Part shown: positions 1-64,000 of the stretch, piece after piece
Position numbering within the stretch: position 1 is the first letter of the stretch
Layout: the number at the start of each line of letters is the position of its first letter
From: Salinimicrobium sp. TH3
Lineage (GTDB): Bacteria > Bacteroidota > Bacteroidia > Flavobacteriales > Flavobacteriaceae
NCBI RefSeq assembly: GCF_026676115.1
Contig: NZ_JAPONB010000001.1
Span: 124,001-188,000 of the forward strand
Direction: 5' to 3'
Length of the DNA: 64,000 nt
Translations under genes and position numbers: made by a program
Notes under the pieces: model-generated
Told to the model about the DNA's origin: nothing
Seen by the model: the letters and a program-made list of their open reading frames with translations, nothing else
The model's database searches: none

Positions 1-139
1 ACCCTTAGTCGTTGGATTACTAATGGATGCCGGAGTAAGCTTTGAATACCTCATGGCCGGAATTTTTGTCCTCATGGCCCTGATCATCATCAACTCACAA
101 CGGATCAAATCCTATCAGGATCAGGAAATACCTGCATAA
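1..139 (+). CDS. C-terminal end of a membrane transporter (5' partial)
   Basis: An open frame enters from the left edge (first full codon at base 2) and ends at TAA 137-139, giving 45 residues. It contains a glycine-rich stretch (GLLMDAG), a hydrophobic helix (LMAGIFVLMALIII) and a short charged tail (SYQDQEIPA). This is how the last transmembrane segment and cytosolic tail of an MFS-type or similar multi-pass transporter look. The family cannot be fixed from so little sequence, and the substrate is unknown. Confidence 0.6.
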   Translation, partial: PLVVGLLMDAGVSFEYLMAGIFVLMALIIINSQRIKSYQDQEIPA

Positions 140-545
140 TGCCTTATTCTCGATACAAATCTGTTCCTGCTATCGCAGTTCCAGATTCACTCGAATCGAC
201 GGCATTAATTTCGAATCTAATCTGTCCCGGCTACTCTATTTTGAGTCTTACCGGACGATCGGCCTATCGAAAATTTTGCGTAAAAATTGAAATGAGCGAG
301 CCGTAAAATTTTAGGCTGTTTGAGCCTTACGGATTATGAACTTATTAGTGAGCTTGTGGCGAGTTCCTAAAATTTAGGCTCCGAATGAAAATTTTAGCAA
401 CATTTTCGTAAGCCTAGATTTTTTGGTTCTTTTTCATCAATGGAAAAAGAACAGAACTCTCATTTTTACGAATTGCCCCATATTTACAGGATCTTGAATT
501 GACAGCAGAAGTCCTGTTTATTGCTAATTGATCATTGTTAATTGA
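140..545. other. Intergenic region with degenerate repeat, no gene seen
   Basis: I see no convincing gene in these 400 bases. The middle part has several inverted and direct copies of AAAATTTTAGGCT-like words (around 270-320, 365-400 and 405-425). The right end has a short AT-rich motif (ATTGATCATTGTTAATTG) that recurs before the GNAT gene near 31.88 kb. It looks like a decayed intergenic repeat cluster between convergent genes. Confidence 0.5.
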
Positions 546-746
546 TCAAGAAAGCGTGTCTTCGATCTTTTGAACCCTTCCTACTTCGCCTGTTTCCAAC
601 CGTACTTTTATTCCGTGGGGATGCATGGGAGATTTAGTAAGTATGTCGGCCACGTAACCATAGGTCAGCCTGCCCGTTCGTTGATCTTGCTTCTGAACTA
701 TGGCGACCCTGCTTCCGGCAGTAATATCCTTTCTTGTAGGTTTCAT
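546..746 (-). CDS. ywbE: YwbE family protein (DUF2196)
   Basis: This 66-residue protein carries the family hallmarks: a GSRVAIVQKQDQRTGRLTYG stretch, then ILTKSPMHPHGIKVRL and GRVQKI. It matches the length and motif order of B. subtilis YwbE-like proteins, whose function is unknown. I chose the ATG at 746 because the sequence from MKPTRKDI onward fits the family, whereas the 19 upstream in-frame residues are hydrophobic and unrelated. It stands alone, 100 bases downstream of the SDR-like gene on the same strand. Confidence 0.85.
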   Translation of the reverse strand: MKPTRKDITAGSRVAIVQKQDQRTGRLTYGYVADILTKSPMHPHGIKVRLETGEVGRVQKIEDTLS

Positions 747-846
747 GATTAGCAGTTTAAAGAAATAGAAAATTAACTCCAAGGCTAGCTCAGAGTTATG
801 CAATAACCCAAGTCTAACATCTCAAGTCTAAAATCTCACGTCTAAT

Positions 847-1497
847 TCATTCTCTGCTTAGTTCGATCATAGCAGATTTTATTGGTTCTTCGCCTTCAAT
901 AGCTTCAAAGGTCATATTTTGAACCAGGGGATCTGCCAGGGACATAATTAAAAGAAAAGCAACATCATCTCTTGGGATCTCTCCTGCGCCTTCGAGCTTG
1001 TGTGCAAGTTCTACTTTTCCGGTGCCCATATCATCAGAAAGTCTTCCTGCGCGTATTATGGTGTAGTTTAATCCGCTTTCCTCAAGATGTTTATCTGCTG
1101 CTGCTTTTGCTTTAAGGTAATGCTCCAGCTTTGGATGGCTGGAAGGTTCATCTGCTCCCATTGCGCTTAACATGATGAACTTTTTGACTTTAGCCTTTTT
1201 GGCTGCATCGATGATTTTAATAGCCCCTTTTTCATCTACTTCCGTAGTTTTTTCCTCTCCGGTATCTCCTCCCGAACCCGCAGCAAAGATCACTTTTTTG
1301 ACACCTTTCATGGCTCCGGAGAAATCCTCCTGCTCCAGGTCGGCAAGTACCCATTCGACTTCCATGTCCTCAAAAATGGTCTTTTGCTCTTCCTTTCTAA
1401 TCATGGCCACCGGCTCAAAACTTTGACTGTTGTTGAGGATCTCAATGATCCTTTTTCCTGTGCTTCCGGTTGCTCCTACTATTAATATCTTTTCCAT
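847..1497 (-). CDS. NAD(P)-binding, atypical SDR family protein
   Basis: The 216-residue protein starts with a Rossmann dinucleotide-binding motif, GATGSTG, at residues 8-14. It continues with the features of NmrA/YwnB-like atypical short-chain dehydrogenases: an acidic end to strand 2, VIFAAGSGG after strand 4, and a serine-rich FIMLSAMGADEP segment where the classical catalytic Ser-Tyr-Lys would lie. It is probably a soluble NADP-binding redox or sensor protein. The substrate cannot be told. The start is supported by the motif lying at the very N terminus. Confidence 0.85.
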   Translation of the reverse strand: MEKILIVGATGSTGKRIIEILNNSQSFEPVAMIRKEEQKTIFEDMEVEWVLADLEQEDFSGAMKGVKKVIFAAGSGGDTGEEKTTEVDEKGAIKIIDAAKKAKVKKFIMLSAMGADEPSSHPKLEHYLKAKAAADKHLEESGLNYTIIRAGRLSDDMGTGKVELAHKLEGAGEIPRDDVAFLLIMSLADPLVQNMTFEAIEGEEPIKSAMIELSRE

Positions 1498-1579
1498 GTT
1501 TTTTATTTTTTGCTAAAACAGCAAGTTAAGCATCAAAAAATCTAAATCCAACTTCATGTTTTTCATATAAAGAGCAGGT

Positions 1580-3403
1580 TTATTTAGGAAGTTCTCCGTT
1601 TTTCCGCATTTCGGTGACCTTGCGCTCCAGTTCCTGCTGGAATTCTTCCATTACCGGGCGAACCGTACTTTCGGGTAGATCGGCAATGCGTATGTACATA
1701 AGTCCGTCAACTGCGTCATTGAACATAGGATCCACGTTGAAGGCTACTACTTTGGCATTCTGCTTAATATACTTTTTTATAAGCACAGGAAGGCGCATGC
1801 TTCCCGGTTCTACCTCGTCAATGATCTTGTCAAATTTATTGAGATCGGCTTTGGTCTCATCAAAAATTAGATCCTTATCCTGGTCCTTAAGTTTTACTTT
1901 GAATTCTTTTTTAGGCCTTATGTATTGAGCTACATATGGGTCATAATAATTTGACCTCATGAACTCTATCATTAAAGACTTTGAAAAGTTGGAGAACTTG
2001 TTGCTAATACTTACCCCTCCTATAAGGTATTTGTGCTTCGGAAATCTTAAGGTGCAGTGTACTATCCCTTTCCAAAGTAAAAACAGTGGCATGGGACGCT
2101 GCTGGTATTCCTTAATAATGAAGGCCCGGCCCATTTCAATAGATTCGCTCATCATTTTATGCAGCTCTGGCTCAAACCTGAAGAGATCCTGCAGGTAAAA
2201 TCCATTGATTCCATATTTTTCAAAGATCTCGGCGCCCATCCCCATTCGATATGCTCCCGCAATTTTTTTGGCTTCATTGTCCCAGAGGAACATGTGATAG
2301 TAATAATCATCAAACTTATCAAGGTCGGTAGACATATTGGTGCCTTCTCCTATTGCCCTGAAGGTGATTTCCCGCAGCCGCCCAATTTCCTTGAGCACAT
2401 TGGGAATGATCTCTTTTTTGGCAAGAAAGACTTCATAGTTTTTACTTTCCAGTAGTCTTTTATCCAGTTTGCGGCAGAGTTCCACTTCGGCCAACATAAG
2501 ATCGGAATGTGTTTCTTCTACAATTTTTTTCGGAGGTTTCGGGATCTTAAAATTCTTTGGAATTCCTTTCAAAAATGGCTTTTTTTCAAAGGCATTGGCA
2601 AGCATGTAAGTTTTTCGGCGTAAGAAAGCCGTTAAAGACTCTACGGTTGTGATCTCCTCCAGGTCCTTGGGTTGGATAGGATTTCCAATGCGCACTTTGA
2701 TCTTGCGTCTTTTTTGTGAAAGCATCTCGCTGGGCAGCTTTGCAGTTCTAAGGACATCACTTACCGAAGCCAGTTTATAGAAGAAAGTGCTGTTCTTGGC
2801 ATGAAAGTAAACCGGGATCACAGGGACTTTAGCCTTCTGGATTAGCTTCATGGCCGCAGGATCCCACGGCCGGTCCACGATCCTTCGTTCATCACGGTAT
2901 GTGGAAACTTCTCCCGCCGGGAAAATTCCCAAAGGTTTCCCCTCCTGTAAATGGGTTATGGCTTCTTTTATGCCTTTTGTGCTGGATTGTGCCTCCTTGT
3001 GATCTTCAAAAGGATTGACAGGCATGATGAAAGGTTGTATCGGCTCAATACGCTGAAGCAGGAAATTGGCGATCACTTTGAAATCCTCCCGCTGTGAAAG
3101 CAAAAGCTTGAGCAAAATCATCCCGTCAATCCCTCCCAGGGGATGGTTTGAAATAGTAATAAAAGGTCCTGACTTTGGGATTCGCTTTAAGTCATCTTCA
3201 GGAATTTCGAAATCTATTTCAAAACCTTTCAGAATTGAATCGATAAATTGAGGGGCAGTCATATGCTTTCGCTTATCATACTCCTTATTGATCACCGAAA
3301 GTTGTGTGGTTTTAAGGACTATCCACCCTATAGAAGTTCCTATAATTCCGAATTTGTCCAAATTCATGACTTTGGCAACTTCTTTTGCACTTACAATTCC
3401 CAT
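1580..3403 (-). CDS. olsF: Bifunctional acyltransferase, OlsF type (PlsC-like + GNAT-like)
   Basis: The 607-residue protein joins two acyltransferases. The N-terminal half (about residues 75-290) is PlsC/LPLAT-like, with the acceptor motif NHPLGGID at 86-93, FPAGEVS at 161-167 and VPVIPVYF near 195. The C-terminal half (about 310-530) resembles the OlsB/hemolysin GNAT-type N-acyltransferase. This order is that of OlsF, which makes ornithine lipids by N- and then O-acylation in Serratia and Flavobacterium; related proteins make glycine lipids in Bacteroidota. It probably acts at the inner face of the cytoplasmic membrane. The head group (ornithine or glycine) cannot be told from sequence. It lies 20 bases downstream of the aspartate kinase on the same strand and may be co-transcribed. 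Confidence 0.8.
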   Translation of the reverse strand: MGIVSAKEVAKVMNLDKFGIIGTSIGWIVLKTTQLSVINKEYDKRKHMTAPQFIDSILKGFEIDFEIPEDDLKRIPKSGPFITISNHPLGGIDGMILLKLLLSQREDFKVIANFLLQRIEPIQPFIMPVNPFEDHKEAQSSTKGIKEAITHLQEGKPLGIFPAGEVSTYRDERRIVDRPWDPAAMKLIQKAKVPVIPVYFHAKNSTFFYKLASVSDVLRTAKLPSEMLSQKRRKIKVRIGNPIQPKDLEEITTVESLTAFLRRKTYMLANAFEKKPFLKGIPKNFKIPKPPKKIVEETHSDLMLAEVELCRKLDKRLLESKNYEVFLAKKEIIPNVLKEIGRLREITFRAIGEGTNMSTDLDKFDDYYYHMFLWDNEAKKIAGAYRMGMGAEIFEKYGINGFYLQDLFRFEPELHKMMSESIEMGRAFIIKEYQQRPMPLFLLWKGIVHCTLRFPKHKYLIGGVSISNKFSNFSKSLMIEFMRSNYYDPYVAQYIRPKKEFKVKLKDQDKDLIFDETKADLNKFDKIIDEVEPGSMRLPVLIKKYIKQNAKVVAFNVDPMFNDAVDGLMYIRIADLPESTVRPVMEEFQQELERKVTEMRKNGELPK

Positions 3404-3422
3404 TGAGATTATTTTTTAAGTC

Positions 3423-4673
3423 TTAAGGTATGGCTACTAATTGCACGGTTTCCCGGGTAGTTTGTTTGAGCAGGATCTTCTTGTCCTTTTCCAGTGCCTC
3501 TACAGCTTTTTCATCAAAATGCCTTATCGTGTAAAGAGAAACGCCTGTGTTATAACTCACTCTAAAAGTCGCCTTTAAATGGTTGATCAACTTTTCCAGG
3601 TTATTAAATTTATTGTCAATACATACGGAAAAGCTAATGGCTGAATTTTGAATAAGGTCCACTTTTATCTGGTATTTATGAAATAAATTGAAGATTTCAC
3701 TAATATTTTTTTCCAGGATAAAGGAAAAGTCCAGTGAAGATAAAGAGATTAAAACCTGGTCTTTTTTGACAATAAAGCACGGGATCTTTGGAAGAATGGG
3801 TTGCCCCTTTCTTACTGCCGTTCCCGGGTTCACAGGATTCAAAAATGATTTCACATACAACGGGATTTCCTTTCGCTGCAATGGCTGTAGCGTCTTTGGA
3901 TGGATCACCGAAGCCCCGTAGAAAGCGAGTTCTATGGCTTCTTCATAGGAGATTTGCTCCAGCAGGTGTGGGTTTTCAAATGCTCTTGGATCTGCATTCA
4001 ACACTCCCGGGACATCTTTCCATATGGTTACGCTTTCGGCATTAAGGCAATAGGCGAAAATTCCGGCGGTGTAATCACTTCCTTCCCGTCCCAAAGTAGT
4101 GGAAAAGTTATTAGGGTCACCACCAATAAATCCCTGGGTAATCGTGAGGTTTTTTGGATTAACCTTTAATTTAATTTGTGCCTGGGTCTCCTCCCATTGC
4201 ACCTGTGCATCACGGTAAGTACTATCTGTCCGAATGCAGTTTCTCGCGTCAAGCAGGTCATTTTTGATTCCGCGGGAAGAAAAATAAGTGCTAACAATAT
4301 TGGTTGATAATAACTCTCCATAGATCACAACCTGATCGTATACAAAGTCGTAATTGGTCGAGCGGTTATGATTAAGGAAATTCTCCAGTTCCTTAAATAT
4401 ATCGCGCACTTGAGCAAAAGCAGAATGATCTTTATTTTCGAAAAGTCCTAAAAGGATCTCCCTGTGAAGCTCTTTTACCGGCTGAAGAGCATCATTAAAA
4501 TGCCCCTTTTGAAGATAGTCTTTAACGACCTCCTCCAGGGCATTTGTGGTCTTTCCCATGGCCGAAATAACGATAAGCTTTTCATTAATTCCTTCTCCCT
4601 CCAAAACCTTGAGTACGTTCTTTACTCCGCCGGCATCTCTTACAGATGCGCCTCCAAATTTGAATACCTTCAT
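3423..4673 (-). CDS. Aspartate kinase
   Basis: The 416-residue protein begins with the aspartokinase phosphate-binding motif KFGGAS at residues 5-10. It has TQGFIGGDPNNFSTTLGREGSDYTA-type substrate and ATP motifs near 180-205 and a C-terminal regulatory (ACT-like) region. It phosphorylates aspartate at the start of lysine, threonine and methionine synthesis. There is no fused homoserine dehydrogenase, so it is the monofunctional form. Its start codon overlaps the stop of the upstream GNAT gene by four bases (ATGA), which implies translational coupling. Confidence 0.9.
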   Translation of the reverse strand: MKVFKFGGASVRDAGGVKNVLKVLEGEGINEKLIVISAMGKTTNALEEVVKDYLQKGHFNDALQPVKELHREILLGLFENKDHSAFAQVRDIFKELENFLNHNRSTNYDFVYDQVVIYGELLSTNIVSTYFSSRGIKNDLLDARNCIRTDSTYRDAQVQWEETQAQIKLKVNPKNLTITQGFIGGDPNNFSTTLGREGSDYTAGIFAYCLNAESVTIWKDVPGVLNADPRAFENPHLLEQISYEEAIELAFYGASVIHPKTLQPLQRKEIPLYVKSFLNPVNPGTAVRKGQPILPKIPCFIVKKDQVLISLSSLDFSFILEKNISEIFNLFHKYQIKVDLIQNSAISFSVCIDNKFNNLEKLINHLKATFRVSYNTGVSLYTIRHFDEKAVEALEKDKKILLKQTTRETVQLVAIP

Positions 4674-5152
4674 CTGCCAGTTTCTACGTAGTTGGTGATT
4701 CCGTTCTCATCCATCTGCACTGTGTACCAACCCTCAAGAATATTAGCTCCGCTGCGTTTGTAAAAGTCAATGGCATGTGTATTCCAGTCCAGCACCACCC
4801 ATTCCACACGTTTTAGTCCCTGTTCCCGGGCATATTCAATTACCTTTCGATATAATAGGTTTCCAAGTCCGGTACCTCGTTTCTCTTCTCTTACAATAAG
4901 ATCCTCGAGATGCAGCGTGCGACCTTTCCAGGTTGAAAAGCGATAGTATACAAGAGCCATACCTTCGATCTTTCCGTTTACTTCAGCCACAAAAACATGA
5001 AAAAGCGGATGCTCTCCAAAACCTTCCTTTTCTAAAGTCCCGACAGTGGTAATTACTGCATCGGGTTCTTTTTCAAAGGCGGCCAGTTCTTTAATTAATT
5101 CCAGCACTGCCGGCATGTCTTCCTTTCTTGCATCTCGAATTATCTTATCCAT
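4670..5152 (-). CDS. GNAT N-acetyltransferase, diamine/spermidine acetyltransferase-like
   Basis: This 160-residue single-domain GNAT has the acetyl-CoA loop (EEKRGTGLGNLLY) near residue 90, preceded by strand LHLEDLIV. A late DWNTHAIDFYKRSGA segment is typical of the SAT1-like (spermidine/diamine or thialysine acetyltransferase) branch. The acceptor is not certain; family members modify small amines. It is coupled by a 4-base overlap to the aspartate kinase gene, so a lysine-like or diamine substrate is possible but this is only inference. Confidence 0.85.
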   Translation of the reverse strand: MDKIIRDARKEDMPAVLELIKELAAFEKEPDAVITTVGTLEKEGFGEHPLFHVFVAEVNGKIEGMALVYYRFSTWKGRTLHLEDLIVREEKRGTGLGNLLYRKVIEYAREQGLKRVEWVVLDWNTHAIDFYKRSGANILEGWYTVQMDENGITNYVETGR

Positions 5153-5269
5153 AGCTTTTGTTTAAGGACAAAAATAGAGATTTGATTTTAAGATTAAATT
5201 ACGAAAACGTTATAGTCGCTTAAAATATTTTGGTTTAGTTTTGTCCGGTAAAGCATATTTACTACTTCC

Positions 5270-6280
5270 ATGATCAAGAAAAATCAAACATTAGGCGAGT
5301 TTATTATTGAAAATCAGGCCGAATTCGCTTACTCCTCAGGAGAACTTTCCAGATTAATCAATTCCATAAGGCTTGCCGCCAAAGTGGTAAATCATGAGGT
5401 TAACAAAGCCGGGCTAGTAGATATTACAGGGGCAGCAGGAGAAACCAACGTACAGGGCGAAGATCAACAAAAGCTGGATGTATATGCTAACGAAAAGTTT
5501 ATCCAAACCCTTACAAACCGGGAGATTGTGTGCGGGATCGCTTCCGAAGAGAATGACGATTTCATAACCATTGCCGGTTCGAATAATGACCATAAAAATA
5601 AGTATGTTGTTTTAATGGACCCGTTGGATGGTAGTTCTAACATTGACGTTAATGTTTCTGTAGGTACCATTTTCTCAATATATAGAAGGGTTAGTCCTGT
5701 TGGAACCCCTGTTCAGCTGGAGGATTTTCTACAGCCCGGGAATAAACAGGTCGCCGCAGGTTATGTTGTTTATGGAACTTCCACGATGCTTGTATATACT
5801 ACCGGGCACGGAGTAAATGGTTTTACCCTTAACCCTGCGTTGGGATCATGGTATCTGTCTCATCCTAATATGAAGTTCCCCGAAAAAGGATGTATTTACT
5901 CTGTTAATGAAGGAAATTACGTGCATTTTCCACTGGGAGTGAAAAAATATATAAAGTACTGCCAGGAAGAAAAGGAAGACAGGCCTTATACTTCGAGGTA
6001 TATTGGATCTCTCGTTTCCGACTTTCACAGGAATATGATCAAAGGTGGTATCTATTTTTATCCAACCACCTCCAGTGCCCCGAATGGAAAGTTGAGGTTG
6101 CTTTACGAATGTAACCCTATGGCCTTTATTGCCGAACAGGCGGGTGGGAAAGCCAGTAACGGCTTTGACAGAATTCTTGATATTGATCCTACCGAGTTGC
6201 ACCAACGTGTGCCCTTCTTCTGCGGAAACAGGGAAATGGTGGAGAAAGCCGAAGAATTCATGGCTAAAAACCCCGAATAA
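5270..6280 (+). CDS. fbp: Class 1 fructose-1,6-bisphosphatase
   Basis: The 336-residue protein is full length for class I FBPase. It shows the metal-binding motif D-P-L-D-G-S at 117-122, SEEND near 92, the substrate-binding region with [16 protein letters not shown], and [21 protein letters not shown]. It removes the 1-phosphate of fructose 1,6-bisphosphate in gluconeogenesis in the cytosol. It stands alone between genes on the opposite strand. A TAGTTTTG box at 5236-5243 fits the Bacteroidota -7 consensus TAnnTTTG, but I could not place a matching -33 box. Confidence 0.95.
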
Positions 6281-6310
6281 CTTCAGCTTCTAAAAAGGCA
6301 TTTTATGAAC

Positions 6311-6736
6311 CTATTTATTCTTGTATAACAAGTAGCGGTAGTCATCAAAACTCATCCCGCTAAAGATTTCCATGGAACGTTTAATGATCCCTTCAGAAAC
6401 CTGGGGCGAGAAGCCCATACCTATTGCGTATTTGCGCAGCAATTCTACCTCTTCCTCATCTATGTCATGGTCTGAATAAATGATCCTGAAAAGATCATAA
6501 AGTCTCTCAAGCCGTCCTTCCATTGAATTATTAGGGTGAATTGGAAATGCATTTGGATTTTTAAGCACCTTAGTATACTCGTCTTCCTGAATATCGAGCT
6601 TCATCGCGAATCTCTTTAACTGGGCTTCTTCCCGGTCATTAATAGGTCCGTCTGCAGCGGCAAGATTTACAATTGAAGCAAAATGCCCTAAATTTCTAAG
6701 GTGTTCCCCGGTTCCAAATAGGTCTGAAAATGACAT
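6311..6736 (-). CDS. TerB-like protein
   Basis: The 141-residue all-helical protein resembles the TerB/DjlA N-terminal fold: HFASIVNLAAADGPINDREEA followed later by YSDHDIDEEEVELLRKYAIGMG. The two acidic DGxIxxxE and DxxIDEEE segments are the usual metal-binding motifs of the family. It has no signal peptide or J domain. TerB-like proteins are linked to stress and membrane-associated complexes, but no ter operon is present here, so its role is unknown. Confidence 0.75.
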   Translation of the reverse strand: MSFSDLFGTGEHLRNLGHFASIVNLAAADGPINDREEAQLKRFAMKLDIQEDEYTKVLKNPNAFPIHPNNSMEGRLERLYDLFRIIYSDHDIDEEEVELLRKYAIGMGFSPQVSEGIIKRSMEIFSGMSFDDYRYLLYKNK

Positions 6737-6786
6737 AGTCTAGTATTTTTTACTCAAATATAATAAAATAAGGGTATTTAATGATT

Positions 6787-6893
6787 GTGCTTTGGGGGTT
6801 TCCCCCACTTTAAAAGCGGGGGCCGCGCTTTCCGCTCATAGTCCCTCGCCTTTACAGGCTTCGGGAGCTTTCCGCTGCAATCGCTAACCCATC
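6787..6893. repeat. Palindrome-containing intergenic repeat
   Basis: A short GC-rich block contains the hairpin CCCCCAC...GCGGGGG, followed by two alternating words, GCTTTCCGCT and TTCGGGAGCTTTCCGCTGC. It is unlike the AT-rich sequence on both sides. It resembles the intergenic repeat fragments that are common in flavobacterial genomes. No coding role is seen. Confidence 0.45.
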
Positions 6894-6966
6894 AAAAAGA
6901 GCCTGGCAGTTTTAATTTTTTCCTAATGCCACAGCTGCCCTGTAGAAATATTCCTAACTTGAAATT

Positions 6967-8004
6967 ATGCCGCTTAAAAAACAGAAAAAAACCCTGCTTT
7001 GTTTTAATGAAAAAGGGATCTTCTGCGAACCTGCAGGAGTATATCTCGATCCATGGAAGCCGGTCGATAAAGCCATTATCACTCACGGTCATGCAGATCA
7101 TTCCCGCTGGGGACACAAGAAGTATATTACTCACCACACCAATGTTCCAATTATTAAACACAGGCTGGGAGATATTGAAGTTTCAGGCAAGGAGTATGGG
7201 GAAACCTTTACGATCAATAATGTGAAATTCTCATTACATCCTGCAGGACATATCATTGGTTCATCCCAGGTGAGAGTTGAGCACAAGGGGGAGGTGTGGG
7301 TGTTTAGCGGAGATTATAAGACCGAAGATGATGGTTTGGCTGTGCCTTACGAACCTGTGAAATGCGATGCTTTTATTACGGAATGTACTTTTGGATTACC
7401 GGCCTTCAAATGGCTCCCGCAGGAGCAGGTGATGAACGATATCAACAGCTGGTGGCAACAGAATCAGTCTGAAGGTAAGACTTCTATTCTTTTTGGCTAT
7501 TCCCTCGGAAAAGCCCAACGGCTACTGAAATTTTTAGATCCGTCTATAGGCAAGATCTTCACCCACGGAGCGATTGAAAACATGACCGAGGTAGTCCGGT
7601 CTTTTGCTGAACTTCCGGAAACCACCCGCATTACCAGGGAAACAAAGAAAGAAGAAATCAGAGGCGGAATGGTGCTGGCACCCCCCAGCGCCCATGGCAG
7701 TACCTGGATCAGGAAAATGGTACCCTTCGAAACAGGAATGGCCAGCGGCTGGATGGCTTTTCGCGGAGCCCGCCGCCGCAGAGCCGTCGACCGCGGATTT
7801 GTACTTTCAGATCATTGCGACTGGCAGGGACTGTTGTCGTCCATAAAAGCTACAGGTTGCGAGCGGGTGATCTGCACACACGGTTATTCAGAAATATTTT
7901 GCCGCTTCCTGAACGAACAAGGTTACGACGGCCGTACCGCCGAAACCCAATACCAAGGAGAGCTAGCAGAGATGAACTCAAAATCAGAGGACAATGATCA
8001 ATGA
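6967..8004 (+). CDS. Ligase-associated DNA exonuclease (metallo-beta-lactamase fold)
   Basis: The 345-residue protein has the MBL metal-binding motif H-G-H-A-D-H at residues 40-45, HPAGHIIGSSQ near 95, FSGDYK near 115, TECTFGLP near 138 and a late SDHCDWQGLL segment. These are features of beta-CASP-like nucleases in the ligase-associated family (TIGR04122 type). It lies directly upstream of an ATP-dependent ligase, an Lhr-like helicase and PdeM, the usual partners. By family knowledge it processes DNA ends during repair, and the locus is thought to serve a DNA damage response. The ATG at 6967 suits the family N terminus. Confidence 0.9.
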   Translation: MPLKKQKKTLLCFNEKGIFCEPAGVYLDPWKPVDKAIITHGHADHSRWGHKKYITHHTNVPIIKHRLGDIEVSGKEYGETFTINNVKFSLHPAGHIIGSSQVRVEHKGEVWVFSGDYKTEDDGLAVPYEPVKCDAFITECTFGLPAFKWLPQEQVMNDINSWWQQNQSEGKTSILFGYSLGKAQRLLKFLDPSIGKIFTHGAIENMTEVVRSFAELPETTRITRETKKEEIRGGMVLAPPSAHGSTWIRKMVPFETGMASGWMAFRGARRRRAVDRGFVLSDHCDWQGLLSSIKATGCERVICTHGYSEIFCRFLNEQGYDGRTAETQYQGELAEMNSKSEDNDQ

Positions 8005-8135
8005 ACAAATAGCAATTAACAGTGATAAATAGTCGGTGTTCAGTGGCCAGAAAAAGTAACAATAATCAATAATCAATAATCAATATTCAATATCCCAAAT
8101 AACCAATCACTAATCCCTAATCACCAAGAACCAGC

Positions 8136-9722
8136 GTGAACGAATTCGCAGCACTTATAAGGGAACTTGACAGCACCAACAAAACCACGGTGAAGGTGGC
8201 GGCATTGACGCGCTATTTTCAACGGGTGCCCAATAAGGATAAAGTGTGGGCAATTGCAATCCTCTCGCACCGTCGTCCCCCAAGGCCGGTCAATACTACC
8301 CTGTTACGACAATTTGCAGCGGAACTTGCAAATATTCCCCTCTGGTTATTTGAGGAATCCTACCACATAGTTGGAGATCTCGCAGAAACTATTGCGCTGG
8401 TGATTCCCCCGGCAGAAGAATCCAGTGAGAAAAGCCTTAGCCAGTACCTGGAGGAAATGATCGACCTTAAAGCAGCTACCGAAGCCGAAAAGAAAGAATA
8501 TCTTCATGAAAATTGGGCTGCTCTAAATTATTATGAACGCTTTGTTTTTACCAAGCTTATAACTGGTAGTTTCAGGATAGGAGTGAGTCAGAAGCTAATG
8601 ACCCGCGCGCTTTCAAAAGCAACTGATATTGATGAGGATGTGTTGGCCTACAAGCTCATGGGCGACTGGGGCCCGCAAAAAATCACCTTCCAAAAACTCA
8701 TTTTAGAAGAGAATGAAGAAGATTTCCTTTCCAAACCTTATCCCTTCTACCTGGCCTATGCTATTGAGGTGGAACCGCGGGAGCTGGGAGATCCTTCAGA
8801 ATGGTCGGCCGAACATAAGTGGGATGGGATAAGATCCCAGGTGGTGATCCGGAATCGGGAGATCTTCGTGTGGAGCCGTGGCGAGGAACTGGTGACCGAT
8901 AAATACCCGGAGTTTTCGTCATTTTTAGAAGTTATTCCGGATGGAACTGTAATAGACGGGGAGATCCTCCCCTTTCCCGATGGGGAAATTGGAACTTTCA
9001 ATGACCTGCAAACCCGAATCGGCCGGAAAACAGTTTCCAAAGCTTTACTCAATAAAACACCCGTGATCCTGAAAGCTTATGACCTGCTGGAGTGGGAGGG
9101 AAAGGACATAAGAACATTACCTTATTCAAAACGTCGTAAAATACTCGAGGATTTGCATGACGAGGTAGATACTGAAGAATTGCCTTTTCACCTTTCCCAA
9201 ACTATTTCATTTACTGATTGGGAGGAGGCTGTTGCTGAACGGGAACGGGCGAGGGAGGTCAGGAGTGAAGGTTTGATGCTTAAACGTTGGGATTCGCCAT
9301 ACCTGGTGGGTAGAAAAAAGGGCGATTGGTGGAAATGGAAAGTAGAACCGCTTACAGTAGATGCTGTGCTCACGTATGCCATGCGCGGCCACGGCAGGCG
9401 CTCCAATCTTTTTACAGATTACACCTTTGCACTGTGGCAGGATGATGAGCTTGTTACTTTTGCAAAAGCATATTCCGGACTCACCGATGCGGAATTCCGG
9501 CAGGTAGATGCGTGGATCAAGAGGAACACCTTGGAGCGCTTTGGACCCGTACGGTCAGTAAAACCGGAATTGGTATTTGAGATCGCTTTTGAAGGCATAG
9601 CCGAATCGAAAAGACACAAAAGCGGCGTAGCCACCCGGTTCCCCCGAATCCTAAGATGGAGACAGGACAAGAAAATAGAAGAAGCAAATACAATAGAAGA
9701 ATTGAAGCAGTTGATCCATTAG
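8136..9722 (+). CDS. ATP-dependent DNA ligase (ligase-associated repair cluster)
   Basis: The 528-residue protein has an N-terminal helical DNA-binding domain (1-200). The adenylation domain carries the nucleotidyl lysine at K228 (EHKWDGIR), DGEIL near 273, and the EGLMLKRWDSPY and WWKWK motifs. A C-terminal OB domain ends in FEGIAESKRHKSGVATRFPRI. This is a bacterial LigB/LigC-like ATP ligase, additional to the replicative NAD ligase expected elsewhere. The start is a GTG at 8136. The 130 bases upstream are AT-rich and hold tandem CAATAAT words at about 8060-8090, so a separate promoter is possible. Confidence 0.93.
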   Translation: MNEFAALIRELDSTNKTTVKVAALTRYFQRVPNKDKVWAIAILSHRRPPRPVNTTLLRQFAAELANIPLWLFEESYHIVGDLAETIALVIPPAEESSEKSLSQYLEEMIDLKAATEAEKKEYLHENWAALNYYERFVFTKLITGSFRIGVSQKLMTRALSKATDIDEDVLAYKLMGDWGPQKITFQKLILEENEEDFLSKPYPFYLAYAIEVEPRELGDPSEWSAEHKWDGIRSQVVIRNREIFVWSRGEELVTDKYPEFSSFLEVIPDGTVIDGEILPFPDGEIGTFNDLQTRIGRKTVSKALLNKTPVILKAYDLLEWEGKDIRTLPYSKRRKILEDLHDEVDTEELPFHLSQTISFTDWEEAVAERERAREVRSEGLMLKRWDSPYLVGRKKGDWWKWKVEPLTVDAVLTYAMRGHGRRSNLFTDYTFALWQDDELVTFAKAYSGLTDAEFRQVDAWIKRNTLERFGPVRSVKPELVFEIAFEGIAESKRHKSGVATRFPRILRWRQDKKIEEANTIEELKQLIH

Positions 9723-9738
9723 TAAATTGAGGTGCGAC

Positions 9739-9941
9739 GGACCACCCCGTCTCCGCTCCGCGGATCCACCCCTCCTTGAAATAAGGAGGGGTGCTTTGCC
9801 TGCAGCTAGCTGCAGGCAGTGTGTAGAATGGGAAACAAAGAATAAAGTTTGAAGAAGAATTCAAAATAGTAAAAAAAACAAAAGCTCCTTCCCTTGCTAA
9901 GGGAAGGTGGATCCGGCGAATAGCCGGAGACGGAAGGGTCC
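9739..9941. repeat. Palindromic element copy 1 (terminal inverted repeats), left of DUF559 pseudogene
   Basis: This is a 203-bp unit whose two ends are imperfect inverted repeats: the left end reads GGACCACCCCGTCTCCG, and the right end, reverse-complemented, reads GGACCCTTCCGTCTCCGG; both then run into GGATCCACC. Internal hairpins are CCCCTCCTT/AAGGAGGGG (9770-9792), TGCCTGCAG/CTGCAGGCA (9797-9818) and CTTCCCTT/AAGGGAAG. It begins 17 bases after the ligase stop. A second copy in the same orientation lies at 10346-10535. The form is that of a MITE- or REPIN-like non-autonomous element. Confidence 0.8.
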
Positions 9942-9982
9942 GTGCTGGAAACAAATCACCCTACCAAAAGACAAAGCTTGTT

Positions 9983-10378
9983 ATGAAAAAGAGAATCCAC
10001 AACAAAAAAAATCTCGAACCCTACCGCAAGAAACTCCGCCACCATGGAACTACTGCCGAGGCCTATCTGTGGACGCATTTGTAGCAAAAGAAGCTGGAGG
10101 GAAGGAAATTCAGGAGGCAGCACAGCATCCTTAACTTCATAGTCGATTTCTACTGCGCAGAAGAAAAGTTGGTTATAGAAGTCGACGGGCAGTATCATAT
10201 GAACCCAACCAATGAGGAAAAAGATGCGGCAAGAACTAAAAAATTAGAAGAATTTAACCTGATGGTGATCAGGTTTGAGAACAGAACAGTATTTGATAAT
10301 TTGGATTGGGTGCTGGAGGAGATAAAAAGAAATTTCAAAAACGACGGGCCACCCCGTCCTTCGGACACCCCTCCTTAA
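9983..10378 (+). pseudogene. DUF559 (Vsr-like) endonuclease, broken by an in-frame TAG
   Basis: From ATG 9983 the frame encodes the start of a DUF559 endonuclease (LEPYRKKLRHHGTTAEAYLW) and hits TAG at 10082-10084. It then continues in the same frame with the rest of the domain: KLEGRKFRRQHSI, VDFYCAEEKLVIEVDGQYH (catalytic D, E, D and H of the Vsr-like fold), then VIRFEN. Full length would be 131 residues, normal for the family, so one nonsense codon (probably once CAG or AAG) is the only lesion. The last 11 codons, including the TAA stop, lie inside the right-hand copy of the palindromic element. The gene and its two flanking repeats sit as a block between ligase and helicase. Confidence 0.85.
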
Positions 10379-10535
10379 AATAAGGAGGGGAGCTTTGGCT
10401 ACAGCTTGCTGGAGCCAGTGTATAGACTGGGAAATAAAGAATAAAGTTTGAAGAAGAATTATAAATGGTAGCACAAATAGCTCCTTCCCTTTTCCAGGGA
10501 AGGTGGCTCCGCCGCAGGCGGAGACGGAAGGGTCC
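10346..10535. repeat. Palindromic element copy 2, right of DUF559 pseudogene
   Basis: This 190-bp unit is a diverged direct copy of 9739-9941. It shares CACCCCTCCTT...AAGGAGGGG, a second hairpin (GGCTACAGC/GCTGGAGCC), the AATAAAGTTTGAAGAAGAAT core and the closing GAGACGGAAGGGTCC. It ends 15 bases before the helicase ATG and donates the stop codon of the DUF559 pseudogene. The strong hairpins could act as terminators or processing sites within the repair operon; that is inference. Confidence 0.8.
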
Positions 10536-10550
10536 AACCGGAGCACAAGC

Positions 10551-13028
10551 ATGAATAACAAACAACTCATAAAACTTGCCGACGACTGGTTCAAATCCCG
10601 GTCCTGGAAATCTTTTGCTTTTCAAAAGGAATCCTGGAAGGCATTTTTGGATGGTAAACACGGACTCCTTAATGCCCCAACGGGAAGCGGAAAGACCTAC
10701 GCCCTCTGGATTCCTATTGTGCTGGACTACATCAGGCAAAATCCAGATTATAAGACCAAACATAAACCCGGCCTTAAGGCTATCTGGATCACCCCGTTGC
10801 GGGCACTTTCGGTAGAAATCGAACAGGCGGCGAATCGGTTCGCCCAGGATATCGGTAGCGGACTCACAGTAGGGATCAGGACGGGAGATACTTCCCAGAA
10901 ATTACGTGCCGCACAGAAAAAACAAATGCCCGACCTGCTAATAACCACGCCCGAAAGTTTGCAGCTGCTACTCGCTTCAAAAGACTATGCAAAGACTTTT
11001 AAGAACCTTAATGCTATAGTCATTGATGAGTGGCACGAGCTGCTTGGGACAAAACGAGGAGTGCAGATCGAACTGGCTCTTTCCAGACTCAAAACTGTGG
11101 CTCCAAAAATGAAGATCTGGGGGATCTCTGCCACCATTGGTAATCTGCAGGAGGCGCGGGAAGTCCTGTTGGGTCCGGGATCGAAAGCCTTTGATAATTC
11201 GGTTTTGATCAGGGCCGATATTAAAAAGAAGATCACAGTGAAATCCATCATTCCGGAGAAGATGGAAACTTTCCCCTGGAGGGGACATTTGGGGCTGCAC
11301 CTCATTGATGAGGTGGTGCCAATCATCCGGAAGTCGAGAACGACGCTGCTCTTTACGAACACCCGTTCCCAATGTGAGATCTGGTTTCAAAAAATACTTC
11401 AGAAATATCCTGAATTCGCTGGGGAGCTGGCCATGCATCATGGCAGTATCAACAAAGAGACAAGGTTGTGGGTGGAGCAGGCGATTCGGGATGAGCAGCT
11501 AAAGGCGGTGGTGGCGACTTCCAGTCTAGATCTTGGAGTGGATTTCGCTCCGGTGGAGACGATCATCCAGATTGGCGGACCTAAAGGTGTGGCGCGATTT
11601 CTTCAAAGGGCAGGTCGAAGCGGACACCAGCCGGGAAAGGAGAGTGTGATCTACTTTTTGCCCACGCACGCCATGGAACTCATTGAGGCTTCTGCATTAC
11701 AAAAAGCTGTTAAGCACACTGTGGTGGAAGATCGTATCCCTTACCTCAATTCTTTTGATGTGCTGGTTCAGTATTTAACCACTCTTGCAGTTTCCGACGG
11801 ATTCTTTCCAAAGGATATTTATCCTGAAGTGAAATCCACTTTCTGCTATCAGGCACTTTCCGAAGAACAGTGGGAATGGCTGCTCAATTTCATCACGCAG
11901 GGGAGTCAAACGCTGCAGGCTTACGATGAATACAAAAAGGTAGAGATCGAAGAGAATGGACTCTTTAAGGTGAACAATAGGGCAGTTGCCATGCGGCACC
12001 GACTACAAATAGGAACCATTGTAAGCGACGCGGTGCTTGCGGTAAAATATCTTGGTGGCGGCTATATCGGCACAATTGAAGAATGGTTCATCTCAAAACT
12101 CAATCCTGGCGATGTCTTTACCTTTGCGGGCAAGAACCTTGAGCTGTACCAGATCAAGAATATGCAGGTGATCGTGAAGAAATCAAAGGTGAAAAATTCC
12201 CGCTTCCCCAGCTGGGCAGGCGGCAGGATGAGCTTTTCGGCACAAATGAGTGAGCTGCTTCGGGAGGAGATGTTTGTTGCTTCAGAAATTGAAGAAGCTT
12301 CTAATGCAGAAACTTCAACCGAACTCCAGGCGATGCATAACATTTTTCAGAGGCAAAAGAGAGAATCCATTATCCCCAAAAAAGATGAATTTCTAATCGA
12401 AACCTTTAAAACGCGCGAAGGATATCACGCTATTTTTTACCCTTTTGAGGGCCGGTTTGTTCATGAAGCCATGGCCAGTCTGCTCGCCTACCGGATAAGC
12501 TTACTGTCGCCCATTACTTTCTCTCTTGCCTTTAATGACTACGGATTCGAACTGCTTTCCGATCAGCAAATCGACATGCAGCAGGTGTTTGACAATGACC
12601 TTTTTTCTGCCGAATACCTCATGGATGATCTTCAGAAAAGTTTGAACTCGACTGAAATGGCCCGCAGGAAATTTCGGGATATTGCTGTCATCGCCGGAAT
12701 GGTCTTCACCGGATTTCCGAATAAGATGATCAAGACCAAGCATCTGCAGTCTAATTCCCAGCTACTTTTCAGCGTTTTCAGGGATTATGAACCGGACAAT
12801 TTATTGTTTCAGCAGGCGTTTAGAGAAACATTCGAGCATCAATTGGAGGAAGGAAGATTAAGATTGGCCATGGAACGCATTTCGGAACAGAAATTGGTTT
12901 GGAAACAATGCGAAAAACCCACACCTTTCGCCTTCCCGATCATTACCGACAGGATGCGTGAGAAATTATCTTCAGAAAAACTGGAGGACCGAATCAAAAA
13001 AATGATGGCTCAATGGGGAGACCTGTAG
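10551..13028 (+). CDS. Ligase-associated DNA damage response DEXH-box helicase (Lhr-like)
   Basis: The 825-residue SF2 helicase has Walker A APTGSGKT at 42-49, ITPLRALS (motif Ia), TTPESL, the DEWH box at 159-162 and SATIGN (motif III). In the second RecA domain it has VATSSLDLGVDF and QRAGRSGHQPG (motif VI). The long C-terminal Lhr-type region (about 400-825) is present. I start at ATG 10551, since upstream in-frame codons lie inside the palindromic element. By family (TIGR04121 type) it is a 3'-5' helicase working with the adjacent ligase, exonuclease and PdeM. Its 3' end comes within 10 bases of the pdeM ATG. Confidence 0.93.
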   Translation: MNNKQLIKLADDWFKSRSWKSFAFQKESWKAFLDGKHGLLNAPTGSGKTYALWIPIVLDYIRQNPDYKTKHKPGLKAIWITPLRALSVEIEQAANRFAQDIGSGLTVGIRTGDTSQKLRAAQKKQMPDLLITTPESLQLLLASKDYAKTFKNLNAIVIDEWHELLGTKRGVQIELALSRLKTVAPKMKIWGISATIGNLQEAREVLLGPGSKAFDNSVLIRADIKKKITVKSIIPEKMETFPWRGHLGLHLIDEVVPIIRKSRTTLLFTNTRSQCEIWFQKILQKYPEFAGELAMHHGSINKETRLWVEQAIRDEQLKAVVATSSLDLGVDFAPVETIIQIGGPKGVARFLQRAGRSGHQPGKESVIYFLPTHAMELIEASALQKAVKHTVVEDRIPYLNSFDVLVQYLTTLAVSDGFFPKDIYPEVKSTFCYQALSEEQWEWLLNFITQGSQTLQAYDEYKKVEIEENGLFKVNNRAVAMRHRLQIGTIVSDAVLAVKYLGGGYIGTIEEWFISKLNPGDVFTFAGKNLELYQIKNMQVIVKKSKVKNSRFPSWAGGRMSFSAQMSELLREEMFVASEIEEASNAETSTELQAMHNIFQRQKRESIIPKKDEFLIETFKTREGYHAIFYPFEGRFVHEAMASLLAYRISLLSPITFSLAFNDYGFELLSDQQIDMQQVFDNDLFSAEYLMDDLQKSLNSTEMARRKFRDIAVIAGMVFTGFPNKMIKTKHLQSNSQLLFSVFRDYEPDNLLFQQAFRETFEHQLEEGRLRLAMERISEQKLVWKQCEKPTPFAFPIITDRMREKLSSEKLEDRIKKMMAQWGDL

Positions 13029-13036
13029 CTTCAAAA

Positions 13037-13675
13037 ATGACAAAAACACTTACCCTCTTTAACCAGACCTTTATTTTACATCCTTCCGGAGCTATGTTTT
13101 GGGAGGAAGAAGACCTGCTGGTGATAAGTGACGTGCACCTGGGGAAGGTTTCTCATTTCAGGAAATTTGGAAGTGCAGTGCCGCAGAAGGCCATTGCCGG
13201 CAATTTCAAAAAAATGGATGAGGTGATCGGCTTTTTTGACCCCTCTAAAATTGCATTTTTGGGAGATCTTTTTCACAGCTCTCTCAATAAGGAATGGCTT
13301 CTTTTTGAGCAATGGATGGAAACCGTTTCTGCTGAAGTTATTCTTGTGGAAGGAAATCACGACATTATTTCTCCGCTGAAGTACGAAGCTCTTGGTATTT
13401 TTATTACTTCGGAAATGACCATAAAGAATTTTCTTTTCACCCACCATCCCGAAGAAAGAGCAGGTTTTTTCAATTTTTCGGGACATATACATCCCGGGGT
13501 GAAGATCAATGGTCTTGGGCGACAACAACTGAAGCTTTCCTGCTTTTTCAAGTCAAAAGATCAGCTCATCCTGCCCGCATTCGGAGAATTCACCGGAAAA
13601 CACATCCTCATTCCGCAAGGAGATGATGAGGTGTATGTGGTGACGAAGGAGGAAGTGATTTGTTTGAATGAATAA
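13037..13675 (+). CDS. pdeM: Ligase-associated DNA damage response endonuclease PdeM
   Basis: The 212-residue calcineurin-like phosphoesterase shows the metallophosphatase motifs in order: SDVHLGK (D, H), FLGDLFHSS (GD), VEGNHDI (GNHD), THHPEE and SGHIHPG (GHxH). This set and the position right after the Lhr-like helicase identify PdeM (TIGR04123 type), a manganese-dependent nuclease/phosphodiesterase. I chose ATG 13037. An in-frame ATG at 13013 overlaps the helicase stop by 16 bases and would add eight residues that the family does not need. Confidence 0.9.
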   Translation: MTKTLTLFNQTFILHPSGAMFWEEEDLLVISDVHLGKVSHFRKFGSAVPQKAIAGNFKKMDEVIGFFDPSKIAFLGDLFHSSLNKEWLLFEQWMETVSAEVILVEGNHDIISPLKYEALGIFITSEMTIKNFLFTHHPEERAGFFNFSGHIHPGVKINGLGRQQLKLSCFFKSKDQLILPAFGEFTGKHILIPQGDDEVYVVTKEEVICLNE

Positions 13676-13727
13676 AATAGAATCAAGGATCTAGAGACTA
13701 GAATCAAGACTTTTTTTAGAGCCTTAT

Positions 13728-13887
13728 ATTGGGCTAAAGCCCTGTTAGAACTTCAAATTTTAACCACAGGCTAAAGCCTGTGGCAATTCAAGGGGTATAA
13801 AACATTGCATTCAATTTCTTAGAGAAATGATGAATTGTCACCGCCTTCAGGCGATCAGAATAGCATTACAAAGGGCTTTAGCCCAAT
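13728..13887. repeat. REP-like palindromic unit (family of the RAYT gene)
   Basis: This 160-bp unit opens with ATTGGGCTAAAGCCCT and closes with its inverted copy AGGGCTTTAGCCCAAT. Inside are the hairpins CCACAGGCTAAAGCCTGTGG and CCGCCTTCAGGCG. The word GGGCTAAAGCCC is itself a near-perfect palindrome. Copies or half copies lie at 13948-14010, 14506-14569 and 14685-14854, and a related array is at 60445-60990. The form matches BIME/REPIN elements mobilised by REP-associated tyrosine transposases. Confidence 0.8.
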
Positions 13888-13947
13888 CTTTGGATCATTA
13901 TAATGAGAGATGAAGGTTTTTATTTTGAGGAGTGGAAAGAAATATAT

Positions 13948-14010
13948 TGAATTGCCTCAGCCTTTAGGCGAGGATCAGAGAAGAGGTAAGCAAAAGGGCT
14001 TTAGCCCAAT
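13948..14010. repeat. REP-like half unit overlapping the RAYT stop codon
   Basis: This is the right half of the REP-like unit: TGAATTGCCTCAGCC, a GCCTTTAGGC hairpin, then AGGGCTTTAGCCCAAT ending at 14010. Its end overlaps the 3' end of the transposase gene, so the last codons and the TAA of that gene are read from the palindrome. Confidence 0.75.
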
Positions 14011-14450
14011 TGTTCATCCTGGAATTTCTTAAAATTGTATTTTTTTATGAATTGCTCATATTCTTCCTGAAATGATTTCTTTCTGTGATGCTCTTCCTGA
14101 TTTTTAATATAGTCTCTTACTCTGTCAATATTAGATTCAGAAACAGAAACAGCGAAATAATCATTTTGCCATTCAAATCTTTCAGAAGTTAAATTGTTTT
14201 TGTTGATCCAATGAGAAGATTCTCCTTTGATCAAATTGATCACCTTTTGAATGGTTTGATCAACTCCTAAAGAGACAAGACAGTGACAATGGTCTGAATA
14301 CCCATTGACGAAATCTACAAATATTCCCTTTGATCTGGCATTTTCTGCTATATGCTGCCACACCTGCTTCCTGAGTTCTAAAGTTTTGAGATGAGGAACT
14401 CTATTTTTGGTGCTCCATACAAAATGGATGTAAATCTTTATGTGAGGCAT
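14001..14450 (-). CDS. REP-associated tyrosine transposase (RAYT, IS200/IS605-like TnpA)
   Basis: The 149-residue Y1-type HUH transposase carries the metal-binding HxH as H54-C55-H56 in SDHCHCLVS. The catalytic tyrosine is probably Y114 in VRDYIKNQEEHH, followed by KKSFQEEYEQF, typical of the Bacteroidota branch of the family. No large IS ends or TnpB are present. Instead it is surrounded by REP-like palindromes (GGGCTAAAGCCC), one of which supplies its stop codon, as expected for a domesticated RAYT. It appears intact. It is placed between pdeM and mfd, with no functional link to either. Confidence 0.88.
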   Translation of the reverse strand: MPHIKIYIHFVWSTKNRVPHLKTLELRKQVWQHIAENARSKGIFVDFVNGYSDHCHCLVSLGVDQTIQKVINLIKGESSHWINKNNLTSERFEWQNDYFAVSVSESNIDRVRDYIKNQEEHHRKKSFQEEYEQFIKKYNFKKFQDEQLG

Positions 14451-14505
14451 GGTGCTTTGCTAATTGGCGGTTGATGAATTTAATAAAATAATCTGATACA
14501 AAAAG

Positions 14506-14569
14506 ATTGGGCTAAAGCCCTTGGGATTTTGTCTTTTTTAACCCCTGGCTGAAGCCAGTGGCAAATCAT
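14506..14569. repeat. REP-like half unit upstream of the RAYT gene
   Basis: This is the left half of the REP-like unit: ATTGGGCTAAAGCCC, then the hairpin CCTGGCTGAAGCCAGTGG and CAAATCATT. It lies 55 bases before the transposase ATG. Together with the half unit at the 3' end it brackets the gene as if the RAYT had been inserted in, or carried by, a split full unit. Confidence 0.7.
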
Positions 14570-14684
14570 TAATCAAAAATGAAAATGATCCTCATTCATG
14601 AATTTCCTCTGCCTTTTTAATTTGAGGCATATTTCACTTCAGTTAATTGAGATTTGGTTTAATGATAATATTTATAAAAAGAGG

Positions 14685-14854
14685 TTGGGCTAAAGCCCTG
14701 TTCTGGATCAACTAATAAACCCCTGGCTGAAGCCAGTGGCAATTCATAGGTTGCAACATAAATTATTTTCAAATTCATGAATTGCCTCCGCTGAATTGCC
14801 TCCGCCTTAAGGCGGAGGACCAGAGAATGATGAGAAATAGGGCTTTAGCCCAAT
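14685..14854. repeat. REP-like full palindromic unit between RAYT and mfd
   Basis: The unit opens with TTGGGCTAAAGCCCTG and closes with AGGGCTTTAGCCCAA. Internal hairpins are CCTGGCTGAAGCCAGTGG and CCGCCTTAAGGCGG, the latter preceded by a short duplication (TGAATTGCCTCCGC twice). A lone hairpin of the same style (TTCAGCTTTAGCTGAA) follows at 14883-14898, directly in front of the mfd promoter box. Confidence 0.75.
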
Positions 14855-14912
14855 CCTTTTCTTTTAACTCTTCCTTAATTCCTTCAGCTTTAGCTGAAAG
14901 GCAATAACTTCT

Positions 14913-14920
14913 TATCTTTG
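14913..14920 (+). promoter_or_regulatory. Putative mfd promoter -7 box (TATCTTTG)
   Basis: TATCTTTG matches the Bacteroidota sigma-A -7 consensus TAnnTTTG exactly and lies 18 bases before the mfd start codon. The expected -33 position falls in the REP-like hairpin TTCAGCTTTAGCTGAA, where TTTAG is the nearest match to TTTG. So the repeat may form part of the promoter. Confidence 0.5.
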
Positions 14921-14937
14921 CACCAAATTTTTATTTT

Positions 14938-17900
14938 TTGAGTAAATCTTCTATTGCCCAAAGCTTTGCACAGTCTGCGCCACAGCAGGATCTGGGGAAA
15001 GCGCTTGCCCTGCCGCGAACTCATGTTGAACTCAAAGGCCTCGTTGGATCGGCACTTTCCTTTGTGGTGGCCAATGCTTTTGAGGAAGCCGAAAAGCCTT
15101 TTTTGCTGATCTTCAATGACAAAGAGGAGGCTGCCTATTATCTAAATGACCTCGAACAGCTGTTGGGCGATAAGAATGTGCTTTTCTACCCCGGAAGTTA
15201 TCGCCGGCCTTACCAACTGGAGGAGACTGATAACGCCAACGTACTTTTGCGGGCTGAGGTGCTTAACAGGATCAACTCCCGAAAGAAACCTGCTTTAATA
15301 ATTACCTATCCCGATGCCCTTTTTGAGAAGGTAGTGACACGGAAGGAACTCGAGAAAAACACGCTGAAGATCAAGGTCGGTGACGAACTTTCCATTGACT
15401 TTGTGAACGAAATCATGTTCGAGTACAAGTTTAAAAGAGTGGATTTTGTAACCGAACCCGGAGAATTTTCGGTGCGTGGGGGGATCCTGGATGTGTTTTC
15501 TTTCAGCAATGACGAACCGTACAGGATCGAGTTCTTCGGAGATGAGGTAGAGAGCATCAGGACCTTTGATGTGGAGACGCAGCTGTCGACAGATCAGGTG
15601 AAGAAGATCACGGTAATTCCAAATGTGGAGCACAAGCGGCTTCAGGAGGTGCGGGAGAGTTTTCTGAAATACATTTCAGAAAAAACGGTGATCTTCAGCA
15701 AGGATACAGAGCTGCTTTATGATCGCCTGGACAAACTCTTCAGCAAAGCCGAAGAAGCTTTTAAAGATCTTTCCGAAGAAATAAAGCATAACGAACCCGA
15801 AGAATTGTTCTGTAATTCGGCACTTTTGAAGGAGCAGATGCAGGAGTATTCACTGGTGGTAACGAATTCCCGTCATCCTGAACTTGTTTCAGGATCTAGA
15901 CCGGAGACAATAGCATTCAGTACTAAACCGCAACCATCCTTCAACAAGAATTTTGAGCTGCTTATTCAGAATCTGAGGGAGAATACGGAAGATGGTTATA
16001 CGAATTATATTTTCTGCGTAAGCGAGCAGCAGGCCAAGCGTTTCCATGACATTTTTGACGATATGGAGGGAGAGGTGAAGTACAAAACCGTGGTGCTTTC
16101 CATGTATCAGGGGTTTATTGATGAGGCTTCAAAAATGATTTGCTACACAGATCACCAGATCTTTGAGCGCTACCATAAATTCCACCTCAAGAACGGTTAT
16201 GCTAAAAAGCAGGCGATCACGCTGAAGGAATTGACCAACCTGGAAGTCGGCGATTATGTAACTCATATCGACCACGGAATAGGGAAGTTCGGCGGACTCC
16301 AAAAGATCGATGTGGAGGGCAAAAAACAGGAAGCGATCAAACTTATTTATGGCGAACGCGATATTCTGTACCTGAGCATCCACTCGCTGCACAAGATCTC
16401 AAAATACAACGGCAAGGACGGGAAGCCGCCTAAGATCTATAAACTGGGCAGCAACGCCTGGAAGAATCTGAAACAAAAGACCAAGGCGCGGGTAAAACAT
16501 ATCGCCTTCAACCTTATCGAATTATACGCCAAGCGCAGGCTGCAGAAGGGCTTTGCCTATGGTCCGGATTCCTATTTACAGCACGAGCTCGAGGCCTCTT
16601 TCCTTTACGAAGACACGCCCGACCAAAGTACCGCCACAGCCGATGTGAAGGCCGATATGGAAAATGAACGGCCCATGGACCGCCTGGTGTGCGGGGATGT
16701 TGGCTTCGGAAAGACAGAGGTTGCCATAAGAGCAGCATTTAAAGCAGTAGATAACGGGAAACAGGTGGCTGTGCTGGTGCCCACAACAATTTTGGCCTTT
16801 CAGCATTACAAGACCTTTACCGAACGCCTGAAGGATTTCCCCGTTACCGTCGATTACCTGAACCGCTTTAGAACGGCAAAGGAAAGAAGGACCACTTTGG
16901 AAGAGTTGGAGAACGGAAAGGTGGATATCGTCATTGGAACGCATAAACTGGTCAATAAGGCGGTAAAATTCAAAGATCTGGGGCTGCTGGTTGTGGATGA
17001 GGAGCAGAAATTCGGGGTGGCTGTAAAGGACAAGCTGAAGACCATCAAAGAAAATGTTGATACCCTCACATTAACCGCAACGCCCATTCCGCGTACATTG
17101 CAGTTCAGTTTAATGGCTGCAAGGGATCTTTCTACCATTACTACTGCGCCGCCAAACCGGTATCCTATTGAGTCGCACGTGATAAGATTCTCAGAAGAGA
17201 CCATTCGCGACGCGATCTCATATGAGATTCAGCGGGGTGGGCAGGTGTTCTTTATCCATAACCGGGTGGAGAACATAAAGGAAGTCGCCGGAATGATACA
17301 GCGCCTGGTGCCCGATGCGAAGATCGGGATAGGGCATGGGCAAATGGAAGGGAAAAAGCTGGAGACTTTGATGCTGAAGTTCATGAATGGAGAGTTCGAC
17401 GTGCTGGTTTCGACCACCATTGTTGAAAGCGGACTCGATGTACCAAACGCAAATACCATTTTCATTAATAACGCCAATAACTTCGGACTCTCAGATCTGC
17501 ACCAAATGCGGGGACGTGTCGGCCGAAGCAACAAAAAAGCCTTCTGCTATTTCATTACTCCGCCATATTCTGCCATGACAGATGATGCCCGGAAGCGAAT
17601 TACTGCCCTGGAGCAATTCAGTGAACTGGGAAGCGGATTCAACATTGCGATGAAAGATCTGGAAATTCGTGGCGCGGGAGACCTTCTAGGAGGGGAACAA
17701 TCTGGGTTCATCAATGAAATAGGCTTTGATACTTACCAGAAGATCCTGAATGAAGCCATCGAGGAACTGAAGGAAAATGAATTCAGGGATCTTTATGAAG
17801 GGAAGGAGACAGAAGATAAAGAATACGTGAAGGATACGCAGATCGACACCGATTTCGAATTGCTGTTCCCGGATGACTACATCAACAACATTTCTGAAAG

Positions 17901-18312
17901 GCTGAACCTCTACACCCAGCTCAATAACCTGAAAACTGAAGAAGAGCTTCAGAAATTTGAGGCCGAACTAATCGACAGGTTTGGAGAACTACCTGCAGAG
18001 GCTGAAGATCTGCTTAACAGCGTCCGTATCAAGTGGATCGCTTCCAAGATCGGGCTCGAGAAGATCGTGATGAAGCAGGGCAAACTGATAGGTTATTTTA
18101 TTGCCGACCAGCAGTCACTTTTCTACCAGAGCAAAGCTTTTACACGAGTACTGCAATACGTGCAAACGCATCCGCACAGTTGTACCATGAAAGAAAAGAA
18201 AACCCGCAGCGGGTTGAGATTGTTGCTGACTTTCGAAAAAGTAACTTCTGTAGATAAAGCTTTAAAAGTGCTTCAGCCACTGGATGTGAAGGTGGCGGTG
18301 GAAGCCCCCTAA
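14938..18312 (+). CDS. mfd: Transcription-repair coupling factor Mfd
   Basis: The 1124-residue protein has the full Mfd layout: a UvrB-like N-terminal module (1-270), the RNA polymerase-interacting domain near 430-500 (VGDYVTHIDHGIGKFGGL), and the translocase with Walker A GDVGFGKT at 586-593, DEEQ, TATPIPRTLQ and QMRGRVGRS. The C-terminal TRCF domain is also present. It releases stalled RNA polymerase and recruits UvrABC. The start is TTG 14938, 18 bases after a TATCTTTG box; no ATG lies nearby that would keep the N terminus. Residues 312-320 (RHPELVSGS) are encoded by an inserted palindrome, in the variable linker after the UvrB-like region. A strong terminator follows. Confidence 0.96.
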   Translation: MSKSSIAQSFAQSAPQQDLGKALALPRTHVELKGLVGSALSFVVANAFEEAEKPFLLIFNDKEEAAYYLNDLEQLLGDKNVLFYPGSYRRPYQLEETDNANVLLRAEVLNRINSRKKPALIITYPDALFEKVVTRKELEKNTLKIKVGDELSIDFVNEIMFEYKFKRVDFVTEPGEFSVRGGILDVFSFSNDEPYRIEFFGDEVESIRTFDVETQLSTDQVKKITVIPNVEHKRLQEVRESFLKYISEKTVIFSKDTELLYDRLDKLFSKAEEAFKDLSEEIKHNEPEELFCNSALLKEQMQEYSLVVTNSRHPELVSGSRPETIAFSTKPQPSFNKNFELLIQNLRENTEDGYTNYIFCVSEQQAKRFHDIFDDMEGEVKYKTVVLSMYQGFIDEASKMICYTDHQIFERYHKFHLKNGYAKKQAITLKELTNLEVGDYVTHIDHGIGKFGGLQKIDVEGKKQEAIKLIYGERDILYLSIHSLHKISKYNGKDGKPPKIYKLGSNAWKNLKQKTKARVKHIAFNLIELYAKRRLQKGFAYGPDSYLQHELEASFLYEDTPDQSTATADVKADMENERPMDRLVCGDVGFGKTEVAIRAAFKAVDNGKQVAVLVPTTILAFQHYKTFTERLKDFPVTVDYLNRFRTAKERRTTLEELENGKVDIVIGTHKLVNKAVKFKDLGLLVVDEEQKFGVAVKDKLKTIKENVDTLTLTATPIPRTLQFSLMAARDLSTITTAPPNRYPIESHVIRFSEETIRDAISYEIQRGGQVFFIHNRVENIKEVAGMIQRLVPDAKIGIGHGQMEGKKLETLMLKFMNGEFDVLVSTTIVESGLDVPNANTIFINNANNFGLSDLHQMRGRVGRSNKKAFCYFITPPYSAMTDDARKRITALEQFSELGSGFNIAMKDLEIRGAGDLLGGEQSGFINEIGFDTYQKILNEAIEELKENEFRDLYEGKETEDKEYVKDTQIDTDFELLFPDDYINNISERLNLYTQLNNLKTEEELQKFEAELIDRFGELPAEAEDLLNSVRIKWIASKIGLEKIVMKQGKLIGYFIADQQSLFYQSKAFTRVLQYVQTHPHSCTMKEKKTRSGLRLLLTFEKVTSVDKALKVLQPLDVKVAVEAP
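15871..15898. repeat. In-frame palindromic insert within mfd (RHPELVSGS type)
   Basis: The DNA CGTCATCCTGAAC-TTG-TTTCAGGATCT forms a hairpin (ATCCTGAA paired with TTTCAGGAT) and is read as RHPELVSGS, a peptide known from palindromic elements inserted in bacterial genes. It keeps the reading frame and falls in a linker rather than a catalytic domain. The following residues (RPETIAFSTKPQPS) also look like added linker. Confidence 0.8.
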
Positions 18313-18347
18313 CCCCCGAAGGGGTAAATTTAATGGAGGAAAAATAA

Positions 18348-18378
18348 CACCTCTCAAAAATAGCATTTTTGAGAGGTG
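18348..18378. repeat. Perfect 13-bp hairpin after mfd
   Basis: CACCTCTCAAAAA pairs with TTTTTGAGAGGTG around a 5-base loop (TAGCA). The same design (13-bp stem closing in AAAAA/TTTTT, 5-base loop) occurs at 56050-56080, and looser relatives lie at 43396, 45194, 45318 and 54632. It is probably a terminator or an RNA-stabilising hairpin of a repeated family. Confidence 0.7.
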
Positions 18379-18387
18379 ATTTGAACA

Positions 18388-18426
18388 GACCTCACAGGTC
18401 TCCAAGGTCAGTGAGGTCTTTTTTTT
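18388..18426 (+). terminator. Intrinsic terminator for mfd
   Basis: GACCTCAC (18388-18395) pairs with GTGAGGTC (18411-18418) and is followed by eight T residues. This is a classic rho-independent terminator for mfd. The T run touches the stop codon of the convergent antiporter gene. Confidence 0.8.
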
Positions 18427-19684
18427 AGGTTCTGCTGTCCAGGTTTTCTCCTTCATTTGTTCCTTTGATTCTATTGTGATACAATTTTTCTAAAGGAACA
18501 CTGGTCAAACCATGGACCAGAGTGGAAGCAGCCACGATAAGACTGGGAATGATCCAGGCGTCTTCAAGATTTGCCTTGTCCTTAGAAAGTACTGCGTAAT
18601 AAAGCGCAGCAATTCCAATGGGTCCGAACCAACCCATAAGGAGGACGCTGTATATTTTCTTCCGGAATTGTGGCATTATCGGCATGAGGAGTAAAAGTGC
18701 CGGCAGTCTTCTAAGGAAGAGGATAAGAATTACGATCCAGACCGAAGTCCAGCCCATGCCATACCACTCCTGCCAGGGCAGCATAAGTCCCAGAATAAAA
18801 AACACCGGAATGGTAGTAATTCGTTCCATTGTCTCCTGCACTCTCTGTTCCTTGAGATCTTCGTTTGCTGTAATATCCTTTGCGAAGGCGAAACCCCCTA
18901 CAAATACTGCAATGATCGGATTCATTTTAAGCAGGTGAAATCCTCCCATGAGAAGGAGCGCCACAGCTATGGAAAATGACAGAAGGGTTTTAGCGTTCAG
19001 ATAACCTGCCTGGTGAGTTTTCTTCATCAGGAATCCGCAAGCAAATCCAACTCCGTAGGCGAGAATTGCACAAAGAATACTTTCGTAGAGCAGGACTTTG
19101 GTGAACCATTCAGAAAGATCCCCACTACCTTCTACACCCAACAGGTAGAGCGCCAAAAATACTATTGGATAGGCAAAACCGTCATTCGCACCTGCTTCAA
19201 AAGAAAGCGTATTCCTGATCTTCTTCGGGAGATATTTCTCCGCCTTTTCTCCGGTCACCAGGGTGGAGGCAACGACTGGATCTGTAGGTGTAATAATTGC
19301 ACCGATCAAAAAACATTCAAAAACGGATAACTTCGGAAGGAGAAAGTATATTATTCCGCTACTCAAACCCCACATGAAGATCATTCCGAAGATAACCAGA
19401 TTGGACAGTGTGGCGGCATTTTTCCTGAAGATGTGGGTTGGCAGCCTCAATGCTGTTGCCATTAAAGCCATTGCAATGGTAAATTGACAGGCGTATTCGA
19501 GTACCTTGAATTCCGAAACGGAATCTGAAGATTTTATGATGTTAAGAACCTCAGGTCCAACAAGTACTCCTAAAATAAGGGCAAGAAGAGGTTCAGTGAC
19601 AGAAATGTTGTGGATTTTCTTGAAGAAAGCGCCCGAAAGAATGATCAAAAAACTAATAAAGAAAACGACGAGCATTAAGTCCAT
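18425..19684 (-). CDS. Cation:proton antiporter (NhaP/CPA1 type)
   Basis: The 419-residue, roughly 12-helix membrane protein carries the CPA1 signature regions: IIGAIITPTDPVVASTLVTG (unwound-helix region with TDP), FEAGANDGFAYPIVF (the ND motif of CPA1 electroneutral antiporters) and a GWFGPIGIAALYY segment near the end. It exchanges Na+ or K+ for H+ across the inner membrane for pH and salt homeostasis. It is complete in length without a large cytosolic tail. It is convergent with mfd and divergent from the DUF389 gene. Confidence 0.9.
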   Translation of the reverse strand: MDLMLVVFFISFLIILSGAFFKKIHNISVTEPLLALILGVLVGPEVLNIIKSSDSVSEFKVLEYACQFTIAMALMATALRLPTHIFRKNAATLSNLVIFGMIFMWGLSSGIIYFLLPKLSVFECFLIGAIITPTDPVVASTLVTGEKAEKYLPKKIRNTLSFEAGANDGFAYPIVFLALYLLGVEGSGDLSEWFTKVLLYESILCAILAYGVGFACGFLMKKTHQAGYLNAKTLLSFSIAVALLLMGGFHLLKMNPIIAVFVGGFAFAKDITANEDLKEQRVQETMERITTIPVFFILGLMLPWQEWYGMGWTSVWIVILILFLRRLPALLLLMPIMPQFRKKIYSVLLMGWFGPIGIAALYYAVLSKDKANLEDAWIIPSLIVAASTLVHGLTSVPLEKLYHNRIKGTNEGENLDSRT

Positions 19685-19896
19685 AGTGAGGATTTCTGTA
19701 AGAGTTTTCTTAAAGTTAATTAGTGACAGCTTCTATTTTCTTAAGAAATTTATAAAAGTTCTTTTTTGCTGCCGATTAGCTCCTGCTTCTGCCTTAAAGT
19801 TCCCTTAAGGTGATCGCTGTTTTTGTTGCTTTCTTTTATCTTGTGCTGTAGGCAGATTCTAAAAGTAATCTGGTTGTTTTCAAACAAATAGCATAA

Positions 19897-21156
19897 ATGC
19901 GACAATTAATTATTAAAATTCCAAAAGGCAATAAAAAAGAAATTCTGGGACTGGTAACAGATTTTAAAGGCAAGAACACCATCTGTCTTTCTGAAGAACA
20001 ACACGATGTTTTTGTACTTTTTCTACCCAACCAGAAGGTGAATAACTTCCTTAAACGCCTTGATAAATATGAACAACCCGAGATAAGCCTCATTCCGCGG
20101 GGAGTGATCACTCTTTATCCTCCGGCTTCAGATTCTCCTGACCAGGTGGCCGATGTGCAGCCCAAAAGTTCCCTGGAAATCTACCTTGGAGGCATTCAAA
20201 GTGTAGGTTCTATAAAAGGTCTTATTGGATACTCTATTGCGGCCGGGATAATTGTTTGGATAGGGCTTTATACTACCACTGTTTTCTTGCTGGTGGCAGC
20301 CATGCTAGTCGCTCCCTTTGCGGGACCTGCCATGAATGCCGCGCTGGCAACTTCAGCCGGAAAAATGCCACTTCTAAAAAGTAGTCTGGCCCGATATGGG
20401 CTGGCAATTGGTACCGGGATCCTGGTAAGTTTTCTCATGACCGTGATCTTTCCGCTGGAGACCCTCACCCCATTAATGGTAGAAGTAAGTCAGGTGTCAA
20501 AAGTGGCAATTTTACTGCCTCTTATTTCAGGTTTTGCAGGGGCAATAAATATTGTGCAGTCCGAAAGAGATAGCCTGGTATCGGGTGCGGCGGTAGGAAT
20601 ACTTGTTGCTGCCTCGCTTGCGCCGCCGGTAGGACTAATTGGAGCGGGTCTGTATCTGCTGGACTGGGAGATCATTAGCAGCAGTGTATTTCGTGTAGTC
20701 CTGCAGCTGTTGGGAATTCACCTGGCTGCCACCCTCGTTTTCTATTTCTACGGAAAAGTCACTCCCAAAGGAGTCCGTTTTTTGCAGGGAAGCAGCAAGA
20801 TGACCTGGTTCACCAGCTCATTCGTAGTGCTGGCAATTGCCGGAATGATGTTCTGGCAGTTCAGCCGGCCTCCGTTTCTGCGCAAGGCCAGTATGAACAC
20901 CGAACTTACCGAAGAACTCGATAAAGCGCTCAATGAACTGGAATTTATTGAGGTAATTGAGAAGGATGTGAACTTTACCAACACCAGGATCAAGGGAAAT
21001 CCAACAGTGAGCTATAATGTGACCGTGCTTCCCAGGGATTCCTCTTTACCGGAAAGTGTTCTGAAAAAAAGGATAATAGATCACCTTAAACAAAATATTA
21101 AACACCAGGACGACAATATTTATGAGGTATACCAGGTAAACATAGCAGAAGACTAA
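19897..21156 (+). CDS. DUF389 domain-containing membrane protein
   Basis: The 419-residue protein has a soluble N-terminal domain (about 1-85), then the DUF389 membrane core with SVGSIKGLIGYSIAAGIIVW, a glycine- and alanine-rich AAMLVAPFAGPAMNAALA segment and AAVGILVAASLAPPVGLIGAGLY. A soluble C-terminal tail of about 100 residues follows. The family (TIGR00341/TIGR00271) has no firm function; a role as a channel or transporter is likely. The next gene, a YetF-like membrane protein, follows after 20 bases, so the two are probably co-transcribed. Confidence 0.88.
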   Translation: MRQLIIKIPKGNKKEILGLVTDFKGKNTICLSEEQHDVFVLFLPNQKVNNFLKRLDKYEQPEISLIPRGVITLYPPASDSPDQVADVQPKSSLEIYLGGIQSVGSIKGLIGYSIAAGIIVWIGLYTTTVFLLVAAMLVAPFAGPAMNAALATSAGKMPLLKSSLARYGLAIGTGILVSFLMTVIFPLETLTPLMVEVSQVSKVAILLPLISGFAGAINIVQSERDSLVSGAAVGILVAASLAPPVGLIGAGLYLLDWEIISSSVFRVVLQLLGIHLAATLVFYFYGKVTPKGVRFLQGSSKMTWFTSSFVVLAIAGMMFWQFSRPPFLRKASMNTELTEELDKALNELEFIEVIEKDVNFTNTRIKGNPTVSYNVTVLPRDSSLPESVLKKRIIDHLKQNIKHQDDNIYEVYQVNIAED

Positions 21157-21176
21157 AATGAATTCAGGAACAAATC

Positions 21177-21710
21177 ATGGATGATACTACATTTTTATGG
21201 AACGGGGTCCAGCCGCTAATAAGGATCGTGGTGGTGGGGTTTACGGCTTATTTAGCCATAGTTCTCATCTTAAGGGTCTCGGGTAAAAGGACCCTTGCCA
21301 GCATGAGTGCCTTTGATTTTGTAATTGCCGTGGCTGTGGGTGCTGTTTTTGGCCGTACTCTTACCACTAAGGATCTTTCAATTTCCGAAGCCGTGACTGC
21401 CTTCATATTACTTGCCGTTTTACAGTTCATTTTCGCCTATTTTGAAGGAAAGTCAAAGGTCTTCAAGAAGATCTTCAATACTTCACCAACCCTGCTTTTC
21501 TATGATGGAAAGTTTATTGAAAAGAACCTTCATAAAGAGAGATTGGACGAAAGTAAAGTACTTAGTGCAGTCAGAAAAAAAGGCTTTGGTAGTATGGACG
21601 ATGTTGCCGCCGTGATTCTTGAGATCGATGCCCAGCTTTCTGTCATCGGAAAATCGAAGGAAGGTAAATCTTCAACTTTTCAAGATCTACTGGACGAAAC
21701 GGAGCTTTAA
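21177..21710 (+). CDS. DUF421 (YetF/YcaP-like) membrane protein
   Basis: The 177-residue protein has three N-terminal transmembrane helices, including LRVSGKRTLASMSAFDFVIAVAVGA, the hallmark of DUF421. A soluble C-terminal domain follows with SPTLLFYDGKFIEKNLHKERLDESKVLSAVRKKGF. YetF-like proteins are linked to envelope and spore lipids in Bacillus; the role here is unknown. It is likely in an operon with the DUF389 gene and ends with a 4-base overlap with the convergent yraN-like gene. Confidence 0.9.
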   Translation: MDDTTFLWNGVQPLIRIVVVGFTAYLAIVLILRVSGKRTLASMSAFDFVIAVAVGAVFGRTLTTKDLSISEAVTAFILLAVLQFIFAYFEGKSKVFKKIFNTSPTLLFYDGKFIEKNLHKERLDESKVLSAVRKKGFGSMDDVAAVILEIDAQLSVIGKSKEGKSSTFQDLLDETEL

Positions 21711-22066
21711 AAATGTAGAAAGGCATCCTCAATGTGCTCCAGCCTTGTCCCGGCTTTGTTCTTTATGATTGCCACTATGTCGAAACGTACCTCGACGTCC
21801 AGTTTGTGTTCATTTACAAAGTAATCGATAGCTTTTACCAGCTGCTTGATCTGTTTCTTCTTGACAAAATCCTGCGGATCTCCAAAATCGGGTGTACTGC
21901 GGGTTTTAACTTCTACGACCGCCAGGATATTATCTTTTTGAGCGATGATGTCTATTTCAGCTTTTTGATAAATAAAATTACGGGCCACAATTTCATAACC
22001 TGTGGCAAGAAGATGGGCTACGGCCATTTCCTCACCACGTTTCCCAAGTTCATTATGTTGTGCCAT
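21707..22066 (-). CDS. YraN family protein (UPF0102, nuclease-like fold)
   Basis: The 119-residue protein begins with HNELGKRGEEMAVAHLLATGYEIVARNF and has the restriction-endonuclease-like motif AEIDIIAQKDNILAVVEVKTRS (D, ExK). That places it in the YraN/UPF0102 family, a Holliday-junction-resolvase-like fold. Catalytic residues appear intact. The biological substrate of the family is not established. It is convergent with the DUF421 gene. Confidence 0.93.
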   Translation of the reverse strand: MAQHNELGKRGEEMAVAHLLATGYEIVARNFIYQKAEIDIIAQKDNILAVVEVKTRSTPDFGDPQDFVKKKQIKQLVKAIDYFVNEHKLDVEVRFDIVAIIKNKAGTRLEHIEDAFLHF

Positions 22067-22151
22067 AATTTGTTGTCACCCTTCGAAAATGTAATTTTAT
22101 TCAATCTTTTTTGAGAGGTTATTTTCTCTCAAGTTTTCTGAATTTAGGGAT

Positions 22152-22733
22152 TTAATCCTCTTTCTGTAAAATAATAGCTCTAACCTTTAGATCCAGATTA
22201 ATAATATCTTCGGGATCTGCTTCAATGATTTTATCACCGTAAAAACTCTTTGGAGGTGCAGCCACCGGTGCCAAAAATACTCTGACATTTGAATCTTTCA
22301 TCTTGCCGTCTTTCCAGTCAACTGCGCCGCTATAATCCCATCCAAAACCGTAGAAGTCAATACTTCCTTCATTAATTTTGACCAGGTCTTCATAACTGGT
22401 TCCCACTTCAATTCCTTCAGAGGTTCTCCAGCGGCCATCATTTTCTGTATATATCTGGTGTGGTTTATTCATTGTTTTGTCCTCCCAGATAATGAGCAGC
22501 TCATCATCTGTGTTTGGATATAGTATGCTGTATGCCCGCTCTATCGTTCCCTCCTCAAAAAGGTCAACACCTTCAGAAATTTCTGCATCGGGATAGATTT
22601 TTTCTAAACTGTTCTCATTTATGACCTCGGCTAAATTTTCCAGACGGAATTTTTCCGGAGAATTAGCCGTTAATTTTTTGCTTTTACAACCTGAAGCTAA
22701 AATTATAAGCCCCAGTATCAAGAGTTTCTTCAT
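22152..22733 (-). CDS. Lipoprotein of unknown function
   Basis: The 193-residue protein starts at ATG 22733 with MKKLLILGLIILASGCKSKK, a type II signal peptide with lipobox LASGC, so it should be lipidated and placed in the inner or outer membrane. The mature part is acidic, with YSILYPNTDDELLIIWED and EGIEVGTSYEDLVKINEG segments. I do not recognise a named domain. The eight in-frame residues upstream of ATG 22733 precede the signal peptide and are unlikely to be translated. Confidence 0.8.
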   Translation of the reverse strand: MKKLLILGLIILASGCKSKKLTANSPEKFRLENLAEVINENSLEKIYPDAEISEGVDLFEEGTIERAYSILYPNTDDELLIIWEDKTMNKPHQIYTENDGRWRTSEGIEVGTSYEDLVKINEGSIDFYGFGWDYSGAVDWKDGKMKDSNVRVFLAPVAAPPKSFYGDKIIEADPEDIINLDLKVRAIILQKED

Positions 22734-22845
22734 TTTTATTTTTTTACTAAAATGCACAACATTTGCCGCACCTGCACTGCCTTTTACTAAAATTTAACTT
22801 GTAATCCCCTGTACTTGCTTAACTTTACAGCCTTTAATTTTGACC

Positions 22846-24948
22846 ATGGAATTACCAAAAAGATATACTATTACGGCTGCCCTGCCGTACACTAACGGAC
22901 CTATACATATTGGCCATTTAGCAGGCGTTTACGTACCTGCCGACATCTATGCCCGCTTCATGAGGATGCAGGGGCGCGAGGTGGCTTTCGTATGTGGAAG
23001 TGACGAGCACGGGGTGCCAATTACTATAAAAGCAAAAAAAGAAGGCGTTTCTCCCCAGGATGTGGTGGACAAATATCACAAGATCATAAAAAAGAGCTTC
23101 CAGGACTTCGGAATTTCCTTTGATAATTACTCAAGAACATCTGCTGAAGTTCATCATAAAACTGCTTCAGAATTCTTTAAAAAACTTTACGACGCCGGAA
23201 AGTTTACTGAAGAAACCACTCAACAGCTTTTTGATCCTGAAGCTGAACAGTTTTTGGCCGATAGATTTGTTGTAGGGACCTGCCCAAAGTGCGGATACGA
23301 AGAAAGCTATGGAGACCAGTGCGAGAAGTGCGGGACCAGCCATAACGCGACCGATCTTATTAACCCGAAGTCGGCCATTACCGGTTCAAAACCTGTTTTG
23401 AAGGAAACCAGACACTGGTTCTTACCGCTCGACCAATACGAAGGCTGGCTTAGGGAATGGATCCTGGAAGGTCATAAGAAAGACTGGAAGTCCAATGTTT
23501 ACGGACAGGTAAAATCCTGGATCGATGACGGGTTAAGGCCTCGTGCCGTAACCCGGGATTTAGACTGGGGGATTCCTGTGCCGGTAGAGGGTGGCGAAGG
23601 AAAAGTGCTTTACGTGTGGTTTGACGCGCCAATCGGGTATATTTCTTCTACCAAAGAATGGGCAGAGAAGACCGGAAGGGATTGGGAGCCTTATTGGAAA
23701 AGTGAGGATACAAAGCTGGTACATTTCATTGGAAAAGACAATATCGTCTTTCATTGTGTGATCTTTCCGGCAATGCTTAAAGCAGAGGGAAGTTACATCC
23801 TTCCCGAAAATGTTCCGGCAAACGAGTTTTTGAACCTGGAGGGGAACAAGCTTTCAACTTCCAAGAATTGGGCGGTCTGGCTGCATGAATACCTGGAGGA
23901 ATTTCCCGGGCAGCAGGATGTGTTGAGGTACGCCTTAACGGCAAATGCACCCGAAACCAAGGACAATGACTTTACGTGGAAGGATTTCCAGGCGAGAAAT
24001 AATAATGAGCTGGTTGCCATTTTTGGAAACTTTATTAATCGGGTAGTGGTGCTTACCAATAAGTACTACGACGGGGTTGTGCCTAAGCCGGGAGAGTTTT
24101 CTGAAGTTGATGAACAAACCCTGGCTGAACTTAGGGCTTATCCTGCAGTGATCGCCAGTTCTATTGAACGTTATAGGTTTAGAGAAGCACAGGGAGAACT
24201 AATGAACGTTGCCCGCCTTGGAAATAAATACCTGGCCGATGAAGAGCCCTGGAAACTTATCAAAACTGACGAGGAAAGAGTAAAAACAATTATGTATGTG
24301 GCCCTGCAGATAGCTACTGCACTGGCGAACCTGAGTGAGCCATTTTTGCCTTACACTGCCGAAAAACTGAAGAGAATGCTGGACTACGGGAAAGCTTCTT
24401 CGGAAGCGAACGAAGCAGCAATTGTTGAAGATGACAGAGAGAATCAATGGGAGCAGATTAATAAGGAATCAGTACTTCTGCCTGCCGGACACCAGATAGG
24501 AAAAGGAGAATTGCTTTTCTCTAAAATAGAAGACGAACAAATTCAGAAACAATTGGAAAAACTTGAAGCAACGAAAGCGGCAAATATAGCCGACAATAAA
24601 AAAGCAGAACCGCAAAAAGAAACTGCCACTTTTGAGGACTTTTCAAAAATTGATCTACGTGTGGGAACCATTGTAGAAGCTGAGAAAATGCTGAAGGCCA
24701 ACAAGCTTCTCGTATTAAAAGTAGACACAGGTCTTGACGTGCGAACCATAGTTTCAGGAATTGCCGAAAGCTTTAAACCGGAAGACATTATAGGTAAAAA
24801 AGTAACGGTGCTGATCAACCTTGCTCCGCGGAAATTACGCGGCGTAGAAAGTGAAGGGATGATCCTAATGACCGAAAATGCTTCAGGTAAACTGGTATTC
24901 CTTAATCCCGATGAAGACGGGGTGAAGGAGGGAACGGTGATTTCCTAA
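22846..24948 (+). CDS. metG: Methionine--tRNA ligase
   Basis: The 700-residue protein has the class I HIGH motif at 21-24 (GPIHIGHL), a zinc-binding CPKC...CEKC pair beginning at residue 146, and a KMSKS-like loop KLSTSK at 335-340. A C-terminal tRNA-binding/EMAP-II-like domain (from about 590, [17 protein letters not shown]) gives dimerisation. It charges tRNA-Met. The ATG at 22846 gives the normal N terminus ([18 protein letters not shown]); an in-frame TTG six bases upstream is less likely. Confidence 0.96.
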
Positions 24949-25297
24949 TAATCAGATCTCGGCTCCGGCTACCTGAGTGGCGTTCGAAGCACTTGAGTTG
25001 ACCGAAAACTGTATCCACGAGCGGTGTCGTATCCAAATGTCTCCCCGAGCGGAGTCGTATTCAAATGTCTCCCCGAGCGGAGTCGAGGGGTTGCTTGTGA
25101 AAATGGATCTTGTTTCTGCATAAGAGATTTTTCGGAGTCTTTTAATGGAGTTAGCGGTAAAGGAAGCAGTTAGGTAGTTGCCGTAGGTTTGAGGTCTCGA
25201 CTCCGCTCGACCTGACAAAACAATTGTCTCCCCGAGAAGCCTGTGCTGAGCGGAGCTGAAGTAGAGTCCAGGGGTCTTTCGTGAAAAAGGGACTAAA
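24949..25297. repeat. Repeat-rich intergenic region with 28-bp tandem units
   Basis: This region holds 28-bp tandem copies built on GAGCGGAGTCG and CAAATGTCTCCCC at about 25019-25085. An AGGTCTCGACTCCGCTCGACCT near-palindrome follows at 25192-25217, then another CTCCCCGAG...GCTGAGCGGAG block. All are variants of one G/C-rich word (CGAGCGGAGTCGAG). No gene is seen. It forms the left flank of the GIY-YIG pseudogene. Confidence 0.65.
25192..25217. repeat. Left copy of 25-bp near-palindrome flanking the GIY-YIG pseudogene
   Basis: AGGTCTCGACTCCGCTCGAC followed by CTGAC is found here and again, identical over 25 bases, at 25659-25683. The pair brackets the GIY-YIG gene as direct repeats. The word folds on itself (TCGA...TCGA with AGGT...ACCT ends). 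Confidence 0.75.
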
Positions 25298-25621
25298 ATG
25301 GAAAAGATGAAACTGTACTATGTGTATATCCTGGAATGTTCTGATAAGTTACTCTACACAGGAGTAACAAATTATATTTCCAGAAGGTTAGATGAGCATA
25401 ATGCAGGTGTAAACAAGAACAGTTTCACGTTCAAAAGGAGACCCGTAGAGGTCATTTTTCATCAGGAATTTAATGATGTGAATCAGGCAATATGGTTTTA
25501 AAAGAAGATCAAAAGGTGGAGCGCCCAGAAGAAGAGAGCTTTAGCCAATGATGATGAAATGCTCTTAAAGCTGCTGGCTGAATGTAGAAATGAGAGTCAT
25601 TCTAAAAACAAGTATAATTAA
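25298..25621 (+). pseudogene. GIY-YIG nuclease, broken by an in-frame TAA
   Basis: From ATG 25298 (or 25307) the frame gives a UvrC-type GIY-YIG domain: YYVYILECSDKLLYTGVTN (the GIY/YIG strands as YVY...YTG) and SRRLDEHNAG (catalytic Arg). It then meets TAA at 25499-25501 in IWF*KKIKRWSAQKKRALAN. Homologous proteins normally read an E at this point (FEKKIKGWS), so a GAA to TAA change explains the break. The frame then stays open to TAA 25619-25621, giving a normal 107-residue length. Only the conserved glutamate side of the active site and the tail are lost. It is bracketed by identical 25-bp repeats. Confidence 0.85.
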
Positions 25622-25658
25622 AAGGCAACTTTTAGGTCTGTATGAAGATACTAAACCT

Positions 25659-25683
25659 AGGTCTCGACTCCGCTCGACCTGAC
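25659..25683. repeat. Right copy of 25-bp near-palindrome flanking the GIY-YIG pseudogene
   Basis: This is identical over 25 bases to 25192-25216 and in the same orientation. It ends 38 bases before the deacetylase ATG. A weaker relative (AAGCTCGATCTGACA) follows at 25702-25716. Confidence 0.75.
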
Positions 25684-25721
25684 GATTGGTAGCGGTAGTC
25701 TAAGCTCGATCTGACACAGAA

Positions 25722-26624
25722 ATGCTCAAAATCGCTTTCCATCCCATTTACGTTCTGCCTTTACCTGAAGGTCATCGATTCCCAATGGAAAAGTATGAGC
25801 TGGTGCCACAGCAATTATTGCACGAGGGCACCTGCTCGCGAGAGAACTTTTTTGAACCCGAATATCCCGATGAAGCCGATATTCTGGCCGTTCATGACAA
25901 GGACTATGTTGAAGGGTTGAAAAATCAAACGCTCAGCTACAGGGAAGCTAGAAAGATTGGTTTACCATTGTCCGAACGGCTCGTGGAGCGGGAATTCATT
26001 ATTACTTCAGGCACTATTAAGGCTGCCGAATTTGCCCTGAAAAACGGAATCGCCATGAACATTGCCGGGGGTACACACCACGCTTATACCAATCAGGGGG
26101 AAGGCTTTTGCATGTTCAACGATCAGGCGGTGGCGGCACGGTGGCTACAGCAGAACAAACTCGCTGAAAAGATCCTCATTGTGGACCTCGATGTACACCA
26201 GGGCAACGGGACAGCAGAGATTTTTCAGAATGATCCTTCAGTTTTTACTTTTTCAATGCATGGCAGGAACAATTACCCATTCAAAAAAGAAAAATCCGAT
26301 CTCGATATTGAGCTGGAAAATGGCACCGGGGATGAGGAATATCTCAAGATCCTCAAAGAAACTTTGCCGCGACTTATTGAAGAACAAAAACCTGATTTCA
26401 TCTTTTACTTAAGTGGTGTCGATATCCTTTCGACTGATAAACTTGGGAAACTCGGCTGCACAGAGGCCGGCTGTAAGGAGCGTGACCGATATGTGCTGCA
26501 AACCTGCCACGACCTTAATATTCCGGTGGAGGTAAGCATGGGCGGTGGCTATTCCCCTCATATCAAAAATATAATTGACGCTCATGCCAATACCTTTCGG
26601 CTGGCGCAGGAGATCTATTTTTAA
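25722..26624 (+). CDS. Histone deacetylase family protein (HDAC11/class IV-like)
   Basis: The 300-residue protein has the arginase/deacetylase fold motifs: GGTHHAYTNQGEGFCMFND (tandem active-site histidines), ILIVDLDVHQGNGT (zinc-binding D and H), HGRNNYPF, LSGVDILSTDKLGKL (third zinc ligand D) and VSMGGGYS. It begins HPIYVLPLPEGHRFPMEKYELV, typical of the HDAC11-like bacterial group. It should be an active zinc-dependent deacetylase, or fatty-acyl deacylase, of lysine or small amides in the cytosol. Its substrate is unknown and no acetyltransferase partner is adjacent. Confidence 0.9.
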   Translation: MLKIAFHPIYVLPLPEGHRFPMEKYELVPQQLLHEGTCSRENFFEPEYPDEADILAVHDKDYVEGLKNQTLSYREARKIGLPLSERLVEREFIITSGTIKAAEFALKNGIAMNIAGGTHHAYTNQGEGFCMFNDQAVAARWLQQNKLAEKILIVDLDVHQGNGTAEIFQNDPSVFTFSMHGRNNYPFKKEKSDLDIELENGTGDEEYLKILKETLPRLIEEQKPDFIFYLSGVDILSTDKLGKLGCTEAGCKERDRYVLQTCHDLNIPVEVSMGGGYSPHIKNIIDAHANTFRLAQEIYF

Positions 26625-26716
26625 TTCACTACAGGTCGCAAATTGATATAACTCAGGATTCTTTTCATTCCTTTTTACTACTTTCAACCTGGGCCCCTCT
26701 TTCTGTAGTATAGGTT

Positions 26717-27592
26717 ATGAAAACGTCCCTAAAAAAAGGAAAAGAGCAGCGAAAGAGGCATACTGTCTACACCATCTACTTGGTGAGCAGCTCAGCTTTG
26801 TTCCTCGTCTACCTTCAATCTCAGCTCTACAGCTGGGATCTATGGCCATTTTCCTATCCGGAGATCTGGTTAATAGCGTTCTCATTTTTATTTCTTTTTT
26901 CAGTTCTACGCCTGCTTGTTTCCCTGCCTTTCCTTGTTAGATCCATTAGAAAAGAACCACAGGATTTAAGCCTCAGCATACCTCCGGCTCTGGCAATTAT
27001 GATTCTGACGATTTGGATATTTGATGCTGGTGGTCAGTACATGTTACTGGGAATTTTGACAGGGCTTTATATAATCAGCGGATTTGGTTTCGGGATATAT
27101 GGAATTCAGAAAATGAGAAAAGGTCAGGAAAAAGAACACGCTGGTCATTCTGAAAAAGAGGTAAGAGCTATGGAAAAAACAGCCAAATTCCTCTATTTCA
27201 TCTTTATCGCCAGCGGAGTGACCGGTCTATTTTTTTCGCTGGTTTCTTATTTTCCTGGCTTGGACTGGTGGCCTGCTCATGCTTTTTTAGATTTTGAAAT
27301 GCTCTTCACCATTCAGCTCTTTCTAATGGGGGCTGGGGTTTTCAGGTTGTTGTATCACTTTTATTTTCTTCTGTTTCTTTTCCGCTATGGCAGGTCACAC
27401 CTTAGCCTCACCTTTCCTCTTATTCTTTTATTCCTGGGAGGGCTTTTGAAATTACTGGTTCCGGGAAGCGGCATCTCGTTGGCAGCAGAATTGTTCTACG
27501 CCCTTACTGCTACAGTTTGTGGTATTATAGGTTTTTATACCAGTGGCGGCAAAGGAGATTTCTTTAAAAAGGGACATTATCAATCCGAATAA
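26717..27592 (+). CDS. Multi-pass membrane protein of unknown function
   Basis: The 291-residue protein has about eight hydrophobic helices in two groups of four, split by a basic/acidic loop (RKGQEKEHAGHSEKEVRAMEK). Each half ends with a GI-x-G-x-x-KMRKG-like or glycine-rich turn, suggesting an internal duplication. I recognise no named domain. The next gene, 27767-28261, encodes a shorter protein of the same style, roughly one half, so the two may be related paralogues. Confidence 0.7.
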   Translation: MKTSLKKGKEQRKRHTVYTIYLVSSSALFLVYLQSQLYSWDLWPFSYPEIWLIAFSFLFLFSVLRLLVSLPFLVRSIRKEPQDLSLSIPPALAIMILTIWIFDAGGQYMLLGILTGLYIISGFGFGIYGIQKMRKGQEKEHAGHSEKEVRAMEKTAKFLYFIFIASGVTGLFFSLVSYFPGLDWWPAHAFLDFEMLFTIQLFLMGAGVFRLLYHFYFLLFLFRYGRSHLSLTFPLILLFLGGLLKLLVPGSGISLAAELFYALTATVCGIIGFYTSGGKGDFFKKGHYQSE

Positions 27593-27766
27593 TCTATTAA
27601 AACAACTGGATACAGAAATTTAGTTGATGCACACGCCACTACCTCCAGGCTGGGAAGGGAAAATTTGTTTTAAATTATTTAGCACCATTGATATTGATAA
27701 TTATCAGGAATTAATCTATAGCGTTTGCTTAAATTTATTAGGTCATTTATTTTATAGGGAAGAAAA

Positions 27767-28261
27767 ATGAAAAGTGGTGTCAGGCCAATTTTAAAGCAGT
27801 TCCCTGCTAAGAAATTTAAAGCCCTGTACAAAATATACATAGGGTCGGGCCTTCTTATCATTTTACTATTTGCTGCGACTTTTCTTGAGTCGCTAGGGTG
27901 GTCACCCATAGCAGAGAGTCAGTTCTTATATATCCTATACGTGGGATTTATTTTCTCCCTGGCCTCTGCTTTTCTTTACTTGCTGTTCCTGCTTCCTTTT
28001 CTAATAGCCATATTACTCCAATACCGCCCTAATTGGAAATTGAGTCTGCCTCTTATATTGCTTATTCTTTCCTTAGGCAGCTTATTTATTATCACCTACT
28101 GGGGATCTGGGGAATATGATGTGGAGACCAATTCTTTTGAAGAAGACCCTGTTATGAAAATTCTTGATTATGCAACAATAATCCTTTTCCTGGCATATGC
28201 CGTGACAGCAACAATCCTGGGGTGGCGGGGATTAAGGGATCTCAGAAACGGGAAGACTTAA
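27767..28261 (+). CDS. Four-helix membrane protein of unknown function
   Basis: The 164-residue protein has four transmembrane helices and ends AVTATILGWRGLRDLRNGK, resembling the end of the first half of the upstream gene's product (FGFGIYGIQKMRKGQ). The N terminus is basic (KSGVRPILKQFPAKKFK). It may be a half-length paralogue of its neighbour, 175 bases upstream on the same strand. A strong shared terminator with the convergent ssb genes lies at 28528-28561. Function unknown. Confidence 0.65.
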   Translation: MKSGVRPILKQFPAKKFKALYKIYIGSGLLIILLFAATFLESLGWSPIAESQFLYILYVGFIFSLASAFLYLLFLLPFLIAILLQYRPNWKLSLPLILLILSLGSLFIITYWGSGEYDVETNSFEEDPVMKILDYATIILFLAYAVTATILGWRGLRDLRNGKT

Positions 28262-28580
28262 CAATAAATGATAAGGGAAGAAATATTAAGATTTGCCGCA
28301 TATCCGTAAGTCAGCCAGTTTAAGGGCTATGTTTAATAGAAATGGAATGGTAATACCTTAACTTATACTCATATGAGTAGGAATAATTTCGGCATTTACC
28401 TTTGGTGTGCTGTAGAGAGTTTTTTCTTCTTCGCCGCCTTTCTTTCTGCGATTCATTAATAAACTACTTCAGATGTTTCTGGATTCGTTTGGCTACTTTT
28501 ATCGCAGGAGATTTCTTATTAAATACCAAAAGCGCAGAAGATCAAGATCTTCTACGCTTTTATTTTCAAAAATGTCATAT
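28262..28580. other. Intergenic region, no gene
   Basis: The 320 bases between the membrane protein and the ssb genes show only a pyrimidine-rich stretch near 28420-28450 and the bidirectional terminator at 28528-28561. I see no coding sequence; open frames on the plus strand here run into the reverse complement of ssb. Confidence 0.6.
28528..28561. terminator. Bidirectional intrinsic terminator
   Basis: AAAAGCG-C-AGAAGATC pairs with GATCTTCT-A-CGCTTTT around a 2-base loop, with A and T runs at the two sides. It serves the membrane-protein genes on the plus strand and the ssb cluster on the minus strand. Confidence 0.8.
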
Positions 28581-28919
28581 TTATTCCTTTTTTTCCGGCA
28601 AAATCAACTCCCGGCATACGATCTCTGTGATATATTTCCGGTTGCCATTTTTATCTTCATAGCTGCGGCTGCTAAGTTTTCCTTCGATCTCAATTTCCCT
28701 TCCTTTGGGAACCTGTTTTTCCACCATTTCGGCCATTTTACCCCAGGCAATAATATTGTACCATTGGGTGTCTGTCACTTTTTCTCCCTTTGTATTTGTA
28801 TAGGTTTCGCGGGTGGCGATGGAGAATTTCGCAAGTTTTTTTCCTGTGCTAAGAGTTAGGATCTCGGGAGCTTTTCCTACGTTGCCTGAGAGTTGCACAT
28901 TGTTTTTTAAGGTGTTCAT
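28581..28919 (-). CDS. Single-stranded DNA-binding protein paralogue (third in tandem)
   Basis: The 112-residue OB-fold SSB starts MNTLKNNVQLSGNVG at ATG 28919. It has KKLAKFSIATRETY, DTQWYNIIAWGKMAE and KGREIEIEGKLSSRSYED, the core SSB motifs. It ends LILPEKKE and lacks the flexible linker and acidic DDDIPF tip through which housekeeping SSB recruits partners. It is the most diverged of three tandem copies. The track's longer start would extend into the intergenic region. Confidence 0.88.
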   Translation of the reverse strand: MNTLKNNVQLSGNVGKAPEILTLSTGKKLAKFSIATRETYTNTKGEKVTDTQWYNIIAWGKMAEMVEKQVPKGREIEIEGKLSSRSYEDKNGNRKYITEIVCRELILPEKKE

Positions 28920-28947
28920 AATGTTGTGAATTATGGTTGACATATCC

Positions 28948-29280
28948 TTATTTTCCGAGAAGCAGTACTTCATTGCAAACAACTTCGGTGATATACTTTT
29001 TTACTCCATCTTTATCCTCATAGCTACGGCTGGTCAATTTTCCTTCCACGCCAATCTCTTTACCTTTGGGGACGTAGTTTTCGATAAGTTCGGCAGTCTT
29101 GCCCCAGGCAACTACATTGTGCCATTGTGTGTCGGTTATTTTTTCTCCCTTATTGTTTTTGTAGGTTTCATTTGTGGCGATGGAGAACTTGGCAAGTTTT
29201 TTACCCGATTCCATAGTTAAGATCTCTGGTGCGTTACCTACGTGGCCAATCAACTGTACTTTGTTTCTTAATGTATTCAT
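28948..29280 (-). CDS. Single-stranded DNA-binding protein paralogue (second in tandem)
   Basis: The 110-residue SSB reads MNTLRNKVQLIGHVGNAPEI at the start and ends NEVLLLGK with no acidic tail. The fold motifs (ETYKNNKGEKITDTQWHNVVAWGKTAE, GKEIGVEGKL) are intact. A stretch of about 56 bases (around 29072-29127) is identical in DNA to the first copy, which points to recent duplication or gene conversion. It lies 28 bases before the third copy. Confidence 0.9.
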   Translation of the reverse strand: MNTLRNKVQLIGHVGNAPEILTMESGKKLAKFSIATNETYKNNKGEKITDTQWHNVVAWGKTAELIENYVPKGKEIGVEGKLTSRSYEDKDGVKKYITEVVCNEVLLLGK

Positions 29281-29325
29281 GATTTCTGTTTTTTTTAATG
29301 TTTTTAATAATTCTCAGTTTCTTAA

Positions 29326-29658
29326 TTATTTCCCTAATAATAGGACTTCGCTGCACAGTACTTCGGTTACGTGTCTTGTTACACCTTCTTTGTCCTCATA
29401 GCTGCGGCTGGTTAGTTTTCCCTCAATACCGATCTCTTTTCCTTTGGGCACGTAGTTTTCGATAAGTTCGGCAGTCTTGCCCCAGGCAACTACATTGTGC
29501 CATTGGGTGTCGGTTACTTTCTCGCCCTGGGCATTTTTATAGATTTCATTTGTGGCGATGGAGAATCTTGCCATTTTCTTTCCCGATTCGAAGCTGAGGA
29601 TCTCCGGTGCGTTGCCTACATTCCCAATCAACTGTACTTTGTTTCTTAGTGCATTCAT
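29326..29658 (-). CDS. Single-stranded DNA-binding protein paralogue (first in tandem)
   Basis: The 110-residue SSB (MNALRNKVQLIGNVGNAPEI to SEVLLLGK) leads a tandem run of three SSB genes on the minus strand. It lacks the acidic C-terminal tip, so it probably coats ssDNA without recruiting the usual SSB interactome. A TAGGTTTG word at 29708-29715 (minus strand), about 50 bases before the start, fits the TAnnTTTG promoter box, though no well-spaced -33 box is seen. Confidence 0.9.
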   Translation of the reverse strand: MNALRNKVQLIGNVGNAPEILSFESGKKMARFSIATNEIYKNAQGEKVTDTQWHNVVAWGKTAELIENYVPKGKEIGIEGKLTSRSYEDKEGVTRHVTEVLCSEVLLLGK

Positions 29659-29841
29659 GTTATAAAGAATTAAATAAGTTGAAAATCATTCGTTCATTTC
29701 AACAGGACAAACCTACTACCACCAACAAATGATAATCGGTTGATACTGATTTGTTTTCGTTTAGATCTGTTTGTAAGCATTTGTAAATGGCTATGCTTGC
29801 AGTTAATTTTTTCGTATTATTACATGTATAGACCTTCTGCC

Positions 29842-30405
29842 ATGAAAAAGCTGATCCTTTTACTCCTTATCTCTACTCTGCTCTCTTCCTGCAGGGAAAA
29901 ACAACAAGCTGAAGAACAGGTGGTAGTTGAAAGCTCTCCTTTTGAAACGGAATTCATTGACTACAGGGATTTGAAGATGTTGGCAGGTTACGAAAAGGTG
30001 ATTGATACTTCAGTATACATGGGCACCCCCGAAGATACCTACAGGCTGTTGAACCTTCGGAAGAATGGAGATTACCTTGTGCTCTTCTACAAGGTGGCAG
30101 GCCGGGATGAGCAGGAAATCAAGCACACAACTTACCTTGCATTAGATACGCTTCTGGTAAAAAAACTGAGGAACGATGAACGCGTAACCGTGGGTTACTG
30201 TTATCATGTAGACTATCATGAAGGTGAGATCGTAGCCCTTGTCAAAGGGACAGGTAAAACAGATGTGATGGAGACAGTCAGGGCCTGGAGGGCAAATCCC
30301 GAATCTGAAGAAATCGAACCTCTACAGGACTTTGGTGACATCAAATGTCTTGATCAATTCTTTGAGAGTGAAAACTCGACAATTCCTATAGAAGATATTT
30401 CATGA
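29842..30405 (+). CDS. Lipoprotein, first gene of ABC-ATPase operon
   Basis: The 187-residue protein starts at ATG 29842 with MKKLILLLLISTLLSSCREK, a type II signal peptide (lipobox LLSSC). The mature part is acidic, without a domain I recognise. Its stop overlaps the next ATG by four bases, and four genes follow one another with overlaps, so it is the first gene of a tight operon with a small membrane protein and an ABC ATPase. It may be the extracytoplasmic partner of that system; this is inference. Confidence 0.8.
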   Translation: MKKLILLLLISTLLSSCREKQQAEEQVVVESSPFETEFIDYRDLKMLAGYEKVIDTSVYMGTPEDTYRLLNLRKNGDYLVLFYKVAGRDEQEIKHTTYLALDTLLVKKLRNDERVTVGYCYHVDYHEGEIVALVKGTGKTDVMETVRAWRANPESEEIEPLQDFGDIKCLDQFFESENSTIPIEDIS

Positions 30406-30683
30406 ATTTGAGAGCCTTCTGGAAGTATTACCGGGATTTTAATTTCTTCAATCTCGTCTTTTCTGTTATAAGCGCAATTTATTTTGGAGTGATTACCGGC
30501 CTGCTCATTTTTATTTCGTTTGGTATGTTTATCGGTTTTTTTGGATTCAATTATTTCAGGAAGAATGAATATTATCTTTATTTCAACCTCGGCTTAAGCA
30601 GGAGCTATTTGATCAAAAGGGTCTGGATCCTTAACGTTATCTTTATTTTGCCTTTCCTCCTAATACTTTTCTTATTTATATGA
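30402..30683 (+). CDS. Small membrane protein, probable partner of the ABC ATPase
   Basis: The 93-residue protein has two to three hydrophobic helices (FNLVFSVISAIYFGVITGLL, IFISFGMFIGFFGFNYF and IWILNVIFILPFLLILFLFI-like end) and few charges. It overlaps its neighbours by four bases on each side, between a lipoprotein and an ABC ATPase. It is much too short for a usual ABC permease, so if it is the membrane subunit it must multimerise. No family recognised. Confidence 0.7.
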   Translation: MNLRAFWKYYRDFNFFNLVFSVISAIYFGVITGLLIFISFGMFIGFFGFNYFRKNEYYLYFNLGLSRSYLIKRVWILNVIFILPFLLILFLFI

Positions 30684-31348
30684 ATCGGTTAGAGGTAACA
30701 GGAGTGAATAAGAGCTTCGGAAAAAGGCATATTTTAAAGGATATTTCCCTGACTTGTGAAACGGGAGAAATTATTGGCCTTTTTGGAAGGAATGGTTCCG
30801 GCAAATCCTCTTTGCTTAGAGGAATGATGGGAACCTTAAAAGTGGGTTCTATAAGTTTGAATATTGATGGAGTGAAGATGAAGGCTTCAGACGTTATTCC
30901 GCAGCAAAAAATCGGAATTTTACCTCAGGATACTTTTCTTCCTAAGGAAATGAAAGTACGGGATGTCATTCCGCTGTTTTTTCCGGAAGGGGAAGCGCAG
31001 GACAGGATTTTTTACGCTCCCGGGGTTGCTGCTTTTGAAGGTCAAAAGACAGGAAAGCTCTCTGCCGGACAGTTAAAATACCTGGAGGTGCTGTTACTTT
31101 CCCACCTGCCGCACCCTTTCCTCCTGCTGGATGAACCATTTTCTATGGTGGAGCCGCAGTATATTGAAAGAATAAAAGAACTTCTCCTCGGTCTACGGAC
31201 TACTAAAGGATTAGTAATTACTGATCATTACTACCGTGATGTGCTGGAAATCTCCAACCGTAGCTTTGTTTTAAAGAATGGAAATTTGTTTGAAGTAGAG
31301 CATGAAAAAGACCTGGCTACCTTTGAATATTTAAAAGAAAGAAATTAA
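30680..31348 (+). CDS. ABC transporter ATP-binding protein
   Basis: The 222-residue ATPase has Walker A GRNGSGKS at 36-43, a Q-loop region (GILPQDTF), a changed signature LSAGQ at 127-131, Walker B FLLLDEP ending at 153 and a VITDHYYRDVLEISNR switch region. The last part resembles the LptB-like branch (ITDH in place of VTHD). It is full length for a single nucleotide-binding domain. It is translationally coupled to the small membrane protein upstream and the helical protein downstream. Substrate unknown. Confidence 0.9.
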   Translation: MNRLEVTGVNKSFGKRHILKDISLTCETGEIIGLFGRNGSGKSSLLRGMMGTLKVGSISLNIDGVKMKASDVIPQQKIGILPQDTFLPKEMKVRDVIPLFFPEGEAQDRIFYAPGVAAFEGQKTGKLSAGQLKYLEVLLLSHLPHPFLLLDEPFSMVEPQYIERIKELLLGLRTTKGLVITDHYYRDVLEISNRSFVLKNGNLFEVEHEKDLATFEYLKERN

Positions 31349-31821
31349 TGAAACCAGCTTCTGCTAAAGAGATAAGAGACGAATTAAAACTCCAGGACAG
31401 GGAAGAGCTGCTGCAAATCGTCCTGCGGTTATCCCGGTTCAAAAAGGAAAATAAGGAGCTGCTCACCTATCTTCTCTTTGATGCCCGTGATGAAGATGAA
31501 TACAAAGCAAAGGTGAAAGCCGAAATGGATGAAGAATTTGCCGGGATCAATCGCAACAACTTCTACTACACAAAAAAGGGTATGCGTAAGCTGCTCAAAA
31601 ATATCAAAAAATACAGTCGCTATTCCGGGAAAAAAGAAACTGAATTAGAATTATTGATCTATTTCCTTCAAAAAATGGATAATTTCAAACCTTCAATTCA
31701 CAAAAATAAGATTCTCAAGAATATGTACGACCGACAGCTGGAGCTGGTAAAAAAGAATATGGAAAAGCTGCATGAAGACCTGCAGTACGACCTGAACCTG
31801 GAACTGGAGAAATTGAGCTAG
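31348..31821 (+). CDS. Helical protein of unknown function, last gene of ABC operon
   Basis: The 157-residue protein is highly charged and probably all helical (DREELLQIVLRLSRFKKENK, then NMYDRQLELVKKNMEKLHED, a coiled-coil-like end). It has no signal peptide or membrane helix, so it is likely cytosolic. Its start shares one base with the ATPase stop codon. The coupling suggests a role with the ABC ATPase, perhaps regulatory. I recognise no family. Confidence 0.75.
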   Translation: MKPASAKEIRDELKLQDREELLQIVLRLSRFKKENKELLTYLLFDARDEDEYKAKVKAEMDEEFAGINRNNFYYTKKGMRKLLKNIKKYSRYSGKKETELELLIYFLQKMDNFKPSIHKNKILKNMYDRQLELVKKNMEKLHEDLQYDLNLELEKLS

Positions 31822-31895
31822 AATAGAGCATAGAGAATAGAGTAGTGAGTAAATGAGAATTGCTAATTGTCTATTGATCATTGTTAATTGTAAAA

Positions 31896-32435
31896 ATGGA
31901 TTTTCCTAATTTAACCACGTCCCGACTAAACCTTCGCCAGATCACAGGAGACGATCTGGAAAATATCTATAAAGGACTTTCCCATCCTGAAGTAATTAAA
32001 TATTACGGAGTAAATTATAAAACGCTTGATGCTACCCGGGAACAGCTGGAGTGGTATGAAGAGCTTGAAAGATCGCAGACAGGAATATGGTGGGCAATCA
32101 CTCTGGCTGAAGATAATGAATTCTGTGGTGCAATTGGTTTCAACAACCGGAGTAGGGAGCACAAAAAAGCCGAACTTGGATTTTGGCTGCTTCCAAAGTA
32201 TTGGAGCAGGGGATTTGTGCAGGAGTCCATGGAGGTGGTGCTGGATCATGCTTTTCAAAAATTGGATCTTCACCGAATAGAAGCCTTTGTGGAGACGGAA
32301 AACATCAGTAGCCAAAATGCTCTTGAAAAACAACATTTTAAGCAGGAAGGAATTATGAGAGATTCCGAGATCAAGAACGGGAGGTTTATTAGTGTGGCGG
32401 TTTATGCGAAACTTAAAAGTGATTTGAAAATTTGA
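31896..32435 (+). CDS. GNAT N-acetyltransferase, RimJ/RimL type
   Basis: The 179-residue protein starts MDFPNLTTSRLNLRQITGDD at ATG 31896, with the TxRLxLR opening of RimJ/RimL-like acetyltransferases. It has ELGFWLLPKYWSRGFVQES (acetyl-CoA loop region) and HRIEAFVETENISSQNALEK. It probably acetylates a protein N terminus or a small amine. The five codons before the ATG belong to an AT-rich intergenic word (TTGATCATTGTTAATTG) seen elsewhere in the window. Confidence 0.87.
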   Translation: MDFPNLTTSRLNLRQITGDDLENIYKGLSHPEVIKYYGVNYKTLDATREQLEWYEELERSQTGIWWAITLAEDNEFCGAIGFNNRSREHKKAELGFWLLPKYWSRGFVQESMEVVLDHAFQKLDLHRIEAFVETENISSQNALEKQHFKQEGIMRDSEIKNGRFISVAVYAKLKSDLKI

Positions 32436-32461
32436 GAATTTGAAAATGTTTTTCTCCACAG

Positions 32462-32972
32462 CGTAGCCTTTGCGAAGGGAGGAATCTCTCGTTTTCTAGA
32501 GAGATTCCTCCTTTGTCGGAATGACAGAGGGAAATGTTTGTCATTCAGAGCGTAGCTTTTGCGCAGCGAAGAATCTCTCGTTTTCAAAGAGATTCCTCCT
32601 TTATCGGAATGACGGGGGGAATGTTTGTCATTCAGAGTGCAGCTTTTGCGGAGCGAAGAATCTCTCGTTTTCTAATGAGATTCCTCCTTTGTCGGAATGA
32701 CAGGAGGAAATGTTTGTCATTCCGAGCACAGCTTTTGCGTAGCGAAGAATCTCTCGTTTTCTAGAGAGATTCCTCCGTTATCGGAATGACAGGGGGAAAT
32801 GTTTGTCATTCAGAGCGTAGCTTTTGCGCAGCGAAGAATCTCTCGTTTTCAAAGAGATTCCTCCTTTGTCGGAATGACAGGGGGGAAATGTTTTTCATTC
32901 AGGGCGAAGCTTTTGCGCAGCGAAGAATCTCTTGTTTTCCAGAGAGATTCCTCCTATCGTCGGAATGACATA
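32462..32972. repeat. Six tandem copies of an 89-bp palindromic repeat
   Basis: Six head-to-tail units start near 32462, 32551, 32638, 32727, 32815 and 32904; the landmark GAATCTCT recurs at 32482, 32571, 32658, 32747, 32836 and 32925 (spacing 87-89). Each unit is a long palindrome: GTCATTC...AGCGAAGAATCTCT-CGTTTTC-AGAGATTCCTCC...GGAATGAC. There are no unique spacers, so it is not CRISPR. The last copy is the most diverged. Two shorter relatives lie at 57642-57717. Open frames within it are by-products of the repetition. Confidence 0.9.
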
Positions 32973-33000
32973 GGTTATCCTTTGCGACCTTTGACTATAT

Positions 33001-33146
33001 GTGAGAAGATCTGAGTATATAGAAACAATTCGTGTATTCGTGGCCAAAATTCATTTAACAATTACCAATTAACAATGAACAGGGGTAACAGGTCTGAGTG
33101 AGAAGATCTGAGTATATAAAAACAATTCGTGTATTCGTGGCAAAAA
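33001..33146. repeat. 48-bp direct duplication upstream of zinc-ribbon gene
   Basis: GTGAGAAGATCTGAGTATAT followed by A(G/A)AAACAATTCGTGTATTCG and TGGC occurs at 33001-33048 and again at 33098-33146, almost identical, 97 bases apart. An AT-rich CAATTACCAATTAACAATG word separates the copies. The second copy ends 65 bases before the zinc-ribbon ATG. The duplication may carry a promoter or may be a decayed repeat. Confidence 0.75.
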
Positions 33147-33212
33147 AGCTACAAAACCTACAACTTTAACCTACGTCAGCAGATTAATCTAAAAATCACT
33201 AATTTTAATAAT

Positions 33213-33560
33213 ATGGAAAAAAGCTGTCTTGAATGTGGGGAAAAGATTGTGGGTAGAACCGATAAAAAATTCTGCAGTGATTACTGCCGTAATTCCTATA
33301 ACAATAATCTAAACAAAGACAGCACAAATATGGTGCGCAACGTCAATAACCTGTTGCGCAAAAATTATCGTATCCTGGAGGAGCTAAATCCCGATGGGAA
33401 AATCAAACTGCCAAAATCAAAGCTTGCCGCAAAAGGATTTAATTTCGATTACTTCACCAGCATCTATACTACAAAAACCGGCAATACCTACTACTTTGTC
33501 TATGATCAGGGATACCTGCCGCTGGATGGGAACTTTTATGCGCTGGTAAAAAGGATATAA
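33213..33560 (+). CDS. Zinc-ribbon protein of unknown function
   Basis: The 115-residue protein starts at ATG 33213 with a treble-clef-like zinc ribbon: CLECGEKIVGRTDKKFCSDYC (C-x2-C and C-x3-C), followed by R-N-x-YNNN. The rest is basic and then aromatic (FDYFTSIYTTKTGNTYYFVYDQGYLPL). The opening resembles DUF2116-type ribbons. A nucleic-acid-binding role is possible. It ends in a bidirectional terminator shared with the CBS gene. Confidence 0.8.
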   Translation: MEKSCLECGEKIVGRTDKKFCSDYCRNSYNNNLNKDSTNMVRNVNNLLRKNYRILEELNPDGKIKLPKSKLAAKGFNFDYFTSIYTTKTGNTYYFVYDQGYLPLDGNFYALVKRI

Positions 33561-33565
33561 GCTAA

Positions 33566-33598
33566 AAGCCTCCCGGATCTAAGATTCCAAAGAGGCTT
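33566..33598. terminator. Bidirectional hairpin between convergent genes
   Basis: AAGCCTC (33566-33572) pairs with GAGGCTT (33592-33598), flanked by A-rich sequence on the right. It sits between the zinc-ribbon and CBS genes, which converge here. Confidence 0.6.
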
Positions 33599-33612
33599 CA
33601 GTAAAAAATATT

Positions 33613-34086
33613 TTAAATACCAGGGTTCCAGCTCTGCCCTTTAAGATTTAAGGCTGCCCGCAACACGTCACTTTGGCTTAACTGGCCTACGAGTTCCCCA
33701 TTCTTAACTATAGGAAACCGCCTGAACCTGTTTTCAATGAATTTTTTTGCAGCGTCCAGCACGTTCATATCGGCGTCTATTGTCATCACGTTACAGGTCA
33801 TGCGTTTTTCCACCAGATTGTTATCCATTGGCATGTTGTAATAGCGACTGTCGGAGATATGTTTCATACAATCCCCTTCAGAAATTACACCCAGCAGCTT
33901 GTTATCTTCATCTACCACGCAACCTCCGGAAATCTTATGTTTTAAAAAGAGTTCCATGACTTCAAAAATGGTTTGGTCTTTCCTAAAGGTCACAAGATCT
34001 GTAGACATATAATCTGAAACGCAAACAGAAGCACTTGCAGCCTTTTCGGGCTCAGCCCTTTTACCCTGAAAACTTTTAATACCCAT
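33613..34086 (-). CDS. CBS domain-containing protein
   Basis: The 157-residue protein is a pair of CBS motifs: MSTDLVTFRKDQTIFEVMELFLKHKISGGCVVDEDNKLLGVISEGD (about 25-70) and CNVMTIDADMNVLDAAKKFIENRFRRFPIVKNGELVGQLSQSD (about 95-140). Stand-alone CBS pairs bind adenine nucleotides and regulate partners. It has an N-terminal basic extension without a domain. The partner is not evident from neighbours. Confidence 0.9.
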   Translation of the reverse strand: MGIKSFQGKRAEPEKAASASVCVSDYMSTDLVTFRKDQTIFEVMELFLKHKISGGCVVDEDNKLLGVISEGDCMKHISDSRYYNMPMDNNLVEKRMTCNVMTIDADMNVLDAAKKFIENRFRRFPIVKNGELVGQLSQSDVLRAALNLKGQSWNPGI

Positions 34087-34216
34087 AGCACAAGTGTTTG
34101 ATAATTAGTTCTTAAAATATAAAATTTATATAATAACCTGAAGTCTGTTGGCAATAATTTAAGATTTTTGGGAGGTAGTCTTTAATTGTTGAAATGGTTT
34201 TAGATATATTTGAATT

Positions 34217-36529
34217 ATGTCGAAACAAATTCTGGCAGGAATTGCCTTATTAATAATTATTTCAGGAGTTATTTGGAGCTTTTCCGGCACCAGGCCACAG
34301 GTGGATGTGAGCAAAGAAGTACCGGCCGGTCAATTTTCTACTGCACGGGCTTTTGAGCATGTGGAGGCCTTGGCACAGGAGCCGCATTATGTGGGTAGTG
34401 CTGCCCATTCCAAAGCGCGCAATTACATTGTGAATGAACTTGAGAAGCTGGGGCTGCTAATAGAAATGCAGGAAGGCTTCTCCCTCAACAGGGAAGGCAC
34501 CCTTGTGCGGGCGCAAAATATCCTGGCGCGAATTAAAGGTACGGGAGACGGTCCTGCGCTGCTTCTTATGTCCCATTATGACAGTGCGATGCATTCTTCG
34601 CCCGGGGCAAGTGATGCCGCCAGTGGCGTCGCAACCATTCTTGAAGGGATTCGTGCCTACCGGGCTTCGGGAAAAGTGCCTGAAAATGATATCATACTGC
34701 TTTTTACCGATGCCGAAGAGTTAGGTCTTAATGGCGCCGATCTTTTCACTGAAGATCATCCCTGGGCCAAAGAAGTGGGGCTGGCGCTCAATTTTGAGTC
34801 TCGTGGCAGCGGGGGGAATTCTTTTATGCTGCTTGAGACCAACAGCGGGAACCGGACTTTGATTAATCATTTTTCAGAAGCCGGGGTGCAATTCCCGGTT
34901 ACCAATTCCCTCGCTTACAGCGTGTATAAAATGTTGCCCAATGATACAGATCTCACGGTATTGCGGGAGCAGGGAAATATCAATGGTTTCAACTTTGCTT
35001 TTATTGACGATCATTTCGATTATCATACTGCAACAGATATTCCCGAAAACCTGGATCTGCGAACCCTGGCTCACCAGGGGAGTTACCTTATGCCCTTACT
35101 TAATTATTCGGCGTCGGTCCCGTTGAATAATTTTTCTTCGGAAGAAGATGTGCTCTTTTTTAATCTTCCGGGATTCAATTTTATAAAATATCCCTACAGT
35201 TGGATCATGCCCATGGTCATCCTTTCATTTACCTTGCTGCTTGGAGTGATCATTTATGGTATGCTGAAGCGGAGGCTGGAAGTAAAACCTATGGTAAAAG
35301 GATTTTTGCCTTTGCTGCTGTCGCTGTTCCTGGCCGGGCTATTGGGCTATTTCTTTTGGGAATTGGTACTGTGGTTCTACCCGCAGTACAAAGAAATGGA
35401 ACACGGCTTTACCTATAACGGCTACTGGTATATTGGAGCAGTCATTTTTCTTTCTCTCGCTGTGTGTTTCTATGTCTATCACAAGTTTAGAAAACCGCAG
35501 AATTCCCGTCAATTATTGGTAGCACCTCTCCTTTTGTGGTGGGTGATAATTCTTTTGGCCGCAGTTTACCTTAAAGGTGCCGCATATTTCATTATTCCGG
35601 TGTTTTTTGGCATCATCCAGCTGTTGATCATGATTTTTGACCCTAAATGGAAGCTGCCTATAGTGGCATTTTTTAGTCTGCCGGCGATATTTATCCTTAT
35701 GCCCTTTATAGTCTCTTTTCCGGTGGCATTGGGCCTGGGCATGCTTGTACTTACCGCGGTCCTGGTGAATCTATTGTTCGTACTGCTTTGGCCGGTTTTT
35801 GGAGCCTTCAGAAATAATCAGTTATTAGGTTTTCTGAGTTTTCTTGTTTTTATGGTGCTTTTTGTGATCGCACACTTTAAATCAGATTTTAATGAAGATC
35901 GTCCCCGTCCCAACAGTCTGGTGTACCTGGCCGATAAAGATGCGGGCGTTGCCACCTGGAATACCTATGAAGAAATACTGGATGATTATACTGCACCATA
36001 TTTTGAAAATGCTGTAGAGGCACAGCAAAAGCACTGGTTTGGCAGCAAGAATGGCAGTAATTTTAGTAAAACGGCGGTCGCGCCACAAATTATGCTTCCA
36101 GAACCCTATGTTTCGGTTCAAAAAGCTGTCATTGAACCCGAAGGTGAGGATATATATAACATAAAGATCGCGCCCAACCGGGATATTAACAGAATTGAAC
36201 TTTTTGCCGACAAAGAAATTGATTTTAATTATTTTAAAGCCAATGCAAAAGAAGCGGGAGATTTGCGGCCTGGCAGCAGTGACCTGCATGTACATAAAAA
36301 TCGCTGGTGGGATAACCTGTTGGCATATTACGCGGTGAGTAAAGACACTTTACGGTTGGAGCTTAGTGTGAAAGAAGGAATACATCCCGAAATCACTCTT
36401 TTGGAAGCTTCATATGACCTGCATGAGAATATGCAGTTACAGGTGCCTGCGCGTGCAGATGATATGATCCCAAGACCTTTTGTACTAAATGACGCCATTG
36501 TGGTGAAAAGAACGTTTAAATTGGAGTAA
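34217..36529 (+). CDS. M28 family metallopeptidase with membrane domain
   Basis: The 770-residue protein has an N-terminal anchor helix (8-20), then an M28 aminopeptidase domain with H120-x-D122 (LMSHYDS), bridging D133 (GASDAASG) and the acidic DAEELG pair near 166-169. From about residue 330 it has some eight membrane helices and a soluble C-terminal domain (about 580-770). The layout resembles the ER aminopeptidase ERMP1 and its bacterial relatives. The catalytic domain should face the periplasm. A TATATTTG word lies at 34205-34212, only a few bases before the ATG, so a near-leaderless mRNA is possible. Confidence 0.88.
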   Translation: MSKQILAGIALLIIISGVIWSFSGTRPQVDVSKEVPAGQFSTARAFEHVEALAQEPHYVGSAAHSKARNYIVNELEKLGLLIEMQEGFSLNREGTLVRAQNILARIKGTGDGPALLLMSHYDSAMHSSPGASDAASGVATILEGIRAYRASGKVPENDIILLFTDAEELGLNGADLFTEDHPWAKEVGLALNFESRGSGGNSFMLLETNSGNRTLINHFSEAGVQFPVTNSLAYSVYKMLPNDTDLTVLREQGNINGFNFAFIDDHFDYHTATDIPENLDLRTLAHQGSYLMPLLNYSASVPLNNFSSEEDVLFFNLPGFNFIKYPYSWIMPMVILSFTLLLGVIIYGMLKRRLEVKPMVKGFLPLLLSLFLAGLLGYFFWELVLWFYPQYKEMEHGFTYNGYWYIGAVIFLSLAVCFYVYHKFRKPQNSRQLLVAPLLLWWVIILLAAVYLKGAAYFIIPVFFGIIQLLIMIFDPKWKLPIVAFFSLPAIFILMPFIVSFPVALGLGMLVLTAVLVNLLFVLLWPVFGAFRNNQLLGFLSFLVFMVLFVIAHFKSDFNEDRPRPNSLVYLADKDAGVATWNTYEEILDDYTAPYFENAVEAQQKHWFGSKNGSNFSKTAVAPQIMLPEPYVSVQKAVIEPEGEDIYNIKIAPNRDINRIELFADKEIDFNYFKANAKEAGDLRPGSSDLHVHKNRWWDNLLAYYAVSKDTLRLELSVKEGIHPEITLLEASYDLHENMQLQVPARADDMIPRPFVLNDAIVVKRTFKLE

Positions 36530-36632
36530 GTTTTAAATTTGAACCAAGAAACCAGAACCAAGAATCAAGATGGCTAAACCCGATATTGGAATTTGGTGCC
36601 TGGAATTTTGAATTTCATTTAAATCCTTAGAC

Positions 36633-37448
36633 ATTATACATTTAAACAAAATATCAATTCTCGGAACCGGCTGGCTGGGACTACCGCTGGCTAAAATGCT
36701 TCTTGCTGAAGGTCTTTCGGTTAAAGGCTCCACCACCTCTGTAGATAAACTGCCTCTTTTGAGAAATGCCGGAATTGAGGGATTTCAGCTGAAGGTTGCT
36801 GCGGAAGGAATTAAAGGAGATATAGAAGGTTTTCTGGCTTTGACCGATGTCCTGGTGGTAGATTTCCCGCCGGGACTCCGCAAAGATCCGAAATCTGATT
36901 ATTCGGGGGCTATTACAAAGCTGGGGCGGGCAATAGAAACTTCAGGGGTCAAAAAGGTTATTTTTATCTCCTCGATTTCAGTTTATGAGGAAACAGAAAG
37001 CTTTACCATATATACCGAAGATCATGAACCTAACGCAATTTCAGCTTCGGGCAGGGAGATCATTTCCGCAGAAAAAATACTGTCCCAAAATCCCGTTTTT
37101 GACACCACAGTGATTCGCTTTGGCGGACTTATTGGCGCGGGAAGGCACCCGGTGAAATATCTCGCCGGCAGAAGTGGACTCGCAAATCCACTGGGGCCCG
37201 TGAATCTTATTCATTTGAAAGATTGCCTGCAGGTGATAAAAAAGGTACTCGAAAATGACATTTTTGGAGAGGAATATAACGCTGTTTTTCCGCTAAATCC
37301 ACCACGGGAGAAGTATTACGGCGAAAAAGCCCGGGAAGCGGGGCTGGAAATTCCGGAATTTGATCATTCTAAACCTTCTGTTGGAAAAATAATCTCAGCA
37401 TCCAAAGTGATGCGGGAGCTGCAGTATAAGTTTTCAGAAGGAATTTGA
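36633..37448 (+). CDS. NAD(P)-binding SDR-like protein without a canonical start codon
   Basis: The frame encodes NKISILGTGWLGLPLAKMLL, a Rossmann start with GxGxxG, then KKVIFISSISVYEETE and LVVDFPPG, typical of the NAD-dependent epimerase-like proteins of this family. The motif lies upstream of the first ATG (36696), so that ATG cannot be the true start. Between the in-frame TGA at 36609 and the motif there is no ATG, GTG or TTG; the candidates are ATT 36633, ATA 36636 or TTA 36642. Either a rare start is used or the gene has lost its start. A degenerate repeat (TTTGGTGCCTGGAATTTTGA) abuts the 5' end. The rest is intact, 250 residues from the ATG. Confidence 0.7.
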   Translation: MIHLNKISILGTGWLGLPLAKMLLAEGLSVKGSTTSVDKLPLLRNAGIEGFQLKVAAEGIKGDIEGFLALTDVLVVDFPPGLRKDPKSDYSGAITKLGRAIETSGVKKVIFISSISVYEETESFTIYTEDHEPNAISASGREIISAEKILSQNPVFDTTVIRFGGLIGAGRHPVKYLAGRSGLANPLGPVNLIHLKDCLQVIKKVLENDIFGEEYNAVFPLNPPREKYYGEKAREAGLEIPEFDHSKPSVGKIISASKVMRELQYKFSEGI

Positions 37449-37591
37449 TCAATAAACAGAGATAAAACTGCCCTTGTTATAACCTGAACCCACCGTGATT
37501 CCTCCCACGGCCTAAATCCACTAAACCACATTACTCCGCAGGGGCATAAGCGGTATGATCCTTGAATATATAGTTAATAAATTTATAGATC

Positions 37592-37603
37592 ATGAAAAAC
37601 TAA
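37592..37603 (+). other. Original start with stop codon at codon 4 (signal peptide broken)
   Basis: ATG 37592 opens M-K-N and meets TAA at 37601-37603. The same frame then continues T-I-L-I-A-G-V-F-F-L-M-S-G-F-S-A-F-A-Q, a typical signal peptide ending at AQ, straight into the repeat protein. The native form was probably MKKLTILIAG-like. Confidence 0.75.
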
Positions 37604-37633
37604 ACCATATTAATTGCAGGAGTATTTTTTCTG

Positions 37634-38170
37634 ATGTCAGGATTTTCGGCATTTGCGCAGAATAAGAACAAAGAAAACAAGGCGGAGTTCAGGGAACGCA
37701 AGGAAATGGCTAAAGAAGCCAGAAAAGACGATAAGGCCCTTGAAAAATTATACCGCAAGAGAGCAAGGGAGGAAGCTAAATGGCACCGGGAACGTGAAAG
37801 GGAATTAGCAAAATTGTACCGCGAAGAAAGAAAAGATGCAGCCGAAGCCTACCGTGAAATGGCCAAAGCCGATGCCGAATTCTACCGCAAGAGAGCGAAA
37901 GAAGCTGAAGAAAGAGCCAGGGAAATGCGCAAACGCGACAATGAATTTGAACGGGAACGTGCAAAAGAAGAGGCTGAGTATTACCGTGAACTTGCAAAAG
38001 AGGCGGCAGAACGGGAAAGGGAGCTTCAAAAAGACAAAGCCGAATGGAACAGGGAAAAAGCTTTGAAAGCGGCCGAATGGCACCGGGAGCAGGCTAAAAA
38101 AGCAGACAGGCGGGAGATAGAATTACAAAAAAAGAACCGTGGTATCATAAGTAAAGGTGGAAATAAGTAG
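37634..38170 (+). CDS. Coiled-coil protein of twelve 11-residue repeats
   Basis: From ATG 37634 the frame gives 178 residues: the tail of a signal peptide (SGFSAFAQ), a short basic segment, then about twelve tandem 11-residue units such as EAYREMAKADA, EFYRKRAKEAE, EYYRELAKEAA, EWNREKALKAA and EWHREQAKKAD. The consensus is [EK]-aromatic-x-R-[EK]-x-A-K-x-A-x. Such hendecads form straight or right-handed coiled coils or single helices. The mature protein is very rich in K, R, E and A and was meant for the periplasm. The premature stop at 37601 removes the start of its signal peptide, so it may now be unexported, or a pseudogene. Confidence 0.75.
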   Translation: MSGFSAFAQNKNKENKAEFRERKEMAKEARKDDKALEKLYRKRAREEAKWHRERERELAKLYREERKDAAEAYREMAKADAEFYRKRAKEAEERAREMRKRDNEFERERAKEEAEYYRELAKEAAERERELQKDKAEWNREKALKAAEWHREQAKKADRREIELQKKNRGIISKGGNK

Positions 38171-38190
38171 ACTTTGAAAATAAATAATTA

Positions 38191-38216
38191 AAAAGCCGGC
38201 AATTCGCCGGCTTTTT
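38191..38216. terminator. Intrinsic terminator
   Basis: AAAAGCCGGC pairs with GCCGGCTTTT around AATTC, followed by T residues. It lies 20 bases after the stop of the hendecad-repeat gene and is one of the strongest terminators in the window. Confidence 0.88.
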
Positions 38217-38474
38217 GGTTTTTATAGATCTGCTTTATCGGCACGGATTACAAATCCGCGCCATCTGTATCCCTGTTGTGAAATTTCTTTAGATGACATT
38301 GGTCTTCGGCGAACACCCCTTCTCCAATCACTAATTAACTAATCTCTAATTAACCAATCTCCAATCAACCTTCTTGTAATTTGGTGCTTATTGTCTTAAT
38401 AACTTTTAAATTTATGAGTTGCTTCCCTCTCCTGTTTTTTTAGATTTGAAGTTTCGAAAAACCAGAGGAAACCT

Positions 38475-38831
38475 ATGAGCGCATTTGTGATAAGTAAAAG
38501 AGATAATGGAAATTACAAGTTCACTTTTGCCTCCCGCAAGGGAAAGACCATCTTTACCAGTATCTCCTGCAGGGAGAAATCTGATTGTGAGAAGATCATA
38601 GAGACCATTCAAAATGATCTTGATTCTTTCACTTTTAGAAAAGCCAGGACAGGCTCGGGGAAATATTTCTTCAGGATCACCCGCGGCGGATTCGTTCTCG
38701 CCACCAGCCGTAAATTCTCTACAGAACTTATGCTGCAAAAAGGGATCGACCAGTTCCTAAAATATGGAACCGATGCTGAAACCCTTGACTTTTCAATTAG
38801 TGATGATGTTTTTGCCGAAGTTGAGGAATGA
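38475..38831 (+). CDS. YegP family protein (DUF1508)
   Basis: The 118-residue protein has two DUF1508 units: FVISKRDNGNYKFTFASRKGKTIFTS (1-30) and FTFRKARTGSGKYFFRITRGGFVLATS (about 54-80). The first ends with a helix rich in charged residues, as in YegP. The family is small, cytosolic and of unknown function. The upstream 300 bases hold only the terminator and AT-rich CTAATTAACCAATC words. Confidence 0.85.
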   Translation: MSAFVISKRDNGNYKFTFASRKGKTIFTSISCREKSDCEKIIETIQNDLDSFTFRKARTGSGKYFFRITRGGFVLATSRKFSTELMLQKGIDQFLKYGTDAETLDFSISDDVFAEVEE

Positions 38832-38963
38832 TCATTAACAATTTACAACTAACAATTTTGTTAGCCATTAATGGTTTTTCTGAAAGAGGTCTGGTTTAAC
38901 TTAGGAATCCGGTAAGGAAGAAAATTTAAAATTTATCTCATATTTACAATCTTAAATATTGAA

Positions 38964-40112
38964 ATGAAGAAACTATTTTTTCTTTTAGTGGTGCTATTTC
39001 CAGGTATTTTATCAGCTCAAATAGAAGATCATGTTTATGAATTATCGGACTCTTCAAGCATCCTTTCTGAAAAGGTAAAGAATATTATTTCCAGGAATAT
39101 TGACAACAAGCAGTTTGTGTTTTTGGGAGAATCTTTTCACAGATCTGGAGCAGATCTAAGAAAGAAAACAGATTTTGTCAAATATCTGGTGAAGGAGGAA
39201 GGTTTTGAAAATATCATCTTTGAATCAGATTTTTATGCGCTCTATAATGAACATCACCAGTCCCATCTCTATGCTATCTGGTCTCAGGCTGAACAATGTC
39301 AGGAACTTTTTAAGTTTCTAGAAGAGCATAGGGTTAGCATTTGGGGTGTAGATAACAGATTTCATTCTTCTTATTCCAAAAAATCCTTTCCGGGCGACCT
39401 GGAGAAGTTTCTGGAAATTGAAGGAATAGATTTCAGCAGTAGATATATATCCATTGTGCGCCAGATCCTAAAATCTGAATTCAAGGCTAATGATCTCATT
39501 GCTCCTGAGGATCTGCTTTATTTTGATGATGAAACTGAAAAGATACTCACTCATCCAAACCTTCACAAGAATAACTTCTGGCTACAGGCTATCAAAAATT
39601 TAAAAAGTTCCTCTATTGTCTACAGGTCAAAGAATATAAAATTGTCAATTGCTGAAAGAGACCGGCAGATGGCTGAAAACCTCAGCTTTTTCGCAAATAA
39701 ATATCCCGATAAAAAATTTATAGTCTGGGCGGCTAATGCACATATTGCAAGGACAGATAGTGAATACATGGGAGAGAAAACTATGGGAGTTGAATTTTTA
39801 AAGGCCAATCCCGATAACTCTTACCACATCGCCTTCGCTTCAATAAAAATGCCTTACCGGAAGACGAAAAAGATCGAGAGAAAAAGAAAATCCCGGAAGA
39901 ATCTCCTGCACTACCTGCCAGATATTCATAAGGACTACTTTATGGACACCAAAGAGATTAGAAGCAAATATCCAGAGTTAGCGGGTTCACCTTATTATGC
40001 CAAATTATGGAGTGCCGGGAAAAGGCATTTAAAAACGGAGTGGCTCCGGCATTTCGATGCAATTGTTTTTATAGAAGATGGAGAGCTGGCTGAATACATC
40101 CCTCTAAAATAA
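38964..40112 (+). CDS. Erythromycin esterase-like (EreA/ChaN-like) secreted protein
   Basis: The 382-residue protein has a signal peptide ending LSAQ. The mature part contains FLGESFHRSGADLRKKTDFVKYLVKEEGFENIIFESDFYALYNE, the pattern of erythromycin-esterase-like proteins (GE-x-x-H near the start and E-S in ESDF). Later comes KFIVWAANAHIART, with a conserved HxxR-like active-site segment. The family includes macrolide esterases, but many members have other, unknown hydrolase roles, and export argues against cytosolic macrolide resistance here. The tail is basic (RKTKKIERKRKSRK). Confidence 0.72.
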   Translation: MKKLFFLLVVLFPGILSAQIEDHVYELSDSSSILSEKVKNIISRNIDNKQFVFLGESFHRSGADLRKKTDFVKYLVKEEGFENIIFESDFYALYNEHHQSHLYAIWSQAEQCQELFKFLEEHRVSIWGVDNRFHSSYSKKSFPGDLEKFLEIEGIDFSSRYISIVRQILKSEFKANDLIAPEDLLYFDDETEKILTHPNLHKNNFWLQAIKNLKSSSIVYRSKNIKLSIAERDRQMAENLSFFANKYPDKKFIVWAANAHIARTDSEYMGEKTMGVEFLKANPDNSYHIAFASIKMPYRKTKKIERKRKSRKNLLHYLPDIHKDYFMDTKEIRSKYPELAGSPYYAKLWSAGKRHLKTEWLRHFDAIVFIEDGELAEYIPLK

Positions 40113-40114
40113 TA

Positions 40115-40306
40115 TTAATTGCTGAGGACCACATTCACGGCAAGATCTTTCATCGGGAATGACATAATTCGCTTTAGGTCTTCGGGAGATTTCCAGCTTC
40201 CTCCATAGTACCACCAAAGCAGATCCCCGTCACCTTCTTTCACCATTCCCAGCTGCGGTTGGTATATGTATTTAATGGATTTCCCCTCTTCATAATTTCT
40301 GTTCAT
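40115..40306 (-). CDS. Hypothetical protein; frame open further upstream without start
   Basis: From ATG 40306 there are 63 residues (YIYQPQLGMVKEGDGDLLWWYYGG). The same frame is open upstream to 40444 (QKNLIIETEKGREEITLDL and LENGFFIVLERIYQEEYRQ), which looks like real protein, giving 109 residues without a normal start codon. The first upstream codon is the TAA that ends the gene at 40445. So this is either a 5'-damaged gene or the former C-terminal part of its neighbour. No family recognised. Confidence 0.5.
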   Translation of the reverse strand: MNRNYEEGKSIKYIYQPQLGMVKEGDGDLLWWYYGGSWKSPEDLKRIMSFPMKDLAVNVVLSN

Positions 40307-40444
40307 CTGCCTGTATTCCTCCTGATAGATCCTCTCCAGGACTATAAAGAAACCATTTTCGAGAACCTGAACTTTTTCACTGGTTAGATCAAGAGTGATC
40401 TCTTCCCGGCCCTTTTCGGTTTCGATAATTAAATTCTTCTGTAA

Positions 40445-40819
40445 TTATGGTTTTTGAGAAAATAAATGCGGCTGTCTTATGTATGAAGCGAAAATGGTCG
40501 CCATAAGAATTAGGATCACGACCTCAGATGGTTTTCCTTTATACATATGGATCAGAACAATGAAAATCATATATAAAACCAGCATGGAAGTGCCTATCAA
40601 AATGGTTTTTCTGTATAAGAACAGCCCGGTTCCAACTAACAGAAAAGTGCCGGCGATGATCATCACAACAGCACTTTCTACGATTTTTCCGGTTTGATAT
40701 GGATTGAGTAATTTATCCAGAGCGTTTGGAATATAGTAAAGAGTGATTACCAGTGAAGGTAACCAGATCAATATGCTGCTAAGGGTTTTTTGTTTTCCTG
40801 CTGTTTTTTGTTCGGTCAA
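40445..40819 (-). CDS. DoxX-like small membrane protein
   Basis: The protein has four helices (SILIWLPSLVITLYYIPNALD, VVMIIAGTFLLVGTGLFLY, ILIGTSMLVLYMIFIVLIH and EVVILILMATIFASYI), with LDKLLNPYQTGK after helix 1. This arrangement resembles DoxX-like or DUF-type four-helix proteins. I prefer the TTG at 40819 (TEQKTAGKQKT), though the frame is open to TTG 40894. It ends at TAA 40445-40447, and the same frame continues past it into the preceding entry. Function unknown. Confidence 0.6.
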   Translation of the reverse strand: MTEQKTAGKQKTLSSILIWLPSLVITLYYIPNALDKLLNPYQTGKIVESAVVMIIAGTFLLVGTGLFLYRKTILIGTSMLVLYMIFIVLIHMYKGKPSEVVILILMATIFASYIRQPHLFSQKP

Positions 40820-40910
40820 AATTTGAGGTTTAGATATTTCTGAAAGTTGTTTATCGAAGTTTTGTTTAAATACAGTACTGGCTGCTGAGCCCAATCATTT
40901 TCTGTCGGCC

Positions 40911-41393
40911 TCAGGCTTCAGCAGGCGCTAATTCTAATATTCCGGAGATCAAAGTCTTATATTCCTGAACTTGCCTCTCAAACTCCTTCTTTAAATGTAG
41001 TCCGATAAAGACCCCTGTTGCTAATAAAATTCCTCCTATTATCCACATATATGTATCAGAACTATACTCCAGGACCATCCCGCTTAACAGGCCTAATCCT
41101 AAAATAAGATGGCCGTAAAGCAGTACTTTTGATAACGGGTGTAACCTGAAATCAATTTTTACATCAGTCTTGTTCTGAGGATCTGCAGTGAATAATTTTC
41201 CGTTTACAATAAGATTATTTTGAATATTTATTTCAAATCCCAGAAGCATCCTTTTCCGGATCTTAAATTTCACCGCTTCCTTTTTATCAGAATTCACTTT
41301 AAATACAAATCCTTTAGTCCCACCAAGGGATGATTCTAATCTTCTGCTGACCTCTTTAGGATCATTTTTTACTTGAAAATTCCATGCTTTCAT
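40911..41393 (-). CDS. Membrane protein of unknown function
   Basis: The 160-residue protein has a soluble N-terminal half (FQVKNDPKEVSRRLESSLGG, NNLIVNGKLF) and two C-terminal transmembrane helices (VLLYGHLILGLGLLSGMVLEY and MWIIGGILLATGVFIGLHL) followed by a charged tail. The N-terminal half looks like a small beta domain of the type that reads membrane or ligand states. No name can be given. It lies between two other small membrane proteins on the same strand, in an AT-rich stretch. Confidence 0.65.
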   Translation of the reverse strand: MKAWNFQVKNDPKEVSRRLESSLGGTKGFVFKVNSDKKEAVKFKIRKRMLLGFEINIQNNLIVNGKLFTADPQNKTDVKIDFRLHPLSKVLLYGHLILGLGLLSGMVLEYSSDTYMWIIGGILLATGVFIGLHLKKEFERQVQEYKTLISGILELAPAEA

Positions 41394-41471
41394 GTTATTA
41401 TTTTAGGGTTTGTCTACTGGCAGAGAGAGGTTTAGTAATAGTTCTAACAAGTTTGTCGAGATTCCTTTCAA

Positions 41472-42053
41472 CTATTTAAAGATCCGGAATGCCGGTACGA
41501 ATCTGGATTTTTGTTCCTTATAGATCCTTATGCTGTTGATAAGAATTACTGCAAAATTGTAGAAATATAGAATTATTAGCGGAATATAGAACAGTAGAAT
41601 GCTTCCTGGACTTAGCGTGGTAAGCCCGCTAAAAAAGCCGAAGAACATCAGAATAAAACAAGAGAAAAAAATAATGCACCAGGTGATCTCGAAGTTCATA
41701 ATGGATTTACCGAGTTCATTCACCTTTTTTAATTTGTCCTTTTTAAGAATCCAGAAAATGAGGGGAATAATTACCCCCAGGATCGGAAAGAATAGAAATC
41801 CCATGGCAGACAAACACATTAGAGTGAGATATCCTTTATCTTCAGTTACCTGCCAGTCGATTATTTCATCGGGGGTGGTTTCCAGGGCACGAGCTAATCT
41901 TTTTAAAGAATCTCCCCGGGGAACAGTCTCATTGTTTTCAACCCGTTGAATTGTCCTTAAACTGAGGCCGGAATTTTCTGCCAGCAGTTCCTGCGTCAGG
42001 CCGTTTTGTTTTCTAAGTTCTTTTACTCTTTTAGATATTTTTTGATCTTTCAT
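41472..42053 (-). CDS. XRE-family regulator with membrane domain
   Basis: The 193-residue protein starts at ATG 42053 with an HTH_3 domain (ISKRVKELRKQNGLTQELLAENSGLSLRTIQRVENNETVPR, residues 5-45). It continues with a DUF4870-like set of three to four membrane helices (YLTLMCLSAMGFLFFPILGVIIPLI and beyond). Such fusions place a DNA-binding head on a membrane anchor. It may regulate the adjacent small membrane proteins 40445-41393 on the same strand. The upstream 45 in-frame bases are not needed. Confidence 0.82.
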   Translation of the reverse strand: MKDQKISKRVKELRKQNGLTQELLAENSGLSLRTIQRVENNETVPRGDSLKRLARALETTPDEIIDWQVTEDKGYLTLMCLSAMGFLFFPILGVIIPLIFWILKKDKLKKVNELGKSIMNFEITWCIIFFSCFILMFFGFFSGLTTLSPGSILLFYIPLIILYFYNFAVILINSIRIYKEQKSRFVPAFRIFK

Positions 42054-42161
42054 TTCTATGATTTTGTGTAGAGCAAAAGTATTCTGTGAAGCAATCAAAG
42101 TGTTGCGTCTTTGCTACGACATTTTACCGTCATAAGTGTCAGATTAGTTAAAATAAAGGCT

Positions 42162-42620
42162 CTAAGGCTCTATCTGCACAATTACTTCTTTTGAGAGATT
42201 GCCGGTGTGGGTACCAATAATGGTTTCATACTTTAGGATTTGTCCTGCAGAAAAAAGGTTTGAAGGGATCATGATGTCAATATCCTTCACATGCCTGGTA
42301 GCGCCATTGTCATGCTGGTAGAATCCTCCCATGGGAACTTCATTGGTGATCTCTATTCTCTCTCCCTCATCGATTGTCCTGAAGAACCTGGGCGGATTAC
42401 CATCGTTGGATTGAGTTCTAATCTGTAGGATCAGGGGTTTTTCAGGAGTGGTGAAAGAGGCGAATATAGTGTCTCCTGTTACTTCCTGCTTATTATTGTG
42501 GCCATAGTCATCAAAAGTGGCATACTCTATCCAACTTTCACTATAATCAAGTTCATTACTACAGGATGCGGATAATAGCGGCAATGAAAGAATGAGAATA
42601 AAAAGTGCTGATCTTTTCAT
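42162..42620 (-). CDS. Lipoprotein of unknown function
   Basis: The 152-residue protein has a type II signal peptide (MKRSALFILILSLPLLSASC, lipobox LSAS-C at residue 20). The mature part looks beta-rich (ILQIRTQSNDGNPP, ERIEITNEVPMGGFYQHD, VKDIDIMIPSNLFSAGQIL). It lies 28 bases downstream of an outer-membrane-like protein on the same strand and may be its partner. No family recognised. Confidence 0.75.
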   Translation of the reverse strand: MKRSALFILILSLPLLSASCSNELDYSESWIEYATFDDYGHNNKQEVTGDTIFASFTTPEKPLILQIRTQSNDGNPPRFFRTIDEGERIEITNEVPMGGFYQHDNGATRHVKDIDIMIPSNLFSAGQILKYETIIGTHTGNLSKEVIVQIEP

Positions 42621-42648
42621 GGATGTTCTTTTTATTTTTTAATATTGA

Positions 42649-43212
42649 TTAAAACCTGTAGCCAATCCTCAAATGTAGATTGATGGCAGCGTCATGTTTA
42701 TTCTCAAAAAAGTCTGAACTGCCGGTGAGGTAGTACTGGTACCCAAATCCAATTCCTGTTTCGTACGTAAAATGGTCGCCCAGATGTCTCCTTATTCCCC
42801 AGGTTGGCACAATGGAAATGTCACTGGCAACACTAATATTGTCGTAATTTGAAATTACAAACCAGTCGGGGTGATAGCTGGTTTTTAAAGAGAGGAAGTT
42901 GCCGCTGTTCCCGTCTGTTCTTCTGGATTTTCTCTGTCTCTTGTTGAGGTTGTAGTACCATCGTGGCTCAAGGCTTATCACCGGAGCCAGTAAAAAGCCA
43001 ACGTTGTCATAATAACTGCCGGCAAATAATCCGGTGTCAAAGCCAAGTTCACTTCTCAGCGCGATCTCCTCAGAAAGGGCAGCCTCATTATGAAACCAGA
43101 GGCCCAAAATTCCACTCTGGATACCGTAGGTGGATTGCTCTACACTGGCATTTTGGGAATGAGCAAAAAAAGGAATAGCACAGAAGACAAGGGACAGGAA
43201 AAAATTTTTCAT
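42649..43212 (-). CDS. Outer membrane beta-barrel-like protein
   Basis: The 187-residue protein starts at ATG 43212 with a signal peptide ending FFAHSQ. The mature part alternates polar and hydrophobic residues with many aromatic residues (GIQSGILGLWFHNEAALSEE, FTYETGIGFGYQYYL) and ends in LHLRIGYRF, a terminal aromatic typical of outer membrane barrels. A small eight-stranded barrel is likely. It is followed by a lipoprotein gene. Function unknown. Confidence 0.75.
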   Translation of the reverse strand: MKNFFLSLVFCAIPFFAHSQNASVEQSTYGIQSGILGLWFHNEAALSEEIALRSELGFDTGLFAGSYYDNVGFLLAPVISLEPRWYYNLNKRQRKSRRTDGNSGNFLSLKTSYHPDWFVISNYDNISVASDISIVPTWGIRRHLGDHFTYETGIGFGYQYYLTGSSDFFENKHDAAINLHLRIGYRF

Positions 43213-43510
43213 CAATAAAAAAGAGTTAGTGCCCGGCATTTGATCTCCGTATCCATTTAGGACAGAGAAAAACGGGCAGATTTTAAAATGCAGATCTTCA
43301 GGAGGTAGGGAAAGATAGAAGACCCGGTGACGAATATAGTTAAAAATATTAACAGACTTTACGGAAAACCATAGAAGCCACTTTTAAGAAGAAAAGGCTT
43401 CAAAAATGTCATTTTTCACAAGTCAGGCTTTTTGTAGGTATGTATGCTTTATCAGACTTAAACTCCCTATAAGCTTCCGGAGATCTTCATTAGCTATCCC
43501 GGAGGGGGGT
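43213..43510. other. Intergenic region with repeated hairpin
   Basis: I see no gene here. The hairpin CTTCAAAAATGTCATTTTTCAC at about 43396-43418 belongs to the AAAAATGnCATTTTT family found elsewhere. The rest is AT-rich. Confidence 0.55.
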
Positions 43511-44443
43511 TTAAATTTTTTCAACCAGTTTTTTAAATTCCTTTAAATGATATCCTTTCTCTTTAGCCAATGCAATAAAATCATTGCTAATTACCTTCAT
43601 TTCATTTCTGGCATTTAATGCATGGTTGCTAATTACTGTTTCTGCCCATTTTGTATTGAATACATACTTCATGGTAATATTCAAGATCCACAATGGCATT
43701 ATTTGTATGAAATTCAGTTTTCGGGGAACTATACCTATTCCCGAGTTTTTCAAGAACCTGAAGTTTTCTTTCAGTGCTTTGTTCATAAGCTTGATGGCCG
43801 CCGAATTTCTTGCGACCGAGTAATTGTTGCCACCATCAAAGTAGATCACATCACCTAACGGGCCTACCAATGCAACATGAGTTTTTTGCCATGCATCCAT
43901 GTTGTTTGAAATAGATACTTTAAATCCTGCATTTTCTAATATCGATTTCAACTCCTTAATTCGTACACTAATCCTTCCGTTCAATTCACCTATTGTAGTA
44001 GGTTGGATCAATCCTGAAACAATTCTATAGAAGACAATGCCATGCTCAATTTTCCCACCCGAACCCGGAAAACCAGCAATAACTCTGTCCTGTCCCAGTG
44101 CTTTAGTCCATTCATCATAACCTGATGGATTATTCACCATGAAAACAAAATTCCTGGATTTATTCTTTTTCAATACAGGAAGGGATTCCCGAACCTGATC
44201 TTTTCTAAGTGTTACGAATACAAAATCATAGGTGTCTTCCGGTTTTAATTCGGAAATAATTTTAACCGGAATTTTTTGAACTTTCTCCTGTTCATCCTTC
44301 TGAAGTAACAATCCATTATTGGTCAATTCCTTTAACCGCTTATTTCGGGCCAGGAGGGTTACCTTTTGTCCGGATGCGGCCATCAATCCGCCATATGTTG
44401 AACCTATGACCCCGGCACCAAATATTAAAATGCGCCTCTTCAT
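43511..44443 (-). CDS. Ketopantoate reductase-like protein (PanE/ApbA family)
   Basis: The 310-residue protein starts ILIFGAGVIGSTYGGLMAASG, the NADP-binding GAGxIG of the PanE/ApbA family. It has VFVTLRKDQV and a MVNNPSGYDEW segment in the place of the conserved N-G-x-x region. The C-terminal helical domain is present. The lysine-asparagine-glutamate catalytic set is not clearly conserved, so a ketopantoate substrate is uncertain. The start overlaps the upstream methyltransferase stop by four bases (ATGA), so the two are coupled. Confidence 0.78.
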   Translation of the reverse strand: MKRRILIFGAGVIGSTYGGLMAASGQKVTLLARNKRLKELTNNGLLLQKDEQEKVQKIPVKIISELKPEDTYDFVFVTLRKDQVRESLPVLKKNKSRNFVFMVNNPSGYDEWTKALGQDRVIAGFPGSGGKIEHGIVFYRIVSGLIQPTTIGELNGRISVRIKELKSILENAGFKVSISNNMDAWQKTHVALVGPLGDVIYFDGGNNYSVARNSAAIKLMNKALKENFRFLKNSGIGIVPRKLNFIQIMPLWILNITMKYVFNTKWAETVISNHALNARNEMKVISNDFIALAKEKGYHLKEFKKLVEKI

Positions 44444-45063
44444 AACTGGCTTTTCTCACAAATTATCATCCAGTGTTTTTCAGTTGGATTTTCTTCAGGT
44501 TCATTGATTTCTTTGGCTTCAATAATGTTGTAAGGACCAAACTCATCTTTAATGGCTGCATCATCATAGAAGTAAAGGTTTAACCCCTGGGGCGAATGGA
44601 AGGTGTCCTTTCCTAATTTTTCTCCTATTCCAAACCGCTTATCATTTATAGATAATGCCACAAAAACCATTATACCATTCTGCTTTAATTGGGAAAAACA
44701 GGCGTCTATGAATTTCTTTCTATCGGCTTTATTCAAAAGATGAAGGAGGGAATAACAGTAGATGGAGTGATACGTGGATTTATCAAATGGCATATCAGTT
44801 ACAGAACCATGGTGTATGATGACATCACTTCCAAAGTACTTCCGGGCCCTTTCAATAGCTGTTTTAGAAATTTCAATTCCGGTTACTTCAAATCCTTCAT
44901 CGTAAAACACCCTTGCATTTCTTCCATATCCAAACCCCGGAATTAACACGCTCTTGATGTCATGCTTCTGCATTAAACCAAGTACAGTCTGTGCATTATC
45001 AGTAGGGTGCTCTCCCCACATTGTATCATTACTTCTAAATGCCGCTTCCCAAAATTCAGTCAT
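44440..45063 (-). CDS. Class I SAM-dependent methyltransferase
   Basis: The 207-residue protein starts at ATG 45063 (MTEFWEAAF). It has SAM motif I VLIPGFGYGRNARVF near residue 40, an acidic VTGIEIS strand and HHGSVTDMPFDKSTYHSIYC (motif II). It resembles TehB/thiopurine-type methyltransferases, with WGEHPTDNA before motif I. Substrate unknown. It is coupled to the PanE-like reductase, which suggests joint action on a small metabolite. Confidence 0.82.
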   Translation of the reverse strand: MTEFWEAAFRSNDTMWGEHPTDNAQTVLGLMQKHDIKSVLIPGFGYGRNARVFYDEGFEVTGIEISKTAIERARKYFGSDVIIHHGSVTDMPFDKSTYHSIYCYSLLHLLNKADRKKFIDACFSQLKQNGIMVFVALSINDKRFGIGEKLGKDTFHSPQGLNLYFYDDAAIKDEFGPYNIIEAKEINEPEENPTEKHWMIICEKSQL

Positions 45064-45532
45064 AAACAGATTAATTTTGTAGTAAAGGCATTCCAAACTC
45101 TCGAACTTTCCCGGTTTGAAGTTGCCCACAACTTTCCCTATGGCCAGATTTTAAGCTAAGGGATACAGATTAATCCCTGTCTTTTAAAGGTAGTCAAAAA
45201 TGACATTTTTTAACAGGCTTTTCTTATCGTGAGGAAAAGGCAAAAATCAGTTAAAACTACCTGGAGGAGGGAGGCAACTATTTTTATGAAGAAGTAAAAA
45301 GCCATTTCAAAAAAAGAGGCTTCAAAAATGCCATTTATGAAAGGCATTATTAAAGAAGCGCCCGTGAATAGTTCCCGTAACTTTCTGCGGTCCTGCTTCA
45401 CTGCTAAGGAAATCCTTATAGTTTTAATTGTTGAGGAAATCCACCTCTACCACTAAAAGTTCCAACAGATCGAATCCGTTTTTTTCTGGCATATTCATTA
45501 CCATAGTGGAACAGGCTTCACCTTTTATTCCG
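45064..45532. other. Intergenic region with two hairpins of the AAAAATG family
   Basis: The 470 bases carry no convincing gene; the only open frame (63 codons, minus strand) has no coding character. Two hairpins lie at 45194-45211 (GTCAAAAATGACATTTTT) and 45318-45343 (CTTCAAAAATGCCATTTATGAAAG). They resemble the one near 43400 and may mark ends of neighbouring transcripts. Confidence 0.5.
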
Positions 45533-46591
45533 TTAATCTAAAGATTCCAATTGTGGTAGATCATATTCCTTGTTTAATAAAATATTGAAGATTCCCATCA
45601 CAATTTCCTTATAGGAATAGTCAATCCCATTAAAGGAATATGCAAAAGTCATGTCTTGTTTAGGCATGTAAACGAGAAGAGATTGAAATGCGTCCATACC
45701 TCCCATGTGGCCAATCATTTCTTCTTCCCTGAACACAGGAATAGCGGTCATTCCAATTCCAGGTTCTTTTTTCATCGTCTCAAGGGAATTTTCATTTACT
45801 AATTTCCCCTCAAAAAGGCCGTTAATAAACTTATTCAGATCATCAGGAGTTGAGATGATCCCTCCGGCTCCCCGAGGAATGCTTAGGTGAATATGTGAAG
45901 GTTTTTCCCAGGCATTTTCTTTTTTTTCGTAGGAACTTGATTCGGAAATTTCAGGATTTTTTCCGCCGTAGTAAGTATTATTTAACTGGAGTGGCTTAAG
46001 GATGCGCTTTTCAAGAATATCAGCGAAATCTTCATTTTCAATATCCTCGAGAATAAAAGTCAGGATTATATAATTGGTATTGGAATATTCCCTTTTTTCC
46101 CCCGGAGAGAATATGCTGCCGTTTTGTTTGATTTTGGACAATAATTCGTCTTTGCTTCTTTTTTCTACCATCCATTCTTTAAAATCCGGAGATTTTATAA
46201 TATCAAAAAGTCCACTTTCATGTCTCAGGAGTTGCTCTATTGTTATTTGATCTGAGTTCGGTAATTCGGGGTAAAATTCAGACAACTTTGTTTCTAAAGA
46301 CAATTTACCTTCTTCAATTAACTGCATCACAAGAGTAGCGGTAAAGATTTTAGAAACGGATCCAATCCTGTATTGTGTTGTATCTGTTGCTTTTATTTTG
46401 TCATCTACATTGGCGTAGCCAATTGATTTTTGATATACCCTTTCCCCCTTGGAATAGACCGATAGGCTGCCCATCGCTTTGTCATGTTTTTCTAACAAAA
46501 AAAATAAGCTGTCCATTTTTTCTGTCTGGAACTCCTGAGCTGTTAAGCTGATAGCGATAAAGAAAAAACCGCAAAAAAGAATTTTTTTCAT
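45533..46591 (-). CDS. Serine hydrolase, class C beta-lactamase-like
   Basis: The 352-residue protein has a signal peptide ending LTAQ (start ATG 46591). It has the class C active site S78-x-x-K81 (IGSVSKIFT), Y169-S-N171 and an HMGG motif (HIGGMD-like GHMGGMDAF) in the place of KTG. Such proteins (Pfam Beta-lactamase) are D-alanyl esterases, peptidases or other hydrolases in the periplasm; few give resistance. The three in-frame codons upstream are not needed. Confidence 0.87.
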   Translation of the reverse strand: MKKILFCGFFFIAISLTAQEFQTEKMDSLFFLLEKHDKAMGSLSVYSKGERVYQKSIGYANVDDKIKATDTTQYRIGSVSKIFTATLVMQLIEEGKLSLETKLSEFYPELPNSDQITIEQLLRHESGLFDIIKSPDFKEWMVEKRSKDELLSKIKQNGSIFSPGEKREYSNTNYIILTFILEDIENEDFADILEKRILKPLQLNNTYYGGKNPEISESSSYEKKENAWEKPSHIHLSIPRGAGGIISTPDDLNKFINGLFEGKLVNENSLETMKKEPGIGMTAIPVFREEEMIGHMGGMDAFQSLLVYMPKQDMTFAYSFNGIDYSYKEIVMGIFNILLNKEYDLPQLESLD

Positions 46592-46758
46592 GATGTTCAT
46601 TTTTTGATCGATATAGATTGCCTGAAGTAATTTAATTAAAAATAGGTCATGTGCAGTTTTACAGCCGGTAAAAACAATAAGGCCTGCGGGGAGATCTGCG
46701 GGCGAAATTAGGCGGGATAATCTTAGCTTTTGAACTCAGATGTTTGTTGGCATGTCGG

Positions 46759-47343
46759 TTATTCAATTTTTAATTTAATGCCATAATATGCATTAATCAG
46801 GTACAGAAGATTAATTAAAGGTGCGGCTACCATTGCCTGTTTCCAACTTATAGCATCAGCAAATACTAAAAGAAGAACCAACACTTCAATACCTGCAAAA
46901 ACAACTGCCGTATATCTTAGCCAGGGTTTTAGTAAATCATCCTTGAGGTACAGCACCAATAGACCTCTTAAAAAGATAATGTTTGCGAACACAAAAACTA
47001 TTATTGCAATTTGATTTACCATTACTGCCAGGTCAACTGGCGTGTTATAATAGCCACCTAACATCAAAGGATAGATCATTAATAAAATTATCTGTCCAAC
47101 AGTAATAAGAGACCAACTAATTTTTTTGCTTTTGATCGCAAAATAAAACGCACCTACAGCGATCATTGTCATGAGCAGGAATTCTATTTTCCAATGAGCG
47201 CTATATATTCCCCATTTCTCATTGATATAGGCAAATCTAACTTCCAAATTTGCCGGTGCTCTACTAGATAATACGATGTAAATAATAATGGTTACGTTAA
47301 CCAGAAGTGAACCTAAAGACCAAAGTGCTTTTGCTAATTTCAT
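46759..47343 (-). CDS. Six-helix membrane protein of unknown function
   Basis: The 194-residue protein has about six transmembrane helices (SLGSLLVNVTIIIYIVL, FLLMTMIAVGAFYFAI, LITVGQIILLMIYPLML, IAIIVFVFANIIFLRGLLVL and others) with short loops. It has no recognisable domain. It lies in the AT-rich accessory stretch before the AAA ATPase; the two are separated by 150 bases and probably not co-transcribed. Confidence 0.65.
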   Translation of the reverse strand: MKLAKALWSLGSLLVNVTIIIYIVLSSRAPANLEVRFAYINEKWGIYSAHWKIEFLLMTMIAVGAFYFAIKSKKISWSLITVGQIILLMIYPLMLGGYYNTPVDLAVMVNQIAIIVFVFANIIFLRGLLVLYLKDDLLKPWLRYTAVVFAGIEVLVLLLVFADAISWKQAMVAAPLINLLYLINAYYGIKLKIE

Positions 47344-47486
47344 GGTATCTGTTTTTTAATGAATATCAACAGTTACGATTGCAAGTTTCGGGAATAGGGA
47401 CGCGGACTTGTATGTTTTATAATTTTATTTCCTGGTAACTAAAATTACACTTTTTCGATGAGAATCGTTATTTGCTATGAACGGAT

Positions 47487-47502
47487 GTTGTGGCCAGTAC
47501 TA
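47487..47502. repeat. Left inverted repeat bounding the AAA-DUF4435 gene
   Basis: GTTGTGGCCAGTACTA here is matched at 49606-49621 by TAGTATTGGCCACAAC, the inverted copy with one mismatch (15 of 16). The last three bases (CTA, read TAG on the minus strand) are the stop codon of the ATPase gene. Confidence 0.75.
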
Positions 47503-49587
47503 TTCTATATTTAAAATTTGATCGATAACCTTTTTCATTCCTTCTGGTTTGTAACTTTCGTTTTTCATCTTTGAAATAATAAGATTACGAAACTGCTCGT
47601 ATCGAATGATATTTAATTTTTTGGTAAAACATTTTAAAATATTTCTACCATTAAATATTGATTTCCACGTATTATCTTTTAAGGCATTACTGAATTTATT
47701 AGAAATCAATTTTTCTTTTTTACACAATTCCTTTTGGCTCAACGAATTATTCTTTTTTGATTCTATTTCAGAAATTGTTTTTTCAACTGCTTTATAATAC
47801 TCTTCATTAAGGGAATTATTAGTATCAATTTTAGTTGTTACAGAATAATTAAGTTCCGATGTTACAAATTGTTTTAACTCATGTTGGATATGGAATTTTA
47901 AATTTGCTTTGGCACATTCTTTCAATAAATTTAAAATTTTATCCTCTGTATCGAGATTTTCATCTTTTACCCCTAAATCAATTAATACTTTATTAATATA
48001 CCTTTCATCTAAAAGGTAATTTTCAATGTGGTATGAGTCCCACGAAAATTCAAGCGTTTCAATATCATCTATTATTTTACTTGAATCTTTGTCAACTATA
48101 GAAATAAACCTTTTAGGAATTATTCCTTCATCTGCTGCTATTTTCAGAACATTTTGGAGATTAGATACATTTGTTTTACTACCAGCTGATATCGAATTTG
48201 TGTTATTCTCAAATTCTGGAAACAGTGCATTAGTCATATTTTTGTCAAATTCTGAATCTTCACCCTCAAATATTACAATTTTATTTCCCTGATCATAAGA
48301 GGAAAATTCTCCAATCAAATCTATTAATGCAGCTTCAGCATCATTTTCTAATGATATTTTTCTTAATTGATTATTCCCATCATTTAAAGATTCAGACATA
48401 TGGTAAATGCTGTAATCTGTATTGCCTGCAACTTCTTTAAGGATTGCATCTGAATGAGTAACTAACCAAATTTGATTGCCTAATTCTTTTCCTATTGTTT
48501 GATAGTAAAATTCGGGAAGTTTCTTAGCTAGCTTAGGGTTCAAATGCAATTCCGGTTCATCGATGAGAATCACAGAATTTTTTGGAGCTTGATTTCTCAA
48601 TCTTAAATAACCAAATAATACTTCCTTTTCACCAGAACTCAAATCTGATATATCATGTTTTTCACCAGTTTTAATTTCAACTGGAAACTCTAAGGATCCA
48701 TTAGAATTTGGTACCATTCCGTGAAAGTTTTTACCAGGAAAAAAATTTGTAAACAGATAACTTAATGAATTATTGAGATCTGAAATAGCTTGATCAGTTG
48801 CTCCACTTTCTTTAGCAATTAAAGCCTTTACATAGCTGGATGCCATCTCGGTTTTTACATTATTATACTTGTTCGTATAATTGTATAATGCATGGTTTTG
48901 ATAATTTTCATTTGAATTACCAAAATTTAGATTTAAGTTCTGTAAATGCTCTTTTTGATAAGTTCGGTGTGCACCATGATAATCTATTATGCCTAGTTCT
49001 TCTGGACTAAAGGTGTGAAACAAAAGCTCTAGTATTATATTTCCTCGAACCTCTTGAGTATTGTCCGAAAAAATTTTCACTTGCCCATCAAACTCATTTT
49101 TTTGAATTAGTTTATCAAATTCAGTCATGTACTTATCAGATTCCAATTCTACTTTTTGACCGTACATTCTTTGATTAGATGCTGCCGAACCTGAAAGATC
49201 ATCTATTGTTGGATCATAATTCGGGTTTTTGGTGTAAAGCCTCCAAAGTAATCGTTGGAGTAACTTTTTTCCATTCTGTTTTAGAAATTCCATCTCACTT
49301 TCCGCAAGCATTATAGTAGCACTTATTATAATTGGCTTTTCCTTATCTCTAAATAGCTTATCCGCATTAAATTGATTCCCTATTCTTACTTGAAATTCAT
49401 TGTAAAAGTTGTTAATTTCATCTTGGTTGTAACTACCATAATTGGATTTAAATAATCTTATACAATCGAATATACAAGATTTTCCAACTCCATTTTGTCC
49501 TGCTATTAAAACTAAATCCCCAAGGGATTCAATCGTTACTAATTCAATTGCTTTAAAATTTTCAATTTGAAGTTTTCTAAATTTCAT
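47500..49587 (-). CDS. AAA family ATPase with DUF4435 (TOPRIM-like) domain, defence-type
   Basis: The 695-residue protein has an OLD/RecF-like ABC ATPase (1-400) with Walker A GQNGVGKS at 30-37, signature LSSGE at 316-320, Walker B VILIDEP at 339-345 and H-loop THSD near 378-380. A DUF4435 region follows (about 435-560) with FEGED (E441), VDKDS (499-501) and HIENYL (520-525), the acidic triad of the TOPRIM-like fold. This architecture resembles OLD-type nucleases used in phage defence. The gene is AT-rich relative to its neighbours, stands alone and is bounded closely by 16-bp inverted repeats, which suggests transfer as a one-gene cassette. Confidence 0.87.
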   Translation of the reverse strand: MKFRKLQIENFKAIELVTIESLGDLVLIAGQNGVGKSCIFDCIRLFKSNYGSYNQDEINNFYNEFQVRIGNQFNADKLFRDKEKPIIISATIMLAESEMEFLKQNGKKLLQRLLWRLYTKNPNYDPTIDDLSGSAASNQRMYGQKVELESDKYMTEFDKLIQKNEFDGQVKIFSDNTQEVRGNIILELLFHTFSPEELGIIDYHGAHRTYQKEHLQNLNLNFGNSNENYQNHALYNYTNKYNNVKTEMASSYVKALIAKESGATDQAISDLNNSLSYLFTNFFPGKNFHGMVPNSNGSLEFPVEIKTGEKHDISDLSSGEKEVLFGYLRLRNQAPKNSVILIDEPELHLNPKLAKKLPEFYYQTIGKELGNQIWLVTHSDAILKEVAGNTDYSIYHMSESLNDGNNQLRKISLENDAEAALIDLIGEFSSYDQGNKIVIFEGEDSEFDKNMTNALFPEFENNTNSISAGSKTNVSNLQNVLKIAADEGIIPKRFISIVDKDSSKIIDDIETLEFSWDSYHIENYLLDERYINKVLIDLGVKDENLDTEDKILNLLKECAKANLKFHIQHELKQFVTSELNYSVTTKIDTNNSLNEEYYKAVEKTISEIESKKNNSLSQKELCKKEKLISNKFSNALKDNTWKSIFNGRNILKCFTKKLNIIRYEQFRNLIISKMKNESYKPEGMKKVIDQILNIE

Positions 49588-49605
49588 TAATTCTCAAATT
49601 TCGAT

Positions 49606-49621
49606 TAGTATTGGCCACAAC
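49606..49621. repeat. Right inverted repeat bounding the AAA-DUF4435 gene
   Basis: TAGTATTGGCCACAAC is the inverted partner of 47487-47502 and lies 18 bases upstream of the ATPase ATG. The gene therefore nearly fills the space between the two repeats. Confidence 0.75.
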
Positions 49622-49756
49622 GTCTTATATGTAATATTTCACTTGTCTTTATCATCCCCAGCGGCGGGATAGAGACAGGTTTTGATCTGCAACAGCGGTA
49701 GGGAAGAAGGAGCAGGATCTTCCTGCTAATATAATGTTAATTCTTACAAGGCTGTA

Positions 49757-50092
49757 AAATTCCAAGCACCAAATTCCAAATTCCAAAATGGTTAATTGGG
49801 GAATGGTTAATTGGGGATTGGTTAATTTGGGATTGGAGAATAATTGTTCTGCGAAGATCTGTGTGATCTGCGGGAAAGCTTTTGAGAAAATTCCAAATTC
49901 AAAGCACCAATTCACAGGAAATTCCAGGCACCAAATTCCAAATTCCAAAATGGTTAATTGGGGATTGGTAATTAGGGATTGGTTAATTGGAGATTGGTTA
50001 ATTCGGGGATTGGTTAATTAGAGATGGGAGAATAGTTCTGGGAAGATCTGCGTGGTCTGCGGGGACCTTTTGAGAAAATTACAACCACCAAT
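49757..50092. repeat. Two imperfect tandem copies of a 165-bp AT-rich repeat
   Basis: Copy 1 (about 49757-49893) and copy 2 (about 49920-50082) each run from CCAAATTCCAAATTCCAAAA, through several GGTTAATTGGGGATT words, to GAAGATCTGYGTGRTCTGCGGG and TTTTGAGAAAATT. The inner GGTTAATTGG word is itself repeated three to six times. Related fragments lie near 36583 (reverse) and 8060. No gene is seen between 49622 and 50156. Confidence 0.75.
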
Positions 50093-50156
50093 TTCCAAAC
50101 TCCAAAAGGTCTCGGGAATGTCCTTTTTTCTTATCTTTTTGTTCCAAAACTTTCTT

Positions 50157-50660
50157 ATGAAAAAGTTACTTTTTTTAATCATTCTTTTTGCCGCCCCGGT
50201 GTGGGCGCAGACGCCCGAGGAACGCATTGCAAAAATGGGTATTGAATTACCCGAAGTACGGCAACCCTCGGCCAATTTCGTGAAGTGGAGACAGGTGGGG
50301 GACCTGCTGTATTTGGCCGGGGAAGGCAGCCCCGAAAAAGGCACTTTAGGGAAGGATCTCAGCACCGAAGAAGGATATGCTGCGGCACGAAATACCGGCA
50401 TCAGGATCCTTGCCACTCTTAAAGCAGTCACGGGAGATCTGGACAGGATCAAACAGTTCGTGAAAGTGCGGGGCATGGTGAACTCTACTCCAGATTTCTA
50501 TGAGCAGCCGCAGGTGATCAACGGGTTTTCTGACCTCATGTTCGAAGTTTTCGGGGAGCGGGGGAAACACGCCCGGGCCGCCGTGGGCCATGTAAGTTTG
50601 CCTTCCAACATCGCCGTGGAGATCGAAGTGGTGGTGGAGCTAAAGGAAGAAAGCGAATAA
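50157..50660 (+). CDS. RidA family protein with signal peptide
   Basis: The 167-residue protein begins at ATG 50157 with a signal peptide (MKKLLFLIILFAAPVWA-Q). The RidA/YjgF domain follows: LLYLAGEGSPEKGTLGKDLSTEEGYAAARNTGIRILATLK and ARAAVGHVSLPSNIAVEIEVVVEL. It has the conserved R (RAAVG) and E (EIE) of the imine-deaminase-like pocket. Classical RidA is cytosolic; an exported one is a separate clade of unknown substrate. The in-frame extension upstream lies in the repeat region. Confidence 0.88.
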   Translation: MKKLLFLIILFAAPVWAQTPEERIAKMGIELPEVRQPSANFVKWRQVGDLLYLAGEGSPEKGTLGKDLSTEEGYAAARNTGIRILATLKAVTGDLDRIKQFVKVRGMVNSTPDFYEQPQVINGFSDLMFEVFGERGKHARAAVGHVSLPSNIAVEIEVVVELKEESE

Positions 50661-50666
50661 TTCTAA

Positions 50667-51443
50667 CTAAACTATTCCTGCTGCCAGCAGTACAGAGAAC
50701 AGGAGCAGCATGATGCCAACCGCCCGGTGAAGGGTTTCAATTGTAATTTTCTTCAGGATCCTGTTGCCAACCGCTGCCCCAACAAAAGCCGACAAAGTAG
50801 CTGCAATAAGCAGGGAATAATCAATTTCAGATCTTATTTTCAGAATATCTTCAGCATACACCGTGAGCCGGGAGATGTCGATAAAGACAGAAATCATAAT
50901 TCCGGTGCCAATAAAGACTTCCTTCGATAATCCTGCCCTTATGAGGAAGGCAGTCCGCAACGCCCCCTGGTGTCCCGAGAGTCCGCCGAAGAAGCCACTC
51001 AGGACTCCGCCCAGGGGCAGGTACTTGGGATCGAAATTCAGCTTCATCAGTTTCGGGACTATATCAAAAAGCGCAAAAACGAATAACAATAAAGCAATGA
51101 TTAGTTTTAACGGGGTGATAAAAAAGGTCTTTCCTGCCAGGTTATAGCTTGTTAATGCTTCGGTTTCAGAAAGTATGGTAAGCAGGTATGCCCCGGCAAA
51201 GGCAGCGATAATGGCCGGAATTCCGAACTTTAGAACGACCTTTTTATCGGCCTTTCTGCCAATGAGGCTAAGCTTGAAAAGATTGTTCAGGAAATGCACT
51301 ATGGCCACCAGGGCTATGGAGATGTCGAGCGGGAAGAACAATGCAAAAACCGGTAAAAGAATGGTGCCCAGCCCAAACCCGGAAAAGAAAGTGAGCCCCG
51401 ATGCCAGCAGGGCGAACAGGCAAATGATAAAGTATTCCAGCAT
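50667..51443 (-). CDS. TSUP/TauE family anion exporter
   Basis: The 258-residue protein has eight hydrophobic helices and the two-fold TauE/SafE layout: a GLGTILLPVFALFFPLDISIALVAIVHFLNNLFK segment in the first half and GGVLSGFFGGLSGHQGALRTAFL in the second. It probably exports sulfite, sulfoacetate or other organosulfur anions. It is convergent with ridA. No sulfur-pathway gene is adjacent, except the sulfurtransferase 1.1 kb away. Confidence 0.88.
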   Translation of the reverse strand: MLEYFIICLFALLASGLTFFSGFGLGTILLPVFALFFPLDISIALVAIVHFLNNLFKLSLIGRKADKKVVLKFGIPAIIAAFAGAYLLTILSETEALTSYNLAGKTFFITPLKLIIALLLFVFALFDIVPKLMKLNFDPKYLPLGGVLSGFFGGLSGHQGALRTAFLIRAGLSKEVFIGTGIMISVFIDISRLTVYAEDILKIRSEIDYSLLIAATLSAFVGAAVGNRILKKITIETLHRAVGIMLLLFSVLLAAGIV

Positions 51444-51659
51444 AGGTTTAGCTCATTCTAATTCTGCTGCAATTTATGGAGCAGATCTTCTGCTAATGTA
51501 ATTGGAATATTAAATTTTCAGGTGAAATAAATAAGCCTCTTCGACAGAAGAAACTTCAAACAGGCTGCTTTGCCTCTGCAAATCGGGGTCGGGAAATTCC
51601 TTCCTTTTTGAGTAACAATTGTTGCAAACGTCTCAAAGGCAAGATGCTAACTTTATGTT

Positions 51660-52571
51660 GTGAAAATATCCGATGAACTAAAAGGTGTTTTACTGGCGTT
51701 TGTTTCTGTAATCGCTGTTTCCAATGTTTACATCTTCAGCAAGGCGGCCCTTATGGAGGTAAGCATGCCGCAGTTTGGGGTGTATTGGTTCAGCATCGGG
51801 CTAACGTGGATATTTTTATATGGCTGTACCCAAAGAACCTACCGGTCCATAAAAGAATTTGCCAAAAGGAATTTAAGTATCCTGGCGGTCCTTGGAGTGA
51901 TAGAAGTCGTGGGGACCTATTTCTTCTTCAAAGCCATTCATACCATTTCTAACCCGGCGGTCACTTCTTTTATTGGCAATGTATCCCCGGTTTTTGTCAT
52001 CACGCTCAGTTTTTTCCTGCTCAGGGAGCGCTTCAACCGGCAGGAATTAGTGGGTATGCTGTTTGCCATAGCCGGTGCCTTTATCATAAGCTATAAAGGA
52101 GAGACGGCTTTAAAAGATATGTTTATCGATGGAACGCAATATGTGCTGTATTATGCTGCCTTTGCAGCTATTAGCGCGGTCATTATAAAAAAGAACATCA
52201 GGAACATCAATCCAGTTATCCTAACGACCAACCGCAGTTTTTTTCTCCTGGTATTTTCAATAATGGCACTGGTCTCTTCGGAAGAATCTCTAACAATACC
52301 CTTTAAACCTCTGCTCAATATCTTTATCGGGGCTTCCCTGGGACCATTTTTAACGGTGATCGCCGGCTATCTCGCCCTGCAATACATTCCCTTATCGCAA
52401 AAGGCAATTATTAGCAGCACGAAAGGATTATTTGTCCTCTTTGGCGCCTATCTCTACTTTGGCCGGTTTCCCGATATGATCACCATTATTGGAGGTCTTA
52501 TCACTATCCTGGGTTTACTGCTCATAGCCTTCGGAAAAAGGAAAATCCCAAAACCTGAAGAAATTTCTTAA
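51660..52571 (+). CDS. DMT family transporter (EamA)
   Basis: The 303-residue protein has ten transmembrane helices in two EamA repeats, with FFFKAIHTISNPAVTSFIGNVSPVFVITLSFFLLRERF in the first and a matching second half ending FGAYLYFGRFPDMITIIGGLITILGLLLIAF. It probably exports a small metabolite such as an amino acid. The start is GTG 51660; an ATG at 51655 is out of frame. It overlaps the convergent sulfurtransferase gene by four bases. Confidence 0.88.
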   Translation: MKISDELKGVLLAFVSVIAVSNVYIFSKAALMEVSMPQFGVYWFSIGLTWIFLYGCTQRTYRSIKEFAKRNLSILAVLGVIEVVGTYFFFKAIHTISNPAVTSFIGNVSPVFVITLSFFLLRERFNRQELVGMLFAIAGAFIISYKGETALKDMFIDGTQYVLYYAAFAAISAVIIKKNIRNINPVILTTNRSFFLLVFSIMALVSSEESLTIPFKPLLNIFIGASLGPFLTVIAGYLALQYIPLSQKAIISSTKGLFVLFGAYLYFGRFPDMITIIGGLITILGLLLIAFGKRKIPKPEEIS

Positions 52572-53389
52572 CTGTTCTCCTCCCGGCTGCCCCATTCGGC
52601 CCAGGAACCGTCATAAACCGATTTCTTTTGATCAAGTACCAGTTCACCTGCCAAAAACAGGATACAGGCCGTGACTCCCGAGCCACAACTAAAAACCAGT
52701 TCCTTCGACGGGTCATTTACCTCTTTAAAAACAGATCTCAACGCTTCTTTTTCTTTGAACTTTCCGTTCTCAAGCACTTCCTCGAAAGGAATATTGACAG
52801 AACCCGGTATATTCCCCCTTCTTACTCCTTCCCGGGGTTCGGGGACAGTTCCGTTAAATCTTTCGCGGCTTCTGGCGTCAATGATCAGCGCCTCTTTTTT
52901 GGTGAGGTTCTGTTTTACAAAATCAATATCGGAAACCAGCTCCGGCTGAAAGTGCGCAGTAAAATTGCCTCTCTTTTTTGCAGTATCATGTTCTGTTTGG
53001 GTTGGGAATCCTGCCTTTACCCATGCTGAGAGTCCGCCGTTAAGAACCGCGATCTTCTCGTGCCCCATCGCCCTGAACATCCACCATACCCGCGGACTCG
53101 TATAAATACCGAGGTTGTCATAGACCACGATCTCACTGGAATCATCAATGCCAAGCTTTCTGCAGTTTTCCTGAAACTGTTCGGGTGACGGAAGCGTGTG
53201 AGGGAGACCCGAAGTGAGGTCACTAAAATCTTCTTCAATATCAAAATACCTGGCGTTTTTAATGACCGTGTTTTCAAATTCAGGTTTGAGCCCCGACAGG
53301 TTGGACTGGGGGCTGCAATCAAGAATGATGAGATCGGGGTTGTCGAACTTCCGGTGCAATTGTGCAGCGCTTAATATGGGACTGTTCAT
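52568..53389 (-). CDS. Sulfurtransferase (tandem rhodanese, TST/MST type)
   Basis: The 273-residue protein has two rhodanese domains. The N-terminal one is inactive (VVYDNLGIYTSPRVWWMFRAMGH). The C-terminal one carries the active-site loop CGSGVTAC, whose cysteine accepts sulfur from thiosulfate or 3-mercaptopyruvate; CGSGVT is closer to the mercaptopyruvate type. LIDARSRERFNGTVPEPR is also typical. It is cytosolic. Confidence 0.92.
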   Translation of the reverse strand: MNSPILSAAQLHRKFDNPDLIILDCSPQSNLSGLKPEFENTVIKNARYFDIEEDFSDLTSGLPHTLPSPEQFQENCRKLGIDDSSEIVVYDNLGIYTSPRVWWMFRAMGHEKIAVLNGGLSAWVKAGFPTQTEHDTAKKRGNFTAHFQPELVSDIDFVKQNLTKKEALIIDARSRERFNGTVPEPREGVRRGNIPGSVNIPFEEVLENGKFKEKEALRSVFKEVNDPSKELVFSCGSGVTACILFLAGELVLDQKKSVYDGSWAEWGSREENS

Positions 53390-53609
53390 ATAAAATTTTT
53401 TACGACCTGGAATAAGTTGCGGGAGTAGTGATGGATACTTGTTGGCTTCAAGAATGTTCTTTCCCTGTTTCTAAATTACAATTTTTAGACAATACTAATG
53501 TTGGGGGAGAATAGGAGTTAGCTGCCTTTATTTTTTCAATATTGTTGGCAGTGCCTGTACACTTGATGGGCGATCATATCTACACTTTTTCGGGTTCATT
53601 TTTTTATCC

Positions 53610-54476
53610 TTATTCCGGCTGCGGAAATATTTTTCTAAACTTCTTAGGCAGCCCGTCCTGTATGTGAAGGGTTTCCCCGGTGAAAGGATGTGTGAATTTT
53701 AGGCTGCCGGCGTGCAGGTACAGACCTTTGCCTTTAAGAATAAGGTTTTCGCACCCATACTCCTTATCTCCTAAAATGGGATTTCCCAGGCCCGCCAAAT
53801 GTTTGCGCAACTGGTGCCGCCTTCCGGTTTTTGGACGTAACTCCACAAGGTTGAGTCGGCGAAATCTTCCTGAAGCTACCCATTCCAGTACCTTGTATTC
53901 TGTAAATGAGCTTTTGCCGTCCACATCTTCGGTAATATTGCCGCAAGCTTCCATTTTGCCAATGCACAAGGCATAATAGATCTTCTCCACTTCTTTGTCC
54001 TCAAAGAGTTTATTGAGGGCGCGAATCGCGGCACGGGTCTTTCCCGCCAGCAGGATACCGGTAGTGGCAAGGTCCAGCCTGTGAACGGGTTGGGGAGTGG
54101 TAGCATCAATTAATTCACTACGCTTCAGGTTTTGGGGCAGGGCATTGGCCAGGGTCTTAAAACTGTTGCCGCTCACCACAATACCTGCAGGTTTATGCAC
54201 CAGCGCCAGGTGTTCGTCTTCAAATAGCACCCGCAGCGGAAAAATGAGTTTTTTCCCGGTTGCTGTTTCCCCTGGAAGAATTAATGTAATCGTCTCCCCG
54301 CCGGTGATAAAAGTAGCTGTACTTGCTACTTCCCCATTAACCGTGATATATTCCTTTTTTAAAGCCTTTTTTAATCCTGACCTGGTGGGAATGGTACTAA
54401 AGATCCCAACCCCGTATTCCTGCAGCCGCATGGGCGTGATTGCTAAAGGAACTTGATGGGTCTGGATAATTTGCAC
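53610..54476 (-). CDS. RluA-family pseudouridine synthase
   Basis: The 288-residue protein has an N-terminal S4-like domain (GLKKALKKEYITVNGEVAST, about 30-75). The RluA core has HKPAGIVVSG, the catalytic motif HRLDLATTGIL (Asp in HRLD), LRPKTGRRHQLRKHLAGLGNPILGD and LHAGSLKFTHPFTG. It converts specific uridines in rRNA or tRNA to pseudouridine. The start is GTG 54476. The exact target base cannot be told. Confidence 0.92.
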   Translation of the reverse strand: MQIIQTHQVPLAITPMRLQEYGVGIFSTIPTRSGLKKALKKEYITVNGEVASTATFITGGETITLILPGETATGKKLIFPLRVLFEDEHLALVHKPAGIVVSGNSFKTLANALPQNLKRSELIDATTPQPVHRLDLATTGILLAGKTRAAIRALNKLFEDKEVEKIYYALCIGKMEACGNITEDVDGKSSFTEYKVLEWVASGRFRRLNLVELRPKTGRRHQLRKHLAGLGNPILGDKEYGCENLILKGKGLYLHAGSLKFTHPFTGETLHIQDGLPKKFRKIFPQPE

Positions 54477-54631
54477 GGGTAGATGGTCAAAAACGCGGAT
54501 TAAAATTAAGACATTGAATAGAGCTTTCCTATTTTTCGGGCATAAGGAGGGATTTCATATCATTCAGGTTTAAAGGCAAAATGATCCTGAAATAAAAATT
54601 CAGAATGACGATATCCCGGCTTTTAAGACAG

Positions 54632-54655
54632 CCCAAAAATGGCATTTTTGAAGGG
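54632..54655. repeat. Hairpin of the AAAAATGnCATTTTT family
   Basis: CCCAAAAATGGCATTTTTGAAGGG folds as CCC-AAAAATG-GCATTTTT-GGG. It sits just after the MFS gene stop and could end its transcript. Confidence 0.55.
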
Positions 54656-54682
54656 TAATCCGGACTCCGGCGTCAGGAAATT

Positions 54683-55909
54683 TTAAGCCTCAATAACCTG
54701 AGCATTAGTTTCCTTTTTTACCAGGAACATTACGTACATGAGCAGGCCACAGGCAACCAGGGAAAGCAGGATCATCACGTTCCAGGTGAGGGTATATCCA
54801 AATTTGTCGATCAATTGCATGCCAGAGTTATGTCCAAAAATATGCCCTATGGAGAAGGCTATGCTATACATGGCCATATAAGAACCCTGTTTTCCGCCTT
54901 CGGCTCTTTTAAGAGCAAAGCTGTTGGAGAAAGGAAATGCGATCATTTCCCCCAGAGTCAAAAAGATCATACCCACCAGCAGGATCCCCACCCATCCTGT
55001 TAGGTTGATAAGGAGGAAGCTTATGGAGACAAGGATGGTTCCCCCAATGACATGAAATAAGGTGGAGCGCACTTTTGATTCCAGGTACTTGATGAGCGGC
55101 ATTTCAAACAGGAAGATGAGGAAACCATTTAATCCCAGGAGCAGGCCTATGTGGGATTCACTTAAAAAATGTACCCGTGCATAATATAGAGGCATGGTCG
55201 AAAAATACTGAAGGAAAACAAACCCGAATAAGATCATGGCGGCTATAAAGACCAGGTAAGCTTTGTCTTTCATCATGGACTTTGGGATGCTTATGATCTC
55301 CTTTGGGTTTTCCACAGCTTTCTTTGGGTGGAGCAATTTTAGCAGAAGAATTCCTGCCAGCATACACGTGATCCCGTCTACCCAGAAGAGTCCGCTGTAA
55401 CCGGAAGTCGCAATGATCAATCCGCCCACGGCGGGCCCTGCAGAAAAACCAAGGTTGATCGCGAGCCTTATGAGGGTTATGGACCGGGTTCTGTTCTGGG
55501 GTTTGCTGTAGGCATTGATAGCGACAAAAACTGCGGGTCTAAAGGCATCGGCTACCAGCATCACGATAAAAATCCCGGCGCAAATCCCCCAGAAGGTAGA
55601 GGGAAACTGCAAAAAGATGAAAAACACCCCCGAAATGAGCAGGCTTAAAGCCATGGTTTTGTAATGGCCAATCCTGTCCACCAGTTTCCCGCCCAGCCAG
55701 GAGCCGGCAACAGATCCCAGTCCAAAGAAGGTTAGGATCCAACCTACTTCTTCAAGAGAAAAGCCCCTGTTTTTGGTCAAATACAGCGAAAGGAAAGGGA
55801 TCACCATTGTGCCCGCCCTGTTGATGAAGGTGATGAAGGCCAGGAGCCACACCTCCCGCCTCAGGTCGCTAAAGGATCCTACATAAGCCCTAAATAGTCG
55901 CTGCAACAT
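54683..55909 (-). CDS. MFS transporter
   Basis: The 408-residue protein has 12 helices and the MFS motif A region GSWLGGKLVDRIGHYKTMALSLL between helices 2 and 3, with LTFFGLGSVAG before it and MILFGFVFLQYFSTMPLYYARVHFLSESHIGLLLGLNG in the second half. It belongs to the drug/metabolite MFS branch. Substrate unknown. The N terminus is soluble and basic (LFRAYVGSFSDLRREV). Confidence 0.9.
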   Translation of the reverse strand: MLQRLFRAYVGSFSDLRREVWLLAFITFINRAGTMVIPFLSLYLTKNRGFSLEEVGWILTFFGLGSVAGSWLGGKLVDRIGHYKTMALSLLISGVFFIFLQFPSTFWGICAGIFIVMLVADAFRPAVFVAINAYSKPQNRTRSITLIRLAINLGFSAGPAVGGLIIATSGYSGLFWVDGITCMLAGILLLKLLHPKKAVENPKEIISIPKSMMKDKAYLVFIAAMILFGFVFLQYFSTMPLYYARVHFLSESHIGLLLGLNGFLIFLFEMPLIKYLESKVRSTLFHVIGGTILVSISFLLINLTGWVGILLVGMIFLTLGEMIAFPFSNSFALKRAEGGKQGSYMAMYSIAFSIGHIFGHNSGMQLIDKFGYTLTWNVMILLSLVACGLLMYVMFLVKKETNAQVIEA

Positions 55910-56049
55910 TGTTGAGAATAAAAGGCTGAAATTAAATTAAAAATGGATTGGTTTTCAGGGAGAGAAGAAGAAATTCTATGAGCAAAAAAAAGCCCCTAAG
56001 AGTAGAGACGTCTAAAGTGGAAATTTTGGTTACTTCCTAACTTTATAAA

Positions 56050-56080
56050 TCCCTCTCAAAAATGTCCTTTTTGAGAGGGA
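56050..56080 (-). terminator. 13-bp perfect hairpin, terminator of the lipoprotein gene
   Basis: TCCCTCTCAAAAA pairs with TTTTTGAGAGGGA around TGTCC and is followed by TTTT. It has the same design as 18348-18378. It lies 37 bases beyond the stop of the minus-strand lipoprotein gene. Confidence 0.68.
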
Positions 56081-56116
56081 TTTTAGGGCAGCGGACTAAA
56101 ATGCCTGAAAGGTTTT

Positions 56117-56647
56117 TTAGTTATTCTTAATTATATAATAGTTCACATCTACCAGTTCATATGAGTCGATAATTACAACATCCCGGGACTCCGCCTGGTT
56201 ATAAGTTAAGATACAACTGGAATTGGCAGCGATTTCATAACAGGGGATCGAAGCGTTTTGAGAAAAACTACCGGATGTCTGGAGACCGTCAATATTAACA
56301 GTAAGGACAGGTACTCCGGTAACAGCGTAATTTTTAGGATTAGTAAGCTTAATTTCAAATTCCAGCTTTGAGGTATTGCTTCCCGTATCTGGTGTGAATT
56401 CGAATTTTAAAACTTCATAGGAAAAACCTTCTAATTTAGGGGGGTCAATTTCTTTAGACTTTGTTGGTTCGGGAGTATCACAGGTAACTTCCTGGGTAGT
56501 ATTATAGCTGTAAGACTGACCGTTAACGTAATAAAATTGAGGAATTGTAATGGTTTTCATACACTCCTCGTCACTGTCATTTGAAGAGCATCCAAACAAT
56601 AAAACTGCAGTTAAAAACAATACAGGGAACTTTAATATTTTATTCAT
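56117..56647 (-). CDS. Lipoprotein with beta-sandwich-like domain, function unknown
   Basis: The 176-residue protein has a type II signal peptide (MNKILKFPVLFLTAVLLFGCSSND, lipobox LLFGC). The mature part has cysteine pairs (EEC, VTC, IPC, SSC) and a repeated threonine-proline linker (CDTPEPTKSKEIDPP), then a beta-rich segment (LEFEIKLTNPKNYAVTGVPVLTVNI). A structural or adhesive role is possible. I chose ATG 56647 because two codons upstream only a GTG is present. Confidence 0.75.
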   Translation of the reverse strand: MNKILKFPVLFLTAVLLFGCSSNDSDEECMKTITIPQFYYVNGQSYSYNTTQEVTCDTPEPTKSKEIDPPKLEGFSYEVLKFEFTPDTGSNTSKLEFEIKLTNPKNYAVTGVPVLTVNIDGLQTSGSFSQNASIPCYEIAANSSCILTYNQAESRDVVIIDSYELVDVNYYIIKNN

Positions 56648-56784
56648 TTTCACAAGGTGATTAATACCTCCCGGGGAGTGGGTATTTTGTTCTTATTCAA
56701 TATTAGTATCTACAATAAATAGCCGGATTTTTGATCAATCTTCCCGATCCACAGGTTATTTATTTTTTTAATGAAGTTTCAGCT

Positions 56785-56901
56785 TTAGATCTCAAAGAAC
56801 CCGATTTCAGCTTTTTTGACCAGAATATAAATTGCGAATAATAAAATAGCAGTCGCAAGTGTAAATTTCCGGTTTTTAGAATTTTTGTCTTTTTTTTCCA
56901 T
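56785..56901 (-). CDS. Small membrane protein (38 residues)
   Basis: The short frame from ATG 56901 encodes a basic start (MEKKDKNSKNRK), one hydrophobic helix (FTLATAILLFAIYILV) and a tail KKAEIGFFEI. This positive-inside, single-helix design is typical of small membrane proteins. It lies upstream of the CIA30 gene on the opposite strand. Evidence is only the frame and its composition. Confidence 0.5.
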   Translation of the reverse strand: MEKKDKNSKNRKFTLATAILLFAIYILVKKAEIGFFEI

Positions 56902-56995
56902 TTTGAACCTGTTTATATATTGGTAACCAATTGGTTTAAAATGTTACACTTTCTTCAATTGTAGATTAAGAATTAATAATGAAAAATGATAAGGG

Positions 56996-57529
56996 ATGGT
57001 GAAAGTTTTATTTATTTGTGTGGTCTTAAATTCCTCAGTGATGGCACAGCTCATATTTGATTTTAATAAGGAATCTAACATCCGGGATTGGATGATCGTC
57101 GATGATGTTGTGATGGGAGGACGATCCTCGGGCAAAATTCGTCTCAACGATGAAGGTCACGGAGTTTTTGGAGGGGAGATCTCCCTTGAGAACAATGGAG
57201 GCTTCTCCTCTGTGCGTTACAAGACAGGAAGAATTGAGGTAAAGGATTACTCTAAGATCGTTATAAAATTAAGAGGGGATGGTAAGGAATACCAGTTCAG
57301 GATCAAAGGCGAAACGGGGGATGACTATTTATATGTAGCTCCGTTTTCAACTTCGGGAGAATGGGAGGAAATAGAAATTGAGCTAAAGAACATGTATCCC
57401 ACTTTTAGAGGGAGAAAATTAGATATGCCCAATTTTTCTAATGATCATCTTGAAGAGATTGCCTTTTTGATCGGCAACAAAAAGAAGGAGAAATTTAAAC
57501 TTGTGATCGACAGGATAGAGCTGAGGTAA
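56996..57529 (+). CDS. CIA30 family protein, exported
   Basis: The 177-residue protein has a short signal peptide (LFICVVLNSSVMAQ). The CIA30 (NDUFAF1-like) domain follows: WMIVDDVVMGGRSSGKI, GGFSSVRYK, LRGDGKEYQFRIKG and LIGNKKKEKFKLVIDRIEL. The mitochondrial family helps assemble complex I, but bacterial exported forms are of unknown role. The start at ATG 56996 is one codon before a GTG and fits the signal peptide. Followed by a bidirectional terminator. Confidence 0.87.
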   Translation: MVKVLFICVVLNSSVMAQLIFDFNKESNIRDWMIVDDVVMGGRSSGKIRLNDEGHGVFGGEISLENNGGFSSVRYKTGRIEVKDYSKIVIKLRGDGKEYQFRIKGETGDDYLYVAPFSTSGEWEEIEIELKNMYPTFRGRKLDMPNFSNDHLEEIAFLIGNKKKEKFKLVIDRIELR

Positions 57530-57601
57530 ATTTTTTTATTCTTTGCAGCAGAAATTTTCAGGTCAATAAATAAAATTTGAAGAATAAATTTATTTCAATA
57601 A

Positions 57602-57629
57602 AAAAGCCCCTTCCGTAGAAGAGGCTTTT
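57602..57629. terminator. Bidirectional intrinsic terminator
   Basis: AAAAGCC-C-CTTC pairs with GAAG-A-GGCTTTT around CGTA. It lies between the CIA30 and M13 genes, which converge. Confidence 0.72.
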
Positions 57630-57641
57630 GAAATTTTAAGA

Positions 57642-57717
57642 AGATTCCTCCTGCGTCGGAATGACAGTGGAGAAATGTAAACATCGAAAGAGATTCCTCC
57701 TTCGTCGGAATGACAAT
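57642..57717. repeat. Two partial copies of the GAGATTCCTCC/GGAATGAC repeat
   Basis: AGATTCCTCCTGCGTCGGAATGACA and AGATTCCTCCTTCGTCGGAATGACA lie 50 bases apart. They are truncated right halves of the 89-bp unit arrayed at 32462-32972. Confidence 0.75.
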
Positions 57718-57721
57718 GGTC

Positions 57722-59791
57722 TTACCAGATCTTCACGCGGTTCTCAGGTTTTACATACATCTTATCACCTTCCTGAATATCAAAAGCTTCATAGAAAGCA
57801 TCAATATTTTGAAGAGGCACATAAGCACGGTATTCTCCCGGAGAGTGCGGATCTGTTTTGATCTTGTTTTTCAAAGCTTCTTCTCTCATCTTCGTTCTCC
57901 ACACGGTTGCCCAGCTCATAAAGAAGCGTTGTTCTGGCGTAAAGCCATCAATTTCTCCGGGGTTTCCATGCTCGTCAAGGTGGATCTGAAGTCCGTCATA
58001 AGCGGCGCTCACTCCTCCAAGGTCTCCAATGTTCTCACCTAAAGTGAATTTTCCATTGATGTATACCGAATCAAGCACTTCTATAGCGCTGTACTGGTCA
58101 GCCAGTCTTCCCCCAAGGGTTTCAAACTGCTCCAGGTCTTTTTCGCTCCACCAGTTGTTCAGGTTTCCGTCGGCATCAAATCTTGATCCGCTGTCGTCAA
58201 AACCGTGAGAGATCTCGTGACCTATTACGGCACCAATTCCGCCGTAATTAACCGCAGCATCAGCTTTGTAGTCGTAGAACGGTGGCTGCAGGATAGCAGC
58301 AGGAAATACGATCTCGTTGTAAAGCGGGTTGTAGTAAGCATTCACAATTTGTGGTGCCATAAACCATTCGCTCTTATCTACAGGCTTACCAAGTTCTGCG
58401 ATATCTTCTTTTACGTTCCATTTTGCAGCATTGAGCATGTTCTGGAAATACGAACCACCATTAGCAGGTTCTTTGATCTCCACGCTGCTGTAGTCTTTCC
58501 ACTCATCTGGGTATCCAACTTTGATCTTGGTAGTAGCCAATTTTTGCTTCGCTTTTACCTTTGTGCTGTCGCTCATCCAGGTAAGGTTGTCGATGCGGTT
58601 TTCGAAGGCCTTTACTACGTTTTGGATCATTTCTTCAGCTTTCTGTTTAGCTTCAGCCGGGAAATGTTCTTCTACATATAATTTACCAAGGGCTTCTCCA
58701 ATTGTGCTGTTGATGGTCGCAAGGGCGCGCTCATTCCGCGGTAATTGTTTTTGTGCGCCACGAAGGGTTTTTTCGTAGAACTCCCAATTTGCATTTTCGA
58801 TCTCGGTAGCGAGCATTCCTGCGGCATCATTGAAAAGTGTCCATCGCAGGTACTCTTTCCACTCCTCCACATTCTGGGAAGCGAAAGTCTTTTGAACTTC
58901 TTCCATGTATTTTGGCTGACTTACGATAATCGTATCCACATTGGCAGCACCGACAGATTCAAAATACCTGTTCCATTCAATTGCCGGAACTTTATTCTGA
59001 AGCTCGGTAATGGTCATTGGGTTGTAAGTATTTCGGGCATCCCGACGCTCTACTTTATCCAGCATTGGTTGCGCGAGGGTCGTCTCGAATTCAAGAATAG
59101 TCTTAGCTTTTTCTGCAGCCTCTTCTTCAGAATCTCCTAAAAACTGAAGCATTCTGGTTATATGGGCAACATACTTTTCACGCTTTTCCTGGGAATCGGC
59201 ATCTTCGGCGATATAATAATCCCTGTCTGGCAGCCCAAGGCTTCCCGGAGCAAGATAAGCCGCATTCATGTTGGAATTCTTGGCATCGGCACCCACGCCA
59301 AAGCTGAAAAATCCGCCGCCGCCGTACATCTGCATCTCCTGGAGATATTCCTGAACATCTTCTTTAGTTTCTATAGCCGCGATCTTGTCGAGGTAAGGAC
59401 GAATAGGTTCGATTCCCTGCTCGTTACGGGCCACGGTATCCATTATAGTCTTGTACAGGTAAACCGCCTTGGCCTGGTCACTATTGGCATCAAGACTGTC
59501 GCTGCTTGCAGCAGCTTCAAGAAGGGAAAGAGCATCCTTATCTGTTTTTTCACGTAATTCGTTGAAGCTCCCCCATGTTGTTTTGTCTTCTGGGATCTCA
59601 TTGGTGTCCAGCCAGCGGCCGTTCACATACCTGAAGAAATTTTCCTGCGGGGCCACTGTGGTATCCATATAGGCAAGATTGATCCCGCGTTGTTCTTCGG
59701 CTTCTACTTCTTTATCATTCTTACAGCCGGTAACAACCGCTGTTGCCATAAGAGTAAGAAGGAAACCTTTACTTAATTTATTCATATTCAT
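57722..59791 (-). CDS. M13 family metallopeptidase (neprilysin-like lipoprotein)
   Basis: The 689-residue protein starts with MNMNKLSKGFLLTLMATAVVTGC, a lipoprotein signal (lipobox VVTGC). It has the M13 pattern: a helical N-terminal domain (QENFFRYVNGRWLDTNEIPED), NAYYNPLYNEIVFPAAILQPPFYD, then the gluzincin motif HEISHGFDDSGSRFD, the third zinc ligand in LGENIGDLGGVSAAYDG and a WATVWRTKMREE C terminus. It is a periplasmic or surface zinc endopeptidase of small peptides. The start could be 59785 as well. Catalytic residues are intact. Confidence 0.93.
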   Translation of the reverse strand: MNMNKLSKGFLLTLMATAVVTGCKNDKEVEAEEQRGINLAYMDTTVAPQENFFRYVNGRWLDTNEIPEDKTTWGSFNELREKTDKDALSLLEAAASSDSLDANSDQAKAVYLYKTIMDTVARNEQGIEPIRPYLDKIAAIETKEDVQEYLQEMQMYGGGGFFSFGVGADAKNSNMNAAYLAPGSLGLPDRDYYIAEDADSQEKREKYVAHITRMLQFLGDSEEEAAEKAKTILEFETTLAQPMLDKVERRDARNTYNPMTITELQNKVPAIEWNRYFESVGAANVDTIIVSQPKYMEEVQKTFASQNVEEWKEYLRWTLFNDAAGMLATEIENANWEFYEKTLRGAQKQLPRNERALATINSTIGEALGKLYVEEHFPAEAKQKAEEMIQNVVKAFENRIDNLTWMSDSTKVKAKQKLATTKIKVGYPDEWKDYSSVEIKEPANGGSYFQNMLNAAKWNVKEDIAELGKPVDKSEWFMAPQIVNAYYNPLYNEIVFPAAILQPPFYDYKADAAVNYGGIGAVIGHEISHGFDDSGSRFDADGNLNNWWSEKDLEQFETLGGRLADQYSAIEVLDSVYINGKFTLGENIGDLGGVSAAYDGLQIHLDEHGNPGEIDGFTPEQRFFMSWATVWRTKMREEALKNKIKTDPHSPGEYRAYVPLQNIDAFYEAFDIQEGDKMYVKPENRVKIW

Positions 59792-59852
59792 GTTAATTTT
59801 AAAAGTGGCGTAAAATAAGAAAAATGATCTAATTTTCACCTTTTTATGGAAC

Positions 59853-60347
59853 TTAGCGCGATCTTATTTCTGAAATAAAAGCCTTGTCAAAATCGGCTTT
59901 TAAAGAGGTTACAGCGTCCACCTTATCATTGGGTATGGCGATGGAAAGAACGTAGTGTTTTATTCTCCACTTTCCATTTTCTTTTACCGCTACGCCCGAG
60001 CCGCGGCAAATGCCCATTTGAGTGTCCAGCAGTTCATCGAACCAGGCTAGGTTTGCATCATCGGCAAGAAAAATATTGCGCTCGAGAGTGGAGAAGCTCC
60101 AGGCTTTCCCGCGGTCAAAATAAGGTTTTGACCATTCCATGAATTCCTGTTTGTTCCAGTTCTCTGTAGCATCGGTTCCAATGAAAACAGATTCAGCAGC
60201 CATTAAGCTGAAGTATTCATCGTAATTAGCTTCAGCGGCGGCCTTGTGCCACTCTTCGAGAAGGTGGTTTACGTGAGGCTCTTCAGCCTGACCGAAAGCG
60301 AAGCCCCCGAAAAAAAGCAGGAGGGCCAAAAAAGAGATTTTTCGCAT
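59853..60347 (-). CDS. NTF2/SnoaL-like exported protein
   Basis: The 164-residue protein has a signal peptide (LLFFGGFAFGQ) and an NTF2-like fold with HKAAAEANYDEYFSLMAAESVFIGTDATENW and FDELLDTQMGICRGSGVAVKENGKWRIKHYVLS. This is the DUF4440/SnoaL-like pattern. Enzymatic role is not evident. It is 60 bases from the M13 start on the same strand and may share its transcript. Confidence 0.83.
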   Translation of the reverse strand: MRKISFLALLLFFGGFAFGQAEEPHVNHLLEEWHKAAAEANYDEYFSLMAAESVFIGTDATENWNKQEFMEWSKPYFDRGKAWSFSTLERNIFLADDANLAWFDELLDTQMGICRGSGVAVKENGKWRIKHYVLSIAIPNDKVDAVTSLKADFDKAFISEIRSR

Positions 60348-60444
60348 GTGTTTAGATTTTTATGAAAGATAAGGAATTTTGAAAATCGTAATTCTGTAGT
60401 TGGTAGATACGTAACGCTGCATGTTAATTATTCCGCTTATAATT

Positions 60445-60990
60445 ATTGGGCTAAAGCCCTTTTTATACAGGAGACATTTGATCCACCACCTGAAGGTGGC
60501 GGCAATTTATTTCTCTATCTAAACTTTAAGAATGACATACTTAACTGCCTACGGCTTTAGCCAGAGGTTAAAGAAATACTGCAAAGGCCTTGGCCGATCT
60601 TTACCAACAGTGCATTTATATTCTTCTGCCTATAATCATTGGGCTAAAGCCTTTTATTTAGCAAACCTTTGATCCACCACTAGAAGGTGACAGCAATTTA
60701 TTTCTCTATCTAAATTTTAAGAATGACATACTTAACTGCCTACGGCTTTAGCCAGAGGTTAAAGAAATCCTGCAAAGGCCTTGGCCGGTCTATACCAACA
60801 GTGCATTTATATTCTTCTGCCTATAATCATTGGGCTAAAGCCTTTTATTTAGGAAACCTTTGATCCACCACTAGAAGGTGGCAGCAATTTATTTCTCAAT
60901 TTAAACTTTAAAGATGGCATACTTAAATTGCCTCCGGCTTTAGCCGGAGGATCAAAAATATAATACAGAAGGCCTTTAGGCCAAACCCGA
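60445..60990. repeat. REP-like tandem array (three ~195-bp units)
   Basis: Three units begin with ATTGGGCTAAAGCC at 60445, 60638 and 60839 (spacing 193 and 201). Each has GATCCACCAC, GAAGGTG, GGCAATTTATTTCTC, then GACATACTTAACTGCC, GGCTTTAGCC and CAAAGGCCTTGGCC. Units 1 and 2 are nearly identical. The last one ends in AGGCCTTTAGGCC. They are relatives of the palindromes around the RAYT gene at 14.0 kb, but without a transposase nearby. No gene is seen in 60360-61016. Confidence 0.88.
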
Positions 60991-61016
60991 TCCAACTTCA
61001 AATCGGGAATTAAGGT

Positions 61017-62531
61017 TTAGATCTCGTCCTCTCCGGCATCAAGGGCAACAAAGTTTCTTATCGCCTCGTTGGGTTCTATAATATTGTAACCATTCCAAAA
61101 ATCGGGGTTGTAAACTTTAAAAGTCTCATACTCGAAATTTTCGGGTTCTGGAATTTCAGAAAGTGCGGCCGCAGGCATGGTCTCAGATTCGTAGACCACC
61201 AATTGCAATTTATTCACCTGGCTTAGGTTGAATTTAAGGTCCAGATCCAGTTCATTCTGCTTACGGCGGCCGGGAACGTGCTTGTTCTTTTCGATGATGG
61301 TAAGCGGACGGTCAATCCCAACAGATTCGCCGGTCTCCCGTTCAAGATAGCTAAGGTTATACTTTCCTGCTTCATCTTTTACAAAGATCATCTTGCCCCG
61401 GTAAACGTCATCTTTAGTGCTTATTCCAAAAAGGCGGAATTTCTTCAGCGGTTTTACATTTTCATATTCCAGGCGGTGGACCCCGTAATCCTCTGTATTT
61501 ACATAGATCCTGCCTTTAAAATCGGCGCCCCTTTTTGGTTCAAAATCGATGACGTAAACTGTAGCATTGTCTATCCAGGCATAGCCGTTTTGAGTAAACC
61601 GGTACTTGTTAGCCTTGTCAAAAAGGTTAAAAGTGATGTCTTCTCTCCAGAACATCCCGTCCATAAGTCTGTTTATCCTGGAATTAGAATTCTTTTTGAG
61701 ATTCTTTTTCCTTTCGGCAAGAATTTTTTCTTTTTCTACGGGTGTTTTTTCTTTCTTTTCTTCTTTCACTAAAAATTCCTCTCTAAGTTCTTTCTCATCT
61801 ACCTTTACGCCTATGATCCCCGAACGTATCTTTAGGTAGGAGCGATCTTTAAGAGTGTTCATAAACAAGGAATTCAAACGGTCTGTCACTTGTTCCAGGG
61901 ATTGTGTGCTCTGTGGATCGTGAAGATTTGCAGCTTTTATTATATTCACTTTTTGGCTGTCAAAGTTCCCGTACATATCGGCCAGGATTTCTTTATAAGA
62001 ATCTGATACTTTTGGAATTTTAGAAGAGATCTCGTTCATGAGGTCCTGGTCTATACCGGCAATTGTACTTTTGTCCACTTCGAGGTCGAACCGGCGCACA
62101 TAACTAATATCCGACTCTCTTAAGAAGATCCTCTTCCTGCTGTTTTCAAAATTGTAGTTATTATTCACTTCTTCCTTTACTTTCTTAATGATCTCTTTTG
62201 CTGAAAGGTTTTTGTTAGAAAGAAATACTTCGCGCAGTTCAATGGTAGCAGGCTTTAGTAAAATGATCCCTTCGGAAATTTCTTTGGGTGCTATCTCGAG
62301 CAGCTCATATCCCAGGGAGGAGATCTTTATAATTTCGGGAGATTTTTCTTTTTGAGGGTTATAGCTGAAGGTTCCTTCTTCATTGGTCACCAGTCCCCGG
62401 TTTTCGGCAAAGATGACATTGGCGTAAGGAATAGGTTGTTTCGTGGCTGCGTCGAGTACCTGGGCACGTATCTCCTGTGCTTGTAAAACATGTACCTGAA
62501 GCAGCAGCAGAAAGGAAAGAAAGTATCTCAT
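61017..62531 (-). CDS. CarboxypepD_reg-like domain protein (exported)
   Basis: The 504-residue protein has a signal peptide ending VLQAQ. A CarboxypepD_reg-like beta-sandwich follows (AQVLDAATKQPIPYANVIF to SLGYELLEI, about 20-90). The rest is an unnamed domain with a highly charged lysine/glutamate segment (VKEEKKEKTPVEKEKILAE, about 255-275) and beta-rich parts (DFEPKRGADFKGRIYVNTED). It resembles the DUF5686-like or TonB-plug-preceding surface proteins of Bacteroidota but has no barrel. It probably sits in the periplasm or at the outer membrane. Confidence 0.8.
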   Translation of the reverse strand: MRYFLSFLLLLQVHVLQAQEIRAQVLDAATKQPIPYANVIFAENRGLVTNEEGTFSYNPQKEKSPEIIKISSLGYELLEIAPKEISEGIILLKPATIELREVFLSNKNLSAKEIIKKVKEEVNNNYNFENSRKRIFLRESDISYVRRFDLEVDKSTIAGIDQDLMNEISSKIPKVSDSYKEILADMYGNFDSQKVNIIKAANLHDPQSTQSLEQVTDRLNSLFMNTLKDRSYLKIRSGIIGVKVDEKELREEFLVKEEKKEKTPVEKEKILAERKKNLKKNSNSRINRLMDGMFWREDITFNLFDKANKYRFTQNGYAWIDNATVYVIDFEPKRGADFKGRIYVNTEDYGVHRLEYENVKPLKKFRLFGISTKDDVYRGKMIFVKDEAGKYNLSYLERETGESVGIDRPLTIIEKNKHVPGRRKQNELDLDLKFNLSQVNKLQLVVYESETMPAAALSEIPEPENFEYETFKVYNPDFWNGYNIIEPNEAIRNFVALDAGEDEI

Positions 62532-62668
62532 AGTAAACGGTTTACTTTAAGACGTATATGTTTTATGATTGTTACAAATTATGATGGTTTTCAGCATTAA
62601 CAAAATACTAACTAAAAACAATTGGCAGCAGGATGAAGGGTTTTCTAACTTTATAGAAAAGCCAATCT

Positions 62669-64000
62669 ATGACACGATCAATCTGGAAATCAACAGCCAC
62701 CAAATCTAATTTTCCTGTCCTTAGTGAGAATCTCGAGACCGAAATTGCAATTGTTGGTGGCGGGATAACGGGAATTACTGCAGCCTACCTCCTTGCGCGA
62801 TCGGGTAAAAAAGTAGTGTTGCTGGAAGCTGGAGCTCTTGGAGGAGGAACTACCGGCGACTCTACGGGAAACCTGTATGCTATGGTAGACAAACGTTTAC
62901 ACCATATCCAAAGTAAGTGGGATAAAGAGACCGCTTCAAAAGTTGCACAATCCCGGGCACAGGCCGTGAACCTGGTAGAGGAACTGGTGAACAGGTATGA
63001 AATAGACTGCAGTTTTAAGCGGGTCCCATGGTATTTGTTTAGTGAGACCGAAAAAAAAGATAAGACCATTGAGAAAGAGATAGAGGCAGCAAAAGATTAT
63101 GGATTGCCTATTGAAGAATTGCACGAACTGCCAATCCCTGTAAAGGTGAGTACGGCCATAAAAGTGGAAAATCAGGCCCAATTCAATCCCGCGGCTTTTG
63201 TACGGGGTCTGGCCGAACAAATAGACTCTGCAAATTGCAGGATCTTTGAAAATTCTGAAGTACATCATATAGAAAAGAAGGAGGAGCTAGTTCTTTCAAC
63301 ATCCTCCGGAACAGTGACAGCCAAAAAAATCATTTTAGCCACCCATACTCCCAAAGGAATCTACGGCTTGCAAACAGCTCTTTACCCGTACAGGGAATAC
63401 GCTATTGCGGCCAGATTGAAGTCTGGTGATTTTCCTGACGGGATCTACTGGGACACAGAAGCAGACTTCCACACTTCCATGAGAACCTACAGTAAAGGCA
63501 GTGATAACTACGTGTTGGTTCTTGGGGGGCATCACAAAGTAGGACAGGAAGACGATTACAGCCGTTTCTTTGACAAACTTGACGAAAATGCCCGGCGCTA
63601 TTTTGATGTGGAGGAAATCGAATACAGGTGGAGCGCCCAACATTATAAACCTGCCGATGGGTTGCCGTATATAGGAGAAAGTACAGATGACAATATCTAT
63701 TTGGCTACAGGTTTTTCCACAGATGGACTTACTTACGGAGTACTTGCTGCCATGATCCTGGATGACCAGCTTAACGGCCGGGAAAATGCCTGGAGGGATT
63801 TATACAAAGCCTCGAGGTTCACGCCGGTAAAATCTGCAAAGAATTTCATTAAAGAGAATATCAATGTCGCCAAACAATATCTAAAGGACCTGCCCGGGAA
63901 AGCTGAAGTTGATTCCTTAGAAGAGATCGGGCCCGGGCAGGGTAAAGTCATGGAGATCGAGAGGGAGAAATGGGCAGTTTACAGGGATGATAAGGGAGAG
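62669..64000 (+). CDS. FAD-dependent oxidoreductase with Rieske domain (3' partial)
   Basis: The frame from ATG 62669 runs to the right edge (444 codons). It has the FAD-binding start IAIVGGGITGITAAYLLARSG (GxGxxG, residues 29-35), a glycine-rich LEAGALGGGTTGDSTGN, and the DAO tail YKPADGLPYIGES...IYLATGFSTDGLTYG. The last residues (GKVMEIEREKWAVYRDDKGE) are the opening of a C-terminal Rieske [2Fe-2S] domain that is cut by the window. It is thus a DAO-Rieske fusion, probably a cytosolic amine or amino-acid oxidase. The full length would be about 510 residues. Confidence 0.85.
   Translation, partial: MTRSIWKSTATKSNFPVLSENLETEIAIVGGGITGITAAYLLARSGKKVVLLEAGALGGGTTGDSTGNLYAMVDKRLHHIQSKWDKETASKVAQSRAQAVNLVEELVNRYEIDCSFKRVPWYLFSETEKKDKTIEKEIEAAKDYGLPIEELHELPIPVKVSTAIKVENQAQFNPAAFVRGLAEQIDSANCRIFENSEVHHIEKKEELVLSTSSGTVTAKKIILATHTPKGIYGLQTALYPYREYAIAARLKSGDFPDGIYWDTEADFHTSMRTYSKGSDNYVLVLGGHHKVGQEDDYSRFFDKLDENARRYFDVEEIEYRWSAQHYKPADGLPYIGESTDDNIYLATGFSTDGLTYGVLAAMILDDQLNGRENAWRDLYKASRFTPVKSAKNFIKENINVAKQYLKDLPGKAEVDSLEEIGPGQGKVMEIEREKWAVYRDDKGE

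Follow-up and report, generated by a model that had tools for sequence, protein, structure and literature searches.

DUF559 nuclease genes are associated with C-rich palindromic repeats and may form a selfish system with them

Our data support DUF559 genes as partners of palindromic repeats, found together far above chance. Repeats and proteins co-vary, the number of repeats follows the presence of the gene, genomic junctions occur in full, solo and empty states, and the protein is homologous to nucleases. This co-occurrence and joint change in many bacteria points to an undescribed kind of selfish element. We consider it probable that the repeat, called E in the following, and DUF559 make up one selfish system, i.e., REP-like repeats with a Vsr-type nuclease partner that are spread by cut-and-repair. 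More tentatively, and with confidence a little short of even, we suggest a new class of mobile element, in which C-rich REP-like hairpins of several phyla would be mobilised by the Vsr/EDxHD nuclease DUF559 and not by a transposase.

The E locus was analyzed in a 64-kb stretch of DNA (the window) and comprises the following features.

8136–9722, plus strand: DNA ligase (name from the earlier reading), left neighbour; open reading frame with orthologues found, used for the junction comparison
9739–9941, plus strand: left copy of element E, 203 bp; its folding beats all 200 shuffles
9739–9777, plus strand: left terminal inverted repeat of left E; C-box plus half-hairpins
9767–9793, unstranded: hairpin CACCCCTCC..GGAGGGGTG of left E; folding and hairpin filter
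9797–9818, unstranded: central palindrome of left E; minus-strand self-match and folding
9887–9907, unstranded: hairpin CCTTCCCTT..AAGGGAAGG of left E; folding and hairpin filter
9899–9941, minus strand: right terminal inverted repeat of left E; pairs with 9739–9777 as reverse complement
9983–10378, plus strand: DUF559 (Vsr-like nuclease) gene, PF04480; stop inside right E
10342–10535 (start approximate), plus strand: right copy of element E, about 190 bp
10368–10390, unstranded: hairpin CCCCTCC..GGAGGGG of right E; folding and hairpin filter
10483–10503, unstranded: hairpin CCTTCCCTT..AGGGAAGG of right E; folding and hairpin filter
10551–13028, plus strand: DNA helicase (name from the earlier reading), right neighbour; open reading frame, N-terminus located in relatives

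The direct E copies share 83% identity over element positions 29–203 (E-value 3.9e-45 in a search of the own genome), in agreement with the original prediction that two direct copies bracket a DUF559 gene. Imperfect terminal inverted repeats, also part of that prediction, were confirmed for left E (39 vs 43 bases), which is built from an outer C-box, hairpins, a central palindrome and then a second end hairpin, related but different. Folding z-scores against 200 shuffles were −9.1 for left and −5.4 for right E, and none of the shuffles was better. Four hairpins in the whole window passed a filter for a stem of 7 or more with a C-rich arm, all of them within the two E copies. In its own genome, E yielded seven matches at an E-value of at most 0.001, i.e., the two copies themselves, one self-palindrome and four partial matches on C15 and C2; E copies are few in this genome. 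An Rfam search with ten DUF559 loci returned nothing at the gathering threshold.

The DUF559 gene of the window matched PF04480 with an E-value of 1.1e-31 and 110.5 bits at a cut-off of 20.6. Its last codons and the stop (TAA, 10376–10378) lie within the right copy, as had been noted before. An in-frame TAG at 10082–10084 that interrupts the gene had been overlooked. The window copy is hence a pseudogene, unless the TAG base is a sequencing error; intact orthologues are present in the genus. The distance of 15 bp between the block and the helicase ATG (10551) was given correctly, whereas the gap to the ligase is 16 bp and not 17 bp. With regard to known defence systems, PADLOC gave weak matches only.

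From the genus and the family, we assembled 75 stand-alone DUF559 genes, i.e., near-complete matches in open frames of at most 220 aa. Partial and weak hits were excluded, the truncated loci L033 and L036 were left out of the flank test and L024 was rescored. Direct or inverted similarity between 450-bp flanks served as flank score, and the scores at 2268 control positions in 18 genomes set the threshold (99th percentile). The original prediction had raised the idea that DUF559 genes occur beside repeats far above chance, and this was borne out: 63 of the 75 stand-alone genes had flank repeats above threshold, compared with 1.6% of the control positions and with 2 of 86 control genes of 90–220 aa. 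A score of at least 20 was reached by 57 of 75 stand-alone genes and by none of the 86 control genes. When we subtracted four loci that score through repeated coding sequence, 59 of 71 genes passed, in 43 of 48 genomes. Twelve of the 75 genes missed the threshold, including two own-genome genes with C-rich repeats nearby. DUF559s in large open frames passed in 5 of 21 cases.

Direct E copies around the DUF559 gene were a common arrangement. Beside an intact DUF559 gene of the own genome, we observed three close and one weaker tandem copies of a 137-bp C-rich repeat (L009, 975–1519), and a regular array of 104-bp units was seen in G144. At three loci (L110, L115 and L131) DUF559 genes lie between repeated coding fragments, presumably DUF6090-like, and L115 has two identical DUF559 copies 1.4 kb apart.

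The ligase protein was searched in 40 relatives and matched in 19; the helicase start was located in 18 of these 19 loci, and the intergenic DNA between ligase and helicase was read in 14. E-gene-E is present in nine of the ten genus genomes that have the junction, the own genome included. The tenth (G006) lacks the DUF559 gene and has a single E. In three other genera (G012, G021, G024) ligase and helicase are separated by 2 to 7 bp and E is absent, and a fourth (G022) has an unrelated gene in this place. In G007 and G008, genus genomes that are about 75% complete, a ligase match was absent. Two of the nine junction DUF559 genes are broken, with in-frame stops at different places (G000, G004). 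In the ligase tree, where some nodes are weak, the carriers G002 and G001 are nearest the outgroup and the solo-E genome G006 is nested among carriers, which argues for gene loss in G006 and against a late insertion. Most likely, G006 lost its DUF559 gene through recombination between both Es. Insertion at the ligase–helicase junction thus predates most of the genus. Everything observed at this main locus is explained by vertical inheritance together with a single deletion. The block, which looked like a unit that moved in the original description, is present in nine of the ten genus genomes with the junction and is not a recent arrival here.

The class-4 DUF559 gene of the own genome lies between genes that we named, by eye, as methyltransferase and kynureninase. 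Across nine genomes, this junction contains a DUF559 gene in three (G000, G005, G006); by eye, G001 has a solo E and G011 an E accompanied by a decayed gene, whereas G010 and G002 are empty and G009 and G003 carry an unrelated gene. At the respective loci of the latter two (L356 and L359), a small gene, which we take to encode a four-helix-bundle protein, stands in the place of DUF559 amid other short GGCCATTAGCC-type repeats. A third DUF559 class occupies three different sites across five genus genomes, as judged by 1.5-kb flanks. From the full, solo and empty junction states together with this third class, we conclude that DUF559 units come and go. Target-site duplications were not evident by eye at the ligase–helicase and methyltransferase–kynureninase junctions.

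DUF559 also occurs in frame with other genes. Nine of the 21 large-frame DUF559s of genus and family lie inside leuS and five inside metH; the remaining ones are found at the N-terminal end of hemD (six) and the C-terminal end of hisD (one). For seven of these hosts, and for an additional metH case of a phylum-wide search, the identity was confirmed by Pfam, the others being read from flanks; fusion loci in Bacteroidota include L042, L015, L055 and L045. By eye, the insertion site looks constant within leuS, and likewise within metH, and short linkers at the in-frame copies look repeat-coded. In the DUF559 tree, leuS copies are paraphyletic to metH, and metH copies and hemD copies form their own clades, which fits site-bound lineages, either by descent or by homing. 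Fusion hosts in other groups were HsdR, Type ISP, MmeI and Eco57I genes. The Pfam matches of 14 large-frame proteins contained no intein families.

An AlphaFold2 model of the read-through window protein had a pLDDT of 82. Its structure matches were, in this order, 3hrl, an endonuclease-like protein from Neisseria gonorrhoeae, the catalytic domain of I-Bth0305I (3r3p), and then AbaSI and Vsr, with Foldseek E-values of 7e-5 for 3r3p and 0.017 for Vsr (1cw0). The DUF559 sequence profile matched 3hrl at 3e-30 and 3r3p at 2e-5. According to the model, the nearest fold of known biology is that of the homing endonuclease (3r3p), whose family we take to be EDxHD. DUF559 resembles I-Bth0305I in catalytic-domain fold and profile, in having filled and empty alleles and in its copies inside conserved genes. 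In contrast to I-Bth0305I, it sits between its own dispersed repeats, apparently without intron or intein, and its in-frame copies are retained in the protein.

Vsr and Caulobacter VsrA are alike to DUF559 in fold, with four active-site residues at matching spacing: the invariant E15, D44, D57 and H61 of DUF559 are spaced like E73, D102, D115 and H119, the active-site residues proposed for VsrA in the available passages (PMC12907096), and the fifth proposed residue, D124, has no invariant DUF559 partner at matching spacing. VsrA is itself a DUF559 protein, for which these passages propose a role in mismatch repair with a methyltransferase; it differs in this role, and repeats are unmentioned in the passages (PMC12907096). 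Another likeness is found in RAYT enzymes and their REPs. In PMC2817692, palindromic repeats flank the RAYT gene, change with the enzyme and are abundant where it is present, and evidence of these kinds linked RAYTs to REPs; DUF559, too, is flanked by its palindromic repeats, which co-evolve with it and whose abundance follows the enzyme. In contrast, DUF559 is a Vsr-type nuclease (PF04480) whereas RAYT is an HUH tyrosine transposase (Y1_Tnp, PF01797), and the DUF559 repeats are, by eye, C-rich hairpins with an outer C-box whereas REPs are GTAG-tagged at the foot. Because the enzyme is unrelated to RAYT, the DUF559 system is not a REPtron member despite its like anatomy.

Between genera, flank similarity tracked protein identity, with a Mantel r of 0.574 for 67 loci and 2043 pairs from which runs of N and coding repeats (L110, L115, L131) had been removed. 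The largest r in 2000 permutations was 0.134, and none reached the observed value. Strong repeat matches made up 1% of pairs at 30–40% protein identity and 54% of pairs above 60%. Moreover, where distant DUF559 paralogues share one genome, 30 of 37 members had repeats that resembled those beside the closest protein relative from another genus more than those of the paralogue; for six the paralogue was nearer, and one was a tie (binomial p = 7e-5, the members being not fully independent).

For repeat copy numbers, 149 family genomes, nearly one per genus, were searched with a hairpin-plus-box pattern that covers one group of repeat classes. It gave 296 matches in 29 genomes, and the reversed control pattern gave none. 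The 40 genomes with a stand-alone DUF559 gene, a few of these genes being broken, held 281 of the 296 matches. At least two dispersed copies, counting those that adjoin the DUF559 gene itself, were present in 17 of these 40 genomes compared with 1 of 109 without the gene (Fisher p = 1.4e-10, kinship ignored). Any copy was found in 22 of 40 vs 7 of 109 genomes, and at least five copies in 11 genomes with the gene vs one without. The exception with at least two copies and no stand-alone gene, G057, carries a metH copy and, where a contig ends, a piece of DUF559. A looser count, which also took six genomes with broken, ambiguous or contig-end matches as carriers, gave 18 of 46 vs 0 of 103; two of these six, G049 and G089, are hemD fusions. 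A second repeat pattern was narrow, with matches in 3 of 149 genomes, each of which has a stand-alone gene. Many repeats of the richest genomes lie far from any DUF559 gene. The simplest reading of co-specificity and copy number in the family is that the spread of E is helped by the nuclease.

We infer that E is cut, copied by repair and mobilised in trans, and that it gave rise to the linkers. DUF559 would recognise its own repeat E and probably cut solo E; repair of the cut E from an E-gene-E copy would then install the gene between two Es, in a process akin to intron homing with E serving as the flanking homology. Recombination between the direct Es would delete the gene, and one E would remain. 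Small two-ended Es, i.e., outer C-box, hairpin, spacer, hairpin and outer G-box, could spread in trans, so that a genome may hold many Es of the class matching its nuclease. In-frame landings, inside leuS and metH or at the ends of hemD and hisD, may persist as fusions with repeat-coded linkers.

In cyanobacteria, a related pattern was counted in 145 genomes that belong to the same class as a Cyanosarcina genome, and 51 of them carry the gene. The median repeat density was 5.4 per Mb with DUF559 vs 0.42 without; for genomes of at least 4 Mb, the densities were 5.7 vs 1.6 (p = 0.0045). The link is weaker here and has exceptions. Among 76 genomes without stand-alone or strong large-frame DUF559, 12 have at least 20 repeats and six at least 50, the repeat-rich exceptions being G508 (541 repeats and a broken DUF559), G498 (366), G493 (170), G403 (61), and G472 and G474 (53 each). 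They count against a strict repeat–nuclease rule; either the repeats persist after the gene is gone, or they are spread by something else. Such repeat-rich genomes without the gene, as well as the homing-endonuclease fold, would fit a DUF559 that acts as a homing parasite, cutting and occupying repeats but leaving their spread to another enzyme, e.g., a tyrosine transposase or an unknown factor. We regard this as unlikely, given that at least two copies occurred in a single one of the 109 family genomes without a stand-alone gene vs 17 of 40 with it, and that the Y1 transposase of the window has repeats of another type and no E-like C-rich hairpins.

Beyond the family, 53 of 80 named relatives' loci were not named Flavobacteriaceae, and 36 of these 53 beat all 100 shuffles, a count that includes large-frame cases and a few repeats, such as those of L233 and L249, that are not C-rich by eye. 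They include loci from Hymenobacter, Pontibacter, Brocadia, Nitrospirae, Chloroflexota, Desulfobacterales, Uhrbacteria and Scytonema. A control in which flanks were exchanged between loci was passed by 35 of the 71 named loci with stand-alone genes and 2 of the 9 with large frames. Its thresholds (22.5 and 23) are inflated because repeats are common to several loci; 16 of the other 27 named loci passed this control. Among the best-scoring loci of the phylum-wide search, which are not a random sample, 13 of 16 stand-alone and 8 of 10 large-frame loci beat the shuffles, and 3 of 29 had a flank that was too short. The best-scoring loci of the cyanobacterial search, likewise not a random sample, did so in 15 of 20 stand-alone and 9 of 10 large-frame cases. 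Many repeats have a common plan, a C-box followed by a CCCC...GGGG hairpin, and solo elements are often built as inverted doublets whose spacing recurs. At 51 loci with a motif on both sides, both boxes faced the gene in 30 and pointed away in 11, and the orientation was mixed in 10, at least two loci occurring in two of the three sets.

Inverted hairpin doublets with recurring spacing and boxes that face the gene on both sides (30 of 51 loci) would also suit a RAYT-like process, in which DUF559 nicks extruded or single-stranded hairpins and moves E as a single-stranded transposon. This appears rather improbable to us, as Vsr and I-Bth0305I, whose fold DUF559 shares, are duplex-DNA nucleases and not HUH enzymes; to our knowledge, tyrosine chemistry is unexpected for the DUF559 fold families. 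Based on the model, cut-and-repair copying would be at least as likely as RAYT-like single-strand processing. We give very little credence to DUF559 as a Vsr-like repair nuclease near which repeats gather as terminators, replication barriers or regulators: Caulobacter VsrA, as portrayed in the available passages of PMC12907096, speaks for it, whereas co-specificity between genera and within genomes, solo and empty sites at both junctions and the many repeats far from DUF559 in the richest genomes speak against it. Chance local duplication without other copies, which the few copies of the E class in the own genome might suggest, is ruled out for practical purposes by E at the same junction in ten genus genomes and by the wider association elsewhere.

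In a literature search, which lay largely outside subscription papers, no title or abstract linked DUF559 to repeats. That some REP families have no known enzyme is described as an open question in PMC3733652; its CGTC repeats are not those found here, but they raise the same question. If DUF559 is indeed the enzyme that mobilises the C-rich families, many orphan palindromic repeats would be provided with the enzyme that they lack. A domain of unknown function would thereby acquire a role, and a C-rich repeat class of many environmental bacteria an origin. Moreover, this would explain the nuclease domains fused in frame within leuS and metH and onto hemD and hisD, and would give access to a small nuclease whose natural target bears a hairpin. 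The in-frame copies in housekeeping genes would be a natural experiment in which selfish DNA turns into part of a protein.

Two further kinds of repeat were seen. CGTC-tagged REPs, in the available text of PMC3733652, are short palindromes that also lie inside genes and lack a dedicated transposase; they differ from E in stem and tag. We rejected them as members of the same family, with the CGTC palindrome in none of the 80 named DUF559 loci; a one-sided CGTC motif was present in 4 of 80, and a CGTC-like palindrome was seen upstream at a single locus of the family (L063). At 14001–14450 on the minus strand, the window encodes an IS200-like Y1 transposase (PF01797; REP-associated model below cut-off) with flank scores of IR 21 and DR 37.5 and its own GGGCTAAAGCCC-type hairpins. 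It was discarded as a partner of E, since its flanks repeat the GGGCTAAAGCCC hairpin and hold no C-rich hairpin, and probably constitutes a REP-transposase unit of its own, at a distance of about 3.5 kb from the E locus. Finally, a CGTC-type palindrome at 15871–15897 is read in frame (peptide RHPELVSGS) inside the open reading frame 14938–18312, presumably mfd.
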